50,501 nucleotides of DNA from Desulfurococcaceae archaeon (lineage in GTDB: Archaea; Thermoproteota; Thermoprotei_A; Sulfolobales; Ignisphaeraceae). Of this stretch, positions 1-50,501 are shown one piece after another. The number at the start of each line of letters is the position of its first letter. Positions within the stretch are counted from its first letter, which is position 1. The stretch covers positions 1-50,501 of the forward strand of contig JAJHRF010000009.1 of assembly GCA_020832925.1 (NCBI GenBank), written 5' to 3'. Both the position numbers and the translations under genes were made by a program. The notes beneath the pieces were generated by a model. It saw only the letters and a list, made by a program, of their open reading frames with translations. It was not told the origin of the DNA and did no database searches.

Positions 1-76
1 TGGCGTTGGGCTCGACCGGGGCCCATGGGGTGTGGGTGAAGCTAGTGAACCCACATCGAGGCCCAACCCCCTAACA
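1..76. other. GC-rich structured stretch, possible partial ncRNA
   Basis: This stretch is far richer in G and C than its surroundings. In hyperthermophiles with AT-rich genomes that usually marks structured RNA. Bases 5-15 pair with 56-67 (one bulged G), and an inner hairpin pairs GTGGGT (32-37) with ACCCAC (49-54) around an 11-nt loop. The outer helix runs to the window edge, so the RNA may be cut off. I saw no tRNA T-arm, no SRP UGUAAC motif and no RNase P signature. The strand cannot be decided. It could equally be the conserved end of a mobile element. Confidence 0.3.
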
Positions 77-101
77 GAAATACAAATATTTACAAATACC
101 A

Positions 102-476
102 TCAAGTACCGTTAGAGGGGAAACGCTGAGTTTCTATGTGTATCATTTTTCTACACATTTTTTTGTATTGTTCGAAATTTGTTGAATCTGCTATATGTAT
201 CTCTACTGGTGCATCCCATGGTAATTGATATAGATCTATAGCTTTCTCGATAATATCTATATAAAGTTTTTTCTTTGTTTCGCTATCTAGAATTTTTGAA
301 GGTATAGCGATTAGGATAGCTATATCGCTGTAGATAGTAGTTCTATTCTCAGCAATACTCCCAATAACATATACCTTTGCTTCTGGGATAAGATCTTTAA
401 CAGCTTTAGCAATTTTCTCAGCATATTCTCTCCATCTCTTCAAATGTTCGAAATGATATTTAACCCAGTTTGACAT
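102..476 (-). CDS. MNT-type nucleotidyltransferase (antitoxin of a HEPN/MNT pair)
   Basis: This 124-residue protein has the minimal nucleotidyltransferase fold. The G39-S40 turn is followed eleven residues later by S50-D51. In the family MNT partners neutralise HEPN ribonucleases, in MntA by adding AMP to the toxin. The usual S-D-x-D motif reads S-D-I-A here, so the second metal-binding aspartate is replaced by Ala53 and activity may be altered or lost. The gene overlaps the upstream HEPN gene by 17 nt, so the two are probably translated together. The fold and pairing are clear; the catalytic state is inferred from one motif. Confidence 0.82.
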   Translation of the reverse strand: MSNWVKYHFEHLKRWREYAEKIAKAVKDLIPEAKVYVIGSIAENRTTIYSDIAILIAIPSKILDSETKKKLYIDIIEKAIDLYQLPWDAPVEIHIADSTNFEQYKKMCRKMIHIETQRFPSNGT

Positions 477-879
477 TCTTCACAACCTCTTCAAGAATAC
501 CGATAAGTTTTGCTGCAACATCTATAACATCTCTAGCTTCATCAAAACTATAGTTTATCTCACCATACCTACTCGTAGTATATGCTTCTTCAGCTAATAT
601 AAAAATTCTTCTATAATTATTAACAAATTCAACAAGTTTATCAGCAATATTACTAAATCCATGTCTTCTCAACTCTCTGATGAGAATCGATAAAAGTTCT
701 CCCAACCTATGACCACGAATAATATCTCCGAAAAGTTCGTAGTGAACAGCTTTTATATATAGTTGCATAGCTTGTTCAACAAAGAAAATAGCTAGATCAG
801 AATCATCAACAATTTTCGCTTCTTTTAAGAATAGCATAGTTCTATACTTCAACTTCTCTACAACTATACCACTCAACAA
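460..879 (-). CDS. HEPN-domain protein (toxin of a HEPN/MNT pair)
   Basis: This 139-residue, all-helical protein matches the HEPN family. Its second helix carries the F-x-x-E-Q-A-x-x-L-x-x-K-A pattern at about residues 32-44, and a late R-Y-G motif lies near residue 104. It is first in a two-gene unit with the MNT gene and overlaps it by 17 nt. HEPN proteins in such pairs are usually metal-independent RNases. The strict R-x4-H catalytic motif of the HepT subgroup is not visible here, so this is a classical HEPN protein whose nuclease activity is uncertain. Confidence 0.82.
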   Translation of the reverse strand: MLSGIVVEKLKYRTMLFLKEAKIVDDSDLAIFFVEQAMQLYIKAVHYELFGDIIRGHRLGELLSILIRELRRHGFSNIADKLVEFVNNYRRIFILAEEAYTTSRYGEINYSFDEARDVIDVAAKLIGILEEVVKNVKLG

Positions 880-993
880 GTATCTACCTTATCTACAGAG
901 TAGTTACTTCAACTTAATATTTTCAGAACACATCTTTAACTAGTTTAGATACAAATTTTTGATTAAAAATTAATTCAAAGAGGATATAGTTTT

Positions 994-1161
994 CTACATC
1001 TCTTGCTCTTCTTCTTCCTCTTCTTCTTCACCACACTCTTGTATACATTCGTTGTATGTTTCTAAACATTCTCTTTCTTTATTTGGTTGTATTTTTAGAC
1101 ACATACTGTATAGCGATTTACATTCTTCTACACACTCTGAGTACCATGATGATATAGGCAT
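994..1161 (-). CDS. 55-residue twin-CX3C miniprotein with poly-Glu tail
   Basis: This short reading frame starts at ATG 1161, preceded by a purine-rich GGGAAG, and an upstream in-frame TGA rules out a longer start. It has six cysteines in a mirror-like pattern: C10-x3-C14-x6-C21, then C32-x6-C39-x3-C43. Eight consecutive glutamates and a QEM end follow. There is no signal peptide. The spacing resembles a helical hairpin closed by paired CX3C motifs (small-Tim or CHCH-like), or a metal-binding hairpin. I recognise no family. The regular cysteine layout and acidic tail argue that it is genuinely coding. It lies on the same strand as the HEPN/MNT pair, 114 nt upstream of it. Confidence 0.62.
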   Translation of the reverse strand: MPISSWYSECVEECKSLYSMCLKIQPNKERECLETYNECIQECGEEEEEEEEQEM

Positions 1162-1341
1162 AAACTTCCCTTTGCTAGGTCTTCAAGTCTTTTTATTTAA
1201 AGGTTGTATATATGTTATTCTAGATATAGAGTTCTTTTACCTATAGTCTACTCTAATATATATACTCACTTAGTGTGAATCACTTTCTGTGAGTTACCCT
1301 TTAAAAACATGAAATACGACATCTATATCGAGGTGGAATAA

Positions 1342-1863
1342 ATGGTAAATAAATACCTAGTTTTAGCAATAGTAGCTGCAGTAGCTTTAGCAACAGTAAT
1401 ATCTATAGCAACATTTACATATGCTCAGAGCAACGGTGTCAACAAACCATCACTACTGCCTTGCAGAAAAGGTAATGTAACAAAAGTATGGATACCATTT
1501 GTATGGCGTTGGAGAGGCTTTGGTTGGGGTGCTAAGGTTAGGGGGTTGGAAATAGTTGTTAGCGATGAATTTAAACAGAAAGTTGTATCAATACTTGAAT
1601 CAGATTCAGATACAGCATCACTCTTAAGCCAAGGATACAATATTACCCATATAAAACCTGTGGTAACGATGATTGTAGGTGGTGATGGTACAGTAACATT
1701 TAAAGCTACGAAAGCTATTGTTGAGCTACGCAATGGTAAAGGAGGTAGAGCTGTAGTCTACGTAGATGTTGAAGGAGGTAAAGTGTTAGCTATATACAAA
1801 TTTGAAGCTGTTGTGAAAACAGCTAAAACAACTACACCAACAACACCATCTTCCTCAGCTTAA
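1342..1863 (+). CDS. Secreted protein of unknown function
   Basis: This 173-residue protein has a clear N-terminal signal peptide: Lys near the start, a hydrophobic stretch at about residues 5-26, and likely cleavage after Y-A-Q at about 27-29. The mature part is about 145 residues, beta-rich, with an alternating hydrophobic pattern in residues 105-155. It ends in a Thr/Pro/Ser-rich tail that may be glycosylated or act as a spacer. A TATA-like CTTTAAAAAC at 1299-1308 and a GAGGTGG ribosome site at 1330-1336 support the start. I recognise no family. It lies convergent to nikR. Confidence 0.72.
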   Translation: MVNKYLVLAIVAAVALATVISIATFTYAQSNGVNKPSLLPCRKGNVTKVWIPFVWRWRGFGWGAKVRGLEIVVSDEFKQKVVSILESDSDTASLLSQGYNITHIKPVVTMIVGGDGTVTFKATKAIVELRNGKGGRAVVYVDVEGGKVLAIYKFEAVVKTAKTTTPTTPSSSA

Positions 1864-1968
1864 GCATATGTCTATGAATACAAAACTTTGAGTTAAACCA
1901 AAAATCTTTTTTAATTATTTCTTAAGTTTGTTCAAGACCAAGGTTTACATAAAATGGATGTTTTTCTA

Positions 1969-2385
1969 TCATTGTCTAGGTATTAACGTAAGTCTAACTA
2001 GTTTAACCCCTTTAATCTTCTCGATACTGCTTACAAACTTCTTTATCGTATCTGAAGAACCTCTAACGATTATCATCAGTAAACAGTTTCTCTCATCGAG
2101 ATGCACATGCATAGAAGAGATAACTATAGATAAGAATCTATGCTGAATATCTGTAAGTTCTTCATCAACATTGCCTACTTCATGATCATATAGAACACCT
2201 ATAGCCCCTACAACTTCGCCACCTATTCTCCAGCTATGCTCAGCTATAAATAACCTTATAGATTCTTGAACTATTCTCGATAGAGTATCGATCCCCATAT
2301 CCTTCATAATCTCTAGCAATTTCTCAGCTAAATCTTTTGGAATATATACTCCTACCCTAAGAGGTTTCGAAACTTCTCCATCCAC
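1969..2385 (-). CDS. nikR: NikR, nickel-responsive transcriptional regulator
   Basis: This 138-residue protein has an N-terminal ribbon-helix-helix DNA-binding domain (about 1-50) and a C-terminal ACT-like metal-sensing domain. The nickel ligands His82, His93, His95 and Cys101 are present with the same spacing as His76, His87, His89 and Cys95 of Escherichia coli NikR, and the M-H-V-H motif is intact. It is divergent from the metal-chelate ABC importer that starts at 2490. That suggests it represses the importer when nickel is sufficient. The metal assignment follows from conserved ligands; the target genes are inferred from position. Confidence 0.9.
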   Translation of the reverse strand: MDGEVSKPLRVGVYIPKDLAEKLLEIMKDMGIDTLSRIVQESIRLFIAEHSWRIGGEVVGAIGVLYDHEVGNVDEELTDIQHRFLSIVISSMHVHLDERNCLLMIIVRGSSDTIKKFVSSIEKIKGVKLVRLTLIPRQ

Positions 2386-2456
2386 CCAACTCCACCAACA
2401 GTATATTAGTTCATTACTGAGATATTATAGTTTCTCTTTAGAAAAGCTTATAAAGA

Positions 2457-2485
2457 GTGCACCTTATAAAACTTAGGTGGTGCAC
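2457..2485. promoter_or_regulatory. Candidate NikR operator between nikR and the ABC importer
   Basis: An inverted repeat GTGCACC (2457-2463) and GGTGCAC (2479-2485) flanks a TATA-like TTATAAAA. The overall span of 29 bp is close to the 28-bp span of the E. coli NikR operator (6-16-6). The right arm overlaps the ribosome site of the gene starting at 2490, so part of the symmetry could be coincidental. Similar GTGCAC boxes occur at 6188 and 46285. Confidence 0.4.
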
Positions 2486-2489
2486 AGAT

Positions 2490-3638
2490 ATGGTGAAGAA
2501 AGTAGCTATAGTGGTTACAGTTATTGTTATAGTTTTAGTGTTGTCTGTAGCTATATTTATAAGCTATAGAAATCTTTTCATTATCAAAAGTTCTGAAGAA
2601 TCCCCAGGTTATGTAGTTGTTACTGATTTTGTTAATCGTACTGTGAGAATAGTTAAGGATATAAGAAGAGTTGTAGCTATAGGTCCAGGAGCTTTAAGAC
2701 TTGTAGCATACCTTAATGCTTTAGATATGGTTGTAGGTGTTGAAGAAATAGAGCAAAGAGGATCAGTAGTTGGTAGAGATTACGCTATGGCTTATGGAGA
2801 TCTACTCAAGAATCTACCAGTAGTTGGTCCCGGTGGACCAAGATCAGCTCCAGATCCTGAGAAGATTAGATCTGTAAAACCTGATCTAGTTATAATGTCT
2901 AGAACTTATGTAGATCTCTACAACCCTGATAGACTTTCAGAAGAAGTTGGAGCACCTGTTATTGTTGTTGATTATGGGGTTGCTGGGTATCTTGATATAG
3001 ATTCTTTGAAGAATGCTTTAAGAATGCTTGGTCTAGTTCTTGGGAAAAGTGGGAGAGCTGAAGAGCTTTGCAGATTTATCGATAGTATTGTATACGATTT
3101 AAGGAATAGAACAGCAGGTATAACTGTGAAACCAAGTGTTTATATAGGAGCTGTTTCCTATAAAGGTAAACAGCCATTCACATCTTCACAAATAAGTTTC
3201 CCACCACTTATACTTCTAAATACCAAATCTATAGTTGATGATGTTGGGGGTAAGCAGGGGTTTATATCGATAGACTTCGAATATCTATTGAGTAGACAAC
3301 CAGATGTTATATTTATAGACTTGAATAATCTCGATGTTGTTCTCGACGACTATAATAAAGACCCTAGTAAATACTGTGCTTTGAAAGCATTCAAAGAGGG
3401 GAAACTCTACTCTATACTACCTTTCAACTACTACCATACTAATATAGCAACAGCATTTGCAGATGCTTACTACATAGGGAAAATTCTGTACCCAGATAGA
3501 TTTAGTGATGTGGATCCTATTCAGAAAGCTAACGAGATATTCAGAGTTTTCCTAGGGAGGGAGCTTTACAAAGATTTCGTAGAAGGTTTTGGAAGAGGTT
3601 TTGGTTCTCTAAAAGATTTATTTACATGTAGTAGGTAA
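2490..3638 (+). CDS. Metal-chelate ABC transporter, substrate-binding protein (BtuF/FepB type)
   Basis: This 382-residue protein begins with a positively charged start and a transmembrane or uncleaved signal segment (about residues 4-24). The periplasmic-binding fold of the iron-siderophore, cobalamin and metal-chelate family (PF01497) follows. ATG 2490 is chosen over the upstream in-frame GTG because GGTGG lies about 10 nt before it and a gene start at 2457 would overlap the promoter. It captures the ligand outside the membrane and delivers it to the permease encoded 5 nt downstream. The ligand is unknown; the divergent nikR favours a nickel complex. Confidence 0.85.
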   Translation: MVKKVAIVVTVIVIVLVLSVAIFISYRNLFIIKSSEESPGYVVVTDFVNRTVRIVKDIRRVVAIGPGALRLVAYLNALDMVVGVEEIEQRGSVVGRDYAMAYGDLLKNLPVVGPGGPRSAPDPEKIRSVKPDLVIMSRTYVDLYNPDRLSEEVGAPVIVVDYGVAGYLDIDSLKNALRMLGLVLGKSGRAEELCRFIDSIVYDLRNRTAGITVKPSVYIGAVSYKGKQPFTSSQISFPPLILLNTKSIVDDVGGKQGFISIDFEYLLSRQPDVIFIDLNNLDVVLDDYNKDPSKYCALKAFKEGKLYSILPFNYYHTNIATAFADAYYIGKILYPDRFSDVDPIQKANEIFRVFLGRELYKDFVEGFGRGFGSLKDLFTCSR

Positions 3639-3643
3639 TCACT

Positions 3644-4684
3644 ATGTCTAGTTCATCAAATATTTTTCTACGTAGATACATAGCTTTAGCAGTTCTTGCA
3701 ACAATATTATTCATTTTAATACCTTTAGCATCTTCTATCGGTCTCTATAGAGTTACTTTCCTAGATATATATAAGATGCTTCTAGGCTACAATCTACCGG
3801 AGGATGAGTTTATAGCTCTATGGATAAGACTTAGACGTATATTCGTAGGAGCTATAGTCGGTGCTCTCTTAGGTGGTGCAGGAGCTATAGCTCAAGCAGT
3901 TTTCAGAAATCCTCTTGCATCCCCTTTTACTCTAGGTATATCTCAAGCAGCTGCTCTAGGAGTAGCTATAGCTCTTATAGCTGGGTATGGAGGTACAGCT
4001 ACTCAGTGGTTTATACAGTTTGCTAGACCATACATACTACCTATAGCAGCTTTCACATTAGCAATTATACAAACAGTATTAATACTACTTCTTGCGTATA
4101 GAGCTGGTTTAACTCCACAAGCACTCGTTTTATCATCTATAGCTCTATCCTTTTTATACCAAGCAATTCTAGCAGTACTCCAATACCTAGTTCTCAACGA
4201 GCTTCAGATAGCTACAATAGTTTTCTGGATGTTTGGAGATCTTGGTAAAGCTGGTAATACAGAGCTTCTCATCCTAGCTACAACCTTTATACCTGTAACA
4301 TTGGCTTACATGCTTATGAACTTAGACTTAGATCTTATAGCTATAGGGGATGAAATAGCTTATACATCTGGTTTAAACCCGAAGAAATTCAGATTTTTTG
4401 CAACAGCTATAGCAGCTCTAGGTACAGCTCTCGCAACATGTTTCGTAGGTGTACTTGCTTTCCTATGTCTTTTAGCACCACATATAGCTAGAGCAATTGT
4501 AGGTTCTTCTCATAGATACCTACTCCCAGCATCGATGATGATAAGCTCTATACTACTAATAGCTGCAGATACATTCGGTAGAACAGCTCTATCCCCGAGA
4601 ACTATACCAGCTGGGATTGTTCTATCTTTTCTAGGGGCACCTCTACTAATAGTATTGCTTCTTAGAGGGTCTAGGCGTTGGTGA
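3644..4684 (+). CDS. FecCD-family ABC transporter permease
   Basis: This 346-residue polytopic membrane protein has about nine to ten hydrophobic segments. It carries the FecCD signature around residues 76-107 (G-A-x-A-Q-x-x-x-R-N-P-L-A-x-P-x-x-L-G). It forms the channel of the importer together with the binding protein upstream and the ATPase downstream. The stop codon overlaps the start of the ATPase gene, as expected for translational coupling. FecCD permeases serve iron-siderophore, haem, cobalamin or nickel-chelate uptake, and sequence alone does not choose among these. Confidence 0.9.
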   Translation: MSSSSNIFLRRYIALAVLATILFILIPLASSIGLYRVTFLDIYKMLLGYNLPEDEFIALWIRLRRIFVGAIVGALLGGAGAIAQAVFRNPLASPFTLGISQAAALGVAIALIAGYGGTATQWFIQFARPYILPIAAFTLAIIQTVLILLLAYRAGLTPQALVLSSIALSFLYQAILAVLQYLVLNELQIATIVFWMFGDLGKAGNTELLILATTFIPVTLAYMLMNLDLDLIAIGDEIAYTSGLNPKKFRFFATAIAALGTALATCFVGVLAFLCLLAPHIARAIVGSSHRYLLPASMMISSILLIAADTFGRTALSPRTIPAGIVLSFLGAPLLIVLLLRGSRRW

Positions 4685-5436
4685 TAATAAGAGTTGTAGG
4701 GGTATCTGTTACCTACGGAAGTATAAAAGCGTTGGAGAACGTATCTCTAGAAGTTTTCCCTGGAGAAGTTGTATCTATCATAGGTCCTAACGGTAGTGGG
4801 AAAACAACTCTACTAAAAACAATAGACAGTATAGTGAAACCTATAGCAGGCTCTATATACATAGATGGAAAGAATATCTATAACTATACGAGAAGAGAAA
4901 TAGCTAAAATACTTAGCTACGTACCTCAGAGAATAGATCTTCTACAGAATACAACAGTTATAGACTTTGTTTTAACAGGTAGAAGACCTTACGCAGATTT
5001 TAGCTACAGCAAAGTAGACATAGACAAAGTTTTCGAAGTTCTTAAAATTGTTAACGCTGAACATCTAGCGTATAGAAAACTAGATGAACTAAGCGGTGGT
5101 GAACTACAGAGAATAGTTATTGCAAGAGCACTTGCATCAGAACCAAAGGTTCTCTTATTAGATGAACCAACAGCAAACCTAGACTCGAAGTACCAGGTAG
5201 AGATAATGAAGTTGATTAGAAGATTATCCAGTGAGAAAAAGGTAGCCGTCATAATGGCTATCCACGATCTTACCTCTGCTTACAGATTTTCAGATAAAGT
5301 AGTTATGATTAAGAATGGGGTTGTAGTTTCCATAGGGAAACCAGAAGATGTTATAACAGAGGATAATATTTGGAGAGTATTCGAAGTTAAAGCGAAGATC
5401 TTTAGAGAATTGAGAGCAGTTATAGTAGAGATATAG
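4678..5436 (+). CDS. ABC transporter ATP-binding protein (FepC/BtuD type)
   Basis: This 252-residue ATPase has Walker A G36-P-N-G-S-G-K-T-T44, Q-loop Gln84, signature L-S-G-G-E at 138-142, Walker B L-L-L-D-E-P at 159-164 and the switch His196. It powers the importer encoded with the two genes upstream. The start is either TTG 4678 or GTG 4681; both overlap the permease stop, and GTG is the more usual codon. It is the last gene of the operon. The FmdE-family gene faces it from the opposite strand 39 nt away. Confidence 0.92.
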   Translation: MVIIRVVGVSVTYGSIKALENVSLEVFPGEVVSIIGPNGSGKTTLLKTIDSIVKPIAGSIYIDGKNIYNYTRREIAKILSYVPQRIDLLQNTTVIDFVLTGRRPYADFSYSKVDIDKVFEVLKIVNAEHLAYRKLDELSGGELQRIVIARALASEPKVLLLDEPTANLDSKYQVEIMKLIRRLSSEKKVAVIMAIHDLTSAYRFSDKVVMIKNGVVVSIGKPEDVITEDNIWRVFEVKAKIFRELRAVIVEI

Positions 5437-5475
5437 AAAAAAGATACATACTAAGAGATTCTAGTCTCTTGAAAA

Positions 5476-6159
5476 CTATGCTATCTGTTTATATGGAATT
5501 CTTCTCAATTTCACGATACCTCTACCTATAACAGCATTAAATTCAGCACCAGCACATACAGGACATAGAGTTTCGCTATTTATCTTTACAGCTTTTGGTT
5601 CCATAACAAGTTCTCCGCATCTAGAACACCTTACACTTGGATATATAGGAGCTCTCTCAATATCTTCAAAAACCTCAACTTCTTGTATAACAAACTCATC
5701 TTCAGGTAGATCAGCCATTCTATACCCTATCTCTTCCCAAAGCTTACTTAATTTCTCAATATCTTCTCTACTACCACTCCTCTCAACAACAACTTTTCTA
5801 AAAAGCTCAAGAGCTTCTTGAGGAAAGTATTTAGATCTTAGCTTCTCTGAATCTATATAGATCCTAACCCCTTTCTTCGAATCTCTTTTAATAAGTGTTA
5901 CAGCATTTTTACCTAGATCTAGATATATTAGAGAATTGTTACCTAGTGTACAACCAGTAGCAATTTGTACACCATCAACCATACAATTGTTAACTTCTAC
6001 AATAGCTATAACCTCTTCTTCAACAGTTTCAGCAAGACCAGCTTTTCTTAATCCAAGTTTCTCCATAGCTATCTCAGATATCCTAAGCCCTAGAACAAGG
6101 AATGGACATACATGACCGTGGAACTCTTTAGCTTTCTCAATAATCTCTCTGGACACCAT
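5476..6159 (-). CDS. FmdE-family protein with C-terminal zinc ribbon
   Basis: ATG 6159 is preferred, giving 227 residues. A perfect GAGGTG ribosome site lies 9 nt before it, and the upstream in-frame GTG at 6171 is part of that site. The N-terminal half is the FmdE domain (PF02663), with H14-G-H16-V-C18-P near the start and the N-N-C-M-V-D-G and A-T-G-C-T-L-G-N motifs. The C-terminal ribbon has C-x2-C ... C-x2-C at about residues 182-210. The family is named for a subunit of formylmethanofuran dehydrogenase but is widespread in non-methanogens, where it is thought to bind metal and is often next to metal-uptake genes. It faces the ABC operon. The role here is not known. Confidence 0.85.
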   Translation of the reverse strand: MVSREIIEKAKEFHGHVCPFLVLGLRISEIAMEKLGLRKAGLAETVEEEVIAIVEVNNCMVDGVQIATGCTLGNNSLIYLDLGKNAVTLIKRDSKKGVRIYIDSEKLRSKYFPQEALELFRKVVVERSGSREDIEKLSKLWEEIGYRMADLPEDEFVIQEVEVFEDIERAPIYPSVRCSRCGELVMEPKAVKINSETLCPVCAGAEFNAVIGRGIVKLRRIPYKQIA

Positions 6160-6165
6160 ACATAT

Positions 6166-6193
6166 ACGCACCTCTCATTTTTGTAAAGTGCAC
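6166..6193. promoter_or_regulatory. GTGCAC box at the FmdE-family promoter
   Basis: On the minus strand GTGCAC (6193-6188) is followed 16 nt later by GTGCGT (6171-6166). It sits just downstream of a TATA-like TTTTTATTA and upstream of the gene start. The spacing matches the box at 46285. The second arm overlaps the ribosome site, so only the first arm is independent evidence. Confidence 0.3.
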
Positions 6194-6369
6194 TAATAAA
6201 AATTTTCATGAAAATTTTCATGAGTAGATCTAAATAGGTTTAACGATAGGACTACAGTTTACCGGAGAACCTATAATATTGTAAAACAGTTAACAGCTAT
6301 TCGGTGTTATCAAGTTTTAAATCTGTATAGTTGCTAACATTAGCTTAGCTAAAGAAGAGGGTTATATAT

Positions 6370-7296
6370 GTGAGTGTTAGAAGAAAATTGATAGGAGCTC
6401 TACTAATGTTAATAGTAGCTGTTTCGATAGTTTCTTTACTTGATATTGTTATGTTATACTTCTTGAAAGATTTAGCACAGGTATACATTATATACAGAAA
6501 TATTGTTCATGCTGTTGTAGCTCTTATCGTAGGTATCGTTATTATTCAACTTTTTGCGTCTGCAACAGTTATTTGGTTGAAGAGAGGGAGAGAAGCTTAT
6601 CTCGTAAGAAACGTTATACTAGTCTTAGGTTATATAGTTTTAGGGTTTGTTATAGCTTCTATTCTAGGGCTAAGCGGAGAATCTCTACTAGCAAGCGCAA
6701 CTTTCTCTGGTCTTGTTATAGGTCTTGCTCTACAACCTGTACTATCGAATTTCTTCTCAGGTCTCCTAATCCTCTTATCTGGCTATATAAAACCTGGTCA
6801 AGATGTTAGAATAGCTGGTGGAATACCTCTATCTCTCCTGGCTTTCCCTGCATACAAATTCTTTAGTAGAGACTATGCTATACCAAGCTTGAGGGGGAAA
6901 GTACTAGAGATAGGATTGCTCTATACAAAGATACTAGATATCGATGGTAATGTAGTTAAAATTCCTAATAATATGCTATTTAGTTCAAGTATAGTTCTAG
7001 AGGAAACTTCTGAAAGTAGAAGGGTGCAGATTAGATATGAATTTCCAGTAACATGTAGTCCAGATATAGTTCTAGCTGAACTTCATAGAGTTTTCCGCAG
7101 TATACTAAACGATTATAACCTGTATATAGAGGAGCAAAGTGATAAACAATACTACATAGTTCTACTTGTAACAACAACACCTTCAGATACAAAAACAAGG
7201 GAATTTAGATCTAAACTATTGAAAGAATTCATAGATATTCATAGAGAGCTTATCCTCAGCGGATTATGTACACAAACACAATCTTCTACAAGATGA
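6370..7296 (+). CDS. MscS-family small-conductance mechanosensitive channel
   Basis: This 308-residue membrane protein has three to four N-terminal transmembrane segments. A conserved MscS pore-lining helix and beta domain follow (about residues 105-200), including the G-L-A-L-Q-x-x-L-S-N-F-F pattern and K-P-G-Q-D-V at about 140. The C-terminal cytoplasmic vestibule domain follows. It should release osmolytes when membrane tension rises. The GTG start is preceded by GAGGG about 10 nt upstream. It is monocistronic. Confidence 0.88.
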   Translation: MSVRRKLIGALLMLIVAVSIVSLLDIVMLYFLKDLAQVYIIYRNIVHAVVALIVGIVIIQLFASATVIWLKRGREAYLVRNVILVLGYIVLGFVIASILGLSGESLLASATFSGLVIGLALQPVLSNFFSGLLILLSGYIKPGQDVRIAGGIPLSLLAFPAYKFFSRDYAIPSLRGKVLEIGLLYTKILDIDGNVVKIPNNMLFSSSIVLEETSESRRVQIRYEFPVTCSPDIVLAELHRVFRSILNDYNLYIEEQSDKQYYIVLLVTTTPSDTKTREFRSKLLKEFIDIHRELILSGLCTQTQSSTR

Positions 7297-7460
7297 AGAT
7301 GGTAACCAGATAAATCTCTAAATCAGTATTCGTTCTTCTATTTCAAGGTATATAGATTAGATTCGGGTAGAACGTTTATTTAGCAAAGTTTTTAAGCAGT
7401 ATTACCAACATTTCTAAGAATCCTAAGAATCAGTTTTGATATAGGTGATATTTAACGATT

Positions 7461-8996
7461 TTGAGGAACAAGATATTGGTAAAAATAGTAATAGTCTTGG
7501 CGACTCTTTTAGCAGCATCTCTCTTAGTTATGAAGTTTATTGTTGTTAAAAACGATGTAATTGGATTGACGTTGGCTAAGCTATGGTGTAGCGAAGTAGG
7601 TATAGAAGTGAATACCTCTACATGTATATCTACTATAAATTCTCAGCACTATGTTATTGTTCAAAGTCTTTCTCTAGCGATATTCTTGTTCGTTATAGCT
7701 ATGACTGTTATGAAGACAGAGTGGAGAGTTGCTGCAGCTATTCTAGGAGTAGCTATTCTTATACTTACAGGTGTTTCCAATTCGAAAGGGTTTATAGAGG
7801 CAGTCTCATGGAATTTGATACTCTTCTTAATAGGTTCAATGGTTTTCGCAGGAATATTAAGAGAACTAGGTGTTTTCCGTTTCCTAGCTATCCAGATACT
7901 AAGGGTATCTAAAGGTAGTGTATACCTCTTGTTATTCTTAATATCTATGCTTGCTTTCTCGCTTTCAGCTATTGTTGGTGAAGTTACAAGTATTGTTTAC
8001 ATAACGATGCTTGTTCTAGAGCTTAAGAAGATACTTAGAGTTGATATAGAGCCTTTGATAATCTTATCTGTTTTAACTACTAATACAGGTAGCTCTGCTC
8101 TTCCTATAGGTAACCCTATTGGTGTATACATACTATTCCAATCAAGGTTAAGCGTATCGCAGTTCATTAGATATGCACTACCACTAGCTGTAATCAACCT
8201 CCTGGTTCTCTACATATTATACATCGTTGTATCTAGAAAGTATGTTGATATGCTTAAAGAAGTAGTTAAGAAATATATAAATAGGGTAGAGGCGTTTATA
8301 ACAAGCTTCTACACTAAAATCTATAACGCAAGAGCTACGAAGATAAAGATAGGGGTAGTTCTGTTAATACTATTTGCTCTTACAGTAGCTCTCAACGACC
8401 CTATAGTACATATACTATCGAGGATACTGGGAATCGATATAGATCCTCACAGCTTCCTAACATTCATACCCTATATCTACATAGTGTTCTCTATGTTTAT
8501 AGCAGTACCACTTGAAGAAATCTCTATCCTAGTTAGTAGAGCTGTTGAATGGAGCTCCATAGTATTCTTCATAATGCTCTTCATGCTAGGGTACAGCCTT
8601 CTACATACAGGAGTTATGCCAAAGCTAGCATACGCTTTATCAACTATAAGTACATCACCTCTAGCTCTCCTAACATTGATGGTTATAAGTTCAGCAACTC
8701 TAAGTTCTGTTCTAGATAATCTATCTGTTATAGTGGCGTTCACACCTATAGCAATGCTATTCGTAAACGCAGGGTTGATAAGCTCAATAATATTCTTTGC
8801 ACTTCTCTTCGGAGGTGTATTCGGAGGAAACTATACACCAATAGGATCAACAGCTAATATAGTAGCTCTATCAATGGCTGAGAAAGAGAAGGTAAAACTA
8901 TCGTGGAGAAGATGGTTATCGACAGCGTTGATAACTACAACAACTCAAATAGCTATAGCTGTTCTCTGGGTAATCTTTAACCAGATTATGCTGTAG
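7461..8996 (+). CDS. ArsB/NhaD-type ion transporter (IT superfamily)
   Basis: This 511-residue polytopic protein has twelve or more hydrophobic segments and the duplicated architecture of the ion transporter superfamily that includes ArsB, NhaD and SLC13 carriers. Characteristic stretches are S-W-N-L-I-L-F-L-I-G, G-E-V-T-S-I-V, G-N-P-I-G in the first half, and L-D-N-L-S-V-I-V with G-G-N-Y-T-P-I-G-S in the second. The N-terminus has an extra extracellular-looking loop with two cysteines (about residues 34-53). The start is TTG with AGGTGAT about 12 nt upstream. The substrate (anion, Na+/H+ or arsenite) cannot be read from sequence. Confidence 0.82.
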   Translation: MRNKILVKIVIVLATLLAASLLVMKFIVVKNDVIGLTLAKLWCSEVGIEVNTSTCISTINSQHYVIVQSLSLAIFLFVIAMTVMKTEWRVAAAILGVAILILTGVSNSKGFIEAVSWNLILFLIGSMVFAGILRELGVFRFLAIQILRVSKGSVYLLLFLISMLAFSLSAIVGEVTSIVYITMLVLELKKILRVDIEPLIILSVLTTNTGSSALPIGNPIGVYILFQSRLSVSQFIRYALPLAVINLLVLYILYIVVSRKYVDMLKEVVKKYINRVEAFITSFYTKIYNARATKIKIGVVLLILFALTVALNDPIVHILSRILGIDIDPHSFLTFIPYIYIVFSMFIAVPLEEISILVSRAVEWSSIVFFIMLFMLGYSLLHTGVMPKLAYALSTISTSPLALLTLMVISSATLSSVLDNLSVIVAFTPIAMLFVNAGLISSIIFFALLFGGVFGGNYTPIGSTANIVALSMAEKEKVKLSWRRWLSTALITTTTQIAIAVLWVIFNQIML

Positions 8997-9078
8997 AAGT
9001 TTCGAATATATAAAGTTCTATAATTGCTAAAATTTTATGTCGAGAACCTTTACATTGTGTAATCTATACCGATATTGA

Positions 9079-10434
9079 TCAAGTTCTCCCACGTAATTTC
9101 TTCATATCTTTTCTATGTATTAGTTTACGGTGTTTAACTAGTAATGCTATAGTTATTACGAGAATTACAGCGGCAATAATTATGGCTATGGTTAGAAGTT
9201 GGTAAGATTGTTTGATTTCTTCTTTTTTCTGTGGAGATACCTCTATTGAGTATATTGTCCAGATACCCTCGTCTTTATCTATATCTACTGTGTAACCAGC
9301 TATATAGATATTCTCCCCGTCTGTAGCTATCTTACCTAGGTAATCGAAAATCGATTGTGTATAGTTCTTGTTTAGTATTAGCTCGTATACTAAGGTTAGA
9401 TTTCTAGTGTATACCGATAGAACTTGGTATACAGTTCTATTCTCTTGATGCATATCCATCCTAGTTATGTAGAGAAAAGTATTGAGGTAGAGAGATTTGT
9501 AGCAAGCATTACAACCTGCATAAGCTACGAGATTTCCATATTTATCGTATTTAGCTATACCATTCCATCCAACAGCGTAAGCATTGCCTTCTTCATCGAA
9601 AGATACGCTATGGTAAGCAGCTATATATCTATCTATATATTCTCTAACTATATTCAGATCTTTGTCTAGAATTATTAAGAAGCTAGTGTTGTAGAATATG
9701 TATGTATGTTCACCTACGATAGTGAATGTTGCTATACTTCCAACAACCCATAGATGTTCTGTAGATGGGTTTAGAGCTATGTATATAGGTATATATGCAG
9801 ATCCTTTAGAACTCCTCTTCTCAAAAACCTTAGCTATACCGAGGTTCTTCACATCAAATTTCCTTACCCTAACAACTCCAACACTCTCGTCGTAGAGTAT
9901 AGAGCTACTCAACACGTAGATGTACTCACCATCACTTACAACAGACTTCGCTTCGTCTAGGTATTGGGAAGGATTCCAACTAATCTTCTTCAAGAGATTC
10001 AAATCTTTATCGAATACAAGGAGAATCTCCTCTGTATCGATACCATTAACATTCTCTACACCAACTACGTAAAGCTTACCCCCAACAACAATACAATCGT
10101 TTAGATAATCTGGCTGTGGTGTAGGGTTATCAACCCATACCTTAACAATACCACCGCTATCTCTAGACCTAACCTCTATTCTAAACCTAGAATCTTTATC
10201 AGAATTCTCAGATCCAACAACATAGAGATAACCATCACCTAAACAGATAGAGATAGCAGTATCGATACCAGGGCTAGGATTGCTAACACTAACCCATCTA
10301 ACCCTTGGTACTATATTATTGTTAGTACTACTAAAAGTTGCTGATATAGATAGATATGGTATAACAATTAATATAACAATTACGAAAACTTTATACCTAT
10401 ATCTACCGCTAACCCTAATAGGTACCGAAACCAT
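9079..10434 (-). CDS. Membrane-anchored extracellular beta-propeller protein
   Basis: This 451-residue protein has an N-terminal hydrophobic signal or anchor (about residues 15-33). A long outer domain contains repeated blocks of the type V-x-D-G-x-x-L-Y-V-V-G, at about residues 63-75, 104-116, 155-166 and 375-385, typical of a beta-propeller. A C-terminal transmembrane helix (about 418-440) is followed by a lysine/arginine-rich cytoplasmic tail. It probably sits on the outer face of the cell as an adhesin, sensor or part of a surface complex. No catalytic motif is visible, and it is apparently transcribed alone. Confidence 0.75.
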   Translation of the reverse strand: MVSVPIRVSGRYRYKVFVIVILIVIPYLSISATFSSTNNNIVPRVRWVSVSNPSPGIDTAISICLGDGYLYVVGSENSDKDSRFRIEVRSRDSGGIVKVWVDNPTPQPDYLNDCIVVGGKLYVVGVENVNGIDTEEILLVFDKDLNLLKKISWNPSQYLDEAKSVVSDGEYIYVLSSSILYDESVGVVRVRKFDVKNLGIAKVFEKRSSKGSAYIPIYIALNPSTEHLWVVGSIATFTIVGEHTYIFYNTSFLIILDKDLNIVREYIDRYIAAYHSVSFDEEGNAYAVGWNGIAKYDKYGNLVAYAGCNACYKSLYLNTFLYITRMDMHQENRTVYQVLSVYTRNLTLVYELILNKNYTQSIFDYLGKIATDGENIYIAGYTVDIDKDEGIWTIYSIEVSPQKKEEIKQSYQLLTIAIIIAAVILVITIALLVKHRKLIHRKDMKKLRGRT

Positions 10435-11115
10435 TTACCTAACCTCTGCATAAACATGTTTAAGCAACAAAAATATATCTCTATGAAAACCTCTAACAAT
10501 AAACAACTTCTTGAACATAGACAAGATGTTGAAGTTGTACATATCTAGCAAAAAATTCTCTACAGCTACTCTGTAGAGGTTAAGATTCGAGAAAATACAC
10601 AACATATTCATTGACAACAAGGTTATCCATATAAGGTCTCTAACTACTCTAAAGATGCTAAAGCTGAGTACCGATGCCAAGGCTTTCGTTGATGAAAACT
10701 TTAAAATCTTAGAGAAGTTGAGAATCAGCATTACTATAGAGATAACATCTTAGCCAGCTTTGATACACTATTACGAAATTCCTCGGAGGAAAAGAAATTA
10801 TTGCTGTAGGTCTAGCACTAGCAATAGAGCTCACAGCTAGGAGGAGGTAGAATTGAAAGAACCTTTTATCTTAGATTCTTTCACTCAATTATACACATTT
10901 AGAACCTCATAGATGTTAGTATCTATATAAACATCCATTGTCAATTTGATTAACATAAAAGTTACATCTATATAGCCATCTATGTTCTATAGATATTTCA
11001 TCTATGTTGTAATCCAAGCATACTTACTAGAGTCTTACAGTATACACTATACAAACTTGGTAAGGCTTACTGAATAAGCTCAGTAAGAGATCTGGTTACA
11101 AAATAGGTTTCGAGT
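10435..11115 (+). other. Degenerate region, no intact gene
   Basis: I see no intact gene. The plus strand at about 10485-10755 translates, in one frame with stops, into lysine- and glutamate-rich stretches such as D-A-K-A-F-V-D-E-N-F-K-I-L-E-K-L, which look like decayed coding sequence. A 98-residue hydrophobic frame on the minus strand (10435-10731) is most likely its antisense shadow. I could not assign the relic to a family. The rest is AT-rich and featureless. Confidence 0.35.
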
Positions 11116-11313
11116 ATGTATGAACAAAAACATGTCGATTCTGTATGTACTTTTGTTTGTGATTATCTCACCTTCTATGAAATAGAGGAGAGCATTGTTC
11201 TGTCGAGTTCGATAGCCACCTATGACTCTGCAGAGATACTAGAACCTCTGTGGGTAGGGTGGAAGTTCCTGAATGTAATGGGTAAAAATAAATCGATAAA
11301 GATGAGCATCTAG
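11116..11313 (+). pseudogene. tnpB: C-terminal remnant of a TnpB (IS607/IS605 OrfB)
   Basis: The last 20 or so residues (W-V-G-W-K-F-L ... K-S-I-K-M-S-I) match the end of the TnpB encoded at 47860. The DNA around the stop shares ATGAGCATCTAGG (11302-11314) with the end of that gene. The RuvC domains and zinc ribbon are gone. This is therefore the 3' end of an element of the same family as the IS607 copy at the right of the window. The upstream residues are only loosely related and may be scrambled. Confidence 0.6.
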
Positions 11314-11337
11314 GAGTAACGGTGTTCAGGGTTACTC
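11314..11337 (+). repeat. Hairpin at the end of the TnpB remnant
   Basis: GAGTAAC (11314-11320) and GTTACTC (11331-11337) form a 7-bp stem with a 10-nt loop directly after the stop codon of the TnpB remnant. The position is where TnpB elements keep the end of their guide (omega) RNA or right end. The AACGG inside the stem is also found at the end of the IS607 copy (47855-47850 on the minus strand). Confidence 0.4.
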
Positions 11338-11349
11338 AAAGACTCTTTG

Positions 11350-11697
11350 TTATAGGTTTAGTATTTGTTTTAGTTTTTCTCTGAATTTCTCTGGGTTCTG
11401 TATAAATAGCGTTGCTAGTTCTTCCTCTACATCAAGTCTATCTAATTCAATTAGAATTGGTCTAAGGAACAGGTATTTTATGATGAAGTAAGCTGTGTAG
11501 ATGTCGTTGCCAAGTTTATTGACTAAGACATCCTTAAGCTTGTCAGGTTCATCGATAAGAAGATCGATACAGCTTTTACCTGAGAACTTCCTGCAGAAGA
11601 TATCTAGGCTTGTGAAATAGCCGGGAGCCTTAGAATCCATGTACCTTTTAACAATTGAGACAAGCTTAGACCTGCCAAGGAACCTCTCCCCCCCCAT
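11350..11697 (-). CDS. Hypothetical helical protein
   Basis: This 115-residue, mostly helical protein has no membrane segment or signal. The middle pattern of a short helix, then I-D-L-L-I-D-E-P-D-K-L-K-D-V-L at about 40-54, is reminiscent of small archaeal domains of the NitrOD5 type. The similarity is too weak to name it. A TATATAAG box lies on the minus strand at about 11735-11742 and supports transcription. The start ATG runs straight into eight consecutive G residues, which makes the first codons prone to slippage or sequencing error. Two TnpB relics flank this gene and its neighbour. Confidence 0.62.
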   Translation of the reverse strand: MGGERFLGRSKLVSIVKRYMDSKAPGYFTSLDIFCRKFSGKSCIDLLIDEPDKLKDVLVNKLGNDIYTAYFIIKYLFLRPILIELDRLDVEEELATLFIQNPEKFREKLKQILNL

Positions 11698-11792
11698 TGG
11701 TTATCCCCGGCATAGGTACCGCCAAACCTCTAGACTACTTATATAGGGGAGCAGGTATATAAGTTTTCCTTCTTAGCTTTAGCTAGTATTGT

Positions 11793-12107
11793 TCAATGTT
11801 TTGATATTTCTATGAGTTTTTCAACAGCTTTTCTAAATAAATCTTCATCTATATTAACAGTGTATTCTCTTCTTATCGCTAAATTAAATATTTCTCCATG
11901 CATGTTAAGTATTTTTGAGATACAATCCACATCTTCGATACACTCCCCTGGATCTACATAGTAGAAACTCTCAACCCATGTACCTATAAACAAATGTATT
12001 TTCTCATAGAGATCAGGATCCTCAATACCATTAATACACAGAGTATTCAATTCTCTGCAAACAGGGTCCGCCAACACCCTCAGTTTCTTAATAAACTCGC
12101 TAACCAT
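11793..12107 (-). CDS. Hypothetical acidic protein
   Basis: ATG 12107 is chosen (104 residues) because a strong GAGGTGGTG ribosome site lies just before it. An in-frame GTG at 12125 falls inside that site. The protein is soluble, acidic and helical, with four cysteines (in the contexts P-V-C-R, T-L-C-I, G-E-C-I and V-D-C-I), some of which could form disulfides, as is common in cytoplasmic proteins of hyperthermophiles. No family is recognised. It is on the same strand as the gene at 11350 with 95 nt between them. Confidence 0.6.
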   Translation of the reverse strand: MVSEFIKKLRVLADPVCRELNTLCINGIEDPDLYEKIHLFIGTWVESFYYVDPGECIEDVDCISKILNMHGEIFNLAIRREYTVNIDEDLFRKAVEKLIEISKH

Positions 12108-12309
12108 AGCTTCACACCACCTCACATCAAATCGATGCAGAGACCTGAAACACTATGATGAGACTCAATATTTAAGTATTCTAACTCCTCCATCAATTAA
12201 ACAAAACCAGTATTTTCAAGTTGTTTATAATTGAAAGCCTGCTTTTTAAGGTGAGGATGGGTGAAAAAGATTATTAAGTAATTTGTAGTAAGCAGTTTCT
12301 GATGGTCTC

Positions 12310-12640
12310 GTAGTTAAGTTGAGATGTCCTAACGGTGGGTATGTCTAGGAGTATACATGCAAGAACCCCCTACTACGCTACATGTCTAAGGTGCAACTCT
12401 AAGCTCGAAAAGAACAGCTACAGAAAAATGAAACGCACTAAACGCAGTTTCGAAGCTGATAGAGGCACGGTAGCTGTTTTAAACATTAAGAGAAAAGCAT
12501 TGATAAAGATGAAGAGCTCTAACTCCCCCATCCCTCGATGACAGATGTATACTCGAATAGATGAGAGGAACCAATGAACCATTCCAAGGGGTCCACCCTT
12601 CAGAGTGGGGGAGGGGGTTAGAGGGCATCATAGAGGATAT
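12310..12640 (+). pseudogene. tnpB: Remnant of a second TnpB family (zinc-ribbon end)
   Basis: Translation across 12335-12541 gives the tail of a TnpB: a decayed zinc ribbon (C-L-R-C ... S-K-L-E-K-N), then F-E-A-D-R and V-A-V-L-N-I-K, which is the third RuvC motif region. Some zinc cysteines are lost, and stop codons interrupt the G/P-rich tail that continues to about 12640. The GC-rich composition differs from neighbouring DNA. The tail differs from that of the copies at 11116 and 47860, so this is a different TnpB lineage. Confidence 0.62.
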
Positions 12641-12755
12641 TGTTAGAAAAGTTCTATAAACCTTTTGGAATATCCAACCAGGAAGTAGCAACAGCTAAAT
12701 TAGATCACATTAGGATTATCTTAAAATTGATTTGCTTCTGCATATTTTTTCATTA

Positions 12756-12772
12756 AGGAAAACCTTATATAA
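12756..12772 (+). promoter_or_regulatory. Promoter of the rubredoxin-encapsulin operon
   Basis: A purine-rich BRE-like AAGGAAAA (12756-12763 by position) is followed by the TATA box CTTATATAA at 12764-12772. It lies about 35-40 nt before the ATG at 12805, which has its own GGTG ribosome site. This geometry fits a typical archaeal promoter with a short leader. Confidence 0.6.
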
Positions 12773-12804
12773 CTAACCAAAAGTAGTAGTATATGGTGTA
12801 ATCT

Positions 12805-13140
12805 ATGCCTTTATGGAAATGTCAAGTATGTAATTTCGTATTCGAAGGTCCTCAAGCACCAGATAAATGTCCTAAATGTGGAGCTCCTAAAGAACAGTTT
12901 AAACAGCTTTCAGATCAAGAAGCTCAACTTGTTGTAAGATCTAGAAAAACTAACTATCTACATATGAAAGCTTTAACATTGCTTAGAGAACTACTATCTG
13001 TAGCTGAAGAGATTATACAAGATAACTTGGATCCTCCATGTGTAAAGATAGCTAGTGAAGAGAAAGAGTTTGCTTTAACAACTATACAGAAGATTATGGC
13101 TGAGCTGGAGACCCATATGAAGAAAGGTAAATGGGGTTAA
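12805..13140 (+). CDS. Rubredoxin-type iron protein, partner of the encapsulin
   Basis: This 111-residue protein has an N-terminal rubredoxin/rubrerythrin-type metal site: C6-x2-C9 and C22-x2-C25 in the W-K-C-x-x-C ... K-C-P-K-C-G-A-P pattern. A C-terminal helical extension (about residues 35-108) contains several His and Glu residues and one more cysteine (Cys79). It probably carries electrons for the iron oxidation or reduction cycle of the ferritin-like domain encoded 22 nt downstream. The close spacing and shared promoter argue for one operon. The electron-transfer role is inferred from family and context. Confidence 0.8.
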   Translation: MPLWKCQVCNFVFEGPQAPDKCPKCGAPKEQFKQLSDQEAQLVVRSRKTNYLHMKALTLLRELLSVAEEIIQDNLDPPCVKIASEEKEFALTTIQKIMAELETHMKKGKWG

Positions 13141-13162
13141 GGTATAGCAAGGTATTCACGTT

Positions 13163-14224
13163 ATGATGTCTAAACACCCTCTAGATCTCCCTGTAGGTAG
13201 GAAGTTATCGAGAGAAGAAGTTGCAGAAGCACTTAGACTATCTATAATAGCAGAGCTAGACGCTATCAATTTGTATCTACAGCTAGCCAGGGCTATAGAT
13301 ATTGAGAACGTTAGGAAGGTTTTCGAAGAAATAGCACGAGAAGAGAAAACCCATGTAGGGGAGTTTTTAGCAGTTTTAAAGAGTTTAGATCCTGAACAAG
13401 TAGAAGAGCTTAAGAAAGGTGCAGAAGAAGTTAAAGAGCTTACAGGTATTCAAATAGTTAACACATCTAGTGATCCACCTCAGCAAAGTAGCGGTGGGGA
13501 GTGGTTTGTAGGGGTTATAGCGAGCGAGATTAAGAAAGTAGTTGATAACACTAGAAATCTTGTTAAGAAACTACCTGTTATCACCCTTGGTCGCGGTGTT
13601 GATGTAGTTGTAGTGGAGAGAGTTGATGAAAAGATTGAGAGGATCACTATACCGCTTTGCGAAATTAGCTATAGATTCAAAGTTTCGCAGAAAGCTATAG
13701 ACTACGCTTCTAGGTATAAACAAGCTATAGAGATAGCTGAAGCTATTAAAGCAGGGTTTTCCCTAGTTTCAGATGAAGAAAAGCTTATTGTAGATACCTT
13801 ACTGAAAGAAGGAAAGCTTAGGTTCTCTATGAGCAGATGGGAAGAGCCAGGTGCATCGGTTATCGAGATCGCTAAAACTGTTACAGAACTTGCTAAAAAA
13901 GGCTATAGAAAACCCTATATACTGATTCTAAACCCATCGAGATATATAAAACTGCTTAGCGTAAGCGAGAAAACAGGTGTAACAGATCTTGAAAGAGTAA
14001 AGATGCTTATCGACGAAGTTGTTGTAACCCCAGCTATACCAGATGAAAAAGCTATAGTCTTAAGCTCTACACCAGAAGTTCTAGACATTGTCTACGGAGG
14101 TAATTCTGAGGTAGATTACGTAGGACCTGAAGATGGTTTCCACGTATTCAGATTATGGTCATCACTAGCTGTGAGAATCAGGTTACCAGAAGGTATAGCT
14201 ATTCTAGAAGAGGTACAGAAATAA
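13163..14224 (+). CDS. Encapsulin shell protein fused to N-terminal ferritin-like domain
   Basis: This 353-residue fusion has two parts. Residues 15-95 form a ferritin-like helical pair with Glu31 and the E61-x2-H64 diiron motif. After a Ser/Pro/Gln linker (about 100-112), residues 113-353 form the HK97-type encapsulin shell fold. The architecture matches the virus-like particle protein of Pyrococcus furiosus, which assembles a protein shell with the ferroxidase domain inside for iron storage. Either of the two adjacent ATG codons could be the start. The rubredoxin-type gene upstream and the ferritin-VIT1 gene nearby make an iron-handling neighbourhood. Confidence 0.92.
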   Translation: MMSKHPLDLPVGRKLSREEVAEALRLSIIAELDAINLYLQLARAIDIENVRKVFEEIAREEKTHVGEFLAVLKSLDPEQVEELKKGAEEVKELTGIQIVNTSSDPPQQSSGGEWFVGVIASEIKKVVDNTRNLVKKLPVITLGRGVDVVVVERVDEKIERITIPLCEISYRFKVSQKAIDYASRYKQAIEIAEAIKAGFSLVSDEEKLIVDTLLKEGKLRFSMSRWEEPGASVIEIAKTVTELAKKGYRKPYILILNPSRYIKLLSVSEKTGVTDLERVKMLIDEVVVTPAIPDEKAIVLSSTPEVLDIVYGGNSEVDYVGPEDGFHVFRLWSSLAVRIRLPEGIAILEEVQK

Positions 14225-14380
14225 CTTTAAATAGCTATTCATAAACATAGGAACCTAATACTTTTTTCAAATCTATTCCACTTTTAGGGGTTAAGGAACA
14301 GGGTTTTCTGTGTAAAGTTCGTGTATGGAGCTCTGTACATAGAGAGTATCTCTTCATAATCTCTATCTATAACTAGGTAT

Positions 14381-15319
14381 CTATGTATAGATATCGAATA
14401 AGGGATTTCCTTTTTTAATAAGCTCTATATAATCTTCTACAGCTTTTTCGTAGAGATATACAGGTTTCCATCCTAATTCGTTCCTGATTCTCGATGTATC
14501 GACAACAGCTGGGAATCTAACATACTGCCCAGGTACTATCTCTACCTGTATACTCGGTATATACATTCTAACTATATCGATGAACTCAGCAATGCTGCAT
14601 ACGAATCCACCTACGTTATATATTCTTGAAGGAGCTTTAGGAGCTTCTAGTAGTAGTACTATTGCTTCTGCAACATCTTTTACATATACGTAGTTTACCT
14701 TCATATCAAGGTTTTTAACAACAATTTTCTCTCCTCTCAAAGCGTTCTCAATTATAGTACTTGAGTATTGAGCAGAAAAACCTCTGTATCTCCCAGGACC
14801 GAAAACAACTGTTGGTCTTAATGCTCTGAAATCTATTAAACCTTTTCTCGTGTACCAAAGACCTATGAGTTCTCCTACATACTTCGTAATACCGTAGTAC
14901 AGAATAGGTTTACCTGCATCTTCTTCTCTAACAGGTTCCGGGGTTTCAGGGTTGTAAACAGCTGATGAGCTCATGAATACGAATTTCTCTACCTTATGAG
15001 CGATGCTAAGCTCTATAAGGTTCTGTGTAGCTTCTAGATTAACTTTATAACATTTCACAGGATCTATTTCACAAACATCTGCAAGTAGAGCTGCTAAATG
15101 AATAATAGCTTCGGGTTTATATTCAGCCAACAGTCTATTCATAGCAAAAACATCTGTTACATCTACAACTCTATAGATAACCTTAGGGTGTTCTCTGAAA
15201 GGTGATGAACCTAAACCTGTAGCGATAACTGTATACCCTTTCTCAACAAGTTTCTCTACAACGAATCTACCTATAAAACCTCTACCCCCAGTAACAACGA
15301 CATTAACCAAGTTACACAC
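14381..15319 (-). CDS. NAD-dependent epimerase/dehydratase (extended SDR)
   Basis: This 312-residue enzyme has the Rossmann motif T-G-G-R-G-F-I-G (10-17), a catalytic Ser in F-M-S-S-S-A-V-Y and the Y-x3-K motif in Y-Y-G-I-T-K, all typical of UDP-glucose 4-epimerase-like nucleotide-sugar enzymes. The annotated start is GTG; a TTG three codons later has a better spaced GGTG site, so the N-terminus is uncertain. It lies downstream of the ferritin-VIT1 and DIPP-synthase-like genes on the same strand (gap 57 nt) and may be cotranscribed. The substrate is not predictable. Confidence 0.88.
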   Translation of the reverse strand: MCNLVNVVVTGGRGFIGRFVVEKLVEKGYTVIATGLGSSPFREHPKVIYRVVDVTDVFAMNRLLAEYKPEAIIHLAALLADVCEIDPVKCYKVNLEATQNLIELSIAHKVEKFVFMSSSAVYNPETPEPVREEDAGKPILYYGITKYVGELIGLWYTRKGLIDFRALRPTVVFGPGRYRGFSAQYSSTIIENALRGEKIVVKNLDMKVNYVYVKDVAEAIVLLLEAPKAPSRIYNVGGFVCSIAEFIDIVRMYIPSIQVEIVPGQYVRFPAVVDTSRIRNELGWKPVYLYEKAVEDYIELIKKGNPLFDIYT

Positions 15320-15376
15320 CGTGATATACCTAGGAATAAAGATTTAAAAGTGATGTAGAGGTATTGTCTCTACCTC

Positions 15377-16258
15377 TTAATCAGCGGGTTTTATACCGAG
15401 TATTTTTCCAAGTGTTGACCCTAGTATGTATAGCAGTATCGATACACCGAATATCATTATAGCTGTTTCACCGAATTCTTTTATATAGCTTCTATTGTGT
15501 AGAATAGCTACGTAGAACGTTAGATAAGATACAATAGCTAACGCTATTACCACCATAGCTATGAAAGCTTTCATCAAGTTGTTTATGATGAAGTAAGGTG
15601 TTGCTAAGAGAAGTGCTACAGATATATACGCTATCAATGTATAGATAGCTGCTAAACCCGGGTTAGCTCTACCTTCGTTCTTTGCCTGCGTATAAGAGGC
15701 TATACCCATAGATATTGATGCTGCTATACCTGCTAAAAGACCTGTTAAACCTGCACTCAACGTGTTTTCAAATGCACCTAGAGAACCTGTGTAGATACCT
15801 GTAAGCTCTATTAAAGCATCTGAGATCCCGAGAGTTATAGCACCTATATATCTAACCCTTCCCTCGTCTATACTCGATAGGAATTCTTTCTCGTGTTTCT
15901 CTTCATCTAAAATCATCTTCTCGATCTCTTCCTTTAACTCGTGTTTCAGCTTAGCTATCTCTTTATAGATAGCCTTAGCTGATCTCTCTTTAGCTTCGAG
16001 AATCTTTAGTAGAGCTGTTAAACCGAATAGATAGAACATAACCGTGTAGATAAACATCTTAAACATAGAGATACTCGAAGAACATTCACCTACAATACTT
16101 CTCCAGAAAAGGTAATGCCTATATTCATCCTCAGAAGCTTTTAAAAGTGTTTCTCTTAAATTCTTTCCCACAAAAGATTTTCCAGCAAGAGATCGGTATA
16201 GATGATACGAAAAATATTCATCTATACACATCCCCCGAACAGTGCTATCTATATCCAT
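15377..16258 (-). CDS. Ferritin-like domain fused to VIT1/CCC1 iron transporter
   Basis: This protein of about 293 residues has an N-terminal rubrerythrin/ferritin-like domain with metal-ligand patterns E-D-E-Y-R-H (about 45-50) and D-E-E-K-H (about 117-121). A VIT1/CCC1-type membrane domain with about five transmembrane segments follows, starting at the I-G-A-I-T-L-G-I-S-D motif near residue 140. Such fusions (MbfA type) move ferrous iron or manganese across the membrane. ATG 16258 is preferred because AGGTG lies just before it and overlaps the alternative GTG at 16267. The upstream gene ends 9 nt away, so the two are probably one operon. Confidence 0.85.
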   Translation of the reverse strand: MDIDSTVRGMCIDEYFSYHLYRSLAGKSFVGKNLRETLLKASEDEYRHYLFWRSIVGECSSSISMFKMFIYTVMFYLFGLTALLKILEAKERSAKAIYKEIAKLKHELKEEIEKMILDEEKHEKEFLSSIDEGRVRYIGAITLGISDALIELTGIYTGSLGAFENTLSAGLTGLLAGIAASISMGIASYTQAKNEGRANPGLAAIYTLIAYISVALLLATPYFIINNLMKAFIAMVVIALAIVSYLTFYVAILHNRSYIKEFGETAIMIFGVSILLYILGSTLGKILGIKPAD

Positions 16259-16267
16259 AGCTAACAC

Positions 16268-18181
16268 CTAGTGTTTTACTCTATGTATACGATCCTTGAC
16301 TAGATGTTCAAAAGCTTTAGCTATATCTACAACTAGTAGTACTAGGAGTATGAGGATAAGAGCTGTTACTATGTAGTTACCTAAATCGATAAGATCTTTC
16401 TCTACATTACTTAGAGCTAGAACGAAATTTAGTGGGCATAGGGATAGAGATGCTATGACTACGAGAACAGCTTTCTTTATAATCTTCTGGTATACTGAAG
16501 GTGTAACCCATAACTTCTCAACAACTCTATCTCTTAAAGCTGTGAATAGAGCTACAAGGTTTTTGATTAAGTTGTAAGCGAAGTAGATTATCAGAGCTAT
16601 CTCTATAGACGATATGAACTGCCATAGAAATACGTATAGATAAGATCCTCCAGAGGTTTGATAAAAACTAATCTTATCTAAAGCTATACCAGAGAGATAT
16701 ACTAATACTATTAAGAGAGCTAAATTCAAGAGCATCTCCTCTGCTATCAACCCTATCGAAGGTTTTGTAACAGGTTTAGCTATAGGTACTTCTATACGTG
16801 GCACCATTATCTTCTTCCTAAACATCATCTCCTCCCTCATCCTATACCTCAGCGTTCTCGCTATGAAGAACCAGCTAGAGAACACTACATACATAAACCC
16901 TACTTCGTACATGCTCAGGATAGTTGATATAGCTAGAACTGTTATCCTAACATCTCTTGTAGTCCAAGGAAATGAGTTCCTCAGTTTAGCTATGAACTCT
17001 CTATCCTCTACAATATTACTAACATAGCTTACGTATATAGAGCCTAGAAGAGTTAAACCGAATAACGATGTAAATAAGATTAGCTGGACCATGTCTACAG
17101 CATGGGGTACTATGATCTTGGTGATTAGCTGGTAGAACATCGCCGTCATGATCATGGTGTCTACAACTCTATCAAGTAGAGTATCGAGGAAAGCTCCGAA
17201 TTTACTCTGTGCTTTGAATAATCTAGCTAGTTCTCCATCAACACCGTCTAGGATCGAGGATAAGATAGCTAGAACTGCTCCTACCAAGTTCTTACCTAAG
17301 AATATGAAGAACGAAGCTAGTATACCTATGGAGAAAACTATGAGTGTAACTATGTTTGGATCTACATATATTCTCGATTTATATAAAGCGAGGCTTATCT
17401 TCGTCGATATCTTTCTATTTATATACCTAGAAACAATACCGTCGCTCTCTTTGACAAGGTTTCTAGCTAAGATTCTCCAGTATAGTTTCCTAGCTCTCTC
17501 AACATCTTCAGGAGTATCTATATCTTGCCATAGATAACCAGATACATCTACGTAGCCAACAAGACCTTCTCTAGCGAGAGTGTTGATGAGATCTGATAGA
17601 GATGCTTTTCTACCTTTCTCAGCAACCACCTTCTCTACATAGCTATAGATATTCCTAGGTATATAGAATAAACCTGTATCTATACCGCTATAAGGAGGTA
17701 TATTCTTACCTGATAAAACAACAGTACTGCCATCAACAACGATCTTCAGACCTTCAACAGCATCCCTACCCCTAATCAGTCTATCTAAACAGAGATAGAT
17801 CTGCGAAGAACCTTTAGCAGTTTTAACAAGTTTTCTAAGAATAGCTATTTCGTATATATGGTCAGACATAGATAAAACAACATCATCCTCAACACCTCTA
17901 CTCTTCAAAACTTTTAAAGCTTGGTAAAAAGTCCAGAGATTACCATCACCTTCAACAACATCTACAACTAGAACCTCGACATCGTCTCTACCTCTAAAGA
18001 ATTGCTCAAGCTCAGACCTAGTCACAACATATATATCCTTGACACCAACTTCGCGGAAAACATTAACAATATAATCTAGAACAGTTAAACCAGGTTCGAG
18101 CTCGATCAAAGTCTTGGGGATACCTGAAACAACAGATTTTAAACGAGTAGCAAAACCAGCTGCAAGTATAACCCCAATCAC
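16268..18181 (-). CDS. IPCT/DIPP-synthase-like bifunctional protein with extra membrane domain
   Basis: This 637-residue protein starts with a nucleotidyltransferase domain (1-235; L-A-A-G-F-A-T-R-L at 6-14, K23). A CDP-alcohol phosphatidyltransferase domain (about 245-460) follows with the full motif D312-x2-D315-G-x2-A319-R320-x8-G329-x3-D333-x3-D337. This is the layout of inositol-1-phosphate cytidylyltransferase/di-myo-inositol-phosphate-phosphate synthase, which makes a heat-protecting solute in hyperthermophiles. Known bifunctional enzymes are about 430 residues. Here about 160 further residues (about 478-637) form four more hydrophobic segments of unknown role. A related polar-head or lipid substrate is possible. 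Confidence 0.82.
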   Translation of the reverse strand: MIGVILAAGFATRLKSVVSGIPKTLIELEPGLTVLDYIVNVFREVGVKDIYVVTRSELEQFFRGRDDVEVLVVDVVEGDGNLWTFYQALKVLKSRGVEDDVVLSMSDHIYEIAILRKLVKTAKGSSQIYLCLDRLIRGRDAVEGLKIVVDGSTVVLSGKNIPPYSGIDTGLFYIPRNIYSYVEKVVAEKGRKASLSDLINTLAREGLVGYVDVSGYLWQDIDTPEDVERARKLYWRILARNLVKESDGIVSRYINRKISTKISLALYKSRIYVDPNIVTLIVFSIGILASFFIFLGKNLVGAVLAILSSILDGVDGELARLFKAQSKFGAFLDTLLDRVVDTMIMTAMFYQLITKIIVPHAVDMVQLILFTSLFGLTLLGSIYVSYVSNIVEDREFIAKLRNSFPWTTRDVRITVLAISTILSMYEVGFMYVVFSSWFFIARTLRYRMREEMMFRKKIMVPRIEVPIAKPVTKPSIGLIAEEMLLNLALLIVLVYLSGIALDKISFYQTSGGSYLYVFLWQFISSIEIALIIYFAYNLIKNLVALFTALRDRVVEKLWVTPSVYQKIIKKAVLVVIASLSLCPLNFVLALSNVEKDLIDLGNYIVTALILILLVLLVVDIAKAFEHLVKDRIHRVKH

Positions 18182-18378
18182 ATTAACACCCTAACCCTCT
18201 CTCAGCACAGAAAACCCACCTAATATAGATTAATTGCCTTAGGTATTTATATGCTTATCTGATTAATCTTAGACCAAGGATCGCGAGAAACATATACTAT
18301 ATATGCTGTAGTTAAGCAATTGACGAACTTCAATAGTAAATATAGATGTTACCCTGGCATAATGTTAGAGATAAAGTT

Positions 18379-18452
18379 TGTCGCCCCCTGAAGTCAGAGA
18401 GCTTCATCCATTCCGGGAAAACCCGGTTGTTGGCTCTCCCGGCGTCGGGGGC
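18379..18452 (-). ncRNA. Candidate H/ACA-type pseudouridylation guide RNA
   Basis: This GC-rich island in an AT-rich gap folds on the minus strand into a single H/ACA-like hairpin. The lower stem is GCCCCC/GGGGGC (18452-18447 with 18388-18383). The internal loop has 8-nt arms GACGCCGG and TGACTTCA. The upper stem is GAGAGC/GCTCTC, and an apical CCGGG-TTTT-CCCGG hairpin completes the fold. An ACA (18381-18379) follows the lower stem after one nucleotide. It lies 15 nt from the upper stem, matching the 14-16 nt rule for these guides. I could not place the target. On the plus strand it could instead be a short RNA ending in the T-run at 18470. Confidence 0.52.
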
Positions 18453-18605
18453 TTGATATATACTATCCTTTTTTGTCTAAAAATTTTAGCTATTTGTTGT
18501 AACTATGTTTCGATATATTTAGCTTGTATAAAGAGTATGTTGAGCATTTACATGATTAATGCGTGCTTAGCTAATTCTCTTTCACCATATTTTAGCTCTA
18601 CCATG

Positions 18606-19826
18606 TTAATCATGTTTGGGGATTGTGTTTACGAGTTTCTCAATGTTTTGCTTTATCTTCTCTACATCGTTTTCCTGAGGTAATCCGTTAACATACACTA
18701 CGTCTACGATTTTGAATTTTGATGTTTTGAAGAGGTTATTCAGTTTATCTTCTTGGAGTTTCCCCCACCCGTAGTTATTGATTATCAGTATAGGTTTATC
18801 GGCATTGATTTTATCTATAAGTAGCTGTACTACATACCTTATCACCGGGAATATATCTCCATCATATGTTGATATCCCTAAAACTATGGCGTTGGAATCT
18901 ATAGCATCTCCTAGTATATCTGAGATATGTGGTTGTTCTCTATCTGTAAATCTGTAGATCTTTACTTTGAAACCTTTGTTAACAAGTTCTTCTACAGCTA
19001 TGTTTACAGCTTTCTCTAAGAAGCCGTACATAGAGCCGTATATCACGAGAATTTTTCTATTCTCTGGCTCTGCTTTACCAAGTTTGTAATAGTAATCGAT
19101 TATAGTCCTAGGATTACGTATCCAAACAAGTCCGTGTGCAGGTGCAACTATCTTTATCTCTATCCCTAGACCTAGAAGTTTCTCGATATTCTTAACTATA
19201 TGCTCTCTGTAATGACCAACAATATTAGCTAGGTATTTCCTAGCTAACGGTAGAAACTCTTCAACAACAGAATCACTATCATCGTAAAGAGACTTCGGTG
19301 TACCGTAACCTCCAAAAGCATCGCATGTAAGTACAACACCTAGATCCTCTAAATATGTAGCTATAGTATCAGGCCAGTGAAGCCACGGTATATAGATAAA
19401 CCTCAGCTTCTTCCCACCAACAACAAGTTCTTCAAGATCTTTAACAACTCTAAACTTCGGTTCAAAACCGTAGAAAGATATGAAGAGGTTCTTAGCTATT
19501 GGATGACCTAATACTACTGGTTCTTTCCCTGCTTCTTGAAGCAACCTAGGTATAGCACCACTATGATCAGGTTCCATATGGTGTACAACAATATACTTGA
19601 TATCTCTAAGATCAACAATATTCTTAAGAGTATCTACAAAAAGATCTGCATAAACATGTTTCCACGAATCGAATACCACAGCACCTTCATTCGTCAGTAA
19701 AACATATGAATTATACGTCACACCTTCAGGTATACTCCAGAGAGCCTCAAAATACCTTACTTCATCGTCGTCTATCCTCAGTATGTAGAGATCGTCTACA
19801 ACTCTATCTACGTATATCTTAGGCAT
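18606..19826 (-). CDS. Flavodiiron protein (A-type flavoprotein, oxygen reductase)
   Basis: This 406-residue protein has an N-terminal metallo-beta-lactamase-like diiron domain. It carries the H83-x-E85-x-D87-H88 motif, a downstream C-D-A-F-G-G-Y-G (about 168-175), and the H-Y-R-E-H and A-P-A-H-G ligands. A C-terminal flavodoxin domain starts at about residue 258 (I-Y-G-S-M-Y-G-F). These enzymes reduce oxygen to water or NO to nitrous oxide, taking electrons from rubredoxin or F420, and protect anaerobes. The rubredoxin-type protein at 12805 is a possible donor. A GGGG-rich ribosome site precedes the ATG. Confidence 0.92.
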   Translation of the reverse strand: MPKIYVDRVVDDLYILRIDDDEVRYFEALWSIPEGVTYNSYVLLTNEGAVVFDSWKHVYADLFVDTLKNIVDLRDIKYIVVHHMEPDHSGAIPRLLQEAGKEPVVLGHPIAKNLFISFYGFEPKFRVVKDLEELVVGGKKLRFIYIPWLHWPDTIATYLEDLGVVLTCDAFGGYGTPKSLYDDSDSVVEEFLPLARKYLANIVGHYREHIVKNIEKLLGLGIEIKIVAPAHGLVWIRNPRTIIDYYYKLGKAEPENRKILVIYGSMYGFLEKAVNIAVEELVNKGFKVKIYRFTDREQPHISDILGDAIDSNAIVLGISTYDGDIFPVIRYVVQLLIDKINADKPILIINNYGWGKLQEDKLNNLFKTSKFKIVDVVYVNGLPQENDVEKIKQNIEKLVNTIPKHD

Positions 19827-20735
19827 AACGTAACCCCGTACCGAGACTTAAAGAGTATATATGCTGTACATTATTTAGTTCTCGTATATAAGCTGTAGAA
19901 GATCAAGATCTTATTATTAAATATAGCTTAAAATAGTTTTAAATATAATTACGTATATCATCAACATAGCTCTTAGACTTACTGAACAAATGCGCTAAGC
20001 CAAGTATATAAACTTCCTTTGCAGAGATTAAACCTAGACTATACTAAAGAGTATAAATATCGTAACAGTACCTATGGCTATAGAAAAATCTAGGTTTTCT
20101 AGGATGTCACCTACTCCAATATCCTCAATAATACATATACAACAATAAGAACAGAAAGCTGAAGTATGTTGTATTGTTGCTCTATACCTGTGTTTCTAAA
20201 TCTTTAGCTTTACTGAGCAAAGTACTAGCTATAAATTCATAAGCTAACTATCTAATACTTTCGTCAATCCTCAAAGCTTAGTAGTTATTTAAACTTTTAC
20301 TACATAGATAAAGCTTCTATGATTCTATTTTGGTGGAGATTTGATGATCTTGTAGCAGTTGCTCTAAGGCGTAGGTAAGAAACTTAGGTGTGGATAAGGG
20401 ATTCAAGAGTTAGGAAAAGTTCTAATAACTTCTGCTATAAAGCGATGTAATTCCGAGTTGTGCACGGAGCCTTGAGGCGATTATCTATGTGTGGTTGTAG
20501 ATAGTTTTGAATATCCTTTTGTTTCAAGAAACCCTCTGTATTACCAATAAATACTACATACTCACAAGACTTGTAATCCTACCGTTTAGGATGTAGAATG
20601 GCGTCATATTCTCGGTATCTACAATATTTGTCACAGGTTAGTCACCAATAAACCCTTACTGAGATTAGCGATTTTCTCTTAGCATATCCATATAGAGTTA
20701 TATAGTTGTACAAAGTGGTATGGATAGGGGGTGCT
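19827..20735. other. Long intergenic gap, no gene seen
   Basis: About 900 bp of AT-rich DNA without a convincing reading frame on either strand. A GGTGGAG ribosome-like site before an ATG at 20343 leads only to a stop after a few codons. A GTGCAC box sits at about 20460. It could hold relics, small RNAs or promoters for the genes on either side, but I found no C/D or H/ACA signature. Confidence 0.4.
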
Positions 20736-22022
20736 ATGTCGCAGAAGATATCAATATTAAAAGCTTTGCTCTATGGTTATGGCTCTCTAATGGGTTTAGG
20801 CTCAGGTCTTATCGTGAGTTGGTTACTGTACTACTACTGTCCTCCTAGTGGAAGTAGTTTACCTGTGTTAGCTCCTATAGCATTCATGGGTATTGCGATA
20901 CTATTTGGAAGAGTTGTTGATGCAGTTTCAGATCCGTTAATTGGTTACTGGAGTGATATCTCTGTTACTAGGTGGGGTAGGAGAAGACCATTTATAATCT
21001 GGGGTTTTGTGCTTATGGCTCTGAGCCAGGTCTTCATATGGAGACCTATTGTTCAAGGCTATAGCTTATGGAACGCTATATATGCAACACTTCTACTCGG
21101 GTTGTTTTGGCTTGGATTTACAGCTGCTATAGCTCCTTACCTAGCTCTACTTCCAGAGATAGCTACCTCGGTTGAGGATAGGGTTAAGCTAGCTACGTAT
21201 CAAGCATTCTTCAACCAGGTTTCTCTAATAATTGGAGGGTCTGTGGTTCCTATACTATTAACACTTGTAGGTTTCTTCAACACAGCACTAATCTTAACAG
21301 CTATAGCAACTACAAGTATGCTAGGAATTGTATTGGTATTTAAGGAGAAGCCACTCGAAGAGATCAGGATTGCTAAGGGTATGGGGCTATGGAAAGCACT
21401 TAAGATTACATACACAAATAGAATTTTCCTTGTCTACCTCATACCAACAGCTATACTAGTTCTATCAACGACAATGATTCAAATGGTTATACCATACCTC
21501 GTGAAAGTATCTGCAGGGCTTAGCGAAGCTGATGTTGCATTATTCTACACACCACTAATCATAGTATCTTTAGCTTCGCTACCTCTATTCAGAGCTCTTG
21601 TACATAGACATGGAAAGAAGAAGATGTATTTGGTAGGAATGGCTATGCTAATAATTCCAGCATTTCTACTAACCTTTACAGGCTCTATAGGTATTGACCC
21701 GAGAATATACCTAATACTTCTAGGCATAGTAGCAGGGATCGCTGTAACACCTCTGCTTATGTTGCCTAATGCATTCATAGCTGATATAACAGATATCGAT
21801 GAAAAGATAACGGGATATAGAAGGGAAGCTATATACTTTGGTTCTCAAGGATTTGTGACAAAGAGTATGGCAGGGCTAGCTGGAGTACTAACATCGCTAT
21901 TCCTAGAAACCTTTGGCTATTCACCAGGTGCAGATATGGGTATAAGGTTGACAACAGGTTTCAGCGCTATAATCATTATAGCTGCAGCACTAATCTTTAC
22001 GAGGTATCCTCTGGAGAAATAA
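20736..22022 (+). CDS. GPH-family sugar/cation symporter (MelB-like, MFS)
   Basis: This 428-residue polytopic protein has twelve predicted transmembrane segments and the glycoside-pentoside-hexuronide motif D-A-x-S-D-P-L-I-G-Y-W-S-D around residue 67, followed by R-W-G-R-R-R-P. ATG 20736 is chosen because a GGGGGTG ribosome site lies 2-3 nt before it; an in-frame start at 20706 is poorer. It likely imports a sugar or glycoside with a cation. The convergent PIG-L deacetylase 74 nt away suggests an N-acetylated sugar, which is inference. Confidence 0.87.
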   Translation: MSQKISILKALLYGYGSLMGLGSGLIVSWLLYYYCPPSGSSLPVLAPIAFMGIAILFGRVVDAVSDPLIGYWSDISVTRWGRRRPFIIWGFVLMALSQVFIWRPIVQGYSLWNAIYATLLLGLFWLGFTAAIAPYLALLPEIATSVEDRVKLATYQAFFNQVSLIIGGSVVPILLTLVGFFNTALILTAIATTSMLGIVLVFKEKPLEEIRIAKGMGLWKALKITYTNRIFLVYLIPTAILVLSTTMIQMVIPYLVKVSAGLSEADVALFYTPLIIVSLASLPLFRALVHRHGKKKMYLVGMAMLIIPAFLLTFTGSIGIDPRIYLILLGIVAGIAVTPLLMLPNAFIADITDIDEKITGYRREAIYFGSQGFVTKSMAGLAGVLTSLFLETFGYSPGADMGIRLTTGFSAIIIIAAALIFTRYPLEK

Positions 22023-22095
22023 TTTCTAAAAGTTTTATCTAAAAATATTTTTTAAATATTTTATAATTTTGCTTAATGCCTTACTCTTCTATTCA

Positions 22096-22935
22096 TTAAA
22101 TAATTTCTGTGAAAGGTACTGCGTGTAGTAATGCTGTTGGTAGTAGTTTGAATGCTTCTGCGTATTTAACGTTTATCTTCTTTCCGTAGAGCATAGCTAT
22201 ATACTTTATTAGAGCTTCCCAGTATCCCCAATTAGATTCGAATTGAGATCTATGGGTTTTCAAAGCTTCTAACTTTAGATCTATTGTATCTGTTATATCA
22301 TAGAAAGTATTAGGTTTTGAGGTATAGTAGAAAGCTATGTACTTAACACGCCAAGGCTCTAAACCTGATACTGTGTTCTCTTCAACATAATGTGGAAGAG
22401 AAGCGAAACAAACTGCTTCAGTTGCTACTAAACCTGTGTTTCTATGATCTACATGTGCTTCGTATGGAAGCCAAGGATCTGGTGCAAATACTAAATCTGG
22501 TTTTAAGAATCTTATAATTGTTATAAGTTTAGCTCTAGCTTCTTTACTATAAGGCATATAACCATCTTTATAGCCAAGCCATAGAACTTTCTTAATACCT
22601 AGAATCTTAACAGCTTCCTCCTGTTCTTGCCTTCTGATTTCAGCTAATTTCTGTGGAGCTAGATTAGGATCAGAAGTACCTAGAGAACCATCTGTAGCAA
22701 TAACCATATATACATCCTTACCTTTCCTCGATAACGAAGCTATCGTACCTCCAACACCAACTTCGCAATCATCTGGATGAGGAGCTACACAGAGAACTTT
22801 GTTAACCACATCGAAAACTTTATCGAAATCAGGCGCTACAATCTTTTTTACAACAAGTTTAATAGATTCCTCTAGAGGAAGCTGAGCTAGTTCTTCAAGT
22901 AATTTAGATATATCCACACCCACAAATACCACCAC
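22096..22935 (-). CDS. PIG-L/LmbE-family zinc deacetylase
   Basis: This enzyme of about 279 residues has the zinc motif A-P-H-P-D-D (about 52-57) and the distal H-V-D-H ligand pair (about 162-165) of the PIG-L family. The family removes acetyl groups from N-acetylglucosamine-type sugars, for example diacetylchitobiose deacetylase of Thermococcus. The first codons are a run of GTG triplets (22935, 22923, 22917), so the exact start is open; the last gives a protein starting just before the D-I-S-K-L helix. It faces the GPH sugar transporter. Confidence 0.86.
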   Translation of the reverse strand: MVVFVGVDISKLLEELAQLPLEESIKLVVKKIVAPDFDKVFDVVNKVLCVAPHPDDCEVGVGGTIASLSRKGKDVYMVIATDGSLGTSDPNLAPQKLAEIRRQEQEEAVKILGIKKVLWLGYKDGYMPYSKEARAKLITIIRFLKPDLVFAPDPWLPYEAHVDHRNTGLVATEAVCFASLPHYVEENTVSGLEPWRVKYIAFYYTSKPNTFYDITDTIDLKLEALKTHRSQFESNWGYWEALIKYIAMLYGKKINVKYAEAFKLLPTALLHAVPFTEII

Positions 22936-23051
22936 ATCTACAGAGTCTCCATATATAGATACATATAACTATTTATGAAAATAACGATACCTATAGCTAT
23001 CCCCAGAAAGAATATATTTCCTCAACCTAAACTATTCTCAGGGAGATCCAT

Positions 23052-23810
23052 ATGACCTGTTTTGAAAAACCTTTCACATTTTCAAGTGCTGGATATGAAT
23101 TATCAGCTTTCATCCATATACCGTTTACAGGTTTCAGCTCGATGGTTTTAATGCTCCACGGTTTCACAGGGAATAAAGTTGAAGCTAATAGACTTTTCGT
23201 AGATATTGCAAGAGCTTTATGTAAAGCTGAGGTAGCTGTGTTTAGATTTGACTATAGATGTCACGGTGATTCACCTCTAGATTTCGAAGAATTCAGGTTT
23301 GAATATGCTCTAGAAGATGCCGAAAATGCTCTAAAGTATGTTTTAAACAATTTCAACCCAAAGAAAGTGTTCCTAATAGGTCTCAGTATGGGTGGACATA
23401 TAGCTGTAAGGTTGGCAACTAGCTATGGGGAGAAACTCTCTGGTGCAGTACTTCTTGCACCTGGTCTAAGATTTAGAGAACCTGGGAGAGATATAAGGAA
23501 GATGATGCAGAGAGTAGATAACTACTACATTTTTGGATCTTTCAGGATAAGAGTAGATGCTTTAGAGGATATGGGTAAGTATAATGCTATCGAGTTAGCC
23601 GATAAAATAAGCATCCCTACCCTCATAATCCATGCTAAAGACGATCAAGTAGTTCCGTATACACAATCAACAGAATTCTTCGAGAAGCTGAAGATCCAGG
23701 ATAAGAAGTTGATACTACTCGATGAAGGAGGGCATGTGTTCTCTACATACACATCGAAAACAAGAGTTATAACAGAGATAGTGAACTGGATAAAAGAGAG
23801 ATCAAAGTAA
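23052..23810 (+). CDS. Alpha/beta-hydrolase (esterase-like)
   Basis: This 252-residue alpha/beta-hydrolase has the oxyanion motif H-G-F-T-G (about 38-42), the nucleophile elbow G-L-S-M-G-G (Ser at about 116), an aspartate in H-A-K-D-D-Q-V (about 198) and His in E-G-G-H (about 227). The catalytic triad is complete. It resembles cinnamoyl/feruloyl esterases and short-chain acyl hydrolases. GGGAGA precedes the ATG at good spacing. The substrate is unknown; deacylation of a sugar ester would fit its neighbours. Confidence 0.87.
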   Translation: MTCFEKPFTFSSAGYELSAFIHIPFTGFSSMVLMLHGFTGNKVEANRLFVDIARALCKAEVAVFRFDYRCHGDSPLDFEEFRFEYALEDAENALKYVLNNFNPKKVFLIGLSMGGHIAVRLATSYGEKLSGAVLLAPGLRFREPGRDIRKMMQRVDNYYIFGSFRIRVDALEDMGKYNAIELADKISIPTLIIHAKDDQVVPYTQSTEFFEKLKIQDKKLILLDEGGHVFSTYTSKTRVITEIVNWIKERSK

Positions 23811-23873
23811 TAGAGCAAATTCTAGCATAATTAAAGCTAGCTAAATCTTTTCAACAACTTTACAACTAGTGAT

Positions 23874-24290
23874 CTAAGTACATCGAGGTAGAGATTCATT
23901 TAAAGCTATCCTCATAACCTCTAGCTCATCGCATGTCAACATAAAGAAGTACTCAAATACACCAGGTTTCTCAACAATAACTAAACCTTTCCTCAAAATC
24001 TTTAGCCTAAAGATGGGGTTTAACTGATCTAGAGGAACAATATCTACAGGTATACCAAGCTCTAACTCGAGCTCGGAATTAATTTTCAACAACTTATCTA
24101 AATCCATAGCATAGCTATAGATAGCTATATCAATATCCCTAAAAACATCCCCTTCAACGAAACTCCCAAAAACAATAGCTAGAGCTATATCGTATCTCAA
24201 TAAAAACTCCTTAATCTTCTTCAACAAAACCTCTTTCTCATTCTTACTAAACCTATAATACCTGAACCTCTCCTCAAATACTTCCGACAA
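23874..24290 (-). CDS. mntA: MntA-type nucleotidyltransferase antitoxin
   Basis: This nucleotidyltransferase carries the intact G-S ... R-D-I-D-I-A motif, with both metal-binding aspartates. In the HepT/MntA system the MNT protein silences the HEPN RNase by attaching AMP units to a tyrosine. Longer in-frame starts exist (24365, 24323) but lie deep inside the upstream hepT gene. TTG 24290 is chosen because it gives a 17-nt overlap with hepT, exactly like the HEPN/MNT pair at 460-476. That start is an inference; the domain is certain. Confidence 0.82.
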   Translation of the reverse strand: MSEVFEERFRYYRFSKNEKEVLLKKIKEFLLRYDIALAIVFGSFVEGDVFRDIDIAIYSYAMDLDKLLKINSELELELGIPVDIVPLDQLNPIFRLKILRKGLVIVEKPGVFEYFFMLTCDELEVMRIALNESLPRCT

Positions 24291-24693
24291 ACAGCGAAAC
24301 CCTCTCGATAAACTCTTCAACATATCTAAAATTCTTCTTAACAGCATCGTATATAATCTTATCATCTATAACCCAGTACCTATGAACAAGAAGATTCCTC
24401 AGCCTAATGATCTTCACCAGCTCTTCAGATACACTACGTTGTATAAAACTTCTATCAGCAAGAAGTTTAAGAGCATGTGTAGGCGTTTCAGGTTCTAAAC
24501 CATAGATATTTCTACATATATGTAGAGCTATAGCCGATACTGCTTCAGCGATAACAATGATGTTGTAACGTATAGCATATTTATCGGAGTCCGTAAGTTC
24601 TTCAAAAGATTTCTCTGAGCATCTAGATATAAATGAGATCGCGTTTCTTATCTCAGAGATAAGCTTCTTTATACGTTCTCTATCAATACCCAC
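24274..24693 (-). CDS. hepT: HepT-type HEPN toxin (DUF86)
   Basis: This 139-residue helical protein has the complete HepT catalytic motif R99-N-x3-H104-R-Y106 (R-x4-H-x-Y). The arginine and histidine cleave RNA, and the tyrosine is the residue AMPylated by MntA in characterised pairs. The GTG start has a strong GGGAGGT ribosome site upstream. The gene is first in a two-gene unit with mntA. Unlike the pair at 102-879, both partners here have all key residues, so this looks like an active toxin-antitoxin module. Confidence 0.88.
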   Translation of the reverse strand: MGIDRERIKKLISEIRNAISFISRCSEKSFEELTDSDKYAIRYNIIVIAEAVSAIALHICRNIYGLEPETPTHALKLLADRSFIQRSVSEELVKIIRLRNLLVHRYWVIDDKIIYDAVKKNFRYVEEFIERVSLFVGSI

Positions 24694-24762
24694 TACGAAC
24701 CTCCCTGTATCTATGGTTGAGAGTTGTTAATAATTCTGTTCATCTAGATAGCTATAATAAGA

Positions 24763-25461
24763 TTATGTTTTGATAGCTATGATGTATAGGTTATCGCCTC
24801 TCTTCCTAAGGTAGCCTATAGCTCCTTTGGAGATAATTCTTAGGTTATTTTTTGTAACGAAGTTTGTAAACTCTTTTTCTGTGTAGAGATAGTATACTCT
24901 TTTGAATTTCCTTCTCCTCGTTCTCCAGTAGACAATGTATTTTCTTGGATATCCTAGTAAACCTCCTAACGTTTTTATATAGTTAGCTATTGTCTTTAAC
25001 AAAAATCTCTTCTGTCTCCAGAACCAGATAGTTGCTAACACCATTCCTCTAGGTTTTAATACTCGATATACTTCGTTGAAGAATTCCTGAGCAAATTCTT
25101 TAGGTAGATGGTGGACAAGAGCTATAGCTATAACAGAGTCTATAGAGTTGCTCCTGATAGGCATTCTGATAGCATCTCCGATAACAGCGTCTCCCAGAAC
25201 CTCTCTCCCCTTCAGCGTTTCTCTAGCTGTATAGATCATAGATTTCGATATATCTAAACATATAACATAACCTCTGTTCCTATAAGCAATATCAACACCA
25301 TTGATACAAGGACCTGAACCAGCATCTAGAACAACTCTTCCTCTAACAACTCTCGTAATAGGCCATGGTCTCGATCTCCAGAACCTATACCCTTCAGCAA
25401 TAAGGTTATAAGACTCTATAGTCTTGATGTAATCTCTATAATCTTTATCGAAAATCTTCAT
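24763..25461 (-). CDS. SAM-dependent methyltransferase (Trm9/UbiE-like)
   Basis: This 232-residue class I methyltransferase has motif I L-D-A-G-S-G-P (about 44-50), an acidic residue after beta 2 (C-L-D-I-S) and a motif IV region with A-L-V-H-H-L, which is common in Trm9-like tRNA wobble-uridine and small-molecule methyltransferases. The C-terminal part is rich in Lys and Arg (W-R-T-R-R-R-K-F-K-R), suggesting an RNA or membrane-lipid substrate. It is on the same strand as hepT/mntA but upstream of them by 69 nt. Confidence 0.84.
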   Translation of the reverse strand: MKIFDKDYRDYIKTIESYNLIAEGYRFWRSRPWPITRVVRGRVVLDAGSGPCINGVDIAYRNRGYVICLDISKSMIYTARETLKGREVLGDAVIGDAIRMPIRSNSIDSVIAIALVHHLPKEFAQEFFNEVYRVLKPRGMVLATIWFWRQKRFLLKTIANYIKTLGGLLGYPRKYIVYWRTRRRKFKRVYYLYTEKEFTNFVTKNNLRIISKGAIGYLRKRGDNLYIIAIKT

Positions 25462-25578
25462 ACCTTATCACACAACTCTAATCTATATGTCGAAAAGAGA
25501 TTCTTTAAACTACTGTAATGAAGATCCTTAGCTTAACAACTTATTAACTGTATCAACACTATATACTAAGGGGATTTA

Positions 25579-25903
25579 ATGGTTTCACGACCTTCTGATT
25601 GGTTTAAACAAGCTCTTAAAGACCTTAATCATGCTGAGAAATCTCTTAAGTTAGGAGACTACAAATGAGGTTGTTCTGCAGCTCATCAAGCAGCTGAAAA
25701 AGTTGTTAAAGCTCTTTACCAGAAACTAGGTCTTGAGGTATGGAGACGTTCTGCCTCTAGACTTCTATAGCCTTCCTGAAGATTTTAAACCTCCGAAAAA
25801 GTTTATCGATATAGCTAAAGAATTAGATAGACATTACATGGCTTCGAGACACCCTAATATCTATCCCGAAGATGCTCTTATGGGCTACTATACCGAAAGC
25901 AAG
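25579..25903 (+). pseudogene. HEPN-domain gene broken by stop, frameshift and IS insertion
   Basis: From ATG 25579, with AAGGGGAT upstream, the frame encodes a HEPN protein. An in-frame TGA at 25666-25668 replaces the conserved Trp of the G-D-Y-x-W-x-C motif. The frame continues with A-H-Q-A-A-E-K-V-V-K-A-L and shifts by +1 near 25740 into a second frame that reads on to Y-Y-T-E-S-K at 25903. The coding sequence resumes at 27440 (A-R-R-V-I-E-Y-T-R-K-I-I-E-L), so the TnpB element 25904-27439 is inserted in it. Joining 25903 to 27440 restores a normal HEPN C-terminus. Confidence 0.8.
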
Positions 25904-25919
25904 GGTTTCCCCGAGGCGA

Positions 25920-27164
25920 TTACTCGTGAATAGCTGTAGATATCTGTGGATATATTTTTCTTGCCCCGGGGTTCCCCGCATTGGGTCGGATTCTCATCCC
26001 CTCATCTACAGAGCTATCAGAGCTCAACATAACCCCCAAGCCCCTCATCCGCTTCAACTTCTCTAAACCTCTCAACGCTATATTCCAAGAAGCTACAACA
26101 TCTCTAGATGTTACCACACCCCCAAGCTCAACGAACCTGTAGTTTATGAACTTAAACTTTTTGCCGTTAGGCGATTTTCTAGATGTTTTTGCTGGATCCA
26201 CATAAACTGTTTTAATTCCGTATACCATTGCCTTATACTCTGCAAATATTTGAACTCTTCTATAACACCACAAGGATTTTTCCCACGATAGTTTGTAACA
26301 ATGTTTGCTATTCTCTTTAAGTTTACCCAGATCCTCAAAAACTATTAATGCTCTATACTCTTTGGCTATCTCTACAAGCTTTTTAGATATTCTGTGGGCT
26401 GAATCTATCAATATGTTTCTAGCTTTGCTGAGCCATCTACCCCTAACCCTTCTAACCCACTTCAGAAACCTCCAAGATTTTGGATACCTCTTCTGAAGTT
26501 CTTCAGCAAGCTTCTTTAGGTGAAGAGCTCTCTTAAGACCTTTAAAAGGTATAACACCTATTGTGATTAGGTTGCCATTTAAATCAATTACTGTGTATGT
26601 AATATTATTGAAGTTTATGTCTACACCCATAACAGCCCTAAAATCAATGGGTTTGACATCTCTGTGAAATGTTATATAGACAAGTATTTTTCCATTCCTA
26701 TAGCTAATCAGTATCTCCCCTGGTCTCCAAGAGCTGTCGAGGTACTTGTCTAGGTAGTTGTACCACTTGAGCTTTAGCTCAACCCACTCATTGTTTAGAA
26801 CAGCTATTCTCAATGTTTTTGCATTAAAGTCTATTTTGTAGTCTAGTGAGTGTATCCTAGCAGTCAACTTCTTTAAAACAGGTTTAGAACCGTTATTCTT
26901 CTTAGTTGCTTCAACAACCTCCTTGGCACGTTTGTAAATCTCTGAAACGTGGTGAGCTCTAAAACCTAGTCTCCTCAACTCACTGTAGAACATTTTATGC
27001 AACTTCTCCTCAGATGGGATATTATCTAAACCCCAAATCCTATTAACTATACATTGAACTACGTCTCTGTACATCTTTATGAATTGAATTAAGAGAGCCT
27101 CACCTCTCTCGGGGGCAACAGCCTCAATCTTTGCGGTTGCTCTAACCCTCATAGAGAGGTTCAT
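25920..27164 (-). CDS. tnpB: TnpB RNA-guided nuclease with degenerate zinc ribbon
   Basis: This 414-residue, full-length TnpB has an N-terminal wedge/REC-like helical part (about 1-175) and a RuvC domain with all three acidic residues: D182 in G-V-D-I-N, E277 in F-E-D-L-G and D355 in S-R-D-V-V-A. The region between them that normally holds a CxxC...CxxC zinc ribbon (about 324-353) reads K-S-P-N-G-K-K ... V-E-L-G-G-V, with no cysteine left. The rest shows no stop or frameshift, so this is probably a natural variant. ATG 27164 or 27152 could be the start. The promoter is the palindrome at 27188-27217. Confidence 0.88.
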   Translation of the reverse strand: MNLSMRVRATAKIEAVAPERGEALLIQFIKMYRDVVQCIVNRIWGLDNIPSEEKLHKMFYSELRRLGFRAHHVSEIYKRAKEVVEATKKNNGSKPVLKKLTARIHSLDYKIDFNAKTLRIAVLNNEWVELKLKWYNYLDKYLDSSWRPGEILISYRNGKILVYITFHRDVKPIDFRAVMGVDINFNNITYTVIDLNGNLITIGVIPFKGLKRALHLKKLAEELQKRYPKSWRFLKWVRRVRGRWLSKARNILIDSAHRISKKLVEIAKEYRALIVFEDLGKLKENSKHCYKLSWEKSLWCYRRVQIFAEYKAMVYGIKTVYVDPAKTSRKSPNGKKFKFINYRFVELGGVVTSRDVVASWNIALRGLEKLKRMRGLGVMLSSDSSVDEGMRIRPNAGNPGARKIYPQISTAIHE

Positions 27165-27187
27165 AGGCTATCACTAATTTTGGATTT

Positions 27188-27217
27188 GGCTAGCAAAATT
27201 TATAAATTTTGCTAGCC
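27188..27217. promoter_or_regulatory. Perfect 30-bp palindrome, bidirectional promoter of tnpB and the 48-residue gene
   Basis: GGCTAGCAAAATTTA and its exact reverse complement meet at 27202/27203, with TTTATAAA at the centre as a TATA box readable in both directions. The centre lies 38 nt from the tnpB ATG and 36 nt from the ATG at 27238, so both genes sit at nearly equal distance. The arms could be bound by a dimeric regulator. All is read directly from the sequence except the regulatory role. Confidence 0.65.
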
Positions 27218-27237
27218 TTTACACTTTTGGTGGTTTC

Positions 27238-27384
27238 ATGAGCACTATCTACGTGTTTGAAGCATCAGTATCGAAGTACTCTGGAAACAGAATAGTTCTA
27301 TACCCACCAAAGGATTACCAGGAGAAGCTCAGGAAGTTCCATGGAAGGAAGGTCAAGGTATTAGTAATCATAGAAAGCGATTAG
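27238..27384 (+). CDS. 48-residue protein carried by the TnpB element (AbrB-like?)
   Basis: This short frame has a GGTGG site 4 nt before the ATG. It encodes a basic, beta-rich peptide with the order V-F-E-A-S-V-S, a central S-G-N-R-I-V-L-Y-P-P and K-V-K-V-L-V-I-I at the end. The layout suggests a small AbrB/SpoVT-like or similar beta-barrel DNA-binding fold. That is a guess from the pattern of alternating strands. It is divergent from tnpB across the palindrome, inside the element. It may regulate tnpB expression or help mobility. Confidence 0.68.
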   Translation: MSTIYVFEASVSKYSGNRIVLYPPKDYQEKLRKFHGRKVKVLVIIESD

Positions 27385-27488
27385 TTCAAGTATTTACAGT
27401 TATTCACAAGTGGTTACAGCTAATGCAAACCCCGCTACGGCTAGGAGAGTAATAGAGTATACGCGTAAGATCATCGAGCTCTATAGAG

Positions 27489-28550
27489 GTAAAGGTCTTC
27501 GCTTTACCTGGTGCTGGTATGACATTACCTCTAAACTTTATTCTCATGGAGTCTCACCCAGATTTAGCTACAACAATTTTTGCTATAGCAAGACCTTTCC
27601 ACGATATACTGAAGGATAGATATACTAAGTGACCTGGGAAAGAACTGTCGCCTAACATCCCTGCACAATTCGTTGGAGGTAAGTTTATGGATGTTGAAGA
27701 ATACGATGAGCTTGCTAAGAACCCTATAGATTTTATCTCTAAGAAAATCATTCCACGAATTTACGAAGCTCTTAAAGATCCTTCATCATCAGAGGCTTAC
27801 GGTGCTTTAATTAAGTTTGGTATAGAGATGGCGAAATTTAGTAGTGTATTTATGGATTTGATGAATAGGTTGAGAGATCTTGGCTATCCTACATATCCTT
27901 CAGGTTTTGGTTACGCACCACTAGACTTCATAGCTGACCACCTCAGACACATAAACTACACACTTATAGATTTATATAGATATTCTGATAAAGTTAGAAA
28001 AGCTTTAGATGCCTTGACGCCTCTAATCATGAAATGGAGCAGAATGACTATTTCAATACCTCCAAACGTTCTTGAGTTATTTGATATTAAGATACCGCTT
28101 GCATTTATACCTCTACACCTTAACGAAATGATTCCACCGAAATTCTTTAGAGAATTCTATTGGGAACCTTTGAAGAAAGTTATTATAGAGCTTGTTAATG
28201 GAGGTGCTATTCCATGGATTTTCTATGAAGGAGATTTTACACCGTTTCTAGAATACATACTTGAGCTACCGAAAGGAAAAACAATAGCATATTTTGAACG
28301 TACAGATCTTAGAAAAGCTAGGAAGATCTTAGGGGATCATGCAATAATCATGGGCGGCATATCACCAGCACACTATATCCATGGAATACCTGAGAAAGTA
28401 TTTAACGAAGTATGTAAACTATTAAACGATGTTAAAGAACCTGGGGGATTCATATTTGCCGGTAGTGGAGTAGCTGGTATACCTGATGAAACAAAACCAG
28501 AAAACCTAAAAATGGCTATCGAAGCAGTTAAGAAATGCGGTGTTTATTAA
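27489..28550 (+). pseudogene. URO-D/methyltransferase-like gene, 5' truncated with a nonsense codon
   Basis: The frame encodes a uroporphyrinogen-decarboxylase-fold protein of the corrinoid methyltransferase type (MtaA/CmuA-like). It begins abruptly in V-K-V-F-A-L-P-G-A-G and hits TGA at 27630-27632 where homologous motifs suggest Trp in K-W-P-G. It then runs open from 27633 to 28550, including a 287-residue frame from ATG 27687. About 100 N-terminal residues are missing; the HEPN fragment abuts it. The large C-terminal part is otherwise undamaged, which suggests recent decay. Translation from ATG 27687 is conceivable but would lack part of the barrel. Confidence 0.72.
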
Positions 28551-28795
28551 CTTTACCAACCTTACCTATTAGAAATGAACTAGCAGTAGTGAAGATAACT
28601 TTAGACTCTTTTTTAATCCAGGCATTGAGCATTGGTATTAGTATCTTAATGTAGAGGTTATTTCATCTCCAAAGCTTCATTTCTTAGCTTTTTAACCCAG
28701 ATCTTCTTGGTATTAAGTTGTTTTCAGCACTATAAATCCTTAGATCTATTCTAGGTTCTAGAATATTTTGATATTTCTAACTTGTTAAATATAAT

Positions 28796-29017
28796 CTAGA
28801 AACTATAATGTTTATCAAGTTCTCTAGCACATCTCAGCAACTCCTCATCAACTTTCCTACTCTTTTAGTAAAGATTTTTAGGAATCTCTCTTACACTATG
28901 ACTCTATGGAGATTCGTTTACATTGTAGAGAAACGCCTTAACAACATTTTCTGTTGCTTGATGAGCCTAGAAAACTATGATACTATACCTCTTCCCTTCA
29001 TGAAGAATCTTAACCAT
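28796..29017 (-). pseudogene. HEPN-domain relic with three stop codons
   Basis: One continuous frame of 74 codons from ATG 29017 reads as a HEPN domain: A-H-Q-A-T-E-N-V-V-K-A-F-L-Y after the first stop, and L-L-R-C-A-R-E-L-D-K-H-Y near the end. It contains TAG, TAG and TAA codons at positions 17, 38 and 51. No frameshift is needed. The second stop replaces a residue that is often Trp or Arg in x-G-H-S. The gene is dead. It is a third HEPN-type sequence between 24 and 29 kb. Confidence 0.72.
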
Positions 29018-29029
29018 GTGTAATGAGAC

Positions 29030-29648
29030 TTCGCCTAGTCATGCCACGGCATTGAGTTCATAGATCAATACTCATATAATAGACTCTACTCCTGCTCTAC
29101 ACCTGTCTGTATTTGTTGTTGGCTTCTTTTTCAGCATACTTCTTGTATGTTAATGCTCTAACAATTGTTGCATATATACGTAGTCTACATGCTTATCTTC
29201 TGTTCCAGTACTCCTTAAGGAATTTTTCCTTGCAAGCTCGAGAAACTTGTCTGCTTCTTCAAGTGTTAGCTCATCTTTTTCGCTTTTCTCAAATAATATT
29301 CTTAGCCTCTCCTACTCCTCCTTGGTTAGCGGATCAATTATTGCAACCCTCGTAATACCTCTAAGCTATTTCACTAATACATCCTTATACTTCTTCTCGA
29401 TAACACTTTCAGTAGATAGAAACTCTATAAAGAACTCCTGGTAACTCATGAAAACCTCAGCTAACCTGTCGAGCTTAGATGAAAACTTCTCGCCAACCTC
29501 ATTAATCCTAGCATCTACATACCCCTTAAGCTCGCCAAACCTCTTATCAACATAATCCTTCAACTCAGCGAATCTTTTATCAACATATAGCTTCAGATTC
29601 TCAAACCTTTCATCTATAAGCTTAAACCTATTATCGATCTCAGAAAAC
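29030..29648 (-). pseudogene. Coiled-coil protein gene, decayed
   Basis: The minus strand encodes heptad-like repeats of the type Y-V-D-K-R-F-x-E-L-K (about 29640-29480), then F-M-S-Y-Q-E-F-F-I-E-F-L. After a TAG in L-V-K-stop at about 29370 comes a helical tail (D-P-L-T-K-E-E, stop, E-R-L-R-I-L-F-E-K ... T-L-E-E-A-D-K-F-L-E-L-A-R-K). A frameshift then leads into another frame (K-F-L-K-E-Y-W-N-R-R). At least three lesions are visible. This resembles coiled-coil proteins of unknown function found in many crenarchaea. The 29366-29563 portion alone remains open. Confidence 0.68.
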
Positions 29649-29821
29649 TTTTACCTATTCAGTAAGCAACATTGTTGTTGTATCGATAACTTCTCTAAGC
29701 ACTAAATACTGATCTCTTAGTTACTGAAGTTCTTGTTGTTACAAGTATGAAGATAAATACTGTTAACGTTGTTATGCTCTATCTCTATGTTCTGAAAATG
29801 TTTAATAGTTTACGAAGAGGA

Positions 29822-30784
29822 TCAGGGTCTTAGTATAGATATCTTCTTTTTTATAGCGTATAGAGCTATTGAGGATACAACTATGTCTGCTGATGAACCT
29901 GGGTTAATGTTTTTCTTTACAAGTTCTTTATCGAATTGCTCTACAATTTCTAAACATTTTTCCCAACTTCTAGAACATATATCTAGTATTTCTCTAGCTT
30001 TCTCCGATACATACAGTGCTATTTCTAGTCCATGCTTCTTCACTATAAGTGTATCTATATCGTTTGAAAGTTGGTAGAGATAGGTTTCTACAACAGCTCT
30101 ATTCCAATCTCTATAGATATTGAGCTTCTTTTCGAGGTAGTAGGAATTTCTAAGAGATCTAGGGTAACCTTCTACAACTTCTCTACACACTATATCGTTT
30201 CTAGAGCTGTAGAGAAGTATATCCCAAAACCTATGGTTACCAGCTCTAAGTCTCTCCCTATACCTTTCATCCCATACACTTGGAAATACATCTGTAACAT
30301 CATCTTTCTTTATATAGCTTGGCGAAGCAATTCTAACAGCGTTGTAGAAATGTATAGAATCTGAAATAGTTGAATATTTTTCCACTAAATCTTTCGCTAG
30401 ATATACAACATTTTCCGGTTTCAAAACATTGCCACTACATAGAGTATAGCCACAAGCTATAGCTAGTGGGTATAGGAGTAGTGTAGATCCTAAACAAGTA
30501 TTACCACCACCAGAAACAGTTCTAGATTCTCTAACAGTTTCCTCTATAAAATCCCCTACAAGAACCTTCGGTTTAAACCCTTCAGCAAGTCTACAACCTC
30601 TCAAAATAGCTCTATACAAATGATGTTCAGCAATAACAGCTGTTACCAGAAAATCTTCGAAGATCGTATCTACGAAATTTCTAAACCTATGAACATTACC
30701 GGGTTTAGGAAAACCAGCAACTTCTAATGCTATAGCTGAGGCAAGTACGTAGGATAAATATCTCAGCTGTTTTTCGTGATTCAT
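29822..30784 (-). CDS. CitG/MdcB-like triphosphoribosyl-dephospho-CoA synthase family protein
   Basis: This 320-residue protein belongs to the CitG family. It shows the K-P-G-N-V-H motif (about 27-32), S-G-G-G-N-T-x-L-G (about 95-103) and the late N-P-G-S-S-A-D motif (about 296-302). The bacterial relatives join a ribosyl triphosphate from ATP to dephospho-CoA for citrate lyase, which is not encoded here. The gene overlaps mptE by 4 nt and is the last of a pterin operon. It therefore more likely transfers a phosphoribosyl group during synthesis of a methanopterin-type cofactor. That role is inferred from context. Confidence 0.82.
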   Translation of the reverse strand: MNHEKQLRYLSYVLASAIALEVAGFPKPGNVHRFRNFVDTIFEDFLVTAVIAEHHLYRAILRGCRLAEGFKPKVLVGDFIEETVRESRTVSGGGNTCLGSTLLLYPLAIACGYTLCSGNVLKPENVVYLAKDLVEKYSTISDSIHFYNAVRIASPSYIKKDDVTDVFPSVWDERYRERLRAGNHRFWDILLYSSRNDIVCREVVEGYPRSLRNSYYLEKKLNIYRDWNRAVVETYLYQLSNDIDTLIVKKHGLEIALYVSEKAREILDICSRSWEKCLEIVEQFDKELVKKNINPGSSADIVVSSIALYAIKKKISILRP

Positions 30785-31584
30785 TGAAGATGTACCTGAT
30801 CTAGATTATCTATTCTTTCTACACATCGAGGAACAGTATCTGAAAGTGTGTACGTCTTAGTTTTTGTATTGCATGCAAGAATAGACACTATTTCGAATGC
30901 TATTGAGAGTTTCACTTTCTTACGCTGAGACGCTACCTCGTTTTTTGTTAACCAAAGTTTTGAATACTTACCTATAATGTTTCCGAAATCCATTCCGGCA
31001 AAAATAATTTTTGAAGGTTTAAAAACGAGAGTTATTGCATAAGCTCTATCACCATCTGTAAACCCACCAAAATTAAGTATAGGATACAAAGGCTCTACCT
31101 GAGTAGTCACAATGAAATCTTTTCTCCCTCTCTTCAACTCCTCGATAAATCTAGTGAATACCTCGATATTATCTCCATGAATATGGATAAAAAGTTTAGA
31201 GCCTTTGCTATAAGAGTAAACAATAGCATCTAAATCGCCATCTAGATCTGTTACAACTATATGAGGTACAACCCCTATCTCTACAAGAGCTTTTGTAGCA
31301 CCATCAGCAGCTACAAGAATAACTTTATCGAGAATACCAGAGGAGCTCAGGAGATTAATATGCTTCTCTAAGCTAGGACCGGCGCCAAAGATTACAACAT
31401 TCCTTCCGGTAATCATAGACTTAAAACAATCTAACGAAGGTTCAATAAAATGAATATACCGATAAGCTAAAAATGTTGCAAATTCATCCATTCTAGTATC
31501 TATACCAAGTTTATCAACAATACCTCTATATATACTCCACCAATCTGCAAAACTTTTGAAAATAGATATAAAGCTTCTCTCCAT
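30781..31584 (-). CDS. mptE: 6-hydroxymethyl-7,8-dihydropterin pyrophosphokinase MptE
   Basis: This 267-residue protein is of the DUF115/MptE family, which activates hydroxymethyl-dihydropterin with ATP before condensation with the aminobenzoate-containing partner. The nucleotide-binding G-A-G-P-S-L (67-72), A-A-D-G-A (92-96) and T-D-L-D-G-D (112-117) are visible. It starts 2 nt after mptG ends and overlaps the CitG-like gene by 4 nt, so the operon is tightly coupled. The family function is known from methanogens; the exact pterin in this organism is not. Confidence 0.88.
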   Translation of the reverse strand: MERSFISIFKSFADWWSIYRGIVDKLGIDTRMDEFATFLAYRYIHFIEPSLDCFKSMITGRNVVIFGAGPSLEKHINLLSSSGILDKVILVAADGATKALVEIGVVPHIVVTDLDGDLDAIVYSYSKGSKLFIHIHGDNIEVFTRFIEELKRGRKDFIVTTQVEPLYPILNFGGFTDGDRAYAITLVFKPSKIIFAGMDFGNIIGKYSKLWLTKNEVASQRKKVKLSIAFEIVSILACNTKTKTYTLSDTVPRCVERIDNLDQVHLQ

Positions 31585-31586
31585 AG

Positions 31587-32573
31587 CTATACCTTCTCCA
31601 TAACTGCTGCAGCTCCTCTATTACGTGCTTTAACAATCATATAATCAACTTCTATACCCTTAGACTCGATATCTCTTAAAACATTCTTCAACACTTTTCT
31701 TGCTAAAAACTTCTCAACAATTCCGTAGACTGTGGGTCCCCAACTACTCTGACCTACCCCTTTTACTCCATGTTCAAGCAAGGACTTGACTATAACTTCA
31801 ACTTCTTCACAACAGAAAACACCTCCTTGATACTTAGAGAAATATTCACCAACTACGAACTGTAATTTTGTTAATGCTTTCCCAAACGTTTCTATATCTT
31901 TCCTCAGTATAGCAGGCACTATGTGTAGAAAAACTAGTTTATAAAGTTCGAATTGTAGATCTTTAGGAAGTTCCGCAGGTTTATCCATAGCTATTCTCTC
32001 ACTAACTTCATCAAATCCTTTTCTCCTCTTCGGTATAAAGACAATAAATCTCCAATTCCTAGGTATAGGTGAACGAAATATTAGCTGTGGAAGATCTTGA
32101 AGAGAGCTAGGGCATAGCACCCTCCTACTCATAGATATATCCCTTCCCGAGTTGACAACGAAACCCCCTTTCTCGAAAACAGATATACCTACACCAGAGT
32201 CTCTACCTCTACACAACTTCACAGCTAACTCTCTTACACTATACCTAAGGTTTAGAAGTTTTGAAACTCCATAAGCTATAGCCATCATTATCTGTGTTGT
32301 AGATCCTAACCCTACATGTCGTGGAATAGACTTTAATACCTCAATACCTACTCCTCGGATATTTAGAACATTTATTGTTTTTTCAACACAATCAGAAATA
32401 TCTTCTCCACTCTTATTTACAACAATAACTCTATCTTCATCAACTCTAAATATTTTCACGATAACCTTAGGCTCTTCTATAGCTACACCAAGATCTCCAT
32501 AGGCTATTCCATCTGTTAGAAAGTTGTAGAAACCCATATGGATTCTAGAAGGAGCTTCTACTATAATACTCAT
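31587..32573 (-). CDS. mptG: Beta-ribofuranosylaminobenzene 5'-phosphate synthase (MptG)
   Basis: This 328-residue GHMP-kinase-fold enzyme has the phosphate-binding P84-R-H-V-G-L-G-S-T-T motif, the G-R-D-S-G-V-G-I segment and the late S-S-W-G-P-T. RFAP synthase condenses 4-hydroxybenzoate or p-aminobenzoate with PRPP, the first committed step toward methanopterin-type arylamine side chains. It is second in the operon, 27 nt after mptA. GGGAAG precedes the ATG. Its presence is the best single sign that a ribosylated methanopterin-type cofactor, not plain folate, is made. Confidence 0.9.
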   Translation of the reverse strand: MSIIVEAPSRIHMGFYNFLTDGIAYGDLGVAIEEPKVIVKIFRVDEDRVIVVNKSGEDISDCVEKTINVLNIRGVGIEVLKSIPRHVGLGSTTQIMMAIAYGVSKLLNLRYSVRELAVKLCRGRDSGVGISVFEKGGFVVNSGRDISMSRRVLCPSSLQDLPQLIFRSPIPRNWRFIVFIPKRRKGFDEVSERIAMDKPAELPKDLQFELYKLVFLHIVPAILRKDIETFGKALTKLQFVVGEYFSKYQGGVFCCEEVEVIVKSLLEHGVKGVGQSSWGPTVYGIVEKFLARKVLKNVLRDIESKGIEVDYMIVKARNRGAAAVMEKV

Positions 32574-32600
32574 AAAGCTTCCCTAAGTGCAAACGATTCT

Positions 32601-33464
32601 CTACTGAGAAAACATTTTATCTAGATTTTCAACTGTTTGAACTATTTTAACAGATAGATTGTACGGATGTATACTTTCATAACTTACCACTTTAACCCCT
32701 ATCTTTGAATCCCTGCTAAGCTTATCCCGAAAAACTCTATACGCTCTATGAATTGTTTCTCTTGCAACATCTTCAGCAAATTTCGGATTACTAAAAGCTT
32801 CTTTAACTAATCTATACTCATCTACACGCTTTAACAATGTTTTCATAGGAGCTGAAAATGATGTTACAACTATATCTAGTAGTTCATCTACATTAACATC
32901 GATCGGTTTTGATGAAGATACGTAGAGAGTTATTGAGGCTCTCTGCATATGTGAAGGAGCATTAATAAGACCTAGTTTCTCTATAAATGCGTAAACCTGT
33001 TGTGCACAAGGACATACTGTTGACCCTTTACCCACCACTTTTAGATAATACTTCTCAAAACCATCTCTACTAACTTCACTAGCTATGATAAGAGTTAGAG
33101 GTGCTGTATCAAAGTTCTTCACATCTTCAAAAGATAACCTAGACGAAGCTTTATAAGAATACTCATGCCTAGCTAGAAGCTCTTTACAAATAATCTTCAG
33201 TTTATACTGTATATCAAGTAAACTTGTATAAGTAAACTTGTTGAAAACATTTAGTAGAGCCTCTATAGATCTAGAGATATGGACTCCTCGAAATCCTTTA
33301 TCTAGATCAGTACACACATCAATTACAGCGAGAGAACACTCAGAATCTTCCCCATTATCTTTACACAATTTAATTCTCAAACCTTTAATACATACATCAT
33401 CAATATGTATAGGGAGGAGAGGTTTAACCCTATGTACATCAGGTAAAGCACTGTTTCTCTCCAT
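32601..33464 (-). CDS. mptA: GTP cyclohydrolase MptA (FolE2 type)
   Basis: This 287-residue protein of the type IB GTP cyclohydrolase/MptA family has R-G-V-H-I-S-R (about 59-65) and the metal-site cysteine region S-T-V-C151-P-C153-A-Q-Q. MptA is iron-dependent and opens the GTP ring to 7,8-dihydro-D-neopterin 2',3'-cyclic phosphate, the first step of archaeal pterin synthesis. It is the first gene of the minus-strand operon and is divergent from mptD, with a 177-bp shared upstream region. The assignment to MptA over plain FolE2 rests on context. Confidence 0.9.
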   Translation of the reverse strand: MERNSALPDVHRVKPLLPIHIDDVCIKGLRIKLCKDNGEDSECSLAVIDVCTDLDKGFRGVHISRSIEALLNVFNKFTYTSLLDIQYKLKIICKELLARHEYSYKASSRLSFEDVKNFDTAPLTLIIASEVSRDGFEKYYLKVVGKGSTVCPCAQQVYAFIEKLGLINAPSHMQRASITLYVSSSKPIDVNVDELLDIVVTSFSAPMKTLLKRVDEYRLVKEAFSNPKFAEDVARETIHRAYRVFRDKLSRDSKIGVKVVSYESIHPYNLSVKIVQTVENLDKMFSQ

Positions 33465-33641
33465 ATACTTACTACACCTTCCCTATAATCTAAGACTTCT
33501 CTGCTTAATTTACTTAACTATGTAAAGAGACTACACTGCGAGTAAATCGCTATGGTGAATTATCGAGATAAGAACTTATTACCTAAAATTAGATAAGCAA
33601 AGTACTATGTACTATATAATAGTATTTTTAGGTGTATCTAA

Positions 33642-34061
33642 ATGGTTGACCCAAGAGATAACGCAGCTAAGTACTTCTCCCCAAATGTTAGCGATAGAGA
33701 GCGTGCAGCCTTTGAGGCTGGTATAGCTTTAGGTATGGTTATACACCAGTTTAGCGGGATTCCTATAAAATTTATCGAGGAAGTCAAACTTTTAGAGAAA
33801 GTTATTGAGTATGCTATAACTTCTCAACCATTCAAAAAGAAAGCCTCTGTAAAGATAAATATTGATATACCTAATAACAGTAATCCATATAGATATACAA
33901 CACTTCGTTCTCACCATCTCGATGTATCTATAGTTGTTGAGTATGGGAAAGCTGTTGTTAAAGCAAAGCTTAGATATATACCTGAGCTCAACTATACATT
34001 AGCATATATAGAGGATATATACGAAAAGAACTCTGATAATAATGAAGAGGATAAGGGATAA
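33642..34061 (+). CDS. mptD: Archaeal dihydroneopterin aldolase MptD
   Basis: This 139-residue protein matches the DUF372/MptD family. It starts with the characteristic A-A-K-Y-F ... R-A-A-F-E-A-G-I-x-L-G region (about 9-32), followed by a H-Q-F/P-I-K-F segment and a beta-rich C-terminal half. MptD releases glycolaldehyde from dihydroneopterin to give hydroxymethyl-dihydropterin, the substrate of MptE. AGGTG lies 7 nt before the ATG. The stop overlaps the start of the next gene by one base, so the two are coupled. Confidence 0.82.
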   Translation: MVDPRDNAAKYFSPNVSDRERAAFEAGIALGMVIHQFSGIPIKFIEEVKLLEKVIEYAITSQPFKKKASVKINIDIPNNSNPYRYTTLRSHHLDVSIVVEYGKAVVKAKLRYIPELNYTLAYIEDIYEKNSDNNEEDKG

Positions 34062-34741
34062 TGGAACGGTTTACAGGTAGCAGTGAGTGTATGCTAAGGT
34101 ATTTAGGGTTCTCTAGAGATACGTGGGGGGAAACGGTAGTGGTATTCTATGTAGATAACGATGTTGTTAATGTAATGCCTCTCGGACTTAAAATTCTAGA
34201 TGAGGATATGTGTACTCTTTACGGAAGAATTCTACGAGGTTCTAAATTCTATAGCTACATTGTCGAGAAAAATCTAAGTGATACCGAATGTTGTATTTGT
34301 GTATCTCAAGAATCTCAACTATTCTTTTGGGCAATATTTGAGAAAAATAGATTAGTTGAGATCTTTTCGGATAATAAGAACTTTGAAGAGTTGTGCGATG
34401 CTTACCTAGTAAGTATATGTAGATTTAGTATTAAAGAAGACTCTGTAGATGTTGTTATACTAGTGAAAGAAGTTACTGTGAATAGAAGATATCCAAGAGT
34501 TTTCACAAGAGCTAATGCTGCTATAATTGAAGCTCTTATTTGGTTAACTAAGATACCTCATATTGAGTGTAGCAATCTTAGAAATACCTTGAAGTATATC
34601 GAGTTTTTAAGGAATACTGTGTATAGATCTTCTCAAAGTAAACTTTATAATCTACTAATAGATTCGATCTACAGTAGAGCTCTTGAATTGGTGAAACAGG
34701 TTGAGAGTTCTAGGTGTAGATCCGGGGACAAAAACTTTTGA
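34061..34741 (+). CDS. DUF447 family protein, pterin-cofactor-associated
   Basis: This 226-residue protein resembles the DUF447 family. The N-terminal split-barrel, FMN-binding-like part contains E-T-V-V-V-F-Y and M-P-L-G-L-K at about 24-44, and a helical C-terminal part is A-N-A-A-I-I-E-A-L-I-W. In methylotrophic bacteria a DUF447 gene lies in the tetrahydromethanopterin cluster, and its biochemical step is not firmly known. Here it sits between mptD and a DUF1464 gene, overlapping both, which supports a role in the same pathway. Confidence 0.72.
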   Translation: MERFTGSSECMLRYLGFSRDTWGETVVVFYVDNDVVNVMPLGLKILDEDMCTLYGRILRGSKFYSYIVEKNLSDTECCICVSQESQLFFWAIFEKNRLVEIFSDNKNFEELCDAYLVSICRFSIKEDSVDVVILVKEVTVNRRYPRVFTRANAAIIEALIWLTKIPHIECSNLRNTLKYIEFLRNTVYRSSQSKLYNLLIDSIYSRALELVKQVESSRCRSGDKNF

Positions 34742-35867
34742 TGTTGTTGTTATTGAGGAAGGTGTTGTAGAAGTAGAGAAAAGTATTGAAACAATTGAGG
34801 TAGCTAAAAACCCTACTAACCTCATAGAGATTATAGATATGCTCAACGCCGACTACATAGTTGCTCCCTCAGGTTATGGAGTTCCTATTACTAGAGGTGA
34901 TGAAGTTTTAGATCCTCGAAGATTTGCTATCGAAATTCTTCTCCTCAGTACAGAAGAGGATATTGAGAGAGGTGTTGAAGTAGGTGAGCCTGGGATCTGG
35001 GTCTACGATGCGTTAGCTAAAACTGTTGAACATCTCGTAAAGAAGTATGGTTCGAAGGTCCTCTTCATCCCCTCTGTGATACTCTTACCAACAGTTCCCA
35101 CGTATAGAAAGATAAATAAAATAGATATGGGTACAGTAGATAAACTCGCTGCAACATTTATCGCTATCCATAGTTATGCTGAAAAAGAAGGTATAGAATA
35201 TGGAGATGTCAATATCGTTGTTGCTGAACTTGGTTTCGGTTATAATGCAGTTATATCTGTTGAAAATGGCAAAATCGTAGACGGTATTGGAGGAACCTAT
35301 GCATCTATAGGGACGTTAACAGCAGGTGCTTTAGATCTGGAGGTTGTTGTGAGGGTTAGTAGATGGGATAGATGGGATGTTTTCCATGGAGGGATATTCC
35401 ATTACTTAAAGGTATACGATATGAATTTACTGGCTAAAGCTTTTGAGAAAGGTGAAGAACCTTATGCATCGTTCTTCAGAAGTTTTATAGAGTCTATTGT
35501 TAAAGACATCATGAGAGCGTTGGTTTCAACACCGAAAGCTAATGCTATTCTGTTAACTGGTAGACATAGCAAAATAGAAACTGTTAGGAAACTTCTTCAA
35601 GAATATATAAAAGATATCAATATAGAATCCGTGCTACCATTGAAAGGAGCTACTATTAGTAAAGAAGCTGGGCAAGGATATGCTGCTATAGGTGAAGGAA
35701 TAGTTTCTAATTCTAGTGTATTCAAAGATCTAGTTGAACATATGAGAATTAGAGATGCCTGTGGTACTGTAGCTGATTACCTACTTCACGAGAAGCTGGT
35801 AGAGTTTAAGGAGAGAATCCGTAAAGCCTATACAGATCTTGTCAAGAACCCTAAAACCTGTCTATAG
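34701..35867 (+). CDS. DUF1464 family ASKHA-fold protein
   Basis: This 388-residue protein starts with a phosphate-1-like V-L-G-V-D-P-G-T-K and has A-E-L-G-F-G-Y-N-A-V in the middle and L-T-G-R-H-S near residue 290. That is the pattern of acetate/butyrate-kinase-like ASKHA enzymes in DUF1464. The TTG start overlaps the DUF447 gene by 41 nt. It is predicted to be a small-acid or cofactor-precursor kinase. Its position in the pterin cluster suggests phosphorylation of a cofactor intermediate; that is inference. Confidence 0.76.
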   Translation: MRVLGVDPGTKTFDVVVIEEGVVEVEKSIETIEVAKNPTNLIEIIDMLNADYIVAPSGYGVPITRGDEVLDPRRFAIEILLLSTEEDIERGVEVGEPGIWVYDALAKTVEHLVKKYGSKVLFIPSVILLPTVPTYRKINKIDMGTVDKLAATFIAIHSYAEKEGIEYGDVNIVVAELGFGYNAVISVENGKIVDGIGGTYASIGTLTAGALDLEVVVRVSRWDRWDVFHGGIFHYLKVYDMNLLAKAFEKGEEPYASFFRSFIESIVKDIMRALVSTPKANAILLTGRHSKIETVRKLLQEYIKDINIESVLPLKGATISKEAGQGYAAIGEGIVSNSSVFKDLVEHMRIRDACGTVADYLLHEKLVEFKERIRKAYTDLVKNPKTCL

Positions 35868-35889
35868 ATAATCTTAAACAGAGCTTTCC

Positions 35890-36630
35890 TTATCTTTCAA
35901 TCAACTTTTCCACTTTTTCAACTATTTCCCAAGGCTTTTTAACAATGTATACACCTTCTTTACGGCTTAGCCTAGCTATGTTCTCTAAGTCTATATCTCT
36001 AGGTCTCAATTGTATCTTTTCCCAGCATCTAACACCTCCATAAGGACATGCTTTTACACATAGCTCACACCCTATACATTTAGCTAAATTAATTCTCGGA
36101 ACTCCTTCAACAATATCGATAGCTTTTACAGGGCATAACGTATACGGAATACACTGTAAACAATTTCTCGCTATACATACAGATCTATCTACATAACAAG
36201 GAGTTTCACTTACAATAAACCCTTCCTCATTCGGTACATCGGTAGGTAGAACTATGATTGGTATACCACTTTTCTCAGCTTGTGCAAAAAAACTTGTTGC
36301 AACTGTATCTGCAACACCATTAACAATCTTCGCAATTGTATTAGCTGTTGCCGGAGCTATAATTACAATTGAGTATCTCTTCATATTAACTCTCCCAACA
36401 TAGTACATACCTTCATCATCTACGAGAAACTCCTCGTAGTAACCTCCAGAGGCAATTCTCTTGAGTCGAGGTAGAACACCGAAGATTCTAGCAACTTCAT
36501 AACCCCACCTAGTTAAGAGAAGGGTTATCTTAATATTTAAAGAGTTCTTGATATACTCAGCAACATCTACACATTCTCTAAGATATGCACCAGCACCTGT
36601 TATAATCCATGCGATAGTATTTAGTTTCAC
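35890..36630 (-). CDS. DmrX/AfpA-like flavoprotein with two [4Fe-4S] motifs
   Basis: This 246-residue protein has an N-terminal flavodoxin-like or flavoprotein (HFCD-type) domain. It starts with I-T-G-A-G-A-Y-L and has A-P-A-T-A-N-T-I at about 94-101. A ferredoxin part follows, with C-I-G-C-E-L-C-V-K-A-C-P as one cluster and a second cysteine set (R-N-C-L-Q-C ... L-C-P) before it. Related archaeoflavoproteins and DmrX reduce dihydromethanopterin to the active tetrahydro form. The perfect GAGGTGA site is 6 nt before the GTG start. It is divergent from the dihydropteroate-synthase-like gene. Substrate is inferred. Confidence 0.8.
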   Translation of the reverse strand: MKLNTIAWIITGAGAYLRECVDVAEYIKNSLNIKITLLLTRWGYEVARIFGVLPRLKRIASGGYYEEFLVDDEGMYYVGRVNMKRYSIVIIAPATANTIAKIVNGVADTVATSFFAQAEKSGIPIIVLPTDVPNEEGFIVSETPCYVDRSVCIARNCLQCIPYTLCPVKAIDIVEGVPRINLAKCIGCELCVKACPYGGVRCWEKIQLRPRDIDLENIARLSRKEGVYIVKKPWEIVEKVEKLIER

Positions 36631-36731
36631 AGATCTTCACCTCTTAGCTAGTTTACTAAGAGGATTTCTTTGAAAGCTAATTATTTCTAACTCTAAACAA
36701 TATCTATGGGTTTAACTATAGAGGGTTTTAT

Positions 36732-38297
36732 ATGGCTAGGATACTCATCATAACATCGAGACTTGCAGAACCTATTGTAAGATCTGCTCTATCGAGGGCT
36801 AGAACAAAGCATAGTGTTGATGTTTTAGTTATGCCTGTTCAGATAGCTGCTTTCCTTAATACTAACTATGTTGCTTCATATCTTAAAGATCTAGGTGTTA
36901 AAAATTATGACTATATACTTCTACCAGGTCTTACTTCAGGATCTGGAAAAATCGTTGAAGAAGCTATAGGTATAAAAACTGTTAAAGGTCCTATAAATGC
37001 TTACGATCTTGTTGATATTCTTGAGCTGGATGACCTAGGTATTCTATCTCCTAATGAACCTGCTGATAATGTTTTAGCCGATATCTTTACTGAGAGAAGT
37101 AAGGATATGTTGAAGAAGTTGGAGGAGGAGCTGGTGCGCGGAGATAGTGTTCTTGTTGGGAAACTTAGAGTACCTATAAATCCTCCACCAATAAGAGTAG
37201 CTACAGAGATTACAGAAGTCCATAGGCTAGAGAATAACGTGCTTATCGAGAAAGTTAAGAAGTATATCGATAATGGTGCAGATATAGTTGTTCTAGGATT
37301 TGAAGCTCTGAATCCTCACCCAGATGAGGTGGTTAGAGCTATTAAGGTTATTAAGAAGGAGTTCGATATACCTGTAGCTGTAGATACTTCAATACCTAGT
37401 GAATTAAATGTTTCTCTACGGCATGGAGTTGATATGATTATAAACATAGATTTAACGAATATAGATAAAATTGATTATATTGATAAAGATATAGCAGTTG
37501 TTGTTATACCGATGGATCCTTCAACAAATTCTATACCTAGCAACCCCGAGGATAGAGTTGAAATTCTCGAGAAAACAGTTAACACAGTAAAGAGTAGAGG
37601 TTTTGAGAAGATATTTGCCGACGCTATTCTAGAGCCATTCCTTAGAACATTCTCATCATTACTAGCTTTCTATATGTTTAAACGTAGAAACCCATCTATA
37701 CCGATGTTCGCTGGCATAGGTAATGTGACAGAGCTTATAGATGTTGATAGTGTAGGGGTTAACGCTTCCATGGTTATGCTATGCCAAGAGATAGGTGTAA
37801 GTATTGTTTTAACTGTTGAGAAAAGCGTGAAAGCTCAAGGCTCTACACTAGAAACAAAGATAGCTAGTCAAATGGCTTCACTAGCTTATATCAAGAATTC
37901 ACCCCCTAAGAATTTAGGGCTATCTCTTCTAATACTTAAGGATAAGAAGAGATATGAAGAAAAATTTGTTGAGAAACCTGATATCGTTGCTGAAGCTTAT
38001 GAAGAAGAGAAGCCATATACATTGGATCCTCTAGGAGTATTCAAGATAAGAGTTAACCACGATCTAGGATACATAGAGGCTCTATACATAGGTAAAAAGG
38101 GTAGAATACTCATCAAAGGAAGAACAGCTAAAGCTATACAGAACAAAATCCTTGAGCTCAGCCTAGTTTCCCAGCTTTCACACGCTATGTATTTAGGGAG
38201 AGAACTTATGAAAGCAGAGATAGCTCTTCAACTAAGTAAAAACTATGTCCAAGAAATGCCGTTGTTTACAAAACCCCGATTTATAAAGATATATTAG
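36732..38297 (+). CDS. Dihydropteroate-synthase-related protein (MJ0107-like)
   Basis: This 521-residue protein has an N-terminal domain of about 140 residues that resembles DUF6513. A TIM-barrel related to dihydropteroate synthase follows (about 165-370; V-A-T-E-I-T-E-V-H, P-H-P-D-E-V, V-D-T-S-I-P, G-I-G-N-V-T-E). A C-terminal basic domain follows (about 410-521). Archaeal proteins of this type lie in methanopterin clusters and are candidates for joining the activated pterin to beta-RFAP. The reaction would use the products of MptE and MptG. The exact catalytic role is not proven for the family. Confidence 0.82.
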   Translation: MARILIITSRLAEPIVRSALSRARTKHSVDVLVMPVQIAAFLNTNYVASYLKDLGVKNYDYILLPGLTSGSGKIVEEAIGIKTVKGPINAYDLVDILELDDLGILSPNEPADNVLADIFTERSKDMLKKLEEELVRGDSVLVGKLRVPINPPPIRVATEITEVHRLENNVLIEKVKKYIDNGADIVVLGFEALNPHPDEVVRAIKVIKKEFDIPVAVDTSIPSELNVSLRHGVDMIINIDLTNIDKIDYIDKDIAVVVIPMDPSTNSIPSNPEDRVEILEKTVNTVKSRGFEKIFADAILEPFLRTFSSLLAFYMFKRRNPSIPMFAGIGNVTELIDVDSVGVNASMVMLCQEIGVSIVLTVEKSVKAQGSTLETKIASQMASLAYIKNSPPKNLGLSLLILKDKKRYEEKFVEKPDIVAEAYEEEKPYTLDPLGVFKIRVNHDLGYIEALYIGKKGRILIKGRTAKAIQNKILELSLVSQLSHAMYLGRELMKAEIALQLSKNYVQEMPLFTKPRFIKIY

Positions 38298-38322
38298 GTA
38301 AGTACCTATAACCACAAATTAT

Positions 38323-39174
38323 CTACACATGTTTTGAACATTTCTTGAGTTTCTCAACAATATCTTCTAGTTCTCGTAGAAGTGAGTTAAAAGATGATGT
38401 ATCTCCTAGAACTATGGATTCTAGAACCATCTTAATGATATCGATAGCCTCTGATAAATCTTTAAAGCATTGAGTAAGATTCGTTGCGATATCTCTATCT
38501 CTTCTCTGTATAGGTTGTATAGATTGCAGTGTGTTTTTTACGAGATTTAAATCGTTTAGAAGTTGGTTAACTGTGTTTTCTAGAGTTGTTATCTTGGTTA
38601 GTACTTCGTCAACTTTTTTAACAGTTTCCTCTAAACGATGTTCTACAGCTTTCATCCCTGTTTTAAGATTGTCGACATCTTCTACATATTCATCTAAACG
38701 GGTTCCAAGGGTATTCACATAGCTACGTATTTCCTCAAAATCTCTAGAAATCTTCTCAATATCTAGGCTCGGTACAGCTTTCACCTCTATACCTTGATAA
38801 TCTTTCCCAGGTTTTGCTTCAGATAAAGGTTGTGCAACCTCTTGCCTAGATATATTCTCTAAAGTTTTCGATTTCACCTCTACCCCAACTTCTTCGCTGA
38901 TCATCTCCCCAACTTTTTCCTCAGATATCTCCTCCGAAACAACTTCTCCAACGATCTCCACTCCTGGTCTAAGGAAATAACCTTTATCAGTTCTTATAAC
39001 AAATCCTCTAGCTCTAAGCCTAGAAAGTATAGCTCTTACAAGCTTTAAACTAACACCAAGATAATCAGCTATCTCAGCAGGTTTAGCACCTGGATGAAAC
39101 TTCAGATACTCTATAACCTTCTGCATAAGACTTTTCTCATTCACAATACAAAACCTCAAACTATAGCTATCCAC
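38323..39174 (-). CDS. Winged-helix protein with long coiled-coil tail
   Basis: The N-terminal winged helix-turn-helix domain (about residues 15-68; A-E-I-A-D-Y-L-G-V-S-L-K-L-V-R-A-I-L) is followed by an acidic Val/Glu-rich linker (about 70-140). A coiled coil spans about 145-225 (L-D-E-Y-V-E-D-V-D-N-L-K, L-E-N-T-V-N-Q-L-L) with a helical end. A GTG at 39141 with GAGGT 8-9 nt upstream is a likely start and would remove 11 residues. It could be an architectural or segregation-associated DNA-binding protein. No family name is certain. Confidence 0.76.
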   Translation of the reverse strand: MDSYSLRFCIVNEKSLMQKVIEYLKFHPGAKPAEIADYLGVSLKLVRAILSRLRARGFVIRTDKGYFLRPGVEIVGEVVSEEISEEKVGEMISEEVGVEVKSKTLENISRQEVAQPLSEAKPGKDYQGIEVKAVPSLDIEKISRDFEEIRSYVNTLGTRLDEYVEDVDNLKTGMKAVEHRLEETVKKVDEVLTKITTLENTVNQLLNDLNLVKNTLQSIQPIQRRDRDIATNLTQCFKDLSEAIDIIKMVLESIVLGDTSSFNSLLRELEDIVEKLKKCSKHV

Positions 39175-39230
39175 AGAAAGCTTATTTACTGTATATCAGG
39201 AGAGAAGACCTTCATCACATCTCAGGTTTT

Positions 39231-39386
39231 ATGAACGGAGCCGATACATCACCTAACATCTGTAAAGTTCTGGAGATTATTAGCTTAACACTTGATAAAG
39301 ATATGGATAAAAACAGCACATCGAATTATGTTGATATACATACCTTAGCTCTACTATACCCACTATCCCCAAGTTACTTCCTTTGA
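39231..39386 (+). CDS. Possible 51-residue ORF, weak
   Basis: An ATG-initiated frame of 51 codons contains I-C-K-V-L-E-I-I-S-L-T-L-D-K-D-M-D-K. It has a coding-like amino-acid mix and no clear ribosome site. After the TGA stop the frame continues for about 14 more codons with similar character, so it may be the relic of a longer gene. I recognise no family. The rest of the gap 39175-39583 shows nothing I can identify. Confidence 0.25.
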   Translation: MNGADTSPNICKVLEIISLTLDKDMDKNSTSNYVDIHTLALLYPLSPSYFL

Positions 39387-39583
39387 CTATTGCTGGAAAC
39401 AGATTTTCTGTATATCAAAGAGTTGTAAAGTGTTGAAGAAGGTATCTGTATAGATATTACAGTGCTTTGCAATAATGGATACAGATTTTGATAAGCGATG
39501 AAGTGTTTCAAAGTTGTTACAAAGTTTATGTACAAAACTTTAGCAACTATATTACTACAGTAAATCTCTTGATCTAATCGTAT

Positions 39584-39886
39584 TTACGTATTGCTAGATT
39601 TCTTTAGTAGATTCTCATCATCGGTGGCTAAGGTTAGTTTGTTTTGAAGTACGTAATGAAGATATGATGCATCGTAAATAGTTATGTTTTCTCTATATAC
39701 AAGTTTAGAGACGTTATTTAGATTTCTAACCCTGGCCAGCATAATAATTCTGAAGATTTTCTCGAGTATCTCAACTAAATGTTTAGCTGTTTCTTCATCG
39801 ATATGCTTTAGCGGTATATACTCCTTCCATACAGTATTAAGAGTTTCGTATATAGCTATACTAATACTGCTTAAGTAGTATAGACT
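39584..39886 (-). pseudogene. vapC: VapC-type PIN-domain remnant lacking its N-terminus
   Basis: A 101-codon open frame without a start codon encodes the C-terminal two thirds of a PIN domain: A-I-Y-E-T-L-N-T-V-W-K-E, then I-T-I-Y-D-A-S-Y-L and L-A-T-D-D-E-N-L-L-K-K. Its last catalytic aspartates are intact. The N-terminal strand with the first Asp is missing, and a TAA lies in frame just upstream. No VapB antitoxin is found beside it. The intact yhfC-like gene begins immediately on the other side on the plus strand. Confidence 0.7.
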
Positions 39887-39937
39887 TTATCAAAATATAT
39901 ATTTCTCCACTATACAGAGTTTTGATTAGGAGATAAA

Positions 39938-40765
39938 ATGTTGGTATGGTTTTACCCTGTTTTTCCTGTTGCTGGCGGTTTACTAGCTATGTTTTTCATC
40001 TATATGTTGGGGTTTAAGAAGTTCTATTGGAGAGATTTTATGCTTGGTTTAGCTATTCTATTTATTTGCCTCGGTATACAGGTGCTGACACCTGTTCAGC
40101 AAATTCCTTTACTTCCTGTAGTATTCGAGGTTCAACGAGAAGCTGTGGCTATGAATATTACCGATAAGGTTACTATTAATAGAATGGTTTTGGATAAGAT
40201 ATATTCTAGAGGTATGCTGTTCATTGTTGGTGTATCTCTTTGGGCAGGTTTCGTAGCTGGGGTTATCCAGGAAGGTTTTAAGTATCTATGGGTTAGGAAG
40301 AGCAACTATATTGGAACTCTTAATATAGGTCTTGGCTTCGGGGTAGCAGAGGCTTTTGCTATAGCTCTCCTAACTTTCCCTACACAGATGCTGTATTTAT
40401 CAACAGCTCCAGCAGATATAGTACTTGCATCAGTTTTTCTATCGGTATACGAAAGATTCGCTGTTGCTGTATTCCATATAGGTGTAGCTCTCTATATGTT
40501 GGATATGGTTAGAAGAGGTAGAGGTTTGCTAGGGCTAGGCATAGCCATAGCTATCCACGGTGTTGTAGATAGCTTAGCTATGCTATATCAATACCTCGGA
40601 AAAATAGAGTTCCTAGCTATAACAGAGGTCCTGGTTATCGTAATAGCTATAGTATTTGTTCTAAAGATTTGTAGAAAAGCTTTAACAGAGATGCAGCAGA
40701 TATTTATGCAAAGAACCTTAACTTCTACTACTACAGATATTGAACAGAAACTTTATCCACAATAA
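39938..40765 (+). CDS. YhfC-family intramembrane protease-like protein
   Basis: This 275-residue protein has about seven to eight transmembrane helices. Glu in V-I-Q-E-G-F-K-Y (about 111) and E-R-F in V-Y-E-R-F-A-V-A-V-F-H (about 169-179) are followed by A-I-H-G-V-V-D (about 206-212). This pattern is typical of the YhfC/CPBP-related intramembrane glutamic endopeptidases. GGAGAT lies before the ATG. It is convergent with and slightly overlaps the next gene. Target protein unknown. Confidence 0.78.
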   Translation: MLVWFYPVFPVAGGLLAMFFIYMLGFKKFYWRDFMLGLAILFICLGIQVLTPVQQIPLLPVVFEVQREAVAMNITDKVTINRMVLDKIYSRGMLFIVGVSLWAGFVAGVIQEGFKYLWVRKSNYIGTLNIGLGFGVAEAFAIALLTFPTQMLYLSTAPADIVLASVFLSVYERFAVAVFHIGVALYMLDMVRRGRGLLGLGIAIAIHGVVDSLAMLYQYLGKIEFLAITEVLVIVIAIVFVLKICRKALTEMQQIFMQRTLTSTTTDIEQKLYPQ

Positions 40766-41136
40766 CCACTGTAGACCTCCTCTGCTTCTATCCCTAGCTC
40801 TTCCAAGAATCTCTTAGTCTTCCTCCTCTTCTTCTCCCGAGCATATATATAGGGGCTTACAACCTCTATAGCCTCTGGTTTCAGATCCTCTTCATACATA
40901 GCCTTATATATCTCCTCAAGATCTTTAAGACATTGAGGACCGTAATCATTTGATTTAATCTCAACTCTATCTCTATCCACATAAGATCTTAAGAAAGATT
41001 CTCCTTTCCTCGCCTCTACAACTTTCCTACCACCGAAATCCCTAACCTCAACAATGTAGCCAAGGCTTTTCAAAATCTTGGCGAAAAGTTCTTCATCTAT
41101 CATCTTAGCTAATCTGAGAACAGCTAGAAAACACAT
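40753..41136 (-). CDS. Hypothetical protein, possible nucleic-acid-binding
   Basis: ATG 41136 is preferred (127 residues) because GAGGTGGG lies directly upstream. The protein is charged, with alternating strands and helices (L-G-Y-I-V-E-V-R-D-F-G-G-R-K-V-V-E-A). A very basic stretch R-E-K-K-R-R-K-T-K-R follows at about 100-109. No family is recognised. Its 3' end overlaps the convergent yhfC-like gene by 13 bp. Confidence 0.65.
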   Translation of the reverse strand: MCFLAVLRLAKMIDEELFAKILKSLGYIVEVRDFGGRKVVEARKGESFLRSYVDRDRVEIKSNDYGPQCLKDLEEIYKAMYEEDLKPEAIEVVSPYIYAREKKRRKTKRFLEELGIEAEEVYSGYCG

Positions 41137-41269
41137 TATCTTCCCACCTCTATACTGCTCTACCAAATCTCTTATTATTCTAAAGGTTTTAAATGTTTCT
41201 CAAGTATTTTCATTAGCAGAAATTTTTTAGGTGTAGAAGGTTCTGAAATAGATTGAGATAGTGTTGGCT

Positions 41270-42106
41270 ATGACTAGTTCGTACAGATTACCATCCCAAC
41301 CTTTCGAAGATTTTACGAAATCTCTTATCGATAGTCTTCGAAATATCAAGAATGTTATAGTTGTTTTAAGTGGGAAAGGTGGTGTTGGTAAATCTTTTAT
41401 AGCTGCATCGCTAGCCATAAGCTTTAAGTTGATGGGGAGAGATGTAGCTGTACTTGATGCTGATTTCCATGGACCCAGCATCCCCTGGATCTTAGGTATT
41501 GAGGATAGATACCCTGGTGTAACAATTGATGGGAAGATAGTTCCTGTAGATGTTGAAGGTATATCTGTTATATCTATAGAACTTATGCTAGATGATAGGA
41601 AGAATCCTATTATATGGAGAGGACCTATGAAATCTAAAGCTATTCTAGAACTTATATCTAAAACTTTTTGGGGATCCAAAGACTACTTAGTAGTAGATCT
41701 ACCGCCAGGAACAGGGGATGAGCCGTTAACAATTGCTCAGTACCTAAGAGTGAAACCTATAGCATCTATCCTTGTTCTAACCCCGGGTGCTATGGTTAAA
41801 CATATAGTTGAGAAAGCTAAACAATTCCTCAACCTCCTAAACATACCGTTTATAGGTACGGTTATAAACATGTCTTACTATCGATGTCCTCAATGCAGAA
41901 CTGTGACACGTATACTAGGGTCTGTAGATATTGATCCAAGAGAAGTTCTCGTAGAGATACCTCTAGATCCACAGCTATCGCAAGTAATAGAGAGAGGTAC
42001 TTTGCTATCTTTTATAAAGAACAATGAGAATGAGACAGCAACGATATTAAGGAATCTGGGTAGAATTGTTGAAGATAGACTTAAGAACTTAAATCTCAGG
42101 GTATAG
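41270..42106 (+). CDS. Mrp/NBP35-family P-loop Fe-S cluster carrier
   Basis: This 278-residue ATPase has the deviant Walker A G-K-G-G-V-G-K-S (about 35-42), D-A-D-F-H-G-P-S (switch I region) and D-L-P-P-G-T-G-D-E. The conserved C-P-Q-C at about 204-207 binds the cluster between two subunits. Such proteins load iron-sulfur clusters onto apo-enzymes, here perhaps including the flavodiiron, DmrX-like and ferredoxin-type proteins. An in-frame GTG at 41261 is an alternative start. Confidence 0.9.
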   Translation: MTSSYRLPSQPFEDFTKSLIDSLRNIKNVIVVLSGKGGVGKSFIAASLAISFKLMGRDVAVLDADFHGPSIPWILGIEDRYPGVTIDGKIVPVDVEGISVISIELMLDDRKNPIIWRGPMKSKAILELISKTFWGSKDYLVVDLPPGTGDEPLTIAQYLRVKPIASILVLTPGAMVKHIVEKAKQFLNLLNIPFIGTVINMSYYRCPQCRTVTRILGSVDIDPREVLVEIPLDPQLSQVIERGTLLSFIKNNENETATILRNLGRIVEDRLKNLNLRV

Positions 42107-42217
42107 ATATCCTAGTTCTAAGATCTTCCAATACCTTTCATCGAAAAGTACTGAATATTGTTTATCTTCGGCTAGGTTTATTAGGAAGCTTCTTTACTAA
42201 ACTAAACGGTGTTTTCG

Positions 42218-43660
42218 ATGATAATTGTAAGATCTAGAGATGGTAGTGAACTTAGGGTTGATGGTTATAGAGTTAGGTTTTTCGAACGTATAGATCTACC
42301 ACCTATTGATCGTAGACTTAAAGCTATTAGAGAAGCTGGTTGGAATACATTCCAACTTAAAGCTGATGATGTGTTTCTCGATATGCTTACTGATAGTGGT
42401 GTAAATGCTATGAGTATCAACCAGCTTGCTGCTATGATGTCTGCTCAAGATGCTTATGCTGGTAGTAGAACTTTCTATGAATTTGCTGAAACTGTTGAAG
42501 AAATTCTCAGTTTTAAATATGTTATACCTGTACATCAAGGTAGAGCTGCTGAACATCTTCTTGCAAAAGTCTTTGTTAGAGAAGGTAGTATTGTCCCTAT
42601 GAACTACCATTTTACAACAACTAAAACTCATATCGATTTAGCTGGAGGGATAGTTGTTGAGATACCTGTTAAAGAAGCATTAGATATTAAGAGTAGATAC
42701 CCGTTCAAAGGGGATATAGATGTATCTAAACTCGAGGAGATACTTAAGAAGGAGAGAGGTAAGGTTGCTTTTGTAAGGATAGAAGCTGTTGCAAATCTCC
42801 TCGGTGGTCAACCTGTATCTATGAAGAATATCAGGGAAGTGAGAGAGCTTTGCGATAGGTATGGTGTACCTTTAGTTCTCGACGGAAGTATGGTGGACTG
42901 GAATGTGTACTTCATTAAAGAGAGAGAACCTGGCTATAGATCTAAGAAACTTGTGGATATCCTTAGAGAATTTGTTAGCTATTCAGATATATTCTATATG
43001 AGCGCTAGGAAAGCTCCATCAGTTAGAGGAGGTTTCATAGCTACCAATAATAGAGAATTCTACGAAAAAATAGTTATCCATGTACCAGTTTACGAAGGGT
43101 TCCCAACGTATGGAGGTATGTCTATTAAAGAGATAGCGGCTATGGCTATAGGGCTTAGGGAGATGGTGGACGAGAACCTGATAGGGTCGGAATTAGAACT
43201 TATTAAATATGTTGTTGAAGAGCTTGATAAAAGAGGGATACCCGTTGTACTGCCACCGGGTGGTCTCGGGGTTCATATAGAAGCATCCCAGTTCCTACCC
43301 CATGTACCTAGAAATGCTTATCCAGCTGGTTCACTTGCTGCAGCTCTATACCTAGCTTCCGGGGTTAGATCTATGGAGAGAGGCGCTATGTCTATGGATA
43401 GAGATAGAGATGGTAGAGAGATCTACCCTGATTTAGAGCTTATCAGAATAGCTTTCCCGAGGAGAACCTACCTGAAATCACATGCAGACTACCTTATAGA
43501 TAGGGTTCTATGGCTTTACGAACATAGGGATATTGTTGAAGGGTTGAGATGGATATACGAACCACCTGTTCTAAGGTTCTTCCTAGGGAGGTTAGAGGAT
43601 ATAGGTAATTGGGGAGAAAAACTAGTTGAAGTTTATAAGAAAGAACTTGGAGATCTATGA
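42218..43660 (+). CDS. Tryptophanase/tyrosine phenol-lyase-family PLP enzyme
   Basis: This 480-residue beta-eliminating lyase has the V-H-Q-G-R-A-A-E (about 105-112) phosphate-binding region and L-D-G-S (Asp222, pyridine N1). The PLP lysine lies in Y-M-S-A-R-K265-A, aligned with S-G-K-K-D in characterised enzymes. Tryptophanase makes indole, pyruvate and ammonia. ATG 42218 is used; an in-frame GTG at 42209 has no better site. The motif around the lysine differs from the usual one, so the amino-acid substrate could differ. Confidence 0.86.
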   Translation: MIIVRSRDGSELRVDGYRVRFFERIDLPPIDRRLKAIREAGWNTFQLKADDVFLDMLTDSGVNAMSINQLAAMMSAQDAYAGSRTFYEFAETVEEILSFKYVIPVHQGRAAEHLLAKVFVREGSIVPMNYHFTTTKTHIDLAGGIVVEIPVKEALDIKSRYPFKGDIDVSKLEEILKKERGKVAFVRIEAVANLLGGQPVSMKNIREVRELCDRYGVPLVLDGSMVDWNVYFIKEREPGYRSKKLVDILREFVSYSDIFYMSARKAPSVRGGFIATNNREFYEKIVIHVPVYEGFPTYGGMSIKEIAAMAIGLREMVDENLIGSELELIKYVVEELDKRGIPVVLPPGGLGVHIEASQFLPHVPRNAYPAGSLAAALYLASGVRSMERGAMSMDRDRDGREIYPDLELIRIAFPRRTYLKSHADYLIDRVLWLYEHRDIVEGLRWIYEPPVLRFFLGRLEDIGNWGEKLVEVYKKELGDL

Positions 43661-43663
43661 ACT

Positions 43664-44392
43664 CTAAGGTTTAACTGTGTAGTAGAGTCTTTTCCTCTTC
43701 TTCCCCTTGTTCTCAGCTTTAACCAAGATTATCTCCCCTATCTCAGAGGTATTTTTCACATGGGGTCCTCCATCAGCTTGTACATCTATACCAGGTATCT
43801 CAACAATTCTTAGAACTTCTACTTCTGGAGGCATTCTTTCAGCAAGTTTCACAATACCGGGTATCTTTAGAGCTTCTTCTCTTCTAAGCCAGTAGATCTT
43901 CACCTCAATTCCTTGTTTAACAACCTGGTTAGCCTTCGCAACAACATCTTCAAATATCTTTCTATCGAATACCTCTAAACTATAATCATCGTAAGCATAA
44001 TCAGGCTCCACATTACCCCCTGTTATCAGTGCGTTGTAGTCTCTATACATAATAGCTGAAAGTATATGTGCAGCTGTGTGAAGCCTCATCAACCTATACC
44101 TTCTACCCCAATCAATAACACCTCTAACAACAGAACCTATTTTAACGTTCTCTAGAGATCCTTCAACAAGGTGTACAACAACATTCCTCTCCTTATCTAT
44201 ATACACATCGACAACTTTCAAAACTTTATCTCCAACATATATATACCCAGTATCGTTAGCAACACCACCGCTCCTAGGATGGAAAGCTGTTCTATTTAAA
44301 ACTATACCGTTACCAACGATATCTACTACCTCTGCCTCGAACTCTCTCAGATAGCTATCGAATTGATATAGAAGCTCAGTTTTAATACTCAT
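43664..44392 (-). CDS. alaX: Alanyl-tRNA editing protein AlaX
   Basis: This 242-residue AlaX-M-type protein has the H105-x3-H109 zinc motif (L-H-T-A-A-H-I-L) and the distal A-D-G-G-P-H-V motif near residue 220. It hydrolyses Ser or Gly mischarged on tRNA-Ala. The Cys often found in the distal C-G-G-x-H-V motif is replaced here by Asp, which also occurs in archaeal AlaX. It is convergent with the tryptophanase-like gene, 3 bp away. Confidence 0.9.
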   Translation of the reverse strand: MSIKTELLYQFDSYLREFEAEVVDIVGNGIVLNRTAFHPRSGGVANDTGYIYVGDKVLKVVDVYIDKERNVVVHLVEGSLENVKIGSVVRGVIDWGRRYRLMRLHTAAHILSAIMYRDYNALITGGNVEPDYAYDDYSLEVFDRKIFEDVVAKANQVVKQGIEVKIYWLRREEALKIPGIVKLAERMPPEVEVLRIVEIPGIDVQADGGPHVKNTSEIGEIILVKAENKGKKRKRLYYTVKP

Positions 44393-44504
44393 AACAGAGT
44401 CGCCGATCTAAATTACTAAAAGTAAACTAAAAATATTTATAGATACTAAACACTGTGATCAAAAGATTGGAGTAGGATACAGTATTAGTGCTAGGTAGCT
44501 ATAC

Positions 44505-45617
44505 ATGTATATGAAGTTGAAATGCTTTATCTGTGGTTACGAAGTTTATGGAGATCCTTTAACTAATACTCAATGCCCTAGATGTAGAGGTATCCTAGCT
44601 GTACACTATACAAACCCTGTTTTCAAAATTGATTCTAGAGGTAAAGGTGTTTGGAGATACTCATCACTACTACCAGACGTAGGGGAGAGGATATCTCTCG
44701 GAGAAGGGTTGACACCTATTAACAATGTCGGGGAGATCTATGTTAAGAACGAGAGATTTAATCCTACAGGATCTTACGCAGATAGATCTTCTGCAATCAT
44801 AACCTCTGTACTTAAAGTACGCAATATAGATACCTTTACAATTCTCTACGAAGAGGATTTCACGAAATCTCTTACCCATTACACACATTTCGTAGGTTTA
44901 AAACCCAGTATCTCTATACCTAGAATCGATTTAGTTGATCTAGACGATATACTTTTCTTCATATCTAGAGGTATAGATATAGTCTTCGATAATAAACCTC
45001 TGAACACCCTTGTTATAAAGTATTTGAATCCTCTTACAGTAGAAGGTTTGAAAACTATAGCTTTCGAGAACTACGAATCTAGGATACCTGTAGAGAGAGT
45101 TGTTGTTCCATGTGAAACAGGTTTACTTGCTCTATCAATTTTAAAAGGTTTTAAAGAACTGAAAGAGCGTAATGTAGATGTAGATTACGAGGTTGTAGCT
45201 GTATCTATAAAGAATAGAGGGTGTCAACTGTTAAACAACGTTAGAGAAGTTAAAGTTGTTGAAGTAGGGGATAGAGAAGTTTTCGAAGCACTTAGAGAAG
45301 CTTATGAAAAAGGTTTTAAAACAAAACCGCTCTCAGCTTTAAGTCTATACATAGCTGAAAACATCGGGAAATCTCTAGCTGTTGTAACTATGGGTTTCAA
45401 AACAGTTACATCAAGAGAAAGTGCTGTAAAGAAACTTATCCTAGAAATTCTATCCCAAGGAAAACCTATGACAGCTTACGAAATATGGAAAACAAAACCT
45501 ATCTATACCTTAAGAGCTGTGTATAAAGCCATCAAAGATATGGAGAATAAGAAGGAGATATGTTTCGAAATAGTTTCAAAAGGTAGAAGAAAAATAAAGG
45601 TATACAGATTATGTTAA
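44505..45617 (+). CDS. Threonine-synthase-like pseudoenzyme fused to a winged helix
   Basis: This 370-residue protein starts with a zinc ribbon (C7-x2-C10 and C24-x2-C27) like archaeal threonine synthases. The PLP-fold domain contains K-N-E-R-F-N-P-T-G-S-Y-A-D-R (81-94). The catalytic lysine of the family motif S-F-K-D-R is Ala92. A C-terminal winged-helix domain (about 308-370; K-K-L-I-L-E-I-L-S-Q-G-K-P-M-T-A-Y-E-I-W) is appended. It probably cannot catalyse the PLP reaction and may be a ligand-sensing regulator. ATG 44511 is an alternative start. Confidence 0.8.
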   Translation: MYMKLKCFICGYEVYGDPLTNTQCPRCRGILAVHYTNPVFKIDSRGKGVWRYSSLLPDVGERISLGEGLTPINNVGEIYVKNERFNPTGSYADRSSAIITSVLKVRNIDTFTILYEEDFTKSLTHYTHFVGLKPSISIPRIDLVDLDDILFFISRGIDIVFDNKPLNTLVIKYLNPLTVEGLKTIAFENYESRIPVERVVVPCETGLLALSILKGFKELKERNVDVDYEVVAVSIKNRGCQLLNNVREVKVVEVGDREVFEALREAYEKGFKTKPLSALSLYIAENIGKSLAVVTMGFKTVTSRESAVKKLILEILSQGKPMTAYEIWKTKPIYTLRAVYKAIKDMENKKEICFEIVSKGRRKIKVYRLC

Positions 45618-45966
45618 ATCTACAAAAGTGTAGAAGCTATTAAAAAAGAACCTACACTATATAGTTTTCAAAGCTACTCTAATACAAGATGAGGTAGTAT
45701 AGAAACATCAAATACTTGAAACCTGAAACCCTAATTAGTTTGTACCCATCTTTTACTCTTACACCTTCTACAACACCCTCCATAGCTATGAGTATTATTG
45801 AAACCATCCTCTCGTTTTATAGATGAAGCGAGACCTAAAAGAACACAATGATATTAAATTGCATTGATATATATATCCACATGATTAAAATGAGCTATTT
45901 AATGTTGTATTTAGTAACTTAGAGTACCTATAATGCATCGGAATGATTAAAAATTTTGAGTGTTTG
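45618..45966. other. Intergenic gap with a doubtful 42-residue ORF
   Basis: No strong gene. On the minus strand 45679-45807 gives M-V-S-I-I-L-I-A-M-E-G-V-V-E-G-V-R-V-K-D-G and a one-base shift extends it plausibly, so it may be a decayed coding fragment. The rest is AT-rich. Confidence 0.25.
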
Positions 45967-46254
45967 TTATATTTTATGAAAAACTTTCTTAGGGTCTTTT
46001 ATAAATAATATGAAGAGCCATACAATAAGTGTTACAAGAAGTAATGAGAATCCTAATGTTGTAGCTTCAGCACTTATCTCTATAAATTCTTCACCTTTCA
46101 AATAGCTAAAGAGGCTATCTATAAAGAACATTATCGTTGCTCCCCATAGGATTACAGCTAAGTAGTTTAAACATAGATCTTCACCTTTCGCTTTACCTAT
46201 ATACCACATTGCCGTAGTTATTACCGCAGCATAACCTAGTATTAGTAACCACAT
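45967..46254 (-). CDS. Small membrane protein of divergent pair
   Basis: This 95-residue protein has three hydrophobic segments (about 3-20, 33-48 and 66-85). ATG 46254 is preferred with CGGTG before it; the longer frame starting at GTG 46290 begins in the GTGCAC box. The loop between helices contains K-A-K-G-E-D-L-C. It is divergent from the membrane protein at 46317 across the GTGCAC-containing promoter. I recognise no family. Confidence 0.6.
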   Translation of the reverse strand: MWLLILGYAAVITTAMWYIGKAKGEDLCLNYLAVILWGATIMFFIDSLFSYLKGEEFIEISAEATTLGFSLLLVTLIVWLFILFIKDPKKVFHKI

Positions 46255-46284
46255 AGGGTATCTACACCGAAAAAGTTTTAATTG

Positions 46285-46312
46285 GTGCACTATATAAAAG
46301 TTTTTGGTGTAC
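46285..46312. promoter_or_regulatory. Shared promoter with GTGCAC/GTGTAC boxes
   Basis: GTGCAC (46285-46290) is followed by TATATAAAA and, after 16 nt, GTGTAC (46307-46312). On the minus strand GTGTAG follows GTGCAC after 17 nt, so the box lies midway between two GTGTA sequences. The spacing equals that of E. coli NikR half-sites (6-16-6). It lies between the divergent membrane-protein genes. Confidence 0.42.
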
Positions 46313-46316
46313 CTAG

Positions 46317-46688
46317 ATGGCGTGTTTCGTAGTACCTTCGATACTAGCTATAGTAGTATCTATTATTAGAAGAGCTCTAGGAGAGATTGCGGATAGAGTT
46401 AGACTTGGATTATTAGAAGGTTTGTTATGGGGTGGTGCAGGTATACTAGCTTTAGAACATGTATGGCATGGAGAAGTTGTTCCATGGCCACCATTCTTAA
46501 CAGCTATGCAAAACCCTGAAGATTGGGCTATAGCATTACATGAAATGGCTACAGCAGGTATTGTAATGACTCTAGTTACTATAGCTGCATGGGGAGGAAT
46601 ACTGCTATTTGAAAAATTTGTTAAAGTAAAGTATATTCATAGAATAGCTATTGAGAAGAAAACAATAACAACTTTACCTACTAAATAA
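46317..46688 (+). CDS. Small His-rich membrane protein of divergent pair
   Basis: This 123-residue protein has about three transmembrane segments (about 3-20, 32-48 and 74-94). It carries a conserved-looking loop L-E-H-V-W-H-G-E-V-V-P-W-P-P-F (about 45-59) and A-L-H-E-M (about 72-76), giving several His/Glu candidate metal ligands. GGTG precedes the ATG. It is encoded head-to-head with the other small membrane protein. A metal-transport or sensing role is possible but not shown. Confidence 0.62.
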   Translation: MACFVVPSILAIVVSIIRRALGEIADRVRLGLLEGLLWGGAGILALEHVWHGEVVPWPPFLTAMQNPEDWAIALHEMATAGIVMTLVTIAAWGGILLFEKFVKVKYIHRIAIEKKTITTLPTK

Positions 46689-46946
46689 AGAATCGCTATA
46701 GCATAAACACAATAAAGTTTTTTATAAAATATTTTCAGTGTATTGAATAGTTAAGGAGATAATTCTGCAGTACACTATACATTCATCAACTAGCTTATTG
46801 AAAAGATATCATCACTAATGAAACAAAGCTTATCTATGTTGTTCGAGAAATAGAGGATTGATAGATAGTATCTATAGTTATAACATGTTCACGATTCGAT
46901 GAATAATGACAAAATTTTTAAAGAAGTTCTTATAACGTTTTTATAG

Positions 46947-47850
46947 GTGTATAGGTTGAGGATTAAGAGTTCATACTATGTGTCTTCGGGTATACCTCTC
47001 GGTGGTATTGGTTGTGGAACTGTTGAGATTAGAGGGGATGGTAGGTTCTATGAATGGCATATCTTTAATAATGGTCGCTGGGCTCTGAGGGGAGAGGATA
47101 GAGATAAAGAGTATATGAAGTCTACAGATTTCTACTTCGTTGCTAGAGTTAGGTATGGGGATAGAGTTGTTGTAAGGTTTCTCCAAGCTGCTAGAGGTTA
47201 TAGACAACTTGAAGAAGTTGATACACCTTGGTGGCAAACTAGGAGTGGCGAACCTTATTTAATGCCTTGGCTTAGATCTATTGATAGTATAGAATTTGAT
47301 GGTGAACCACCTTTTGCTTTCCTTAGATATATAGATGAGGATATACCTGTAGATATCTTGTTAGAAGCTTTCACACCATTCATACCTGGAGACTCCAAGA
47401 ACTCATCTATACCTGTAGCTATATTCGTGTTTAAGGTTAAGAATAAACTTGATAAAGATGTTGAGTTTAGCTTGTTAACAGGTATTAAGAATCCCTTTAG
47501 TGCAATACCTGTTAAAACAAGAGTTGAAGCTATTCAGTACAGTAATGGTGTTGGAATTACTTTGAGTGGTATTAATGTTTCTGAAATCTGAAAAACATTC
47601 AATGTATAGAAGTAATCTAAGTCTAGGAATATTTGGTGATGGTTTAGAAACAGGGTTTAGACTAGGTTTACCTTACAACGATGTACATGGATTTAGAAAA
47701 CTCTGGGTTGAGTATAGAGCTAGCGGCATCTTAAAAGATGTGAAAAACGTTGAGGAATTCGATGGAGTTATACATAGCTTTATAGTTGGTAGAAAAGTTC
47801 TGAAGAGTGGTGAAGAAAGTAAGATTATCGTTATGCTTGCATGGTATTTC
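46947..47850 (+). pseudogene. GH116 beta-glucosidase, N-terminal part with frameshift
   Basis: The N-terminal domain is of the GH116/GBA2 glycosidase type: I-P-L-G-G-I-G-C-G-T-V-E-I-R (about 17-30), then W-H-I-F-N-N and T-P-F-I-P-G-D. At 47580-47592 the first frame ends in S-E-I-stop, and the coding sequence continues in the +1 frame near a five-A run (A-rich TGAAAAAC). It goes on to L-A-W-Y-F at 47850, where the IS607-type element begins. Coding resumes after the element at 49705. The start codon is GTG 46947 or TTG 46956. Confidence 0.8.
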
Positions 47851-47855
47851 CGTTT

Positions 47856-47908
47856 GTCCCTAGATGCTCATTCTCATCGGTTCATCTTTACTTGTTGCAT
47901 CTAGGGAC
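47856..47908 (-). repeat. Perfect 12-bp inverted repeat at the tnpB end (possible omega-RNA stem)
   Basis: GTCCCTAGATGC (47856-47867) and GCATCTAGGGAC (47897-47908) pair perfectly around a 29-nt loop. The stem overlaps the last 16 or so codons and the stop of tnpB. TnpB guide RNAs start inside the 3' part of tnpB and extend to the element end. The stem therefore could be the scaffold, with GH116 sequence as the adjoining guide. Confidence 0.55.
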
Positions 47909-49116
47909 TTCCACCTCGCCCACTCCCTCATCGATAGCACTGCTACCTCCAGAACGGGTTCACTGGGCATTGGGGCTAACAGCACGAGCCCCTCGGGAGT
48001 TAGGCACTTTTTCTCAAGGTTTAACACTGCAATTACATCTCTGCCAGCTCTAAACCCGCACTTGGGGCATCTTAGTTGCCTCGGGGCATTGCCCCTCATC
48101 AGCTTAGAGTTACAGAATGGGCATGTGGATGAAGTGTTCCTTGGGTCTACCTTAACCACGGGAATCCCTCTCTACAAACACTTCTCCTCAATAGCCTTAA
48201 CCATTCCTCTGAATCCTGCTTGATATATCCTATGCCTTAGCACTGGGTCTCTAACATCTCTAATAATGTTTCTCGGGCATTGCTTAGGAAGCTTCTCTAA
48301 CACAACTACAGCGTTGATGTTCTTAGCTGTGTTAGAAACTATGTTCGCAATCTTCAACCTAGTATCTTTCTTCCTCTTGTGATCCCTACCATGAATAGCT
48401 CTACAAACATATCCATTGCCCTTAACACTCTGCACAACTTCTCTATATCTAGCGTATCCAATGGTAATCCTCTTAATCCCAGTCTCAAGGATATACACTT
48501 TATTGAGCACCTTGACAGCCACATTATTTTCATTGACATCAACAGAAATAACATGTTTAACACTATTTTCATCAACATCAACAGCCTTGGCAAACACAAA
48601 GTACACCAGTAGCCTCCTTCTCCTATAGTCGAGCCTTATCTTCGGCTGTGTTCTCAGAATCCATCCACTATTAATGTATTTCCAGTATAGCTTATGTGAA
48701 GAAAGCTCTACTGACAACCAGCCCTTGTGGGTATAGATGAGGATTGTAGTGTATCCTATACGCTTCCACAAGTGATCGTCAAGCCAGATACTAACTCTAT
48801 TAACCTCAGGTTTCTCAGATTTTGCCAAACCCTTCTTCCTAAGCTTATTAAAGCTCTTAATCCTAGTAGAAACGTCTTGGCAAGCTGTATGGATATAGTG
48901 GCTAGGTAGATATGGGTATCTTCTACGTAACTCACGATACTTATCTCTCTTCAACCTAGTGAAGGAGTCAACACTGTTTCTAAATCCATAATCTACAAGC
49001 TCTATGAGAACCTGTCTATAGAGATCTTCAAGCTCTCTAAATACTTCAAATTTCTTCTCAGTAAGCCCAACACTCGGCACAACAACTGTTCTAGTGAGTT
49101 CACTCACTCTTCTCAA
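47860..49116 (-). pseudogene. tnpB: IS607 TnpB with an amber stop codon
   Basis: One continuous frame of 419 codons contains a single TAG at 48172-48174, between E-E-K-C-L and R-G-I-P-V-V. The RuvC aspartate (V-D-V-N-E), glutamate (V-V-L-E-K-L) and final aspartate (A-G-R-D-V-I-A) and an intact zinc ribbon (C-P-F-C ... C-P-K-C) are present, so the stop is the only lesion. The first 314 residues lack zinc ribbon and last RuvC motif. A start at GTG 49107, overlapping the tnpA stop, is likely. Confidence 0.82.
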
Positions 49117-49675
49117 CCTCCTCTAACAACTTCTTAAATCCCTCAACCAACCTCTTCTTCTTATGACTCCTCATCCCGTAGAGCTTCTCAGCGAAGGACG
49201 TTACAATCTCTATCAAGTCCTCTACAAGCTCCTGGTAAGCATCCCTGGGCTCCTCCCCAAAGGCAACCTCTACCCTAACACCATACTGCTTGAAGAAGTA
49301 CTCTAGGTACTCAAAGCCGAATCTCGTCAATCTATCCCTATATGTTATTACGACCACATCTACTTGCCTATTAACAATATAGTTGAAGAGCTTTAGCAAA
49401 CCTCTCCTATCGGTCTTTAAGCCTCTTGCAACATCACTCAGCACATCAACTCTATATCCTTTAGAAGAGCAGTACTGTGTCAAGTACTGTATCTGCCTCT
49501 CCAAATCGCTCTTCTGATCTGATGAGTTTACACGTGCATATACGACTGCTTTAACCTCCTTGCTCATTGGTAATCCCTCAGCAATCCTCCTAACCTCACT
49601 CTCGGGAACCCTAAACTTGCCACCAGCCGTTCTTATGGCTTTGATCCTTCCCTCTCTAACTCGAAGCTTATAAAT
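49100..49675 (-). pseudogene. tnpA: IS607 TnpA serine recombinase, N-terminally truncated
   Basis: From ATG 49567 this is the catalytic domain (155 residues): Y-A-R-V-N-S-S-D-Q-K-S-D-L-E-R-Q, then R-D-R-L-T-R-F-G-F. The open frame extends upstream to 49675 and encodes the second half of the MerR-type DNA-binding domain (V-R-E-G-R-I-K-A-I-R-T-A-G-G). It lacks its first helix and any start codon. The catalytic Ser of the Y-A-R-V-S motif is replaced by Asn. The enzyme is thus probably inactive on two counts. Confidence 0.78.
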
Positions 49676-49704
49676 TTAACTCCTAGTCATCAACTATGAA
49701 ACAG

Positions 49705-49962
49705 CCCAATTTCTTCGATGATCTAGGGAATGTTATAGGTCATTACTACGAAAATTTGTTCAACTCTTCAAGAGAAGTTATTGAGTATGTTGTTAAGAAC
49801 TTCGATTACTTATACATATATACAAAGAAATTCCACGATATACTATACAATACGTCTATAGATAAATGGTTTGTAGATCTAATAGCATCTCAATTAACAA
49901 CACTCCAGAAATCAACTATATATACAAAAGACGGACTTTTCGGTGTTTGGGAAGGGTTCGGG
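49705..49962 (+). pseudogene. GH116 beta-glucosidase, middle part
   Basis: Continuation of the GH116 gene after the IS607-type element: P-N-F-F-D-D-L-G-N-V-I-G-H-Y-Y-E-N, then S-T-I-Y-T-K-D-G-L-F-G-V-W-E-G-F-G, which includes the W-E-G-F-G motif of the catalytic region. After G-F-G at about 49962 the sequence becomes unrelated and a TAA follows. A second TnpB element starts there on the minus strand. Confidence 0.78.
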
Positions 49963-50501
49963 TCTGGTAAACAGCTTTAATCATCTGTGGATTGCTCTAA
50001 CTACTTTCTTCACCCCCTCACATGTTGTTCCTCTGCTCCGTCTGGTTTCACCCTTCATCGCAGAGGCTCTTTGGGGTGACCCACGCACCCCTGCATACGC
50101 TTGCAAAGCTTTAAACCAAATGTTTATTGCTCCTATAGAATCTCTATCAGCTTTAAATCCGCACTTCTTGCAGATAGTCAATCTATGAATGTAAAGCAGC
50201 TTCTCACCACACCTTGGGCATGTACTTGAAGTGTTCCTGGGATCAACAACTATTATAGGTATCCCATACTCAAGAGCCTTAGAGATTATTGAATGCTGTA
50301 GTCTTCTATATGCAAACATTGTGAATTTCCAGGCAATAGCATCGCTCTTGTTGTTTACTCTTTCTTTAAGACCTTCGAGATTCTCTAAAGCTATTGCGCA
50401 ACCCTTTATCAAAGCTTTTAGAACTACTTGTTTAGCTAGTAACAACGATGCTCCTAGTTTTTCTGTGAAAAGCTTTAACTTTGCTAAGAATTTTCTCGTT
50501 G
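49963..50501 (-). mobile_element. Second TnpB-bearing element, cut by the window edge
   Basis: This begins where the GH116 frame is lost and carries the minus-strand tnpB at 49981 onward. Only its tnpB end is in the window. Together with the IS607 copy it means the same gene was hit twice. Confidence 0.6.
49981..50501 (-). CDS. tnpB: TnpB (C-terminal half), partial
   Basis: The frame is open to the right edge (at least 173 codons visible). It contains the RuvC glutamate in A-I-A-L-E-N-L, the D-P-R-N-T-S-S-T-C-P-R-C ... C-K-K-C zinc ribbon with all four cysteines, and the final aspartate in K-A-D-R-D-S-I-G-A. No stop or frameshift is seen. It may be intact beyond the window. The basic tail resembles other IS605-type TnpB proteins. 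Confidence 0.83.
   Translation of the reverse strand, partial: TRKFLAKLKLFTEKLGASLLLAKQVVLKALIKGCAIALENLEGLKERVNNKSDAIAWKFTMFAYRRLQHSIISKALEYGIPIIVVDPRNTSSTCPRCGEKLLYIHRLTICKKCGFKADRDSIGAINIWFKALQAYAGVRGSPQRASAMKGETRRSRGTTCEGVKKVVRAIHR

What the first reader, a model, noticed from the sequence alone, without database searches (positions are those of the whole stretch)
25904..27439. TnpB element with a divergent 48-residue gene and a shared perfect palindrome
TnpB lacks all zinc-ribbon cysteines yet keeps its three RuvC acids and an uninterrupted frame. A perfect 30-bp palindrome with a central TTTATAAA lies at nearly equal distance from tnpB and from a small, unrecognised gene inside the element. 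A two-gene unit with one symmetric promoter suggests the small protein controls TnpB, or is an anti-nuclease or mobility factor. Seen: palindrome, divergent genes, lost cysteines. Inferred: regulation.
Basis: partly seen in the sequence, partly recalled or inferred. Interest (0 to 1): 0.76.

Follow-up and report, generated by a model that had tools for sequence, protein, structure and literature searches.

The report
Jumping gene carrying its own brake
In heat-loving archaea a mobile element that encodes an RNA-guided DNA cutter (TnpB) also carries a tiny, conserved gene beside a mirror-image DNA switch on the shared promoter, which looks like a built-in repressor that keeps the cutter in check.

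Summary
In detail: an intact tnpB without zinc-ribbon cysteines, a divergent 48-aa gene and a perfect 30-bp palindrome centred on TTTATAAA, in a mobile element bounded by copies at 25903-27442. None is accidental. The small gene is a family in 67 of 214 genomes of the order; 58 of 67 strong sites (not at contig edges) lie divergently beside tnpB, and more distant relatives form a same-strand operon with tnpB-like genes. It is under purifying selection (pooled pN/pS 0.14). An inverted repeat flanks the TATA box about 36 bp before its start in many members, with different arm sequences; arms match within a locus far better than between loci (0 of 5000 permutations). It occurs in operon-type elements without a divergent gene, and is largely absent in a tnpB subclade that lost the small gene. 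Best reading: an AbrB/MazE-like mini-repressor binds the TATA-overlapping dyad and silences itself and tnpB. Binding and repression are inferred; fold evidence is only suggestive. The cysteine-less TnpBs form one conserved clade with intact RuvC acids and a covarying RNA at the tnpB 3' end that also survives in ~350-bp mini-elements. A new variant of a known kind; no earlier report found in the papers searched.

The parts
25903..27442 (.). the mobile element as bounded by its copies
   Evidence: copies L056, L058, L059, L061 end at 25902/25903 and 27439-27444 in unrelated flanks
25920..27164 (-). tnpB, 414 aa; RuvC D182, E277, D355 kept, zinc-ribbon cysteines absent
   Evidence: Cas12f1-like_TNB 3.8e-8 over cut-off; guided_TnpB 7e-23, under its cut-off; alignments; dN/dS 0.14-0.22 against its close clade members
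27238..27384 (+). 48-aa gene, proposed AbrB/MazE-like mini-repressor
   Evidence: family in 67 of 214 genomes; purifying selection; linkage to tnpB; AF2 pLDDT 90
27188..27217 (.). perfect 30-bp palindrome, proposed operator
   Evidence: within-locus arm covariation across the family, 0 of 5000 permutations
27199..27206 (.). TTTATAAA, symmetric TATA box shared by both genes
   Evidence: sequence; TATA centred about 35-39 bp before the small start in nearly all relatives
25974..26044 (-). structured RNA at the tnpB 3' end, probable guide-RNA (omega RNA) scaffold
   Evidence: compensatory pairs, covariation 0.325 against 0.167 shuffled; no Rfam family
25910..25970 (-). end hairpin CCCCGGGGC...GCCTCGGGG beside the element end
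   Evidence: helix 4, 93% of cells paired
25922..25939 (-). subterminal inverted repeat, tnpB side
27394..27411 (+). subterminal inverted repeat, small-gene side

Best explanation
The element is a tnpA-less TnpB transposon that encodes its own transcriptional brake. The 48-residue protein is a minimal AbrB/MazE-like DNA-binding protein. As a dimer it binds the inverted repeat that wraps the TATA box between the two genes, keeps TBP/TFB off, and so represses its own gene and tnpB together (negative autoregulation). In more distant elements the same small gene and operator precede tnpB in one operon, with the same result. Shown: conserved small gene, its linkage to tnpB, purifying selection, TATA-centred dyad with covarying arms, near-absence of the dyad in a lineage without the gene. 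Inferred: dimerisation, binding, repression, and the purpose (limiting nuclease level and copy number).
For: Linkage 58 of 67 and 25 of 40; pooled pN/pS 0.14, p 2e-36; dyad arms match within a locus, 0 of 5000 permutations, and apart from the window's own palindrome no control promoter scores 6 or more while 30 of 69 family promoters do; dyad also in operon-type elements without a divergent gene; tnpBs that lost the small gene keep TATA but mostly not the dyad; protein: hairpin plus helix, pLDDT 90, MazE_antitoxin the most frequent weak Pfam hit, profile match to genus AbrB proteins E 2.4e-4.
Against: No binding or expression data. Fold assignment is weak: no Foldseek hit is significant, hhalign probability is only 43%, Pfam hits are under the cut-off. 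Many family promoters have only a partial dyad. The small-gene-free copies are related, so that contrast is few events, and one of them scores 6.
Confidence: 0.7

Rival explanations
1. The palindrome is only a symmetric bidirectional core promoter (BRE-TATA-BRE) and the small protein acts on something else.
For: The centre is the TATA box and both starts lie at suitable distances.
Against: Arms reach 15 bp from the centre, beyond TATA and BRE; operon-type relatives with no divergent gene have the dyad; arm sequences vary together between lineages; other TATA promoters lack it.
Confidence: 0.13
2. The small protein is an antitoxin-like direct inhibitor of TnpB, autoregulating through the dyad as MazE or VapB antitoxins do.
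For: AbrB/MazE-like profile; constant linkage to a nuclease gene.
Against: 48 aa leaves no neutralising tail beyond the DNA-binding core; a TnpB lineage persists without it, with intact frames in most copies.
Confidence: 0.1
3. The small protein is a mobility factor that replaces TnpA.
For: No tnpA in the element although copies are numerous.
Against: No room for a recombinase in 48 aa; the palindrome half-site does not recur at the ends, which carry a different inverted repeat; mini-elements without the gene have spread too, at least in trans.
Confidence: 0.05

Closest known systems
tnpB-only (IS1341-group) elements of the IS200/IS605 family
   Same: tnpB without tnpA, structured RNA at the tnpB 3' end, mini-derivatives
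   Different: carries a second, divergent regulator-like gene and an operator-like dyad; TnpB lacks the zinc ribbon; ends have a subterminal inverted repeat and no conserved target flank was seen
AbrB/MazE/VapB swapped-hairpin DNA-binding proteins
   Same: GR.V..PK motif, hairpin plus helix, palindromic site at the own promoter
   Different: only 48 aa, under Pfam cut-off, no partner toxin; linked to tnpB
Controller (C) proteins of restriction-modification systems (works like; own knowledge)
   Same: small autoregulator that holds a nuclease gene in check through a dyad at the promoter
   Different: C proteins are helix-turn-helix and part of R-M systems; unrelated here
DUF2080, putative transposon-encoded protein
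   Same: small archaeal transposon-linked protein; one distant member scores E 0.047
   Different: no member reaches the cut-off; 0 of 211 genomes of the order match

Membership tests
TnpB RNA-guided nucleases | RuvC D/E/D triad | tested here: met
   D182, E277, D355
TnpB RNA-guided nucleases | TNB domain and family profile | tested here: inconclusive
   PF07282 over cut-off; NCBIfam guided_TnpB 81.5 bits, cut-off 100
TnpB RNA-guided nucleases | zinc-ribbon cysteines | tested here: not met
   absent in the whole clade, present in sister TnpBs. I do not treat this as excluding membership: it is a derived loss within TnpB
TnpB RNA-guided nucleases | structured guide RNA at the 3' end | tested here: met
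   covariation; transcription not tested
TnpB RNA-guided nucleases | RNA-guided cleavage | not testable with these tools
   needs a cleavage assay
IS200/IS605 family (complete element) | tnpA (Y1 transposase) in the element | tested here: not met
   single Y1 gene in the genome lies on another contig
AbrB/MazE swapped-hairpin family | profile match over cut-off | tested here: not met
   best Pfam E 0.0076 in 3 of 34 members; hhalign E 2.4e-4, probability 43%. Hence only AbrB/MazE-like
AbrB/MazE swapped-hairpin family | beta-beta-alpha-beta half barrel | tested here: inconclusive
   AF2 hairpin and helix, strand-helix-strand; Foldseek not significant
AbrB/MazE swapped-hairpin family | dimer binding to a dyad | not testable with these tools
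   dyad present; binding not testable
DUF2080 | profile match | tested here: not met
   0 of 211 genomes
TldR (TnpB-derived RNA-guided repressors) | loss of RuvC catalytic acids | tested here: not met
   triad intact

The most novel reading that the evidence does not exclude
Many TnpB elements of the order (Desulfurococcales hosts such as Ignisphaera; NCBI names) encode a dedicated, co-evolving repressor-operator module that works as a transposon immunity circuit: each lineage has its own operator specificity, so repressor made by resident copies silences TnpB of incoming kin copies but not of other lineages, while mini-elements keep the guide-RNA region and could feed guides in trans to a zinc-ribbon-less TnpB.
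Probability: 0.3. Interest if true: 0.78.

Novelty: new variant of a known kind. Interest (0 to 1): 0.64.

Why it matters
How transposons keep their RNA-guided nucleases from harming the host is open. A dedicated small repressor with a readable operator, conserved across many archaeal TnpB elements in two gene arrangements, would give a directly testable answer and a compact thermostable switch. The conserved zinc-ribbon-less TnpB clade is also a natural minimisation of the nuclease.

Tried and rejected
Viral contigs, plasmids and phage records: no relative of the small protein. Rfam: nothing in the element. DUF2080: rejected. PDB by sequence: nothing meaningful. Foldseek: not significant for such short models. 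A resident transposase with the same ends: none found among the Y1 and serine-recombinase loci. Literature: no paper holding TnpB, AbrB and archaea together, and nothing relevant under AbrB with insertion sequences, zinc-finger loss or gene neighbourhood; subscription papers and preprints are not in that library. Decay of TnpB as the cause of the cysteine loss: rejected, intact frames and dN/dS 0.12-0.30 within the clade.

Full report
1. Observation. All stated features are present. tnpB runs from 27164 to 25920 on the minus strand, 414 codons without a stop; the small ORF runs 27238-27384. The 30-bp palindrome at 27188-27217 is perfect and is not reached in 100 dinucleotide shuffles of the upstream region. 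Copies at 82-84% identity in the same genus lie in unrelated flanks and stop at 25903 and 27439-27442, which fixes the element. No Y1 or serine transposase gene lies inside it. The genome's single Y1 gene and its serine recombinases are elsewhere and their loci do not share these ends.

2. The small gene is real. The window's genome holds further copies. A profile of five of them hits 67 of 214 genomes of the order. Of 67 strong sites not cut by contig ends, 58 lie divergently beside tnpB. Seeded the other way, from cysteine-less tnpB, 25 of 40 usable loci have it, nearly all with a 60-83 bp gap between the two starts. Pairwise dN/dS among close copies is mostly 0.06-0.25 and pooled pN/pS is 0.14 (p = 2e-36).

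3. The palindrome is one case of a general dyad. Most family promoters have a TATA box centred about 35-39 bp before the small start. Around it lies an inverted repeat whose arms differ between lineages: TAGCAAAA in the window, GATAGAAAA in L036 and L081, GACAGAAA in L126, AAGTAAAG in L131 and L132, GAGCAAAAA in L006, and TGAGAC, TAGAGT or GTGMACA types with the centre shifted by one base. To exclude a mere consensus, left arms were paired with right arms of other loci: the observed mean score of 21 dissimilar promoters, 5.36, was not reached in 5000 permutations. Of 68 control TATA promoters one scored 6 or more, and that one is the window's own palindrome seen again in locus L156; 30 of 69 family promoters did.

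4. It is not just a two-way promoter. In more distant relatives (L006, L074, L126-L132) the small gene precedes a tnpB or tnpB-like gene, or a long unassigned frame, on the same strand; L006, L074, L128, L130, L131 and L132 have no divergent ATG ORF of 45 aa within 300 bp, yet the dyad is there. Conversely, a group of cysteine-less tnpBs (L202-L208, L211, L218, L228) lacks the small gene, keeps a TATA box 30-41 bp before tnpB, and shows dyad scores of 2-3 except one of 6. In the tree these copies are nested among small-gene carriers, so the gene was probably lost. They are related, so this is few independent events.

5. The protein. AF2 on a 34-sequence alignment gives a beta hairpin (10-14, 18-22) and a helix (25-32), pLDDT 90; a distant member gives strand-helix-strand, pLDDT 90. 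Pfam's MazE_antitoxin is the family hit by most members (3 of 34, best E 0.0076). hhalign against AbrB proteins fetched from the genus aligns the central motif, E 2.4e-4, probability 43%. Foldseek has no significant hit; the most probable ones are dimeric small-barrel proteins. The AbrB-like reading is thus likely but not established. At 48 aa no neutralising tail of an antitoxin is left.

6. TnpB. All eleven intact members of the window's clade lack the four cysteines and keep D/E/D; they form one clade (support 100/99) with dN/dS 0.12-0.30. Other small-gene-linked TnpBs keep the zinc ribbon, so cysteine loss and the small gene are separate matters. At the tnpB 3' end a structured RNA is supported by compensatory changes (95.5% of cells paired; covariation 0.325 against 0.167 shuffled, 0 of 500; 0.12 or less when slid). 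The same 155 bp plus the other 53-bp end survive in 279-352 bp mini-elements that lack both genes.

7. Mechanism. A dimer of the small protein on a dyad that wraps the TATA box would exclude TBP/TFB and repress both genes. Anatomy, linkage, selection and covariation are shown; binding and repression are inferred. Rivals are a bare symmetric promoter (0.13), an antitoxin-like direct TnpB inhibitor (0.10) and a mobility factor (0.05). No other half-site with 0-2 mismatches occurs in the window, and the ends carry a different inverted repeat.

8. Novelty. No paper in the searched library links TnpB with such a gene, though subscription papers and preprints are not held. It is a new variant of a known kind: a tnpB-only element with a dedicated regulator.

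Noticed in passing
L016 1478-1829, L074 374-715, L024 1451-1797, L018 1040-1389, L003 2211-2548, L023 1304-1649, L017 1380-1658: Mini-elements of 279-352 bp that keep the 155-bp guide-RNA end and the other 53-bp end of the TnpB element, without either gene; they could supply guide RNAs in trans.
   Followed up: partly
L132 2041-3274, L126 2040-3249: A same-strand pair of a small gene and a ~365-aa RuvC-like, tnpB-like gene with no Pfam assignment over cut-off, in Sulfolobaceae-sized and other genomes.
   Followed up: partly
window 25578-25930 and 27410-27620: The element sits in what looks like a HEPN-domain ORF (left part E 0.017, under cut-off), already broken by a TGA and a frameshift upstream.
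   Followed up: no
window 23874-24693 (-): A nucleotidyltransferase (Polbeta, 2.9e-15) next to a HepT-like ribonuclease (2.4e-23), a typical HEPN-MNT toxin-antitoxin pair.
   Followed up: no
window 49157-50427 (-): A serine recombinase with a neighbouring tnpB piece, IS607-like, in the same window.
   Followed up: no
window 25922-25939 (-) and 27394-27411 (+): An 18-bp subterminal inverted repeat (C/T)TACAG(C/T)TATTCAC(G/A)AGT at both ends and no conserved flanking target, unlike Y1-mobilised IS605; the transposase that moves the element is unknown.
   Followed up: partly
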